Counted from the stretch's first letter, positions 1-35,122 are shown. The stretch is DNA of 35,122 nucleotides from Ignavibacteriaceae bacterium (GCA_031292455.1 JARLHC010000122.1:1-35122); one strand, 5' to 3'. Numbers and translations are program-made. Notes: generated by a model from the sequence alone, not told the origin.

Positions 1-1
1 G

Positions 2-74
2 AGCTGGCGATCGGACTCGAACCGACGACCTGCTGATTACAAATCAGCTGCTCTACCAACTGAGCTATGCCAGC
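2..74 (-). tRNA. tRNA-Thr (anticodon TGT)
   Basis: Read on the minus strand, the sequence folds as a full cloverleaf: acceptor GCTGGCA / CGCCAGC, D arm GCTC...GAGC, anticodon stem GCTGA/TCAGC with loop TTTGTAA (anticodon TGT, reading ACA), and T arm GTCGG-TTCGAGT-CCGAT. The discriminator base is T. One acceptor pair (A7-C66) is mismatched. The anticodon gives threonine. A CCA tail cannot be judged because the window begins one base beyond the discriminator. Confidence 0.95.
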
Positions 75-174
75 GTTCAAATTGATTGTCACTAAACGGA
101 CAATTCAGAGATAAAATTTAAGGGTTAAAACTACTGTTTTTCCTAAAGTTTAGCAAGTGAATAAGGAAAATAAT

Positions 175-1497
175 TTACTCTTTAGGACATTCATTAAAAT
201 CATTATCAGTAGAACTAACTTTGAACTGAACCATTTTCTGTCTGATCTTTTTAATTAGCTCAAATACGAGGGTTTCAAATTCAAGTTTATCGCCGGTATT
301 AAGTATTTTACCTGTATTATCGGAGATAAATCCTGCTACGGTATTATATTTATCAGACAGTGGAAGATTTTTATTAAAGGTTTCATTGAAGTCGTCAATA
401 TACATAGAGCCCTGAATGTAATAGGTACCGTCTGGCAATTTACTGTAAGGTTTTATACCGGATGGACTATTATTATGGAAATCGCCAACTATTTCTTCAA
501 GAATATCATCCATAGTAATAAGTCCTTCAGTGCCACCATATTCATCCATAATAATAGCGAGCCGCTCTCCCCTTTTCTGCATCTCTTTGAGGACTTCAGA
601 GATAAGTTTAGTTTCAGGGATAAAATAAGCGGGGCGTATTAAATTCTTAACATCGGCATTATTCTGTCTGATAAGGGATTTCATAATATCTTTAGTATGG
701 ATTATGCCGATTATATTATCAATATTGTCAGTATGGACCGGAATAATTGAATGATTTGATTTCATAATTTCCGAAATCATTTCTTCTTTGTTATCGGTAA
801 GATCGAGGGAGACAATTTCGGTACGAGGAATCATAACTTCCCGTGCGCGCAGGTCATTGAACTCAAACAGGTTTTCAATGATTTCCTGTTCATTTTTATC
901 GATAGCACCAGATTTAACCCCTTCAGAAATAATTATCCGAATTTCATCTTCAGAGAAACGGGTCTGCGAGAAGTTAGTTCTTTCGTTAAAGGGTTTTAGA
1001 ATAAGGTTACCGATAAAGGTTGCGAAGCTTATAAGGTATTTGAATACAAAGGTAGCCGGCAGAACAATATGTACTGAAAACCGGGCAATGGAATCAGCAT
1101 ATTTGAACCCAAGAGCTTTAGGAATAAGGAGGCCGAATATCATGGTTAAAAATGAGATGATAATAAGAGCCAGCAGAACAGATAGAACAATTACGTCGTT
1201 GTTGTTATAGGAAGTATGCAGTTCAAAGAAGTTACTCAGGAATCTATAACAGAGGTTAAATCCCAGCATAGCTGCTGCGAGCAGAGTAATTTGTGTGGTA
1301 AGTTGTATGGTACCGAAAAACGAATTTGTATCTTTCTGTATCTTTTCAAATGCGGATGCAGATTTATCCTTTTGTTCCCTAAGTTCATCTATTTTATTAG
1401 GGCCAAAAGTTGCTATAGCTATTTCAGCAGCTGATAAGAATCCTGATAAGAGGATTAACAATACGATGATAACTATTTGGAGAATAACAGATTCCAT
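175..1497 (-). CDS. CNNM/CBS/CorC-domain membrane protein (hemolysin C / GldE-like family)
   Basis: This is an integral membrane protein of the CNNM (DUF21) family, whose members are linked to divalent cation (Mg2+/Co2+) transport or tolerance; in Bacteroidota a paralogue is called GldE. From the chosen start it has about 440 residues. The order is an N-terminal hydrophobic domain with the SGFLSAAEIA motif and further membrane segments to about residue 170, a CBS pair (about 205-325) with REVMIPRTEI, and the family signature MDEYGGTEGLITMDDILEEI, then a CorC/HlyC domain. An in-frame start exists 39 bases upstream, but the ATG at 1497 leads directly into the hydrophobic segment and is preferred. 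No strong ribosome binding site is visible. The actual substrate is not determinable here. Confidence 0.88.
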   Translation of the reverse strand: MESVILQIVIIVLLILLSGFLSAAEIAIATFGPNKIDELREQKDKSASAFEKIQKDTNSFFGTIQLTTQITLLAAAMLGFNLCYRFLSNFFELHTSYNNNDVIVLSVLLALIIISFLTMIFGLLIPKALGFKYADSIARFSVHIVLPATFVFKYLISFATFIGNLILKPFNERTNFSQTRFSEDEIRIIISEGVKSGAIDKNEQEIIENLFEFNDLRAREVMIPRTEIVSLDLTDNKEEMISEIMKSNHSIIPVHTDNIDNIIGIIHTKDIMKSLIRQNNADVKNLIRPAYFIPETKLISEVLKEMQKRGERLAIIMDEYGGTEGLITMDDILEEIVGDFHNNSPSGIKPYSKLPDGTYYIQGSMYIDDFNETFNKNLPLSDKYNTVAGFISDNTGKILNTGDKLEFETLVFELIKKIRQKMVQFKVSSTDNDFNECPKE

Positions 1498-1630
1498 ATT
1501 CAAATTTACACATAATAGCGAATATTTAACAGGCACAGGCGACCGACGGCAAGGGGCAGATCATAAAGATTGAACGGCACCTGTAATTTATTTAATATTG
1601 GGTGTTAATCATTAATTATTTCTAAGATAA

Positions 1631-1972
1631 ATGAAACCAAAGCAGATTAAAATAATAGATAAGAATAAATTGTTTTTAAAGTGGGGGAATGATTCAGAGA
1701 GTTACATTGATTTAAAATATCTAAGAGACGAATGCCCTTGTGCTTCATGTAAAGGAGAGACAGTATTATTCAGAACATATATACCAGCCAAGCCAGCAAA
1801 TACAGCCCCCGAGAATTATATAATTAAGAGCATACAACAAGTTGGAGTATACGCAATTCAGATAGTCTGGGGGGATGGGCATAATACAGGAATATATACA
1901 TGGAATTATCTAAAACAGCTTTCGGAGGACCAGTCAGCCGGAACAGAACATGGTTATAATAAAATAGTATGA
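1631..1972 (+). CDS. DUF971 domain protein
   Basis: This small protein of 113 residues matches the DUF971 family (gamma-butyrobetaine hydroxylase-like N-terminal fold). Visible hallmarks are the early KLFLKWGNDSESYIDLKYLRDECPCASCKGE stretch, quoted here only in its key parts: WGND, the YLRDECPCASC cysteine cluster, and the later QIVWGDGHNTGIYTWNYL. Members are often found alone or fused to iron-sulfur or hydroxylase domains; their biochemical role is not settled. The stop codon overlaps the next start as ATGA, so translation is probably coupled to the methyltransferase gene. Confidence 0.85.
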   Translation: MKPKQIKIIDKNKLFLKWGNDSESYIDLKYLRDECPCASCKGETVLFRTYIPAKPANTAPENYIIKSIQQVGVYAIQIVWGDGHNTGIYTWNYLKQLSEDQSAGTEHGYNKIV

Positions 1973-2724
1973 TCTCAAAGAACAAATTAAAATATTACTC
2001 ATTGCTACTGAAGAAAAAGCACAGGGAGCTGAAGAAGCAGTTTATAGTTGAAGGATTGAAATCAATAGAAGAAGGGTTAAACAGTAATTATACCTGTGAA
2101 GCAATTTTGGTAACTGATGAATATGAGAATAATACCAGGGAGATCCCCAAAAAATATAACGTACAGATTGAGACTTTAAATGAGGAAGAATTCAGGAAGC
2201 TTTCGGACACTGTAACGCCTCAGGGAATTGCTGCTGTATTTAATTATCCTCCCGAAAAAGACATAAATAAGATCAGATCAGAACTAATTGTATGTTTAGA
2301 AAATATTGGTGATCCGGGAAATCTCGGAACAATGATCAGGAACTGTGACTGGTTTGGAATAACAGATATAGTGCTAAGTAAAAACAGCACAGATCCTTTC
2401 AGTCCTAAAACAGTAAGAAGCAGTATGGGATCAATCTTTCATATAAATATATATGATCAGACGGATCTGGATCAATTTCTTGAGAGCTACAAAAAGAAGG
2501 GTTACAAGGTGCTATGTGCAGACACAGAGGGAGAGGATATATATGGATTCCAGTTTGAAGGAAAGGGTATATTAATTCTTTCGAGTGAATCTCACGGTCC
2601 ATCGGTGGATATACTAAGATTAAGCGATCACAGAATAACGATTCCAAAGTTTGGAAAGGGGGAATCGCTTAATGTAGCAAGTGCTTCGGCAGTAATATTA
2701 TCCTGCCTGGCAAAAAGGCTATGA
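1969..2724 (+). CDS. TrmH/SpoU-family RNA 2'-O-methyltransferase
   Basis: This is a 251-residue SPOUT-superfamily enzyme that probably methylates a ribose 2'-OH in rRNA or tRNA using S-adenosylmethionine. The N-terminal third resembles the SpoU substrate-binding domain (KKHRELKKQFIVEGLKSI). The catalytic domain carries the three SpoU motifs: ENIGDPGNLGTMIRNCDWFG (motif 1), LILSSESHGPS (motif 2), and IPKFGKGESLNVASASAVIL (motif 3, knot and cofactor loop). The start overlaps the stop of the DUF971 gene by four bases. The family assignment is firm; the exact target nucleotide is not visible. Confidence 0.92.
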   Translation: MISKNKLKYYSLLLKKKHRELKKQFIVEGLKSIEEGLNSNYTCEAILVTDEYENNTREIPKKYNVQIETLNEEEFRKLSDTVTPQGIAAVFNYPPEKDINKIRSELIVCLENIGDPGNLGTMIRNCDWFGITDIVLSKNSTDPFSPKTVRSSMGSIFHINIYDQTDLDQFLESYKKKGYKVLCADTEGEDIYGFQFEGKGILILSSESHGPSVDILRLSDHRITIPKFGKGESLNVASASAVILSCLAKRL

Positions 2725-2874
2725 ATATTTTCTTTTGATCTTGTCTTTGTTATTCTTCTTTTTTATATCAGATTCAAAAAACATAGAAGTGCTAAGCAAA
2801 TTTATATTGATCTCTCTCTTGTGGCGATTGGGGTTTTCTGCACGCCATCCTTCATACTTCTTACGATCAGACAT
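2719..2874 (-). CDS. small very basic hypothetical protein (tentative)
   Basis: A 51-residue minus-strand reading frame starts at an ATG preceded by GAGG six bases upstream, a better ribosome binding site than most genes here. The product is rich in Lys, Arg and Asn, begins MSDRKKYEGWRAENPNRHKR and ends KKKNNKDKIKRKYS. The WRAENPNRHK stretch resembles basic segments seen in phage-type small DNA-binding proteins, but no family is recognised. Its end overlaps the TrmH gene by six bases, and it lies beyond the terminator of the nuclease gene, so it would need its own promoter between 2875 and 2974. The call is tentative. Confidence 0.35.
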   Translation of the reverse strand: MSDRKKYEGWRAENPNRHKREININLLSTSMFFESDIKKKNNKDKIKRKYS

Positions 2875-2974
2875 GAATACCTCAAATAAATAGTTCCTGA
2901 TAAAAAGATATTTTTTACAGGAACAAGATTCAATAAAAATCTTCACTTCAGGGTATTTATGTGATTCTAATTAC

Positions 2975-2998
2975 AAAAAAAGGCTGCTAAGAGCAGCC
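2975..2998 (-). terminator. Rho-independent terminator of the S1/P1 nuclease gene
   Basis: A seven-base-pair stem (GGCTGCT / AGCAGCC, 2982-2988 with 2992-2998) has a three-base loop. On the minus strand it is followed by seven T residues (A run at 2975-2981 on the plus strand). It lies about 50 bases past the stop of the minus-strand nuclease gene. Confidence 0.85.
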
Positions 2999-3048
2999 CT
3001 TAAATCTAAAATCAAACAGCGATTATATAATCTTATATTTTAATATAG

Positions 3049-3891
3049 TTATTGAATTCCGGATAGATCAGGTTTCCCGGCTTCAATCCAAGCAGAATAA
3101 ATGAGAGATGCAAAATCAGTAACAGCCGTATTGAATTGAATTTCTGTAACATACCTGGTTTTAAACCACATCAGCCTTAAATATTCATCATTATCATTAG
3201 AGCCAGCAGATTTAGCAGCATATAAATCGGCATCAAGCAGGACAGGCTGAACAGAGTTTGCATTTGCTATATAGTCAAAAATATACTGGAAAGGATCGTT
3301 GATTTTTTTAACATCTGCTTTAGTAATACTTGCCTCAATCTCTTTGATATACTTATCCACCATTTTTATTTCATAGCGAGCGTGCACACCTTTCTGGTTT
3401 GTAAGCTGGCCGTTATAATTAAGCATTGTATGCATAGGCTGATGGCCATCGCCGACATAATGACCAAGATCGGAAGTATAGAGAAGAACGGCATCTTTTT
3501 TCTTATCCTTGAAGGCCTGGATCAATTTATTATAAGTATCCAAAGTAGCCCAGGGAAGCAAACCCTGTTTTGTTACCATAGAGTCACCATAGATAGCGAC
3601 TAAATCTTTTTTATTCTCGATCATTTTACCGGCATTAAATTCCTTGTAAAAATCTATATCAATAAAATGTTTGGGAGCTTCGGATTTATCATCTTTTTTT
3701 CTATTATCGGGATCAACGGAGTGGAGAGTTATATAATCTTTCCATTTAGTAAAGTCCTGCATTTCGGCGGGAAGAAGAGCAACGGCCTTGTTATTAATTA
3801 ACTTATGACCCTGGTCCCCCCACCCAAAGAGGATATTAGAGAAAGCAACGACAAACAGCACAAAGGATTTTAATTTCATTTGATAGCTCAT
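3049..3891 (-). CDS. secreted S1/P1-type nuclease / zinc phosphodiesterase
   Basis: This 280-residue protein has a signal peptide ending before Trp24. In the S1/P1 and phospholipase C family the mature N-terminal Trp is itself a zinc ligand, as in WGDQGHKLI here (W24, H29). Other likely metal ligands are D60, H75 (in HFIDID), H144 and D148 (DLGHYVGDGHQPMH), H154, and H170. The last ligand position, Asp in P1 nuclease, appears to be Glu174 (HARYE). The family hydrolyses single-stranded nucleic acids and 3'-nucleotides outside the cytoplasm. A second ATG at codon 5 could be the true start. The gene stands alone, divergent from the aminotransferase, with a terminator downstream. Confidence 0.9.
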   Translation of the reverse strand: MSYQMKLKSFVLFVVAFSNILFGWGDQGHKLINNKAVALLPAEMQDFTKWKDYITLHSVDPDNRKKDDKSEAPKHFIDIDFYKEFNAGKMIENKKDLVAIYGDSMVTKQGLLPWATLDTYNKLIQAFKDKKKDAVLLYTSDLGHYVGDGHQPMHTMLNYNGQLTNQKGVHARYEIKMVDKYIKEIEASITKADVKKINDPFQYIFDYIANANSVQPVLLDADLYAAKSAGSNDNDEYLRLMWFKTRYVTEIQFNTAVTDFASLIYSAWIEAGKPDLSGIQ

Positions 3892-4045
3892 ATTATAATT
3901 AAACAGTGTGGAAAGATAATTCCAATTAATTTGAACTACAATTTAATAATTAGGGTAATTAAAATGAGTAAAGTTTCATATTTAAGGATGTTTTTAATAA
4001 ATTGGATTTATAACTCATAAATATCCACAATTGAAATATTTTTAT

Positions 4046-5248
4046 ATGCAAACAAAAGATTTTATTGAATTAGAAGAAAAATACGGAGCGCATAATTATA
4101 ATCCCCTGGATGTTGTAATTGAAAAAGGGAAAGGGGTTTGGTTATATGATGTAGAGGGGAACAAATACCTTGATTGCCTGGCTGCATATTCGGCAGTAAA
4201 CCAGGGACATTGTCATCCCAGGATAATAAATGCTTTAAAAACTCAGGCAGAGAGGGTAACATTAACATCGCGTGCATTCAGGAACGATCAGCTCCCATTT
4301 TTATATAAGGAATTATATGAGCTGACGGGATATGATATGATACTGCCAATGAATTCCGGAGCAGAGGCAGTAGAGACTGCATTAAAAGCAGCAAGGAAGT
4401 GGGGGCATAAGATAAAAGGAATTAAGGCTGATTCCGGCGATATAATTGCCTGCCGGAATAACTTTGCCGGAAGAACAATTACAACAATAAGTTTCTCAAC
4501 AGAAGAACAGTATAAGGATGGTTTCGGGCCATTTACAAAAGGCTTTAAGGTAATACCTTTTGGTGATACGGAGGCACTTGAGAAAGTTATTAACAAGGAC
4601 ACAATTGCTTTTTTAGTTGAACCCATACAGGGAGAAGGAGGAGTAATTATTCCCCCTGAAGGTTATCTTAAAAAGTGTTTTGATATCTGCAAAAGAAATA
4701 AAGTTCTTTTTATTACTGATGAAATACAGACCGGACTTGGAAGAACAGGCAAACTATTTGCCCACCAATATGATAATATAAAACCCGACATGGTTATAAT
4801 TGGTAAAGCATTATCCGGAGGATGTTATCCTGTATCTGCTGTATTATCAAGTAAAGAAATATTGGGAGTCTTCAATCCCGGAGACCATGGCTCCACATTT
4901 GGCGGCAATCCTCTGGGAGCTGCAGTAGCCAGAGAAAGTTTAAGAGTTTTAATTGAAGAAAATCTGATTGAAAATTCCAGAATATCAGGAGAGTATTTCC
5001 TAAACAAATTAAAAGAAATAAAATCGAGACATATAAAAGAGGTAAGAGGGAGAGGATTGTTTATAGGAATAGAATTATTCCCTGAAGCCGGGGGTGCCAG
5101 GAGATTCTGTAAATCATTAATGCAGAACAGGATACTCTGCAAAGAGACGCATGATAATGTTATAAGAATTGCCCCTCCTCTTGTAATTACAAAAGCAGAG
5201 ATTGATGAGGCCTTCCCCAAAATAAAGGAAGTGCTTTTAATGGACTAA
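4046..5248 (+). CDS. rocD: ornithine--oxo-acid transaminase (class III aminotransferase)
   Basis: This PLP enzyme interconverts ornithine and glutamate-5-semialdehyde, linking arginine/ornithine to proline and glutamate metabolism. It is about 400 residues long. Features seen: N-terminal EKYGAHNYNPLDVV typical of ornithine aminotransferase, NSGAEAVETALKAARKWG, EPIQGEGGV, DEIQTGLGRTGK with the cofactor-binding Asp225, and Schiff-base Lys254 in IIGKALSGG. A TTG at 4031 could extend the protein by five residues, but the ATG at 4046 is chosen because it begins the conserved region and neither codon has a clear ribosome binding site. The stop overlaps the stop of the convergent sensor kinase by four bases. 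Confidence 0.93.
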   Translation: MQTKDFIELEEKYGAHNYNPLDVVIEKGKGVWLYDVEGNKYLDCLAAYSAVNQGHCHPRIINALKTQAERVTLTSRAFRNDQLPFLYKELYELTGYDMILPMNSGAEAVETALKAARKWGHKIKGIKADSGDIIACRNNFAGRTITTISFSTEEQYKDGFGPFTKGFKVIPFGDTEALEKVINKDTIAFLVEPIQGEGGVIIPPEGYLKKCFDICKRNKVLFITDEIQTGLGRTGKLFAHQYDNIKPDMVIIGKALSGGCYPVSAVLSSKEILGVFNPGDHGSTFGGNPLGAAVARESLRVLIEENLIENSRISGEYFLNKLKEIKSRHIKEVRGRGLFIGIELFPEAGGARRFCKSLMQNRILCKETHDNVIRIAPPLVITKAEIDEAFPKIKEVLLMD

Positions 5249-7899
5249 GATTCAGAGAGACTGAAATGATCAGAAAGGATTTCTTTTGTCTTTTCAATTG
5301 ATTCTTTCAGTCCTGATAATTTTTCTGGTAGTGCGGCAAGATCTTTCTCTTTTCCTGTCATTTCCACTTCAATTGCATTCCTTCCTACAAGGTTTGCCCC
5401 TACAGATAAACTGGCACCCTTAATCGTATGTGCTTCATTAACCAATTTTTCCAGATTACCTGAATCTAAATATGATTGTATCAGGATAAAACGTTTATCC
5501 ATATCTTCAATAAACGTAATTACAAGATCCTTTTGAAATTCGACACTTCCTATGCTCATCTTTTCAAGATGAATAAAATCGAAGATGTTTTCCATTTTAT
5601 AATTACCGCCATTATTTACTGTCTTATTCTTTGAACTTGAATTAACTTCGAGCCACTTGTCGATTGTACTGATAAGGTGTTCGGCCATTATGGGTTTAGA
5701 TATATAATCATTCATCCCCGCTTCAAGACATTTTTCTTTATCCCCCATCAAAGCGTGAGCAGTAATAGCAAATATAGGAAGCTTTTTAAACTGGCCGCCA
5801 AGTTTTCTTATTTCATTAGTTGCAGTAAATCCATCGCATTCCGGCATTTGAACATCCATAAGAATAAGGTCATAAGGTTGTTTTTTTACGGCATTAATTG
5901 CTTCAAATCCATTAACAACTGCATCTGCTTTATAGCCTGCCTCATTCAAAATACGCAGGCATACTTTCTGGTTTATGAAATTATCTTCAGCAAGAAGTAT
6001 CTTAAATTTTCCTCTTACTAATTTGGTGTCTTTAATTTGAGTTGCGGACTCCTTTGTTTCTTCTTTGAAATCATATACCCGCGAAATTTTGCTTTTAGAT
6101 GCAGCAGGAGTATTAAATGTCTGAGGAGATAATTTGATAGTAAAGTAAAAAGTGCTCCCTTTATTTATTTCGCTCCGGACCCCAATTTCACCTCCCATCA
6201 TAGTAACAAATTCTTTACAAATGGCAAGGCCCAGACCGCTACCTCCGGATTGTCTAGTATGAGAAGCGTCAACTTGTGAGAAAGGTTTGAACAATGTATC
6301 TATTTTATTTTGGGGAATTCCGATACCCGAGTCTTCAACTGAACATAATAATGTTATGTATTTACTATCAGTATTTATAGTTTTTACAAATATTTTAATT
6401 CCTCCCTTCTCCGTAAATTTTACTGCATTGCTAATCAGGTTAATGAATATCTGACGCATCCTTGTTGAATCACCGTGTACAACGGGAAGGGTATTCTCAT
6501 CAATTTCTTTGGAAATTGTAAGATCTTTTTCCCTGATTTTGGGAGACAGAATTGATACCGATTCATCAATAACTTCACTAAGATCAAAGTCACCAGTAAC
6601 AAGCTGCATTTTCCCTGATTCAATTTTAGATACATCAAGGATATCATTAATAATATCCAGAAGAGACTCAGCAGATTTTCTTGCACTTATTGAAAATTGC
6701 TTCAATTCTTCCATATTATGATAAGCTTCTTTTTCAATCAATGTCAGGAATCCAATTATACCATTCATCGGGGTCCTGATTTCATGACTCATATTTGCGA
6801 GAAACTGGCTTTTCATAAGGCTAGAATGCAGGGCCTCTTTAGCGAGCATATCCGATCTTAACTTTTCATCTCTGAGTGCCTGTTCTGCTTTCTGCTTATT
6901 ATTTTCAGCAATAACCTGAGCGGTTATATCCTGCAAATTTCCTTCAAAATAAATACTGCTGCCTTCCCTATCAGATACCAAGCGGTCATTTAATCTTACT
7001 ATTACCTCATTCCCATCTTTCTTCTTAAGGGAAACCTGATAATCTTTTAATTCCTTCTGCTTCTTTAGGGTGCTTACAATCTTTTCCCTATCCGATGGAT
7101 CCTTATATAATTCAGTTGCAATATTAAGGTTCAACAATTCTTCTTTTGTATATCCAAGAATTTTTGATAAAGCATTATTCACCGTAATGAAATGCCCTTC
7201 GATGTTTGATTGGAATACTCCTTCTGCAGAATTTTCAAATATTGATCTGTACTTTCTTTCGGAAAGCATTATTTTAAAACTATTTTCGGCAAGCTGCATC
7301 CGCAATTTATAATTGACTGCACTTCCTACCACCGATATCATACTTAAGAAAAGCACAAAAATTACAGATTCATACATGTTGGGTAAAAAATAAATGCTCT
7401 GATCATTAAGAAGAATAGCTGCAGCGAAAACAATATTATAATAAATGGCTGCTATGATTTGATTCTTAACCTCCCAACTTAGAAATAACGCAGAAGTAAA
7501 GATCACAAGTCCTACGATATGGGCGTTTACAATAATCGTTTTAGGTATCAGATAGATCATATATCCTGATGATACTATAATTACAAGCAAAAGGAGGTGG
7601 ACCATCATGACAGGTCTTTTCATTCCAGCTTTTGAATTGAGGAAAACAAGAATCAGGAAGGCGGATAGGGTTGCCAACAGCCGGGTTGCATAAATTTTTA
7701 GAGAATACTCAGAAAAATACTGAACTTCAAAAATCATTGCGAAAATACCGGAAACAGCAATAAGGAGGGCCATAATCTTAAGAGGAGTAATCAGAACATC
7801 AATTGTTACTCTTTTTAGGTGCTCATCTCTTTCCCCTTTAAAAGTATGTTGGTTGTGATCAATAATATCAACAACCGTGTTGTTCTCAATATTCGACAT
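5245..7899 (-). CDS. hybrid sensor histidine kinase (TM-PAS-HisKA-HATPase-REC-HPt)
   Basis: An 884-residue membrane phosphorelay protein. Residues about 35-195 hold several hydrophobic segments with no large extracytoplasmic loop. A PAS domain follows (about 212-330, KYRSIFENSAEGVFQ), then HisKA with phospho-acceptor His372 in SHEIRTPMNG, a HATPase domain with N491 (NLISNAVKF), DSGIG at 523-527 and GGSGLGLAI, a receiver with Asp682 (LILMDVQMPECDG), and a C-terminal HPt domain with His824 (EAHTIKGAS). All four phosphotransfer sites are intact. No response regulator gene lies beside it, so its final partner is elsewhere. The gene is convergent with rocD, and no separate terminator is seen between them. 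Confidence 0.93.
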   Translation of the reverse strand: MSNIENNTVVDIIDHNQHTFKGERDEHLKRVTIDVLITPLKIMALLIAVSGIFAMIFEVQYFSEYSLKIYATRLLATLSAFLILVFLNSKAGMKRPVMMVHLLLLVIIVSSGYMIYLIPKTIIVNAHIVGLVIFTSALFLSWEVKNQIIAAIYYNIVFAAAILLNDQSIYFLPNMYESVIFVLFLSMISVVGSAVNYKLRMQLAENSFKIMLSERKYRSIFENSAEGVFQSNIEGHFITVNNALSKILGYTKEELLNLNIATELYKDPSDREKIVSTLKKQKELKDYQVSLKKKDGNEVIVRLNDRLVSDREGSSIYFEGNLQDITAQVIAENNKQKAEQALRDEKLRSDMLAKEALHSSLMKSQFLANMSHEIRTPMNGIIGFLTLIEKEAYHNMEELKQFSISARKSAESLLDIINDILDVSKIESGKMQLVTGDFDLSEVIDESVSILSPKIREKDLTISKEIDENTLPVVHGDSTRMRQIFINLISNAVKFTEKGGIKIFVKTINTDSKYITLLCSVEDSGIGIPQNKIDTLFKPFSQVDASHTRQSGGSGLGLAICKEFVTMMGGEIGVRSEINKGSTFYFTIKLSPQTFNTPAASKSKISRVYDFKEETKESATQIKDTKLVRGKFKILLAEDNFINQKVCLRILNEAGYKADAVVNGFEAINAVKKQPYDLILMDVQMPECDGFTATNEIRKLGGQFKKLPIFAITAHALMGDKEKCLEAGMNDYISKPIMAEHLISTIDKWLEVNSSSKNKTVNNGGNYKMENIFDFIHLEKMSIGSVEFQKDLVITFIEDMDKRFILIQSYLDSGNLEKLVNEAHTIKGASLSVGANLVGRNAIEVEMTGKEKDLAALPEKLSGLKESIEKTKEILSDHFSLSES

Positions 7900-8039
7900 A
7901 TACCAGGAAACCTAAAATTTATATCATAAGATAATAAAATTTCGTTTGAAATCTATTTAATGAAATAAGGACGAGAATTTTTTTTTATTAAGAAGATATG
8001 TAGATTAATTCTCAATTAGAAAATTATTTACATAAAACT

Positions 8040-8603
8040 ATGATTGATTATCTGTACAGGATTGACCTCAGTATTTTTTATTTTCTTAACCATACTCTTT
8101 CAACTCCTGCGCTGGATAAATTCTTTTCTTTGATTACAAATGTTAATAACTGGTACATTGCTTACGTTATTCTACTTTTAATCAGTATTATAAAGGGGGG
8201 CAAAGCAGGCAGGATTGTTGCTATAGGAGTTTTAATATTAATAGCGATTACCGACCAGTTGAGTTCCGTACTGATTAAGGATTTTTTTCAACGGGTCAGA
8301 CCCTGCAATATTTTACCTGATGTTATTACGCCAATGGGGCGTACGGGCACGTATTCATTTCCATCAACTCATGCATTTAATAATTTTGCTGTCGCTACAT
8401 TTATCGTTAGGTTCTTCCCCAGACTTTGGCCGGCACTATTTATAACTGCAATTTTAATTTCTCTTTCAAGGATATATCTCGGGCTACATTACCCGTCAGA
8501 TGTTTTGGGAGGCGCCATTATTGGTTCAGCCATTGGTTATATCTTTGCCAGTTTAGTAAAATGGATAGATAAAAGGATATTCAATGGATCAAAGAAAAGA
8601 TAA
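8040..8603 (+). CDS. PAP2-family membrane phosphatase
   Basis: A 187-residue integral membrane phosphatase of the PAP2 superfamily. The three family motifs are present: KDFFQRVRP (KxxxxxxRP), SFPSTHA (PSGH type, with Thr for Gly), and SRIYLGLHYPSDVLGG (SRxxxxxHxxxD). Hydrophobic segments separate them. Family members dephosphorylate undecaprenyl diphosphate, phosphatidic acid, phosphatidylglycerophosphate or lipid A; the sequence does not decide among these. It overlaps the downstream acetyltransferase by 20 bases, so the two are likely co-expressed. Confidence 0.9.
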   Translation: MIDYLYRIDLSIFYFLNHTLSTPALDKFFSLITNVNNWYIAYVILLLISIIKGGKAGRIVAIGVLILIAITDQLSSVLIKDFFQRVRPCNILPDVITPMGRTGTYSFPSTHAFNNFAVATFIVRFFPRLWPALFITAILISLSRIYLGLHYPSDVLGGAIIGSAIGYIFASLVKWIDKRIFNGSKKR

Positions 8604-9090
8604 GAATCTAAAAATTAAGAAAGCAAAGATAAAAGATGTTCCCATAATCCATTCATTTATAAAAGAACTTGCTGAATATGAGAAACTTGCGCATGAAGTG
8701 ATATCCAGTGAAGATAATCTGAAAAAAAATCTATTCTGTAGAAAGAAATATGCAGAAGTTCTTCTTGGATATTATGATAATAAACCTGTAGGAATGGCTC
8801 TCTTTTTTCATAACTATTCCACTTTTGAAGGAAAAGCTGGTATTTATCTTGAGGATCTTTATGTAAAACCAGAATTCAGGGGTAAAGGAATAGGCAAGTC
8901 ACTAATTCTTCAAGTAATAAAAATTGCAGGCAAAAGAAATTGCGGTAGAGTAGAATGGGCTGTTCTCAATTGGAATGAGCCGGCTATTGATTTCTATGCG
9001 AAATTAGGAGCCGTACCTATGGACTCATGGAAAATATTCCGGCTTACCGGTGATAAAATCAAATTCATAAACAATTCTCAAATTGTTTAA
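8584..9090 (+). CDS. GNAT acetyltransferase, SSAT (diamine/thialysine acetyltransferase)-like
   Basis: A 168-residue GNAT-fold protein closely resembling spermidine/spermine and thialysine N-acetyltransferases. Key segments are FIKELAEYEKL, FFHNYSTFEGKAGIYLEDLY, the acetyl-CoA loop VKPEFRGKGIGKSL, CGRVEWAVLNWNEPAIDFY, and the C-terminal SWKIFRLTGDK. It would acetylate a small amine. The first dozen residues overlap the PAP2 gene in another frame. The next in-frame ATG is well inside the conserved region, so this start is kept. Confidence 0.88.
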   Translation: MDQRKDKNLKIKKAKIKDVPIIHSFIKELAEYEKLAHEVISSEDNLKKNLFCRKKYAEVLLGYYDNKPVGMALFFHNYSTFEGKAGIYLEDLYVKPEFRGKGIGKSLILQVIKIAGKRNCGRVEWAVLNWNEPAIDFYAKLGAVPMDSWKIFRLTGDKIKFINNSQIV

Positions 9091-9154
9091 TTAATAAGTC
9101 TTTTTTCTTATCTTTACACCCAATTTATTAACTTATATTAAGAAAAACGAATAT

Positions 9155-9168
9155 AAAGGAAGAAAATG
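9155..9168 (+). promoter_or_regulatory. ribosome binding site of fabF
   Basis: An AAAGGAAG sequence lies about five bases before the fabF ATG. It is one of the few clear Shine-Dalgarno-like sites in the window and supports the start at 9166. Confidence 0.6.
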
Positions 9169-10422
9169 TCTGATAAACTGAACAGAAGAGTAGTAGTTAC
9201 TGGAATGGGAGCAGTTACCCCGATTGGATTATCTGTTGATGAATTCTGGAATAGTATGGTTAAAGGGAAAAGCGGGTGTGCTTTAATTAAAGCATTTGAT
9301 ACTTCTAAAATTAAAACAAAATTTGCATGTGAGTTAAAAGGATTTGATGCAGGTAACTTTATGGACCGCAAAACTGCAAGAAGACTTGATCCTTATGCTC
9401 AGTATGCAATGGCTGCTACAATTCAGGCAATAAATGACAGTGGGATTAAAACTGAGTTACTAACCCCAGAAGAAAAAGCCAAAATAGGAGTAATTTTTGG
9501 CAGTGGTATTGGTGGAATTCAAACCTTTTATCAACAGGCAATTATAAACCATACCCAGGGACCCGATAGAGTCTCCCCCTTCTTCATCCCAATGATGATA
9601 CCAAATATTGCATCCGGATTTATCTCTATCCATTATGGATTCCAGGGACCTAACTATTGTATTGTTTCTGCCTGTGCTACAGCCAATAACAATATGATTG
9701 ACAGCTATATGCTGATTAAAAATGGCATTTCAGACATTATAGTAACGGGCGGAAGCGAAGCTGCCATTAATGAAATCGGTATGGCCGGATTTAATTCTTC
9801 CAAAGCATTATCTACCAGAAATGATTCTCCTGAAACTGCAAGCCGTCCTTTTGATATTACAAGAGATGGTTTTGTGATGGGAGAAGGAGGCGGTGCCTTA
9901 ATTCTTGAAGAACTGGACCACGCTCTTGCCAGAGATGCCAAAATATATGCTGAAATTGTTGGCTTTGGATTATCTGCTGACGCATATCATATTACTGCTC
10001 CGCACCCTGAAGGAACAGGAGCCATACTCGCAATGGAAATGGCTTTAACTATGTCTGGTTTAAATAAAGAAGATATCGATTATATAAACATGCACGGAAC
10101 CTCTACACCATTGGGAGATATCGCCGAAACAAATGCAATTAAAAAAGTTTTTGGTGAATCTGCTTATAAGATGAATTTGTCATCTACTAAAAGTATGACC
10201 GGCCATTTATTAGGTGCTGCCGGAGCGGTAGAAGCAATTGCTTCGATTCTGGCAATTAAAAATGATATAATACCTCCTACCATCAATTTTGAAAATCCTG
10301 ACCCGGAATGTGATCTGAATTATACTTTCAATAAAGCTCAGGAGAAAAAAGTTTCTGTTGCTTTAAGTAATGCATTCGGATTCGGAGGTCATAATACTAC
10401 TGTGATATTTAAGAAGTTTTAA
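9166..10422 (+). CDS. fabF: beta-ketoacyl-ACP synthase II
   Basis: A 418-residue condensing enzyme of type II fatty acid synthesis that elongates acyl-ACP with malonyl-ACP. The thiolase-fold catalytic triad is visible: Cys170 (VSACATANN), His310 (INMHGTSTPLGD) and His347 (KSMTGHLLGAAG), plus the gating-loop NAFGFGGHN. Length is normal for FabF. It is not beside acpP or other fab genes; it follows an unrelated acetyltransferase by 75 bases and is closed by a strong terminator, so it is probably a single-gene unit. In Bacteroidota/Chlorobi genomes several FabF paralogues are common, and this could be one of them. Confidence 0.95.
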   Translation: MSDKLNRRVVVTGMGAVTPIGLSVDEFWNSMVKGKSGCALIKAFDTSKIKTKFACELKGFDAGNFMDRKTARRLDPYAQYAMAATIQAINDSGIKTELLTPEEKAKIGVIFGSGIGGIQTFYQQAIINHTQGPDRVSPFFIPMMIPNIASGFISIHYGFQGPNYCIVSACATANNNMIDSYMLIKNGISDIIVTGGSEAAINEIGMAGFNSSKALSTRNDSPETASRPFDITRDGFVMGEGGGALILEELDHALARDAKIYAEIVGFGLSADAYHITAPHPEGTGAILAMEMALTMSGLNKEDIDYINMHGTSTPLGDIAETNAIKKVFGESAYKMNLSSTKSMTGHLLGAAGAVEAIASILAIKNDIIPPTINFENPDPECDLNYTFNKAQEKKVSVALSNAFGFGGHNTTVIFKKF

Positions 10423-10459
10423 TGTGGTAGTATTTCTTTTTATTAAGATATGCAATAAT

Positions 10460-10487
10460 AAAAAAGCCCCTCAACAGGGGCTTTTTT
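10460..10487. terminator. bidirectional Rho-independent terminator between fabF and the T9SS cargo gene
   Basis: The sequence AAAAAAGCCCC (10460-10470), loop TCAACA, GGGGCTTTTTT (10477-10487) forms a symmetrical hairpin with an A tract on one side and a T tract on the other. It can end transcription of fabF on the plus strand and of the convergent gene on the minus strand. Confidence 0.92.
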
Positions 10488-10498
10488 ACTAATAAATA

Positions 10499-13400
10499 TT
10501 ATTTCATCAAAATCATCTTCTTCACTGATGTATAATATCCAGACTCCAGCTTATAGAAATAAATCCCGCTTGGATAATGTGCTCCATCAAATTTAATCTC
10601 ATATTTCCCCGCCCTTAAATTCTGATTCACTAAAGTTATTACTTTTTCTCCAAGTATATTGTAAATGGAAAGATTTACTATTCCATCATGGGAAATTGAA
10701 TACTTAATTGATGTACTTGGGTTAAATGGGTTCGGATAATTTTGGTCTAAAACATATTCCACATTGCCAGGCATAAAGTGATTTAAGGGAATAACCTCAA
10801 CTGGTGTGGTTGATTCATTTATCCATCCTATTGCACCTGACAAAATTCTTGTTACAGGTGAACCTTCAGGGCTTTTGTATGCACTTCGCAGAGCTCTTAT
10901 ATCTGTACCAAATACAGCAGTATTCCACTTAGCTCCGATATTTCCAATACCGCAACCAGTATCGGCCAAATATCCCGAATAGCCATATAATCTTTTTCCG
11001 CTCAGCCATGATGGTTTTAATACATCAGGCCAAGAGCCAATTGTACTATCGGCTATTCCTGAATTTATTTCATCCCCGAATATTACCTGGTTCGCACCGG
11101 ACATTGGAGCGTCCGCAATATATTCAAATCCAAGCATCCCTCTGCTGAAAGCTGTATCCTGATATACCGATGTTGTTCGGTCAAGTTGGTATCCTATATC
11201 TTCACTAAAAATTATCAACTTTGATTTCATGAGGTTATTCAATGTTCCCGAGTTTAGGTAAGCTTTCATTGAATCCTTCTGAATAACTGACATAACTGAT
11301 GAGCCTTCGCCTAACCACACGACATAATTATATTCTCTGAAGGACAATACATTCCTGGATAGATTTCCCTCTTTATTGAAGAGATCGAATGTTTTGTTCA
11401 ATAAATTAAGGTTATTGATAACTGAGTCTCTACTTATTATTCCATTTGTCTGTGTTGAATCATAAGCTATCAGGAATTCACCTTTAGTTTTACGAACTAA
11501 GGTCAAGTTATTTGATTGCACAGATTTTAACGAATCGGAACCGCTATAACTATACACAGCCCAGATACCTTGAATAGAATCCCCATTCGCAAGGCCTCCT
11601 TTTTGCAACAATTGATCTAATAAATAATTACTGATTGACCATGTAGAATCATAACCTTCATTATTTGACTTAGTGTCAATTATCGGATTAGCCAATGTCT
11701 GTCCAAATTTTAATCTGTATTTTATTCCATCACCAGATCTATTCCAATTAAACGTTAAATCGTTATATGTAAAAACTGATGTTAAGATCCTAGTTTTATC
11801 AGGCGGGCTGTTAAGATTAAAAGCGATCAGTTCCGGTTTACCGCGTTTAAGGATTATACTACGGGGGCTATTAGCAGATTGCAAAGTATCATTTACAGGC
11901 AAATTGTTTCTATATGCCACAACACTCCACTCGCCGATAAGTGAATCTCCCTGGTTGACCCCAATTGATGCCAACAGCGTGTCCAGTTGGTTAGTATTAA
12001 ATGATAATGTATTTGTATTTATTTTAAATTCCAATTTTGGATCAGCTATTGCCGGGCTTCCGAAAGTCCATTTATATGTTGCGGATGACGAAGCCGTATC
12101 CCAGAGGAAATTAATTATCCCCGAGCCTTTCGGGAATGATGTAACCGTAGTACCATTTACCGGAGTATTCAGGTTAAATGCATTTAATGGATAAGTAGTA
12201 AATACAACCTTAGTAATCCAAGCCTGGTATATCCCGGAAATATTGTCAGCCCAGTAAGGCCAGATAGTACTATTCGGACCTTCAGTAATTCCGATGTAGT
12301 CCCCCTGGTACCCGTGCGAAAGACCTGAAATCGGCACAGGTCTAAAGGCATGATCGCTCACCTGAATATCTTCCCATGTTGATCCTCCATCAATAGACCG
12401 AGATATAAAAACCTGTGTAGAATCATTAGTAGTATTTCTATTATCGTAATATACTACATCAATTGCTCCAACCTGGTCAACGATTATGCAGGGCATATAT
12501 TGATCTTTCCCATTATTCAATGGATCCTGGTTTACCCTTATCCCACCAGACCATGTAGCTCCATCGTCAGATGACCTGTGAAGAACTATATCAGGATCTG
12601 ATCCTGCAGGAGATAAATTCTTTTCTGCAGTAACTATATATATCCACCCATTTCGAGGTCCGCTTGATTTATCTATTGCCATCCATGGGAAATCATTAAC
12701 TCTTATTTCAGAAGATTTAAGCGTACCTCTAATCCCATTGCAGTCGTAAATATTATCATTATAAGTCCATGTGACCCCTCCATCTGACGACTTCCCGAAT
12801 CCTATGTAATCACCCGTATTAGGAGGTTTATTAATCGGATTTTGCCAGCATACATATATATCTCCATTTGGTGCAACCGCTCCATTGGCCCCTTGTGAAT
12901 AATGATTTGAATCCGAAACATTAATATCTACATAGCCGGACCAGGTTGTGCCATTATCCGATGTATATGATACAGCAATTGGGGGCAAAGAAGCAGTAAA
13001 CCTTGACCAAACAATAAATGTTCTCCCATTGAACGGACTGGATGCGTTGTTTATAGTAAATGTATGATTTTTATCCTGCGACCCTATTATTATTTTAGTT
13101 GCCGGAGCCCAGGAATTGCCATTATCAGTTGAGTTTGTTGCCCATAATCCCGTTCCAGAAAAACTCAGATATGATTGGTAGAATCTGCCATTCATATCAA
13201 TTGAAGGTGCCGGATCGCCGCCATTATCTTTTAAAGAATCTGTTTTTGTTGTATCGCTTCCAAACCAACTATTTCCCCCGTCAGTAGTTACATAAACGCC
13301 CTCGCTTAAAAACAGAGGACTCAATGTAACTGCATTAGAAGAGCCGAACATAATATTTTTATTTATGGGATGTGTAACTATCGGAACTTCGCTCTGAATA

Positions 13401-13660
13401 ACATTGCCAGGGTGGACCCTGAAATTTGGATAGACTATTACACTCCCCTCTGTTGTTTTTTGCACCCTTACAGTAGTGTTCTTATGTACATAATTTAAAT
13501 TGTTCTCATTTGATTGAGTAATTATATTGCTTTCCCCAGGCGGTCCAATATACATCTTCCTTGGATCCTGATACCATTTTCTAATATCAGTCTTATCCTG
13601 GGCAAATGATAAGGATATTAATCCCAAGCATAACAAAAACGTATAAAAGGATTGCTTCAT
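10499..13660 (-). CDS. secreted BNR/sialidase-like propeller protein with T9SS type A sorting domain
   Basis: A 1053-residue exported protein. Residues 1-20 form a signal peptide (ends SLSFA). Residues about 85-490 hold six Asp-box motifs (TTDGGNSW, STDNGNSW, TSDNGTTW, SSDGGVTW, SSDDGATW, SIDGGSTW), so the fold is a sialidase/BNR-type beta-propeller. The catalytic arginine triad of true sialidases is not evident, so enzymatic activity is uncertain. Two related domains of about 110 residues follow (about 495-607 and 613-724), both starting FNLN-P. Then comes a module of about 220 residues of unknown type. The end is a T9SS type A sorting domain (NYPNPFNPSTSIKYSI, GEKV, GKYEIKFDG, GIYFYKL, KKMILMK). 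The gene is convergent with fabF and divergent from the GT2 gene. Confidence 0.9.
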   Translation of the reverse strand: MKQSFYTFLLCLGLISLSFAQDKTDIRKWYQDPRKMYIGPPGESNIITQSNENNLNYVHKNTTVRVQKTTEGSVIVYPNFRVHPGNVIQSEVPIVTHPINKNIMFGSSNAVTLSPLFLSEGVYVTTDGGNSWFGSDTTKTDSLKDNGGDPAPSIDMNGRFYQSYLSFSGTGLWATNSTDNGNSWAPATKIIIGSQDKNHTFTINNASSPFNGRTFIVWSRFTASLPPIAVSYTSDNGTTWSGYVDINVSDSNHYSQGANGAVAPNGDIYVCWQNPINKPPNTGDYIGFGKSSDGGVTWTYNDNIYDCNGIRGTLKSSEIRVNDFPWMAIDKSSGPRNGWIYIVTAEKNLSPAGSDPDIVLHRSSDDGATWSGGIRVNQDPLNNGKDQYMPCIIVDQVGAIDVVYYDNRNTTNDSTQVFISRSIDGGSTWEDIQVSDHAFRPVPISGLSHGYQGDYIGITEGPNSTIWPYWADNISGIYQAWITKVVFTTYPLNAFNLNTPVNGTTVTSFPKGSGIINFLWDTASSSATYKWTFGSPAIADPKLEFKINTNTLSFNTNQLDTLLASIGVNQGDSLIGEWSVVAYRNNLPVNDTLQSANSPRSIILKRGKPELIAFNLNSPPDKTRILTSVFTYNDLTFNWNRSGDGIKYRLKFGQTLANPIIDTKSNNEGYDSTWSISNYLLDQLLQKGGLANGDSIQGIWAVYSYSGSDSLKSVQSNNLTLVRKTKGEFLIAYDSTQTNGIISRDSVINNLNLLNKTFDLFNKEGNLSRNVLSFREYNYVVWLGEGSSVMSVIQKDSMKAYLNSGTLNNLMKSKLIIFSEDIGYQLDRTTSVYQDTAFSRGMLGFEYIADAPMSGANQVIFGDEINSGIADSTIGSWPDVLKPSWLSGKRLYGYSGYLADTGCGIGNIGAKWNTAVFGTDIRALRSAYKSPEGSPVTRILSGAIGWINESTTPVEVIPLNHFMPGNVEYVLDQNYPNPFNPSTSIKYSISHDGIVNLSIYNILGEKVITLVNQNLRAGKYEIKFDGAHYPSGIYFYKLESGYYTSVKKMILMK

Positions 13661-13686
13661 CTGGGGGGTTTTGCTTTATTCTTCCG

Positions 13687-13810
13687 TATTGACAATCTTA
13701 ACTGTAATAAAAACTAACTATTTTAATAATAAAAGGTAATTTAGATTTTTTAGAGATTTTTTAGTTTCTTTAAGTTAATAAATTCTGCTTTTTTATTATG
13801 ATTGTCAATA
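13687..13810. repeat. widely spaced inverted repeat in a divergent promoter region
   Basis: TATTGACAATC (13687-13697) is repeated exactly in inverse orientation as GATTGTCAATA (13800-13810), with 102 bases between. Allowing one mismatch, similarity extends to TAA beyond the arms. The arms lie near both edges of the intergenic region between the T9SS cargo gene (minus) and the GT2 gene (plus). Each arm contains a TTGAC core pointing inward, so they may be upstream promoter elements of opposed promoters or regulator sites. Confidence 0.4.
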
Positions 13811-13829
13811 TTAACCGCTATAAATAAAA

Positions 13830-14810
13830 ATGAACCGTGTTCGAATCTCGATCGTAATCTCCGCTAAAAACGAAGCCGTTAATATTCCATTTCTGCTTAA
13901 TTCAATTCAAAAATTGATTTACCCTAAAGATTGTTTTGAAATCATTATCGTTGATGATAATTCGACTGATTCCACTCTTTGTATAGTTGAAAGTTACAAA
14001 AGTCAACTGACGAATCTAAAGGTTATTAAGGCAGAGAATAAAAAATATCCGGGTAAAAAGGGTGCGCTGGCTCTGGGAATAAAAAATGCCGCAAATGATT
14101 ATATATTAATAACAGATGCTGATTGTATCGTTAATCCAGAGTGGTTAATCAGATATTCCGAAAAATTCAAAGAGAGTTATGATTTCCTTTTTGGTAATGC
14201 TCCTTTTTATAAGAGGCCCGGAATTATCAACGCCATTTCCCGTTTTGAAAACCTGAGAACGTTCTTATTATATACTCTGGCATTAAAATTACACTTTCCT
14301 TATTCTGCTGCTGCAAGAAATTTTGGATTTAGTAAATCCTCTTTTTATAAAATTAAAGGCTATGCCAATACTATTGAGACATTAGGAGGCGATGATGACC
14401 TGCTGATACGTGAAGCAGTAAAGAACAAAATGAAGATCGGCTATATTGATAATAAGGAGGCCGCTGTTTATTCTGAAACGAAAGAAATGTTTTATGACTA
14501 CCTGGCTCAAAGATCGAGGCATACCAAAACTTCCATATATTATCTTTTTGCTCCTAAGTTATTTCTTGCCGGATGGCATATAATTAATCTTATTTTAGTT
14601 TTCTCATTTTTTGCCGGATTCTTTTATGAATGGTTGTTTATCCCATTTATAATTAAAATACTATCTGATATTATTATTGTTAAAAAGAATGAATCAAAAT
14701 ATGATTATAAATTCGGATATCTCCAGATAATATATCTCCAGATTATATATGAATTTCTTATTGTAATTAATTTTGTGAATTCCCTATTCAGGGAGGATAA
14801 ATGGAAATAA
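13830..14810 (+). CDS. GT2-family glycosyltransferase with C-terminal membrane segments
   Basis: A 326-residue family 2 glycosyltransferase. The N-terminal GT-A domain shows ISIVISAKNEAVNI, nucleotide-binding VDDNSTDST (Asp42/Asp43), the metal-binding ITDADC (Asp96-Asp98) and GGDDDLLIREA. A QRSRH segment takes the place of QxxRW. Hydrophobic segments around 245-280 anchor the C-terminus. It would move a sugar from a nucleotide donor to a lipid or polysaccharide acceptor. It overlaps the next methyltransferase gene by ten bases, so the two probably act on the same glycan or lipid; the acceptor is unknown. Confidence 0.87.
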   Translation: MNRVRISIVISAKNEAVNIPFLLNSIQKLIYPKDCFEIIIVDDNSTDSTLCIVESYKSQLTNLKVIKAENKKYPGKKGALALGIKNAANDYILITDADCIVNPEWLIRYSEKFKESYDFLFGNAPFYKRPGIINAISRFENLRTFLLYTLALKLHFPYSAAARNFGFSKSSFYKIKGYANTIETLGGDDDLLIREAVKNKMKIGYIDNKEAAVYSETKEMFYDYLAQRSRHTKTSIYYLFAPKLFLAGWHIINLILVFSFFAGFFYEWLFIPFIIKILSDIIIVKKNESKYDYKFGYLQIIYLQIIYEFLIVINFVNSLFREDKWK

Positions 14811-15610
14811 CCGAATCCCCTTCCTGGTTGATTTCTCAGCATCCAAACTATAAAAGGTGGAAAAAGGCCAGGGAAATTTCATTGGAAAGAGGGAAATTCG
14901 TAAAAATGATAATCTCAAGGTTCATTAAATGCAAATCTTTAAATATTCTGGAACTTGGTTCGGGAGAAGGAGGAACAGCTGATGTTTTTTCAAAAGATAA
15001 TCAATTAGTCAGTGTAGATTTAAGCTTTCTGCGTCTTCAAAGACAGCCTAATGGAATAAACAGAATTAATGCAGACGCTCTGAAACTTCCTTTTAAAGAA
15101 AGTTCTTTTGATTTAATTATTTTGCAGGATGTTCTGGAACATATTTCTTCTAATAATAATATACTTCATTATTTATCTCAATTCCTTCAAAAGGAAGGTT
15201 TAGTCTATATAAGTACGCCAAACCGCTTTTCTTTAATTAATTTTATAGCCGATCCTCATTTCGGACTCCCTTGCATCTCTTTATTTAAAAGAGATCAGAT
15301 TAAAAAATACTTCCTGCCTATTTTCAGAAAGAAGGATATTTACAGGAAAGATATTGCTCAACTCCTATCTTTGAATGAATTGATAAAAATGTCAACAGAC
15401 TTTGATATTTTCCTAAATACTAAGTTAGCAGTTTCAGAATTGTTATATGGTAATAAAGGTGTGGCGTGGAGTGATCTCCACTTAAAACTTGTCGGACTGA
15501 TAAAACGCCTGGGTCTTGAAAATTTTATATTCAATATAGCTGATGACAGGGATTCATTTCTAAATCGTTTCTTCACCCCAACATTTTATTTAATCTTAAA
15601 GCGAAAATAA
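14801..15610 (+). CDS. class I SAM-dependent methyltransferase
   Basis: A 269-residue Rossmann-fold methyltransferase of the methyltransferase-11 type. Motif I is LNILELGSGEGGTADVF, followed by an acidic end of strand 2 (LVSVDLSFLRL), then INADALKLPF and LIILQDVLEHIS, which is the typical motif II/III region. The C-terminal 100 residues match no domain I recognise. The GTG/ATG context and the ten-base overlap with the upstream glycosyltransferase suggest coupling, so a role in modifying a glycan or lipid is a reasonable guess. The substrate is not visible. Confidence 0.82.
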   Translation: MEITESPSWLISQHPNYKRWKKAREISLERGKFVKMIISRFIKCKSLNILELGSGEGGTADVFSKDNQLVSVDLSFLRLQRQPNGINRINADALKLPFKESSFDLIILQDVLEHISSNNNILHYLSQFLQKEGLVYISTPNRFSLINFIADPHFGLPCISLFKRDQIKKYFLPIFRKKDIYRKDIAQLLSLNELIKMSTDFDIFLNTKLAVSELLYGNKGVAWSDLHLKLVGLIKRLGLENFIFNIADDRDSFLNRFFTPTFYLILKRK

Positions 15611-15673
15611 TTCATTCAGATATTTGATTTAGAATAGTAAAGACCTATTTTTCAACAAAAAATAATTATTTAT

Positions 15674-16069
15674 ATGAATTACGAAGAATTAGCAAAATTA
15701 TCGGTGGAAGCTAAAAAGACAGCTCTTCCTCCATATTCCAATTTTCATGTTGGTGCTGCATTGTTAACAAAAAATGGGAAAGTCTATCTTGGCGGAAATA
15801 TAGAAACCAGTTCCTACAGTTTGACAATCTGTGCAGAAAGAACTGCTGTCTTTAAAGCAATATCGGAAGGAGAAAGGGAATTTACAGCAGTTGCAATTGC
15901 AAGTGATTCTCCAGATTTTTGTCCTCCATGCGGATCATGCAGACAGGTGCTTTTTGATCTTTGCGGTAATATTGATGTAGTTATGATCAATCATAAGGGT
16001 GAGATTAAAATTTTGAAAATGTCTGAATTACTTCCTTATGCATTCAGCGATATAGATTTAAAGAAATAA
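15674..16069 (+). CDS. cdd: cytidine deaminase
   Basis: A 131-residue homotetrameric-type cytidine deaminase that converts (deoxy)cytidine to (deoxy)uridine. Seen: substrate-binding GGNIETSSY (Asn42, Glu44), zinc ligand and catalytic CAE (Cys53, Glu55) in TICAERTAVF, and the PCGSCRQ pair of zinc ligands (Cys86, Cys89). It directly abuts the CNT transporter gene, with the ATG following its stop codon without a gap, so it belongs to a nucleoside-salvage operon with the next two genes. Confidence 0.95.
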   Translation: MNYEELAKLSVEAKKTALPPYSNFHVGAALLTKNGKVYLGGNIETSSYSLTICAERTAVFKAISEGEREFTAVAIASDSPDFCPPCGSCRQVLFDLCGNIDVVMINHKGEIKILKMSELLPYAFSDIDLKK

Positions 16070-17419
16070 ATGGATATCATATCTTTAATCAGAGGAGTTG
16101 TAGGATTACTACTCTTAATCGGGATAGCTTTTTTATTTTCCGGCAACAAGAAATCCGTTAACTGGCGTCTCGTGGGAATGGGACTACTTATTCAACTGAT
16201 CTTTGCCATCTTTATTATTCATAGTGAAATATTACGTTCGTGGTTTTTTCCTCTTGGATGGCCGAAGGACTCGATAAACTGGCTTGGTCAAAGAATTGTA
16301 GAATTACTTGGTTTTACACTTGAAGGAAGTAAATTTGTGTTTGGAAAACTTGGTATAAGCACAGGTTCTGACAGCCTGGGATTCTTTTTCGCTTTCCAGG
16401 TACTGCCTACCATAATTTTTGTTTCTTCATTAGCAGCGGTGCTATATCACCTTAGAATACTACAGTTCGTTGTAAAATTAATGGCTTGGCTAATGTCAAA
16501 GCTATTAGGCACAAGCGGAGCAGAAACATTATCCAACGCGGCAAATATCTTCTTAGGACAAACTGAGGCCCCTCTTTTAGTACGACCTTATATTCAATCT
16601 ATGACAAAATCTGAAATCCTCACAATAATGATCGGCGGAATGGCTACAATTTCAGCAGCTCTTATTGCCACCTACAGCCTGATGCTCGGCCAGGCATATG
16701 CTGAATTCCATCATATAGCAGTAGATGCAGCTCAATTGAAATTTGCGGTGTCATTATTGGCTGCAAGTACTATGGCGTTCCCCGGTTCTATGGTTATCGC
16801 AAAAATTCTATTTCCGGAAGACGGCGATCCTGTAACAAAAGGAACCGTAAAATTGAAAATCCCGAAAAAGGATGCAAATGTTATTGATGCTGCAGCCACA
16901 GGTGCCGGTGACGGACTTTGGCTTGCTCTCAATGTAGCAGCCATGCTTCTTGCTTTCATTGCACTTATTGCCCTATTTAATTCGATCCTAATTTGGGTTG
17001 GAAATGTAACAAGCCTTAATCTTATGATGGTAAAAAACTTCGGGCAACCTCTCTCCATGCAGCTTATTTTCGGCATGGTCTTGCAGTATGTTGCTATGGG
17101 AATAGGTGTTCCTGTGCATGATGCATTGAATTTCGGAAGCCTTATAGGTACCAAAACAGTATTAAATGAATTTGTAGCTTACCTAGATCTTACCTCAATG
17201 ATTAAGAATGGCATTTTGAGTGAGAAAGGAATTACCATGGCAACATATGCACTTTGTGGATTTGCCAATTTTTCCTCAATTGCAATTCAAATTGGCGGAA
17301 TTGGTCCTATGGCTCCTGACAGAAAGAAGGAAATTGCATCATTTGGAATAAAGGCTGTGTTGGGTGGATGTCTAGCAACTTTAATGACAGCAACTCTTGC
17401 AGGAATATTAACCCAATAA
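16070..17419 (+). CDS. nupC: concentrative nucleoside transporter (CNT family)
   Basis: A 449-residue inner-membrane symporter that brings nucleosides in with Na+ or H+. Family traits: three N-terminal helices, the gate-like segment with GSDSLGFFFAFQVLPTIIF, the GTSGAETLSNAANIFLGQTE nucleoside-binding region, the helical hairpin MIGGMATISAALIATY, and CGFANFSSIAIQIGGIGPMAP near the end. The gene begins immediately after the cdd stop and ends one base before a possible TTG start of the phosphorylase gene, so the three are one transcript. Cation choice cannot be settled from the sequence. Confidence 0.93.
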   Translation: MDIISLIRGVVGLLLLIGIAFLFSGNKKSVNWRLVGMGLLIQLIFAIFIIHSEILRSWFFPLGWPKDSINWLGQRIVELLGFTLEGSKFVFGKLGISTGSDSLGFFFAFQVLPTIIFVSSLAAVLYHLRILQFVVKLMAWLMSKLLGTSGAETLSNAANIFLGQTEAPLLVRPYIQSMTKSEILTIMIGGMATISAALIATYSLMLGQAYAEFHHIAVDAAQLKFAVSLLAASTMAFPGSMVIAKILFPEDGDPVTKGTVKLKIPKKDANVIDAAATGAGDGLWLALNVAAMLLAFIALIALFNSILIWVGNVTSLNLMMVKNFGQPLSMQLIFGMVLQYVAMGIGVPVHDALNFGSLIGTKTVLNEFVAYLDLTSMIKNGILSEKGITMATYALCGFANFSSIAIQIGGIGPMAPDRKKEIASFGIKAVLGGCLATLMTATLAGILTQ

Positions 17420-17428
17420 TTGACGATT

Positions 17429-18253
17429 ATGAACCCTAAGTTAAATTTGAAATATAAAGATCTTGTGAATCTCTTAAAGAAGAAAGCCCCTTTCATACCT
17501 GAAATTGCGCTAATTCTTGGAAGCGGTCTTGGTGATTTTGCTTCTTCAGTTGAGCTATTCAAAACGATTTCTACAGCTGAGCTCCCCGGATATCCACCGT
17601 CAACCATTATTGGGCACGAAGGAAAGATCCATTTTGCCAAATATGAGGGGAAAAATCTGCTTTTGTTTCAGGGACGTATTCATTTTTATGAAGGATATTC
17701 TATTTCGGAATGTATCCTACCTGCTTTTTTGTCTTATAAACTTGGATGCACTAAAATATTCATTACCAATGCGGCCGGAGGTATTAATCCTGATTTTCAT
17801 CCCGGCGATCTTATGCTTGCTCTTTCATTTAATACATTTGGTATAAAAAAGGAATTATCTTCATTAATTGGCACTCTCTCCGAGGAAGGGACCAATAATT
17901 TAAGAGATTTCCCTTCAAATGCATTTAATAATATTATCAGACAGGCAGCTAAAAAAGAAAAAATAGACTTAAAGGAAGGTGTATATTGGTATTCAAAAGG
18001 TCCTTCTTATGAAACACCTGCCGAGATAAGAATGATGGGGAAATTTAGTAGTGATGCCGTAGGGATGTCTACAGTACATGAGGCCCTGTTTGCGGCATAT
18101 TGTGGACTCGATGTAGCTTCAGTTTCCTGTATTACTAATTATGCTGCGGGTATTTCTTCTGCTAAGTTAAACCATTCAGAAGTTACTAAAACTGCAAATA
18201 TTGTTAAAAACAAATTTGAAAGACTTGTAAAAAGAATAATTTCATTGATTTAA
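17429..18253 (+). CDS. punA: purine nucleoside phosphorylase (trimeric class)
   Basis: About 274 residues; splits purine nucleosides with phosphate into base and ribose-1-phosphate. Seen: phosphate loop ILGSGLGDFA, GYPPSTIIGHEGK, FQGRIHFYEGY, ITNAAGGINPDFHPGDLM, GPSYETPAEIR with the substrate Glu, VGMST, and ITNYAAGI with the Asn that favours 6-oxopurines. The segment after GDLM, usually ISDHINL in this family, reads LALSFNTFG here, and the following loop is divergent, so substrate range may differ. A TTG at 17420 gives three extra residues; the ATG at 17429 is preferred. It is last in the cdd-CNT-PNP operon, and no clear terminator follows. Confidence 0.9.
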   Translation: MNPKLNLKYKDLVNLLKKKAPFIPEIALILGSGLGDFASSVELFKTISTAELPGYPPSTIIGHEGKIHFAKYEGKNLLLFQGRIHFYEGYSISECILPAFLSYKLGCTKIFITNAAGGINPDFHPGDLMLALSFNTFGIKKELSSLIGTLSEEGTNNLRDFPSNAFNNIIRQAAKKEKIDLKEGVYWYSKGPSYETPAEIRMMGKFSSDAVGMSTVHEALFAAYCGLDVASVSCITNYAAGISSAKLNHSEVTKTANIVKNKFERLVKRIISLI

Positions 18254-18308
18254 TTCCTTATTTATTCAATATTACCCCTTAATATTTACTTCGGGGACTC
18301 AATTTTTA

Positions 18309-18339
18309 TTGACTTTCTTTCACTTTACGAGTAATTTTA
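18309..18339 (+). promoter_or_regulatory. possible promoter of secDF
   Basis: TTG at 18309-18311 is followed after 20 bases by TAATTTTA (18332-18339), which resembles the Bacteroidota -33/-7 elements (TTTG and TAnnTTTG) in spacing and partly in sequence. It lies 45 bases before secD in the longest gap on this strand. Confidence is low because the match is incomplete. Confidence 0.3.
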
Positions 18340-18383
18340 GTGCTTAATTATTTTCCAAACTCATTTAGAAATAGAATCAAAAT

Positions 18384-20318
18384 ATGAAAGAAATCAGATT
18401 AAGGCTTTTCATAATTATTGCCGCTGTAGTATTCAGCATCTACCTTTTATATCCCACATATGTTGATTATCAGAAGACTAAAAACCTGAATAAACTCCTG
18501 GATACAAAAAAACAGGAATTATTACATGATAATGCGAACATTACTCCGGATCAGCTTGATAAAAAACTCAAACAGTCGGAAGACAGCATTAAAGCTGCCG
18601 ATCCTTCTTATGTCAAAGCCAGATCACAAAGGATTAAACTTGGACTTGACCTACAGGGTGGTATGCGTGTAGTTCTTGAAGTAAATACCAGCAAACTTAT
18701 TAGCAAAGTAGCTAAAAACCCAGATGATGTATTTAAAAAAGTAATCGCTGAATCTGACAAGGAATCCGCATTATCTGACGAATCTGTTGTAGATATTTTC
18801 GCCCGGAAACTGTCTGCAAGAGGTATAAGATTAAGCCGTTATTTCGGTTCTGTAAGAGACGATGATAACAAAATAAAGTCAGATCTGAAGAAGGATGCAG
18901 AAGATGCAGTAAGCCGCGCAATGGAAATTATCCGCAACAGAGTTGATCAATATGGTGTTTCCGAACCTTCTATCCAAAGGCAAGGCACGAGAAGAATAAT
19001 TGTTGAACTTCCGGGTGTTGCCAGAGAGGAAGAGGCCAAACAGCTTTTGCAGGGAACTGCTTTACTTGAATTCAGATTATTGAAAGACCCTGAGTTAACT
19101 TTTTCGGTTATGCAAAAGGTTGATAACGTACTAGCGGGCAAATCATTAATTGATACTACCAAATCTGATTCAATTGCTGCGGCAGACACCAGCAAATCCA
19201 AAACCAATCTTGCCAAAACAGATACTTCTGCTGAACAGAAGCAAAAAGATATTGAAAAAAACCATCCGTTCTTTGCAATTGCACACTTATTAGATCCACA
19301 GGGACGTTCGGCTGATGCAGCGGTAAGAGCTGATGAAAGAGAAAAATTAACCAGATTGTTAAACAGACCTGATGTACAGAATGCGATCCCTAATAATGTT
19401 GAATTCATTTATTCGGCAAAGTCCTTCAAAAATACAAATGATAACAAAGATTATTATACTCTTTACCTTGTGAATAAAGAACCTGAATTAACAGGTGGGG
19501 TTATTACCAATGCCAGAGCAAATATTGACCCTACTACTTCTTCAGCTGTAGTAGATATGGAAATGAATTCCGATGGTGCTTCAGAATGGTCAAGAATCAC
19601 CGGTGCGAATATTCATAAACGTATTGCGATTATTCTTGATGGTGTCGCATTCTCTGCTCCAGTTGTGCAAGGTAAAATCCCAAGCGGACGTTCGCAGATA
19701 TCTGGTATGGCAAATATGGAAGAAGCCAAGCTACTTGAAATTATTCTAAAAGCAGGTGCTCTTCCCGCTCCTGTAGATATTATAGAAGAAAGAACTATCG
19801 GCCCATCTTTAGGGCAGGACTCAGTTACAAATGGTTTGACCTCAATGACTATAGGTTATGTGTTAGTTGGACTGTTTATGATTTTTTATTACAGAAGAGC
19901 CGGAGATATTGCTGCTGCAACCCTCACTTTAATTGTATTATTTATTTTAGGAATTTTAGCTGGTTTCGGAGCTACGTTAACTTTACCTGGTATGGCAGGT
20001 ATAGTTCTTACAATGGGAATGGCGGTGGATGCAAACGTTCTTATATATGAAAGAATCAGAGAAGAGCTGGGTACAGGTAAAACTATAAAGGCGTCTGTTG
20101 AAGGCGGATTTTCAAAAGCAATGCCAGCTATTCTTGACTCAAATATTACTACTTTCTTCACAGGTATAATTCTTTACCAGTTTGGAACCGGTCCTGTTCA
20201 GGGATTTGCCTTAACACTTATGATCGGTATTATCACCAGTTTATTTGGTGCTTTAGTTATTTCCCGTGTAATCTTCGATTGGATGGTTGCTAAGGGAGCA
20301 AAAATCAATATCGGTTAA
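18384..20318 (+). CDS. secD: protein translocase subunit SecD
   Basis: A 644-residue RND-type membrane protein that works with SecF to help release and pull translocated proteins across the inner membrane using the proton gradient. Residues about 8-25 form the first membrane helix, followed by the periplasmic region beginning with KLGLDLQGGMRVVLEV (about 86-101) and ARAMEIIRNRVDQYGVSEP-like sequence. A Ser/Thr/Lys-rich insert lies near 258-290. The C-terminal half has five membrane helices with GMAVDANVLIYERIREELG (about 547-565), holding the conserved functional Asp. secF follows 22 bases later. yajC is not present nearby. Confidence 0.96.
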   Translation: MKEIRLRLFIIIAAVVFSIYLLYPTYVDYQKTKNLNKLLDTKKQELLHDNANITPDQLDKKLKQSEDSIKAADPSYVKARSQRIKLGLDLQGGMRVVLEVNTSKLISKVAKNPDDVFKKVIAESDKESALSDESVVDIFARKLSARGIRLSRYFGSVRDDDNKIKSDLKKDAEDAVSRAMEIIRNRVDQYGVSEPSIQRQGTRRIIVELPGVAREEEAKQLLQGTALLEFRLLKDPELTFSVMQKVDNVLAGKSLIDTTKSDSIAAADTSKSKTNLAKTDTSAEQKQKDIEKNHPFFAIAHLLDPQGRSADAAVRADEREKLTRLLNRPDVQNAIPNNVEFIYSAKSFKNTNDNKDYYTLYLVNKEPELTGGVITNARANIDPTTSSAVVDMEMNSDGASEWSRITGANIHKRIAIILDGVAFSAPVVQGKIPSGRSQISGMANMEEAKLLEIILKAGALPAPVDIIEERTIGPSLGQDSVTNGLTSMTIGYVLVGLFMIFYYRRAGDIAAATLTLIVLFILGILAGFGATLTLPGMAGIVLTMGMAVDANVLIYERIREELGTGKTIKASVEGGFSKAMPAILDSNITTFFTGIILYQFGTGPVQGFALTLMIGIITSLFGALVISRVIFDWMVAKGAKINIG

Positions 20319-20340
20319 TAAACTTTTAGGAAATTAATAA

Positions 20341-21480
20341 ATGCGAATATTTGAAAATCTAAATATAGATTTCTTAGGTAAAAGAAAATTCTTTTATATC
20401 CTTTCATCTACCCTTTTTCTAATTGGGGTCATAAATTTTATATTTCGTGGATTTACATTCGGAATCGACTTTAAAGGAGGATCTGAGTTTGTTCTTGAAT
20501 TCCAGAACCCGATGACAGTCGGGCAACTTAGGCCAGACATTGAAAATATAGGTCTTGGAAATGTTGAGCTGAAATCCTACGGAGGAGCCAATTCTATAAT
20601 AATAAGAACTGAATTGCAAGCAGTCCCGCCGAATCTTTTCCCAGGAATTGTTAAAAAGATCAACGATCAGATAGAGAAAAATTATCCGGGACTGAAATAC
20701 CAGATTGTCGACTCAACTTCTAAATCAATTACCTACAGTTTCCCTAATCCTGACACAACCAATGCGTTGGTTGATAAATTATTCCGGGAAGGATTTCAGA
20801 CTTCAAAAACGACAGCAGATTTAACCAATACAAAAATGTCAGTGAGTATTGGTATTTCAGATTTAATAAAGATAAATCTGAAAGAAAAATTAAAGGATAA
20901 TACATTTAAAATATTGAAGGAGGACCAGGTAGGTCCTAAAGTCGGCGGAGAATTAAAACGAAATGCAGTAATAGCAATATTTCTATCTCTGGTAATGATC
21001 CTTATTTATTTGGGATTCAGGTTTAAGTTTATATTTGCTGCAGGTGCAGTAGTTGCCCTCTTCCATGATGTTCTGATAACATTGGGATTATATGCAGCGC
21101 TTTATAATATTATTCCGGGGTTAAACCTTGAAATAGATCTAACGACAGTAGCCGCATTCCTTACTCTTATTGGTTATTCCAATAATGATACTGTAATCGT
21201 ATTTGACAGAGTACGTGAAATGCTAAAGGTTCACAAAACTATGCCTATAGAAGAAGTCGTTAATTTAGCCATTAATAAAACTTTAAGCAGAACATTGATA
21301 ACTTCAGGAACTACTTTATTAACAACACTTGTTCTTTTAATTTTCGGAGGTGAAGTTATAAGGGCATTTGCATTTACAATGTTCTTTGGTGTTATTATCG
21401 GAACATATTCTTCAATTTTCGTAGCGAGTGCTCTCGTAGTTGAATACGCGAATAAGACAAAGAAGAAACTGCAGTTCTGA
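20341..21480 (+). CDS. secF: protein translocase subunit SecF
   Basis: A 379-residue partner of SecD. Seen: N-terminal membrane helix, GIDFKGGSEFVLEF (about 41-54), the P4 periplasmic region, GPKVGGELKRNAVIAI before the first C-terminal helix, and YSNNDTVIVFDRVREML near 278-294, with the conserved Asp and Arg of SecF. The C-terminus is short and basic (NKTKKKLQF). Length is somewhat above the E. coli protein because of the periplasmic part. A strong terminator 20 bases after the stop closes the secDF unit. Confidence 0.96.
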   Translation: MRIFENLNIDFLGKRKFFYILSSTLFLIGVINFIFRGFTFGIDFKGGSEFVLEFQNPMTVGQLRPDIENIGLGNVELKSYGGANSIIIRTELQAVPPNLFPGIVKKINDQIEKNYPGLKYQIVDSTSKSITYSFPNPDTTNALVDKLFREGFQTSKTTADLTNTKMSVSIGISDLIKINLKEKLKDNTFKILKEDQVGPKVGGELKRNAVIAIFLSLVMILIYLGFRFKFIFAAGAVVALFHDVLITLGLYAALYNIIPGLNLEIDLTTVAAFLTLIGYSNNDTVIVFDRVREMLKVHKTMPIEEVVNLAINKTLSRTLITSGTTLLTTLVLLIFGGEVIRAFAFTMFFGVIIGTYSSIFVASALVVEYANKTKKKLQF

Positions 21481-21494
21481 TTAATTATACATTT

Positions 21495-21524
21495 ACAAAA
21501 AACCCGGTTCAGCCGGGTTTTTTT
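21495..21524. terminator. bidirectional Rho-independent terminator after secF
   Basis: AACCCGG (21501-21507), loop TTCAG, CCGGGTT (21513-21519) is preceded by an A tract and followed by seven T residues. It terminates secDF on the plus strand and also serves the minus-strand operon whose last gene ends at 21554. Confidence 0.93.
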
Positions 21525-21553
21525 ATGCTGATATCAGGTATTAAAACAATTGA

Positions 21554-23971
21554 TTATTTTATATCCTTCAGAAACGCGCATCTTGTAACAGGAGGCAATT
21601 CAGATCCTTCACCTTTGACAGTTTTCCAAAGGATTTCGTTAAATTCTCTTTCAGGCACAGCATCTTCGATTGTAAGATTCATCTTTTCGCACTTATCCCC
21701 ACCGAATAGACCTGCACTGTTTTTCTCATTAAGGTCTATTTCGGGTTTTTCAGCATTAAAGAAATTTAGATCAGGGACATCCATGATAGGATTTAATATA
21801 GGTGCCGCTGATAAATCGAACTGGGTCATTGGTTTAAGACCAAGTACAAGTTCCATAGTTTTCAATACACTGCTTGTTGTATACATTGTATGGTCAATAA
21901 AACCTCTTTTTACATAGGGGCCGATAACCATCAGAACAGATCTGTGGGCGTCAATATGATCAGAGCCATTTTGTGCGTCATCTTCCACGACAAATATTAA
22001 GCTTTCCTTCCAGTATTTACTTTTTGAAATCGTCTCAACAATTTCCCCGAGAGCATAGTCATTATCAGCGATCATAGCATTTATAGTTGGGGTTCCCCTC
22101 CTCGTTCCGGAAGTATGATCGTTGGGAAGTCTAATTAATTCAAAAGCAGGAAGTGAGTCCTGGATAACTAACTTATCAAAATCTTCTTTCCATATTTTGA
22201 AACGGTACTGATCAGTGATCCTCAAATCGAATCCAGGGTATTTCTCATAAGTAACAGGCACAAGAGCAGAAAGGGCTCCAGAATAGATTCCTTTATCACT
22301 AGTAACAAATTCACCATAATTCCTATAGCTTAGACCTTTATTGATAACACGGTTCCAAATATAGCCGGAAGATGGAGAAGCAATTTCTTTCCCCCCTTCA
22401 TAATCATAAGTTCCACCCCGTCCGCCATATTGATTAGGCCAAGTTTTTTCAGTGTAATCAGATGCATATGCAGCTGTAGACCAATTATGCCCGTCTGCGC
22501 TAATTTCTGCATCAGCGTAGAAATTATCAAACAGAGAAAAACTCTCGACCAGTTTATGAGTGTTGGGAGTAATCGATTTGGGAAAAAGGCATAAAGAGGT
22601 GTCTCCATTCCCTCCAGGAATATCTCCTAAAACCTGATCATACGTACGGTTCTCTTTAATTATGTAAAAGAGATGCTTGATCTGAGTACTCCCCTTATCA
22701 TCATGTGTAACAGGTATAACAGACTGCCCGGAAATTGGTGGCTTTTGATAATAATAAGGGGTATTATCATATACTTGTAGAGAATATTTCTTCAATTGTT
22801 CGATATCCGGATAACTAATAATGGAGAGGGTACCTTTAAAAAGACTGCCAATATACTGCTCATCTTTACGTAAAGATTTTGTGCCTGGTTTAGGACCATT
22901 CGGATTTGCCATTGAAGTCAGTCCTTTGCCATTTGCAACTAATAACTGATCTTTCCCTTTTAAATATTTGACAGATGTAGGGTACCAGCCTACAGGAATA
23001 AATCCTATATTTTTTGATTCACCCGGAGTAGAAATATCAAATAATGACAAATAATTATTATCAGCATTTGCAATCAATATAACCGACTCGTCTTTATTAA
23101 AAGTAATTGCATTGGGAGTACTTCCGAATGGAATATCAGGTTTGAGGGCCGAATTTAACCTTTCAGTTTCTGAATTACTTATAAGATCAACCACAGAAAC
23201 CGAGTTATTATTAGCATTAGTTACGAACAGTCTTTTATCATCTTTAGAAATTAATAACTCACATGGGTGGTCCCCTACTTTAATGAATCGTTCAATCTCG
23301 AGCTTTTCAAGGTTGACTACGGCAATTTTTGCTCCCCCCCATAGCGAGACGTATGCATAGTTATTTCTATGATCAACAATTACATCAAAGCACTCTGAAC
23401 CTGCGAGGAGTTTTTTGATCAGTTTATTTTTATTAAGATCATATATATATATGGAATTACTTTTCATGGATACAGCCATTAAATAGTTTTTCAACGGCCA
23501 GTAAGTTAAACCTGTAACAGCAATTATATTATCATTTCCTTCCCTAAGATTCAACGAATCATTCAATGATAAATTTCCTTCCTTAAAAGTATAACAGTAC
23601 ACTTTATCATTATAACCTCCCGAAACAAAAAGGATGGATTCATCTTTATTAAAACAAAGTCCTCTCCATGTTCTGTCAATAGTCAGCCGCTGAATTTCAG
23701 TCTTACTATTCAAGTCAATGACAGAAATAGAATTCTCTCCCAATCCACTATTTGAAGTGATGGCATATTTTTCATCTTTTGTGAATATAAGGTTCATAGG
23801 AAGTTCCCCGATACCAATATTTACTTCCGGGGGTGTCAGTTTCCAACCATTAGGGAGTAATGTATAATCACCCTTATCTCCAGGCAGTTTTAGATCTTTA
23901 ATTAACTCTTTAGTTGTGCATCCGGCAAATATAAAAAGGGACAGCACAATAATAATAATATATGATTTCAT
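21554..23971 (-). CDS. lipoprotein with YncE-type beta-propeller and phosphoesterase domain
   Basis: An 805-residue protein with a lipoprotein signal (FIFAGC, Cys18). Residues about 45-390 form a YVTN/YncE-like propeller with repeated units such as SVIDLNSKTEIQRL, AVVNLEKLEIERFIKVGDHPCEL and SVVDLISNSETERL. Residues about 430-790 form an alkaline-phosphatase-superfamily phosphoesterase domain, with KENRTYDQVLGD (about 436-447) and a probable metal site DDAQNGSDHIDAHR (about 662-675). Bifunctional YncE/phosphoesterase proteins are a known family of unsettled substrate. It is the last of six tightly spaced genes, seven bases after the amidase, and is closed by the terminator shared with secF. 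Confidence 0.87.
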   Translation of the reverse strand: MKSYIIIIVLSLFIFAGCTTKELIKDLKLPGDKGDYTLLPNGWKLTPPEVNIGIGELPMNLIFTKDEKYAITSNSGLGENSISVIDLNSKTEIQRLTIDRTWRGLCFNKDESILFVSGGYNDKVYCYTFKEGNLSLNDSLNLREGNDNIIAVTGLTYWPLKNYLMAVSMKSNSIYIYDLNKNKLIKKLLAGSECFDVIVDHRNNYAYVSLWGGAKIAVVNLEKLEIERFIKVGDHPCELLISKDDKRLFVTNANNNSVSVVDLISNSETERLNSALKPDIPFGSTPNAITFNKDESVILIANADNNYLSLFDISTPGESKNIGFIPVGWYPTSVKYLKGKDQLLVANGKGLTSMANPNGPKPGTKSLRKDEQYIGSLFKGTLSIISYPDIEQLKKYSLQVYDNTPYYYQKPPISGQSVIPVTHDDKGSTQIKHLFYIIKENRTYDQVLGDIPGGNGDTSLCLFPKSITPNTHKLVESFSLFDNFYADAEISADGHNWSTAAYASDYTEKTWPNQYGGRGGTYDYEGGKEIASPSSGYIWNRVINKGLSYRNYGEFVTSDKGIYSGALSALVPVTYEKYPGFDLRITDQYRFKIWKEDFDKLVIQDSLPAFELIRLPNDHTSGTRRGTPTINAMIADNDYALGEIVETISKSKYWKESLIFVVEDDAQNGSDHIDAHRSVLMVIGPYVKRGFIDHTMYTTSSVLKTMELVLGLKPMTQFDLSAAPILNPIMDVPDLNFFNAEKPEIDLNEKNSAGLFGGDKCEKMNLTIEDAVPEREFNEILWKTVKGEGSELPPVTRCAFLKDIK

Positions 23972-23978
23972 TATAGAA

Positions 23979-25673
23979 TTACCAGTTTAATGGTGGATGT
24001 TTTTTATTGAAGTTAGTTACTTTCTGGAATTGATTAGCGGCAGAAAGTATTATACCCTCATCATAAAGATTGCCGACAAATGAAATACTTGTAGGCATTC
24101 CTTTAGATGTAAAACCGTTAGGGAATGCAATGCACGGATGACCTGTAAGATTAAAGAGAAGCTGTGTATCATCTTCCAAAGAAGGGACTACCAAAACATC
24201 GAACTTCTGCATAATCTGATTAAGCTGACATACAAGTTTAGTTCGAAGTCTGTTTGCATTGATATATTCTACAGCCGGAATAAAGCGTGACGCACGGAAT
24301 ATATTAGGCCATGAATCTTTAGTTTGTTTAACCATTTTATCATCGTCCCCATTCCTAGTCAAAAGGTCAAAAGCTGCTCCAGCCTCGGCTTCCAATATTA
24401 TTGATAAATCCTGGAGAGGGATATCGGAGTTAAATTCAACGGGAGTAAGGTTAAAACCCATCTGCTGAAGTTTATTAAGAGTAAGGGAATCATTATCCTT
24501 CAGGTCATAATTTTTTGCAAAATTTAATTTTAGGTATCCTACTCTTAATTTCTTAAGGTTTAATTTTGAATAATAATTAAAAGGCGCATTTACAGTATTA
24601 GGATCGATATTATCTTGTCCTCTTATAACATCGAAAACTATTGCACAGTCTTCAGCAGATCTGCATATGGGACCTACTTTATCCATTGACCAGCTTAAGG
24701 CCATTGCACCTGCTCTGCTAACTCTTCCGAAAGAAGGGCGAAACCCTGTTACCCCACAGATAGTTGAAGGGGATACAATTGAACCCCAGGTTTCTGTTCC
24801 AATAGCAAAGGGAAGAAGACCGGCTGATACAGAAGAAGCAGAGCCGGCAGAAGATCCACTTGAACCTTGAGTAATATCCCAAGGATTACGAGTCATTCCC
24901 CCGAACCAGACATCCCCCATGGCCAATTCACCCATAGTTAGTTTAGCAAGCAGAACTCCTCCAGCAGCTTCTAATTTGTTGAAAACTGTCGAATTATAAT
25001 CAATTACCTGCCCCTTAAATGGAACAGCACCCCATGTGGTTGGGTATCCTTTAACAGCAAAAAGATCCTTTAGCCCGTAGGGAATTCCATGCAGAGTGCC
25101 TCTATACTTTCCAGCAGCAAGTTCTTTATCCAGATCGGCTGCTCTTCTTAAAGCATAATCTTCAGTTAGTGTAACAACACACTGGAGCTTTGGTGAATAT
25201 TTCTTCAGCCGTTGTAAATAAAATTTTGTCAAAGCTAAACAGGAAACTCTCTTAGTCTTAATTAATTCGGCCAATTGTCCGATCGAGTACCAAGCAAGAT
25301 CTTCCTCATATACAGGTAAAGCTAAATTAGTATATTTAGAAAATTCAATATGAAATTGTTTAGAAGGGATCCGGAATCCCGGAGGAGCAGGATTGAATAG
25401 AAGAGAAGGTGGAATATCATTTGATAGGTATGCTTTTCTAATATTCTGATAATTTTTCAAATGAGCATTTAAACTCTCTATGAGGGAATCCCGTTTAGCA
25501 TCTGAGAAATTAAGTCCAATAATATTTTCTGCCTGAATAACAGATTCTTTATTTATTGTTTTATCGAAAATGAAGGCTGTTGAAATAATTACAATCGAAA
25601 AAATTATAGCCTTTAAAAGGAGGGAAAAATTCCTCCACTCAATCGGGAATCTTATCTTTAGTAAATTTTTCAT
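23979..25673 (-). CDS. membrane-anchored amidase (amidase-signature family)
   Basis: A 564-residue amidase-signature hydrolase with an N-terminal membrane anchor at about residues 18-36 and an added N-terminal region to about 120. The Ser-Ser-Lys catalytic triad is visible: Lys202 in YGLKDLFAVKG, cis-Ser274 in QGSSGSSAGSA, and nucleophile Ser298 in GTETWGSIVSPS. The family cleaves amide bonds in many substrates; the membrane anchor places this one in the periplasm. It does not look like GatA, which lacks such an anchor. The first 35 bases overlap the end of the GT2 gene, so the two are translationally coupled. Its place after a polysaccharide synthase hints at action on an N-acetyl or amide group in the product, but this is unproven. 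Confidence 0.88.
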   Translation of the reverse strand: MKNLLKIRFPIEWRNFSLLLKAIIFSIVIISTAFIFDKTINKESVIQAENIIGLNFSDAKRDSLIESLNAHLKNYQNIRKAYLSNDIPPSLLFNPAPPGFRIPSKQFHIEFSKYTNLALPVYEEDLAWYSIGQLAELIKTKRVSCLALTKFYLQRLKKYSPKLQCVVTLTEDYALRRAADLDKELAAGKYRGTLHGIPYGLKDLFAVKGYPTTWGAVPFKGQVIDYNSTVFNKLEAAGGVLLAKLTMGELAMGDVWFGGMTRNPWDITQGSSGSSAGSASSVSAGLLPFAIGTETWGSIVSPSTICGVTGFRPSFGRVSRAGAMALSWSMDKVGPICRSAEDCAIVFDVIRGQDNIDPNTVNAPFNYYSKLNLKKLRVGYLKLNFAKNYDLKDNDSLTLNKLQQMGFNLTPVEFNSDIPLQDLSIILEAEAGAAFDLLTRNGDDDKMVKQTKDSWPNIFRASRFIPAVEYINANRLRTKLVCQLNQIMQKFDVLVVPSLEDDTQLLFNLTGHPCIAFPNGFTSKGMPTSISFVGNLYDEGIILSAANQFQKVTNFNKKHPPLNW

Positions 25674-26937
25674 CTCCTTTACCTATATCAAATCTTATCG
25701 TTTTGGCCCAGATATTTTTTTCTTTTTTAATATATTCAGAATAAGCTGCTTTAAGCACTATATAGATCCAGAGCTGGCAGTAAGAAAAATACATTAGCAG
25801 AATCAGACCTATCTTTCCAATACTATCTTCGTTATCATAAGAAATAGCAAGCATAATTTCAAATATGAAAAGGACCATAGCCATTACCCAGACGAAAGTA
25901 TATGGTCCGGGAAGAGATATACTAACTAAATTCAGAAGTCCCACAATAAACAACAAATCTGATATAATAATGGCGGCAAAGAAAACATAATAAAGAGCCA
26001 ATGTATATAGAATATCAAAAGCAAGGCGCCTGTTCTTAAATTGCCTTAATTGCCTAGCAAATTTGGATATTACATAATTATTGCCTCTGACCCAGCGCAT
26101 TCTTTGTTTTATCCAAACACGCCAGTTTTCAGGTTCCTGCTCATAAGTTAAAGCATAAGGAATGAATTTGATTTTGTAGCCTTCCTGATATATTCTTATA
26201 CTTAATTCTGAATCCTCAGTAAGAGCCTCCTCATCCCAGCCATTTAATTTTTTAATCAGCCAATTCCACATAACAAAATTTGTCCCGGGAAGGGTTGCAA
26301 TATTATGCATCTGCCATCTACCTGCCTGTAACATTGACTGGAAGCTTAAGGTTTCAATATTGATAAATTTAGTAAGCCAGTTCTTATCTTTGTTAACAGT
26401 CCGAAATTTGCCAAGTACGGCACCAAGTTCTTTATGCTGAATAAGCTGTGCAACCAGATAGCGGAGCGAATCTTTATCAGGTGTATTATCAGCATCGTAA
26501 ACAGCAATGATTTCCCCTTGAGCTGCTTTTATTCCAAGATTTAAAGTACGTGATTTCCCTTTTCCACCCTCACCCATTGGAATATCATAAAGCGATACGC
26601 GACAATCCTTTTCTGCATAACTTTCAATTATTTTCTTTGTATTATCCGTAGAACCGTCGTTTATCACAATAATCTGCAGTTTATCATGCGGATATACAAT
26701 TTTTAACATAGACTCAATAGTATTGCCAATTACGATCTCTTCATTATGTGCCGGGATCAGAATTGAGCATGTAGGGTAATCAAATTCCATTTCATCGATT
26801 TGTTTTTTCTCCTTAAGTGATTTTACGAGATTCACGTAACCATATACAGTTAAAATAAACTGGTAGGCAATCATGAACCAGATAAGTATAACAGCTATGA
26901 CAAAGAAAAAACTTAGGCTGACTTCTAAAATAGACAT
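25639..26937 (-). CDS. processive-type membrane glycosyltransferase GT2 (polysaccharide synthase-like)
   Basis: A 432-residue integral membrane GT2 resembling PgaC/IcaA, hyaluronan and cellulose synthases. An N-terminal helix (about 10-35) is followed by the GT-A domain with Asp94 (VINDGST), Asp148-Asp150 (DADN), the TED motif at 240-242, and QRMRW at 278-282, so the D,D,D,QxxRW pattern of processive enzymes is complete. Three more membrane segments lie at about 308-330, 345-367 and 378-398. No PilZ or other c-di-GMP domain is present. Such enzymes polymerise a sugar from UDP-sugar and move the chain across the membrane. It sits 19 bases after the deacetylase/hydrolase gene and overlaps the amidase. 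Confidence 0.9.
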   Translation of the reverse strand: MSILEVSLSFFFVIAVILIWFMIAYQFILTVYGYVNLVKSLKEKKQIDEMEFDYPTCSILIPAHNEEIVIGNTIESMLKIVYPHDKLQIIVINDGSTDNTKKIIESYAEKDCRVSLYDIPMGEGGKGKSRTLNLGIKAAQGEIIAVYDADNTPDKDSLRYLVAQLIQHKELGAVLGKFRTVNKDKNWLTKFINIETLSFQSMLQAGRWQMHNIATLPGTNFVMWNWLIKKLNGWDEEALTEDSELSIRIYQEGYKIKFIPYALTYEQEPENWRVWIKQRMRWVRGNNYVISKFARQLRQFKNRRLAFDILYTLALYYVFFAAIIISDLLFIVGLLNLVSISLPGPYTFVWVMAMVLFIFEIMLAISYDNEDSIGKIGLILLMYFSYCQLWIYIVLKAAYSEYIKKEKNIWAKTIRFDIGKGDEKFTKDKIPD

Positions 26938-26956
26938 AGGTGATTGTCAGTATTAA

Positions 26957-29900
26957 TTAAATAGTTGAATATTTTCTTCTAATTATTTTCAATATAAGAT
27001 ACATGCATACTAAAAGGGTAACAGCTAAAGTTCCAAAAATGGCAATTCCGGTAGAAGACCAAAGTGAAGTTAAGTTTATGCCGTAAGAAAATGAATTGCC
27101 GACTCCAATCTCTACAAAATGGCTGCCAGTTGGGAGGAAAATGCTAAAACAGTCATTCCCTTCCATAATATCAAATTTAAAATCCTGATGATCCACTTTT
27201 ACCCAGGTAGGGTTCCTGTTAAGAGATAATAGTGTCCTTACCTGAGAATCATAATAAAATTTAATATCCTTCATTCCATAGGCCACTGATATGAGATTAC
27301 CTGTGAATGAAAGTATTTTAGCCTGGAGTTCGTGAGTCGAAAATGAAGTAACTGCTACATCAGAAACAGTAACAATATGTCTTCCGGCAGGAATAGAATA
27401 CCGATTATCTCTAAGCGGGGCAATGGGATTACCATCAATTCTGATTTCCTTAATATTTAAAGGCAATTTAATCTCAAAAGAATACGGGGAATTGAATTCA
27501 TAACCGTTATCCAGAACTTTATATTCTACCCCCACTGAAGCAGCGTATGGGAAGAAGGCTAAATCCTGAGCATTTACACTTGCCTCAGAATAAATAACGC
27601 TTCTGGGAGCTCCAGTAGAAACTGCATTAATTAGATGAAAACTTTCAGTCCCTGTTTGAATCAATGTAGGAAATGGTGTTATAACATTATCTTTTCTGAA
27701 ATTTAATATGTTCAGATCTAACATAAGTTTAGAATTACTTCCAATTAAGCTGGAATAGAATTTTCCCATCTCTACATATCTCATCGGATCAGTAGACCAG
27801 AGATTTTCAGGATCTTCCACATTCAGGGAAAAACCATATTTTTTTTGCAGCTGAATAATGTTGCTCATATCGGCAGCAATATATTCTTTTAATTCAGGCG
27901 AACCATAGCTGTCTAATGCTGTAACGATAACTTCAAATCCATTTTTCTTTTTTGCAATCTTTGTAAAAGTATTAAGAAACAAATCATATACAGATTCCAA
28001 TTTTTTTATTCTGTATTGAATTATTTTATTTTTAATATCATCATTATATTTCCAATAGGAGGAAGAAGAGGGATCGAATATTTTAAATAAATCAATTCCA
28101 TATAATTTCATTACTTCGCTTCTGGCTGAACGATGCATAGGGGTAAAGTATTTAGGATCTTCCAGACCTTTTGCAGCCTCGAAGTAAAGTTCAGCCAGAT
28201 TCACGCCATCCCAGTCATAACTATTAAGGAATTTCCCAAATTCATAATTCATGGTAGCAAGGCAACTATCATCAGTTAAAGCCATCGGATAACGCCATGA
28301 AGGGCGGACATCTTCATTCTTATAATTTTTTTCCCTCCACTGAGGATGCTCCTGCCAGAATTTCAGACTTACTTGTGGGGGTTCAAGCCATGCATAGACT
28401 AAAATTCCATTCGCATGTGCAAGATTTATAAGCCGTTTATAATCATAAGTCCAAGTGGGATAATCATGCCATCCTGCTACATGGATAATCCTTATCCCCT
28501 GGTTCACCCATTGTTTTATCAAATTTTCGATACTATAGGTATGCCTAAATCCCGGATCAAAAAAAACTTCAAGGTTATCTTTACGGACAAGCGGTCTTAA
28601 ATTTAAATACCTTTTTACATAGTCCATTAAATAAGGATAAAGGCTGTAACCCAAACGCGAATAGGGGTCAAACCTTGAATTAAAGAACAATAATTTCCCT
28701 TTCCCAATCTGACGTCCGATAACCATCGGGATTCCAGTAATTTCATCCATAGAAAAGACTTCATCCCTGGGTTCAATTTCAATTTTATTTACCAGTTCTG
28801 CATAACGCCATGATATTTTTTCTTCAGGGAAAAATTTTTCTCTTAGTTTGATAACTCTCAGATTATTCTGAGTAAATTTTAATCCCAATTCTGTAGCAAT
28901 TTCATTTTTGGTATCGGTAATTATGTTACCCCCATTTTGTATAAAAGCCGAAATTACATCAAAATCTTTATCGGGAAGTGAATCAACTATTGCATAAGGA
29001 ATTATAAGAAGATTATATTTTTTAAGGTCAAGATTCTCTCCCAGAAAAATAGTATCTACATTAATATTTACGCTTTTGAATACCGAGGCAAAGGATGCCT
29101 GGTCATTATAAGCTCCTCCTTTTGAAAAATGATTCCAAAGGATTACCGGGCGGGCGATATTCCAATCTTCATTCGGAGCAAATAAATTTTTATATAAACG
29201 TTGAGCATGATTTGAAATCTTTTCGAAAAATGTTAACTCATGCTCCTTATATTCGGTTGTTTCGGCGCGGTAAAATTCTCCTGGTTTCAGTTCCACATAC
29301 TTTGTAACCAATCCCTTTAATCTTTTATCAGAGTAAATTTTTTCTTTTATTTCTCCGTTATGAGAGTAGTAAGCTTCGACTAAGTATTGGTCATCAAGAT
29401 TCACAGTGTAGCTTTGGGAACCTGTGAGCATTACCTTATCCTTTAATTTTACCCAGTTGGTTTCATCTCTCAAATCAATATAAGTATATCCAAGAGCTGT
29501 AATCCCCTCAACAAGTTCTTTCAGCAGATCAAGATCAAGAAAGTCATGAAAAAAGCAAGAAGCGAAACCATCTCTCACATAAAGATTTGTTTTAGCTCCT
29601 TTTAAAATATCCTGAACTGCTTTTTGGCTAACAGATTTATTATTCTGATCATAAGGGACATATCCAAGGTTTTCAGGTATTATTTTCTGACCAAAAAGGT
29701 CCTGATTAATTATATAGGGAAAATACTGGCTATGATCATAATCCTCTATAGCAAGTCTTTGTTCCATAGCAGTGCTGAAATATTTGGAAATGGTTTTGTA
29801 AAGCTGAAAGGAAGCGGTATAATGGGGAGTTTCCCAAATCATGGGATATAATCCATTTTTCATAAATTCCTGGATACCTAATTCAATTTTTCGTGATATT

Positions 29901-30940
29901 GAAGCTTCCGTTTCATCTTTAATAGGTTTATTGGTTGACTCATCCCAGAATTCAAAATCCGAAGCAGTTATTCCTTTATATTGATGAGTAATTCCGTGCA
30001 TGACTATGGTACCACCATTTTTAACAATATACTTTAATGCATCGACAAGATCAGGTTTATCAGATAAACTTATTCTCACACCAGCACCGGGATCAACATA
30101 GAAAGGGATAACACCGACAAGGAAAGGTATTCCTTTTTCTGAAAGTAAATCTGCGATATCGCGGAGTTTATCCGGATTATCCATAGGAGATACATCCTCA
30201 ATTCTAATTAAAGCTGAATGAGAATCTTTATGGTATTCTCCCAAAATATCATGGAGCATATCCGCAAACAGGAGATATCTGTCATTTTCATCTGCATATG
30301 CAAATGGAGAGTCTGCCACATAAATTAGATTTTTTGACTTAACTATATAAGGAGTCTCTTTCTTTTTCTTTGTTGAATACGCAGTGGCAAGTATTTGAAC
30401 TCCTTTCTTATCAGAGATATTTATTATACTTGTATGGACATCTCCTTTGGTAAAAGTTTTTCCGTTACTTTTTACGATATCAAATCCGGCTGTTGAATCA
30501 TATTCCGTAACAGTAAACCCAAAAATTTTCTTAAGATTATAGCTTTTTGAAAATTCAAGAAAGCCAGTATACATCCAAGTTACAGGTTTGGTAGTTGATA
30601 GTACATCATTTAAAAAGAAATCCGGCACTTTATCTTTTAATTTATACCCGATATAGAAGATAAAGTCAAAGTTATTTAATTCATTTTTTGAATATTGATT
30701 AACCCCTTTAAGAGTAGTTTTTGTATTAAAATGCCCCATTAACTGAGCAAGCTGACGTCCATCTGCAAATGCAAAACTTTTTAAGTCCGTATTGCCTTCG
30801 GTAAGAATCAATACACGTTTTGCCGGATTCTCCTGAGAAAACGTCCTATCTCCTGTTGAGAAAAGTATTAGCCCGAAAAGTAAATAAAATAGACCTATTA
30901 CAATTTTTGTCTGAGCAGTGTTTTTTATATTATGATTCAT
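26957..30940 (-). CDS. large periplasmic fusion: DUF2334 deacetylase-like + GHL10-like TIM barrel, C-terminal anchor
   Basis: A 1327-residue protein. Order: signal peptide or anchor (about 12-35); Rossmann-like region (40-235); DUF2334 domain (243-500) with likely metal ligands Asp249 (RIEDVSP), His315 and His319 (VMHGITHQY), a WETPHY motif (369-374) and His465 (FFHDF); a second Rossmann/GATase-like domain (596-780, YNLLIIPYAIV, NGGNIITDT); a GHL10-like TIM barrel (788-1090) with Asp911 and Glu917 in DWDGVNLAELYFE; a beta-rich part; and a membrane helix near 1297-1319. DUF2334 is related to polysaccharide deacetylases. Deacetylase plus glycoside hydrolase in one chain recalls PgaB and PelA, but the domains differ. 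It lies ten bases after wecB and 19 before the GT2 gene. Catalytic residues of the barrel are inferred. Confidence 0.85.
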   Translation of the reverse strand: MNHNIKNTAQTKIVIGLFYLLFGLILFSTGDRTFSQENPAKRVLILTEGNTDLKSFAFADGRQLAQLMGHFNTKTTLKGVNQYSKNELNNFDFIFYIGYKLKDKVPDFFLNDVLSTTKPVTWMYTGFLEFSKSYNLKKIFGFTVTEYDSTAGFDIVKSNGKTFTKGDVHTSIINISDKKGVQILATAYSTKKKKETPYIVKSKNLIYVADSPFAYADENDRYLLFADMLHDILGEYHKDSHSALIRIEDVSPMDNPDKLRDIADLLSEKGIPFLVGVIPFYVDPGAGVRISLSDKPDLVDALKYIVKNGGTIVMHGITHQYKGITASDFEFWDESTNKPIKDETEASISRKIELGIQEFMKNGLYPMIWETPHYTASFQLYKTISKYFSTAMEQRLAIEDYDHSQYFPYIINQDLFGQKIIPENLGYVPYDQNNKSVSQKAVQDILKGAKTNLYVRDGFASCFFHDFLDLDLLKELVEGITALGYTYIDLRDETNWVKLKDKVMLTGSQSYTVNLDDQYLVEAYYSHNGEIKEKIYSDKRLKGLVTKYVELKPGEFYRAETTEYKEHELTFFEKISNHAQRLYKNLFAPNEDWNIARPVILWNHFSKGGAYNDQASFASVFKSVNINVDTIFLGENLDLKKYNLLIIPYAIVDSLPDKDFDVISAFIQNGGNIITDTKNEIATELGLKFTQNNLRVIKLREKFFPEEKISWRYAELVNKIEIEPRDEVFSMDEITGIPMVIGRQIGKGKLLFFNSRFDPYSRLGYSLYPYLMDYVKRYLNLRPLVRKDNLEVFFDPGFRHTYSIENLIKQWVNQGIRIIHVAGWHDYPTWTYDYKRLINLAHANGILVYAWLEPPQVSLKFWQEHPQWREKNYKNEDVRPSWRYPMALTDDSCLATMNYEFGKFLNSYDWDGVNLAELYFEAAKGLEDPKYFTPMHRSARSEVMKLYGIDLFKIFDPSSSSYWKYNDDIKNKIIQYRIKKLESVYDLFLNTFTKIAKKKNGFEVIVTALDSYGSPELKEYIAADMSNIIQLQKKYGFSLNVEDPENLWSTDPMRYVEMGKFYSSLIGSNSKLMLDLNILNFRKDNVITPFPTLIQTGTESFHLINAVSTGAPRSVIYSEASVNAQDLAFFPYAASVGVEYKVLDNGYEFNSPYSFEIKLPLNIKEIRIDGNPIAPLRDNRYSIPAGRHIVTVSDVAVTSFSTHELQAKILSFTGNLISVAYGMKDIKFYYDSQVRTLLSLNRNPTWVKVDHQDFKFDIMEGNDCFSIFLPTGSHFVEIGVGNSFSYGINLTSLWSSTGIAIFGTLAVTLLVCMYLILKIIRRKYSTI

Positions 30941-30950
30941 AAACCTAAGA

Positions 30951-32105
30951 TTACTTATGGGGAATAAATTCTTTTATCAATGAATTTGAAATATTAAAAT
31001 AGTTTTTAAGAATCTGAACTGTTCTTTTTGCAGATAAGCCATCACCGTATGGGTTTACTGCAGAAGCCATTTTCTTGTAGGCAGATTTATTTTCAATTAA
31101 TCTTTTTGAAGTTCTGAATATTTTATCTTCATCCAGCCCTACCAGCTTAACAGTTCCATATTTTACTGCTTCAGGTCGTTCAGTTACTTTTCTTAAGACT
31201 AAAATCGGAATTCCGAAATGGGGTCCTTCTTCCTGTACACCCCCAGAATCAGTAATAATTAAATAAGTTTTGGACATAAAATTAACAAAGTCTGAATAAT
31301 CCAGAGGGGCAATTAAGAATACATTTTTAAGATTATCCAAAGTATTGTGGACTACTTCCTTTACAACAGGATTCAAATGCACCGGAAAGACAAAATTAAA
31401 ATCAGGATATTGTATTGCAAGTCTTTTTACTGCATTACATGCTCCTTTCATTGGTTTCCCCCAATTTTCGCGTCTATGCATAGTAACCAGGATTATTTTC
31501 TTCCTCTGTGATATGACTTCATTAAGCATCGGCACGGTAAACTTATAATTTTTTTTAATAGAGATATTCAAAGCATCTATTACAGTATTTCCTGTTACAA
31601 ATATAGATTCTGCTGAAATATTTTCCTTTAATAATGCTTTCTTTGCAGTATCAGTAGGAGCAAAATGGAGATCAGTCAATACACTAGTTAAACGGCGGTT
31701 TATCTCCTCAGGGAAAGGGTTGGCTTTATCATTTGTCCTAAGTCCGGCCTCAACATGTCCGACAGGGATCTGGTGATAAAATGCTACAAGACTACCTACA
31801 AAAGTAGTAGTTGTATCTCCCTGAACAATCACCATATCAGGATGCTCTTTTAAAAGCACTTCACCGAGCTTTCCAATTGTATTTTTAGTAAGCGTAGCTA
31901 ATGATTGTTGAGGCACCATAATATTAAGGTCATAATCTGGTGTTATCTTAAAGATATTCAGCACCTGATCCAACATTTGGCGATGCTGTGCTGTAGCAAT
32001 AGTAATTACTTTAAAGAATTTCTTCTCTTTTTTTAACTCTAAAATAATAGAAGCCAGTTTAATCGTATCTGGTCTTGTACCGAATATAACCGCTATTTTT
32101 TTCAC
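30951..32105 (-). CDS. wecB: UDP-N-acetylglucosamine 2-epimerase (non-hydrolysing)
   Basis: A 384-residue cytosolic enzyme that interconverts UDP-GlcNAc and UDP-ManNAc, supplying ManNAc-type precursors for surface polymers. Hallmarks: N-terminal FGTRPDTIKLAS, VQGDTTTTF, HVEAGLRT, NPFPEEINRRLT, GNTVIDAL, MHRRENWG and TDSGGVQEEGPHFGIP. The usual GTRPEAIK reads GTRPDTIK, a conservative Glu-to-Asp change. The start is GTG, with GGGA about seven bases before it. It is the second gene of the minus-strand operon, 47 bases after the phosphatase and ten before the fusion protein, which suggests that the operon's glycan contains or derives from ManNAc or GlcNAc. Confidence 0.94.
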   Translation of the reverse strand: MKKIAVIFGTRPDTIKLASIILELKKEKKFFKVITIATAQHRQMLDQVLNIFKITPDYDLNIMVPQQSLATLTKNTIGKLGEVLLKEHPDMVIVQGDTTTTFVGSLVAFYHQIPVGHVEAGLRTNDKANPFPEEINRRLTSVLTDLHFAPTDTAKKALLKENISAESIFVTGNTVIDALNISIKKNYKFTVPMLNEVISQRKKIILVTMHRRENWGKPMKGACNAVKRLAIQYPDFNFVFPVHLNPVVKEVVHNTLDNLKNVFLIAPLDYSDFVNFMSKTYLIITDSGGVQEEGPHFGIPILVLRKVTERPEAVKYGTVKLVGLDEDKIFRTSKRLIENKSAYKKMASAVNPYGDGLSAKRTVQILKNYFNISNSLIKEFIPHK

Positions 32106-32152
32106 TAATATCCCAAAATTATTAATATATGTTAAAATATATAAAATTAATA

Positions 32153-33346
32153 TCAGAACTTTTTGATAACAAGGACTGTCGCATCATCGTCCCACTTTTT
32201 CCCCTTACCGAAAGAATTAGCTGCTTCAAAAATCCTAAATAACAAAGTATCCGCATTCTGACTACTATTTTCCCGAATTACTGATTTTAATCTTTCATTT
32301 TCGAACAGATCAGACCGTTTATTTTTTCTTTCAAGTATTCCATCAGTAACCAATACCAAGATGCTACCCGAAGGCATCCTAATATATGAGCGGGAAATAT
32401 CAATTTGAGGAAATGCCCCGATTACGATACCGGTTGGTTCAAGAATCTGAAAATTTTCACCATCAAATAATAAAGGAGAAGGATGTCCAGCATTAGCAAA
32501 AAGAAGACTTCCATTTTTTTCCAATTCAGCATAAAAAAGGGAAACAAATTTAGCTGAATATACGCTCTGATAGATAACAGCATTCAGTTTTTTAAGAGTA
32601 TGCACCATTTTCATTTCTTTTTCAAGGCCCATTCTAAGGCCAGTAATTACATCCCTTACCATAAGAGCTGCCGGCAGGCCATGTCCACTTGCATCCCCAA
32701 TGCAGAATCCCAATGTATTATCATCCAGGACATAGTAGTCATAAAAATCACCTCCGACTAACTCTGCGGGTTGAGACTTAGCTGCGATCTGGTAGCCCGG
32801 CATTTTGGGTGGCACAAAAGGAAGAAGGCTTTGCTGAATCTGAACCGCTTGTTCCAATTCATTTTTTACTGATTCTGAAATCAATCTATAGTTCAAAGAA
32901 GTCCTTAAAGCATTAAGGCAAAGGTCAATTTCTTCCCGGATCCACCCACTTTGAAGTTCAAATACAAATATCCAGTCATTGACGGGGCTGCTGACGATAA
33001 AAGCGGCATGAGTTTTATATTCATTTGAATTATCTTCAATACCATCCGCGCTAAACACCGGACGGTCAAAAATATAAGTCCCTGACTTAACAACTGACTG
33101 AATTGAAGGGTCTTCTACCGAAAGGCGCAATTTCAGTATTTTTTCCACTTTAGGAGAAGTGGAGATTAAGAAATAGTCAGATTCAATCTTTTCGTAAATA
33201 CTTCCATTAATAATATGGAGATCTTTCCCTAGAGTCATTTCAATTTCTTTAACAATAGAGAATAAAAAATCCTTCCCTGTTTTTCCTAAACCGATTTTGT
33301 TCTGCAGAAAATCAAGTTTCCGGTAAAACGTTTTAGGTTCTATCAT
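32153..33346 (-). CDS. SpoIIE/PP2C-type serine phosphatase
   Basis: A 397-residue soluble phosphatase. Residues about 1-150 form a sensor-like region, possibly GAF; a short coiled coil (QAVQIQQSLLP, about 166-176) links it to the SpoIIE/RsbU-like PP2C domain. Metal ligands are visible: Asp200 (VGGDFYDYY), Asp218 (IGDASGHGLPAAL), LVTDGILE and DDDAT (386-390). RsbU-type phosphatases dephosphorylate anti-anti-sigma (STAS) proteins in partner-switching circuits. No STAS or anti-sigma gene is beside it. It is first in the polysaccharide-type operon, so it may regulate it, but that is inferred from position only. Confidence 0.9.
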   Translation of the reverse strand: MIEPKTFYRKLDFLQNKIGLGKTGKDFLFSIVKEIEMTLGKDLHIINGSIYEKIESDYFLISTSPKVEKILKLRLSVEDPSIQSVVKSGTYIFDRPVFSADGIEDNSNEYKTHAAFIVSSPVNDWIFVFELQSGWIREEIDLCLNALRTSLNYRLISESVKNELEQAVQIQQSLLPFVPPKMPGYQIAAKSQPAELVGGDFYDYYVLDDNTLGFCIGDASGHGLPAALMVRDVITGLRMGLEKEMKMVHTLKKLNAVIYQSVYSAKFVSLFYAELEKNGSLLFANAGHPSPLLFDGENFQILEPTGIVIGAFPQIDISRSYIRMPSGSILVLVTDGILERKNKRSDLFENERLKSVIRENSSQNADTLLFRIFEAANSFGKGKKWDDDATVLVIKKF

Positions 33347-33422
33347 TGATTAAATTATATAATTGATAATGTATAAAAATAATGAATTAATGAGAAAGGA
33401 GTGGTATAACAGGAAAAAAATA

Positions 33423-33448
33423 AAGGGCGATTTTTATAGATCGCCCTT
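33423..33448 (-). terminator. Rho-independent terminator of arsM
   Basis: AAGGGCGAT (33423-33431) and ATCGCCCTT (33440-33448) form a nine-base-pair stem with an eight-base loop. On the minus strand the stem is followed by TATTTTTTT. It lies 13 bases past the arsM stop and separates the arsenic module from the phosphatase operon. Confidence 0.85.
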
Positions 33449-33460
33449 CAATAATGAAGA

Positions 33461-34180
33461 TTATTTTTTACCGGTCACAGTTATACTGAATATTCCCAGA
33501 TTACTATTTCTGAATTCAGATATTTTTTCCGGGCTTAAATATGGAATAAGAGTTTCATCAGGCAAATAGATTGTTTTTGTCTTTTTTATTTCTATTTGAT
33601 TAAAACCGCTTGTTTTGATAATATTTAAATATTCGTCCTGTTGAATAGCACCGGATATACATCCGGCATACATTTCTGCAGATTTTTTAAGCTGCAAAGG
33701 GATCTCTCCTTTTACAACAATATCAGAAACACAAAAATGGCCACCTTTTTTAGTTATTCTATAAATCTCGTTAAAAGCCCTACCTTTATCAGGTACAAGA
33801 TTAAGGACACAATTGCTCACGACAACATCAGCAATATTGTCATCTAGAGGAATGCTTTCAATTTCGCCTAATTTAAAATCCACATTTGCATATTCCAGTT
33901 TAGCCTTATTTATTTCAGCTTTAGCAATCATTTCAGGGGTAAAATCGACTCCAATTACAGTCCCCTTTTCACCAACTAGAGCTCTTGCAATGAAGACATC
34001 ATTTCCAGCGCCTGATCCAAGATCAACAACAACATCCCCTTCCTTAATCCCGGCAAATTCTGTAGGTAATCCGCATCCCAGCCCAAGGTCAGCATCAGGG
34101 ACATAACCTTTTAAGCCAGTATATTCATCTTTCAATACTGTATACCCAACAATTTTGGAATTAGGACCACAGCCGCACAT
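33461..34180 (-). CDS. arsM: arsenite S-adenosylmethionine methyltransferase
   Basis: A 239-residue ArsM, which methylates As(III) with S-adenosylmethionine. The three arsenic-binding cysteines expected by alignment to characterised ArsM are C36 (LGLGCGLP), C124 (VSNCVLNL) and C174 (YAGCISGA). Motif I is VVDLGSGAGNDVFIA. The N-terminal MCGCG is also Cys-rich. Upstream, the same frame remains open and reads EKYGEIASKSGSGC before this ATG, like the usual ArsM N-terminus, but it has no start codon (see findings). The gene follows arsR in the same direction, with an ArsR-like site between them and a terminator after it. Confidence 0.92.
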   Translation of the reverse strand: MCGCGPNSKIVGYTVLKDEYTGLKGYVPDADLGLGCGLPTEFAGIKEGDVVVDLGSGAGNDVFIARALVGEKGTVIGVDFTPEMIAKAEINKAKLEYANVDFKLGEIESIPLDDNIADVVVSNCVLNLVPDKGRAFNEIYRITKKGGHFCVSDIVVKGEIPLQLKKSAEMYAGCISGAIQQDEYLNIIKTSGFNQIEIKKTKTIYLPDETLIPYLSPEKISEFRNSNLGIFSITVTGKK

Positions 34181-34274
34181 ACATCCGCTGCCGCTCTTTG
34201 AAGCTATTTCCCCATATTTTTCATTTTAATTACCTTATATTATAATTTTAAAAATAAAACCTGATCTTTATTTG

Positions 34275-34294
34275 ATTTCGTGTATCAACGAAAT
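34275..34294. promoter_or_regulatory. second ArsR-type operator, upstream of arsM
   Basis: ATTTCGT (34275-34281), six bases, ACGAAAT (34288-34294) repeats exactly the half-sites and spacing of the core of the arsR palindrome at 34657-34676. It lies just past the arsR stop and about 95 bases before the annotated arsM start. No good -7 element overlaps it. Confidence 0.7.
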
Positions 34295-34302
34295 TGTTAA
34301 TA

Positions 34303-34650
34303 TTAATTCTTACAGCAAAGGATAGAACGATCTATCATTTTTAATAATTTTTTATCCTTATTTATAATCTTATCATCATCTATCCAAAAATCCAAACGGG
34401 TTAATATTGCTACGATCCGAGAATCATCAGGATTGGGATGTATAGAATAATTTACCCATTTGCCGGCTTTTTCTTCAATAATAAAGCCTGCATCTTTTAA
34501 AATTCTAAGATGTTCAGACACAGTAGAATTTGCGAGGCTCAACATTTCTCTAATTTCACAAACACACAAAATCTTTGACTGGAGGGCTTTTAATATTCTC
34601 AATCTGCTTTGGTCTGAGAGTGCTTTGAATATTTTTACAGTTAATTCCAT
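34303..34650 (-). CDS. arsR: ArsR-family arsenic-responsive repressor
   Basis: A 115-residue winged-helix repressor that leaves its DNA site when it binds As(III) or Sb(III). Seen: FKALSDQSRLRILKAL, the metal-binding ILCVCEI (Cys29, Cys31), the recognition helix region NSTVSEHLRILKDAGF, and the wing GKWVNYSI. A further Cys pair (112-113) sits at the C-terminus and could complete a three-cysteine site. Its own promoter overlaps a perfect palindrome, so it is probably autoregulated. It is followed by arsM and preceded by the ModA-like gene. Confidence 0.95.
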   Translation of the reverse strand: MELTVKIFKALSDQSRLRILKALQSKILCVCEIREMLSLANSTVSEHLRILKDAGFIIEEKAGKWVNYSIHPNPDDSRIVAILTRLDFWIDDDKIINKDKKLLKMIDRSILCCKN

Positions 34651-34652
34651 AT

Positions 34653-34680
34653 TTATATTTCGTTTATAAACGAAATATAA
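34653..34680. promoter_or_regulatory. ArsR operator (28-bp perfect palindrome)
   Basis: The left half TTATATTTCGTTTA (34653-34666) is mirrored exactly by TAAACGAAATATAA (34667-34680). It ends three bases before the arsR start codon and contains the ATTTCGT-N6-ACGAAAT core that is repeated upstream of arsM. Confidence 0.85.
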
Positions 34681-34703
34681 AAGGATATATTTAGAAATGC
34701 AAA
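34672..34703 (-). promoter_or_regulatory. predicted arsR promoter (Bacteroidota type)
   Basis: On the minus strand, TTTG (34703-34700) is followed after 20 bases by TATATTTC (34679-34672), seven of eight matches to the TAnnTTTG -7 element. The -7 element lies inside the palindromic operator, so a bound ArsR would block RNA polymerase. Confidence 0.55.
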
Positions 34704-34788
34704 TGTATTATCAGATAAAATCAAAGATTTTAAACCAAACCCATTCGGTATCCAAAAAACGATATTTCCAAAAAAATATAGATAAAAG

Positions 34789-34819
34789 AGCTCCTGATCA
34801 AAATGTAATCTCAGGAGCT
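34789..34819 (-). terminator. probable terminator of the ModA-like gene
   Basis: AGCTCCTGA (34789-34797) and TCAGGAGCT (34811-34819) form a nine-base-pair stem with a 13-base loop. On the minus strand it is followed by CTTTTATC and then an interrupted T tract. The loop is longer than usual and the T tract is not immediate, so confidence is moderate. Confidence 0.5.
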
Positions 34820-34851
34820 AATTTATTAATTGCAGAAATTTGGGCGAGATA

Positions 34852-35122
34852 TTATTGTTTGGGAACTTTAAATCCGTATTTACTAAAAATCTTCTTTGAT
34901 TTTTCAGTATCCAAGAATTTGACGAACCTAATAACGTCTTTGTTATTTTCAGCTTTTTTTAATATCACAAATGATTGTTCAAGTTTGGAATAACTCTTCT
35001 CATCGATTAAATAATATTTACCCTTACCTGACATCTCAGGGGAGAGAGCCAAGGATTGAGCAATTATGCCAACATCAGCATTTCCAGTAAGGACAAACTG
35101 GGCTGCCTGGGAAACATTATCC
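34852..35122 (-). CDS. modA: ModA-like substrate-binding protein, C-terminal part only
   Basis: The reading frame is open from the window edge to a TAA at 34852-34854. It encodes about 89 C-terminal residues of a molybdate/tungstate-type periplasmic binding protein: NVSQAAQFVLTGNADVGII, then SLALSPEMSGKGKYYLID, LEQSFVILKKAENN and a final KIFSKYGFKVPKQ. The VxTGNADVG segment is typical of ModA. The 5' part lies outside the window. In this context the oxyanion bound could be molybdate, tungstate or another one; the ligand residues are mostly upstream and not visible. A terminator-like hairpin follows. Confidence 0.85.
   Translation of the reverse strand, partial: DNVSQAAQFVLTGNADVGIIAQSLALSPEMSGKGKYYLIDEKSYSKLEQSFVILKKAENNKDVIRFVKFLDTEKSKKIFSKYGFKVPKQ

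Follow-up and report, generated by a model that had tools for sequence, protein, structure and literature searches.

The EPS of Listeria is known to be a beta-1,4-ManNAc chain that carries alpha-Gal on alternate residues (PMC11439720), and one of the Pss proteins, PssB, is listed as its deacetylase (PMC6307706). A ManNAc polymer has also been proposed in E. coli for the WecB-dependent Nfr glycan, the receptor of phage N4, and NfrB homologues are often linked to WecB-like genes (PMC8669469, PMC8669472). In the pgaABCD system, PgaB, the deacetylase and GH153 hydrolase of PNAG, carries the two domains in this order in one periplasmic chain, and its gene adjoins that of a GT2 synthase. The window analysed here, a stretch of 35,122 nucleotides from an Ignavibacteriaceae bacterium (GCA_031292455.1 JARLHC010000122.1:1-35122), encodes a fusion protein that resembles each of these systems in part.

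The fusion is encoded by a single unbroken ORF of 1327 codons with an ATG start (Table 1). The original prediction had described a 1327-residue frame, which is real and intact; the minus strand, on which it lies, was missing from that description. The order along the chain is a signal anchor, a Rossmann-like domain, DUF2334, a beta region, a GATase-like domain, a hydrolase-like barrel, a second beta region and a C-terminal membrane helix, and the domain boundaries that had been proposed were correct.

Table 1. Features of the fusion protein and of the genes next to it, in positions of the window; residue numbers are those of the fusion protein.
Feature	Position	Strand	Basis or remark
1327-aa fusion protein	26957..30940	(-)	whole ORF including stop; homologues found
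N-terminal hydrophobic segment, residues 8-31, signal peptide or anchor	30848..30919	(-)	hydropathy
Rossmann-like domain, residues 40-235	30236..30823	(-)	hhalign 99-99.9% to Burkholderia, Comamonadaceae and Streptomyces proteins
DUF2334, residues 243-479; putative metal ligands D249, H315, H319	29504..30214	(-)	Pfam, invariant residues
Beta-rich linker, residues 500-590	29171..29443	(-)	low-confidence model
GATase-like (GH42 trimerisation-like) domain, residues 596-780	28601..29155	(-)	Glyco_hydro_42M; common to paralogue
GHL6/GHL10-related glycoside-hydrolase-like barrel, residues 781-1135	27536..28600	(-)	hhalign; residues kept in paralogues
C-terminal beta region, residues 1135-1285	27086..27538	(-)	low-confidence model
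C-terminal membrane helix, residues 1293-1322, basic tail	26975..27064	(-)	hydropathy, 28 members
WecB-type non-hydrolysing UDP-GlcNAc 2-epimerase	30951..32105	(-)	TIGR00236; 10 bases upstream of fusion
GT2 polymer synthase	25639..26937	(-)	DxD, TED, QxxRW motifs; 19 bases downstream of fusion
Amidase with N-terminal hydrophobic stretch	23979..25673	(-)	Pfam; overlaps GT2 gene
Beta-propeller/phosphoesterase protein	21554..23971	(-)	Pfam; after GT2 in sister genome L012 too

The fusion is widespread in one branch of Bacteroidota and is no local oddity. Its full-length form, counted wherever DUF2334 lies in an open frame longer than 1,200 aa, was found in 38 of 149 genomes sampled from the class, with lengths close to that of the window protein; an artefact of assembly or chance is thus excluded for both the ORF and its domain order. 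A sample of 395 genomes from the phylum gave 16 matches, namely the window genome, 14 other full-length ones and a single weak one, and all the full-length matches come from one class. The nearest relative, at 83% identity, is found in an Ignavibacteriales MAG (sister locus L012). In the family alignment of 28 members, which are 42-83% identical to the window protein, D249, H315, H319, H373, D457, H465, D911, E917 and E1099, among others, are invariant, while E853 is replaced by Asp in two members. No NCBIfam model exists for the fusion protein, a PDB sequence search with it gave no relative, and no relatives were found in the viral contigs searched. A PDB search with the family profile gave weak matches to GH42 and GH36. 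At one locus (L063:8834-10948), a fusion gene stops after about residue 725 and GT2 is absent nearby; its C-terminal half was apparently lost or rearranged.

In the N-terminal half, the assignment to DUF2334 (PF10096) was borne out by a Pfam model search, with 176 bits against a gathering cut-off of 26. The Asp and HxxxH pattern that forms the metal site of CE4 deacetylases is present as D249, H315 and H319, the very residues that had been put forward as ligands, and all three are conserved in the 28 members. The match of DUF2334 to a CE4 deacetylase profile is weak (probability 59%); the HxxxH motifs of the two line up. Neither PgaB nor IcaB alone was matched by this half in hhalign. Stand-alone Rossmann-DUF2334 proteins of 547-615 aa are found in other phyla, namely in Burkholderia, Comamonadaceae and Streptomyces. 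They align with residues ~41-492 of the fusion and have identical putative active-site residues, but possess neither the C-terminal helix nor the half made up of the GATase-like domain and the barrel. The original prediction had stated that the two Rossmann domains have no counterpart in PgaB. This holds for both, but the first one is not peculiar to the fusion, as it also accompanies DUF2334 in these stand-alone proteins.

The C-terminal half begins with the GATase-like domain. Glyco_hydro_42M, at residues 617-675, lies just below the Pfam cut-off in the window protein and matches 25 of the 28 family members. The putative barrel that follows had been called GHL10-like. GHL6 is closer: hhalign gave it a probability of 98% (E 2e-13) against 77% for GHL10, the E-values being pairwise and without database calibration. 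The window protein has no Pfam match to GHL10 (PF02638); in the whole genome, GHL10 matches a single, different ORF. There is no direct Pfam match for the barrel with GHL6 (PF14871) either, the gathering cut-off being unmet, and across the family GHL6 weakly matches 15 of 28 members when E-values up to 1 are admitted, the lowest being 3.7e-5. The barrel likewise found no match in the GH153 barrel of PgaB (hhalign 1.5%), DUF4434 or YbcH. In profile-profile comparison, D911 aligns with the Asp-Gly that is conserved in GHL6/GHL10. This residue and E917 had been named as candidate acids, and both turned out to be invariant in the 28 members. The barrel residues listed are D795, W851, D911, E917, E1042, D1043, D1075 and E1099; the acids among them, and also E853, are kept in paralogues of ~30% identity.

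These paralogues, of about 733 aa, consist of the GATase-like domain, the barrel and a beta region, and occur in the window's genome as well as in relatives (for instance L065:8975-11176, on contig C39 of G000). Of the two Rossmann-like domains, the second goes with the barrel, which it accompanies in the ~730-aa paralogues. An internal duplication of the two domains was rejected, since a direct hhalign comparison of them gave 0.2%. Each half of the protein is thus found alone, and the fusion is therefore two modules joined. Hydrophobic stretches occur at both termini in nearly all 28 members, and the membrane helix that had been noted at the C-terminus recurs across the family. AlphaFold, run with an input of 4-5 sequences, gave low-confidence models, with a mean pLDDT of 52.5 for the N-terminal half and 43.1 for the C-terminal half, barrel included; Foldseek with the latter, low-pLDDT model returned GH42 matches, in agreement with Pfam.

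The genes for WecB, the fusion, GT2, the amidase and the phosphoesterase/propeller protein form a tight run on the same strand. This operon context of synthase and epimerase, which the original prediction did not contain, is a new finding, and it is on its account that a function can be proposed for the fusion. The operon structure is read directly from the sequences, as are the conservation of the family, its invariant residues and the association with synthase and epimerase. By tblastn, each of the 27 long loci with an intact fusion has GT2 immediately downstream of it, and so do L012, L013 and L014. In the sister locus L012 no amidase was found, and the phosphoesterase follows GT2 directly; the amidase is, therefore, probably not part of the core. 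In most long loci an OM beta-barrel gene is present within ~10 kb, often right after GT2. In the window's own genome, an OM barrel was not found with one distant query (L045 type).

WecB itself scores 487 bits with TIGR00236 (cut-off 210). It lies immediately upstream of the fusion in 8 of 27 long loci (the window and seven more), in 11 of 30 when L013, L014 and L015 are added, and in the sister L012 too. For 8/27, the probability by chance is ~1e-20, assuming ~2 WecB genes among 3,700 and ignoring kinship. The association also extends to whole genomes: with a threshold of at least 450 bits, picked after the scores were seen, WecB is present in 38 of 42 genomes with the fusion and 3 of 40 without it (Fisher 5e-15, kinship ignored), and within the window's own family in 3/3 against 1/15. 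Lowering the threshold to 400 bits gives 39/42 and 6/40, and the curated cut-off gives 42/42 and 32/40. A grouping of WecB, GT2 and DUF2334 recurs on Streptomyces and Comamonadaceae plasmids.

The motifs of the GT2 protein, DxD, TED and QxxRW, are those of processive synthases. It is 42% identical to a Listeria innocua GT2 from a DUF2334-GT2-BcsB operon, while its identity to IcaA is 28% and to PgaC 25%, and among plasmid records its best relatives outside its own group are Enterococcus/Listeria GT2s (42-44%). In a tree, the GT2s of the fusion loci, PssC and related GT2s stand apart from PgaC/IcaA with support of 97/96, and the Comamonadaceae GT groups with E. coli NfrB; the branches are long, and finer placement is unsafe.

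The likeness to Listeria Pss is not limited to the synthase. There, too, a DUF2334 protein with a signal peptide and a C-terminal membrane helix is encoded directly before GT2, and in L. innocua the PssC-type GT2 sits after the DUF2334 gene and before BcsB, which is the pss arrangement. However, PssB has 499 aa and lacks both the barrel and HxxxH, and Listeria has BcsB and diguanylate-cyclase-like genes and a separate hydrolase, PssZ, whereas no BcsB-like PssD or PssE was found among the genes next to the fusion. With PgaB, the fusion shares the logic of deacetylase followed by hydrolase while the families differ, as had been predicted: the genome has no GHL13/GH153 match, and the synthase is not PgaC-like. 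In place of the PgaB domains, the fusion has DUF2334, in which no CE4 is recognisable by direct comparison, and a GHL6-like barrel; two Rossmann-like domains and a membrane anchor are additional, and its GT2 falls outside the PgaC/IcaA clade. The Nfr system (NfrA, NfrB, YbcH, WecB) shares the WecB link, and a Comamonadaceae Nfr-like operon includes DUF2334. Membership of the window in Nfr was rejected, the window GT2 being no NfrB (E 0.077) and NfrA_C being absent from the genome.

We consider it somewhat more probable than the contrary that the fusion works outside the cytoplasm on the polymer of a synthase-dependent, ManNAc-based EPS system, where it would deacetylate and trim this product. 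WecB would convert UDP-GlcNAc to UDP-ManNAc, and the membrane GT2 would polymerise and extrude the product, probably a PssC-type beta-linked ManNAc polymer. The fusion, held in the inner membrane via its C-terminal helix, would take off N-acetyl groups at the DUF2334 metal site (D249/H315/H319) and cut the polymer chain with its GHL6-like barrel (D911/E917). The OM beta-barrel encoded beside the synthase in most relatives would carry the polymer out. We infer the enzyme activities, the substrate, the fold of the barrel and the export route from the comparisons above. One chain would, on this reading, unite jobs that other bacteria divide between proteins.

Several points speak against this reading: the similarity of DUF2334 to CE4 is weak, Listeria PssB is devoid of HxxxH, and the one query for an OM barrel found none in the window's genome. 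In 19 of 30 loci, moreover, WecB is not a neighbour of the fusion, and it may also supply other glycans. The polymer might, then, be a PNAG-like one of GlcNAc, with the fusion as a functional equivalent of PgaB and WecB merely clustered with it to serve another glycan. Along with the non-adjacent loci, the PgaB-like order of deacetylase and hydrolase would suit this explanation, as would the top NCBIfam match of GT2, which is PgaC_IcaA. That match, however, scores 158 bits, far below the cut-off of 422; the synthase is much nearer to the DUF2334-linked GT2 of Listeria, and the strong association with WecB is repeated in other phyla. We regard a GlcNAc polymer as unlikely. It is less likely again that the polymer is as proposed while one or both domains are non-catalytic, the barrel guiding or binding the polymer for export and DUF2334 being structural. 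The loss of HxxxH from Listeria PssB would fit such a role, and the periplasmic Nfr protein of E. coli, YbcH, is dispensable (PMC8669469). Against it stands the invariance of the metal ligands and acids over 28 members of 42-83% identity, and the acids of the barrel are retained even in the ~30%-identical paralogues.

Some GHL10 proteins act on peptidoglycan. The target of the fusion could be a different glycan of the envelope (peptidoglycan or lipopolysaccharide, for example), with GT2 making a short glycan, and the amidase gene downstream in the window would agree with this. Yet the sister locus does without the amidase, GT2 has the motifs of a processive synthase, and homologous synthase systems produce EPS; this last explanation is, in our view, improbable. 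The ManNAc-based reading assigns the uncharacterised DUF2334 and a nameless hydrolase-like barrel a definite function that can be put to the test, and it ties together, through UDP-ManNAc as common precursor, three systems that have been poorly connected so far: Listeria Pss, E. coli Nfr and that of the fusion. More tentatively, and with some doubt, the locus may represent a widespread Bacteroidota EPS machine for a partly deacetylated, cationic poly-N-acetylmannosamine with one bifunctional processing protein. One half of it would then be the first DUF2334 deacetylase to be characterised, and the other would found a new family of glycoside hydrolases for such a polymer. Should cleavage of ManNAc-based polymers by the barrel prove true, enzymes that degrade biofilms could be drawn from it.

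Some further observations were made on related loci. Among DUF2334 proteins from operons of this kind, PssB of Listeria has been studied best. In L. innocua PssB (L083:5488-6987), which lacks HxxxH, the Asp in 'TD' is the sole residue that might serve as a ligand. Judged by these residues, the assigned deacetylase of Listeria may be catalytically dead, and deacetylation would therefore not be needed in every such system. A single run of genes on a Comamonadaceae plasmid (L082:2806-11752) comprises WecB, an NfrB-like GT, DUF2334, an NfrA-like TPR/OM protein and DUF4434; by its gene content, it is an Nfr system plus a putative deacetylase. On a Natrinema plasmid (L087:3290-6155), an archaeal DUF2334 gene overlaps a GT2 gene, and this suggests that the DUF2334-GT2 pair is older or mobile. 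YCF48-like propeller proteins are encoded near many fusion loci (L045:14717-16819 and similar), the one in L045 having a type IX secretion tail. In the window itself, positions 33461-34180 encode an arsenite methyltransferase of the PRK11873 subfamily (296 bits).
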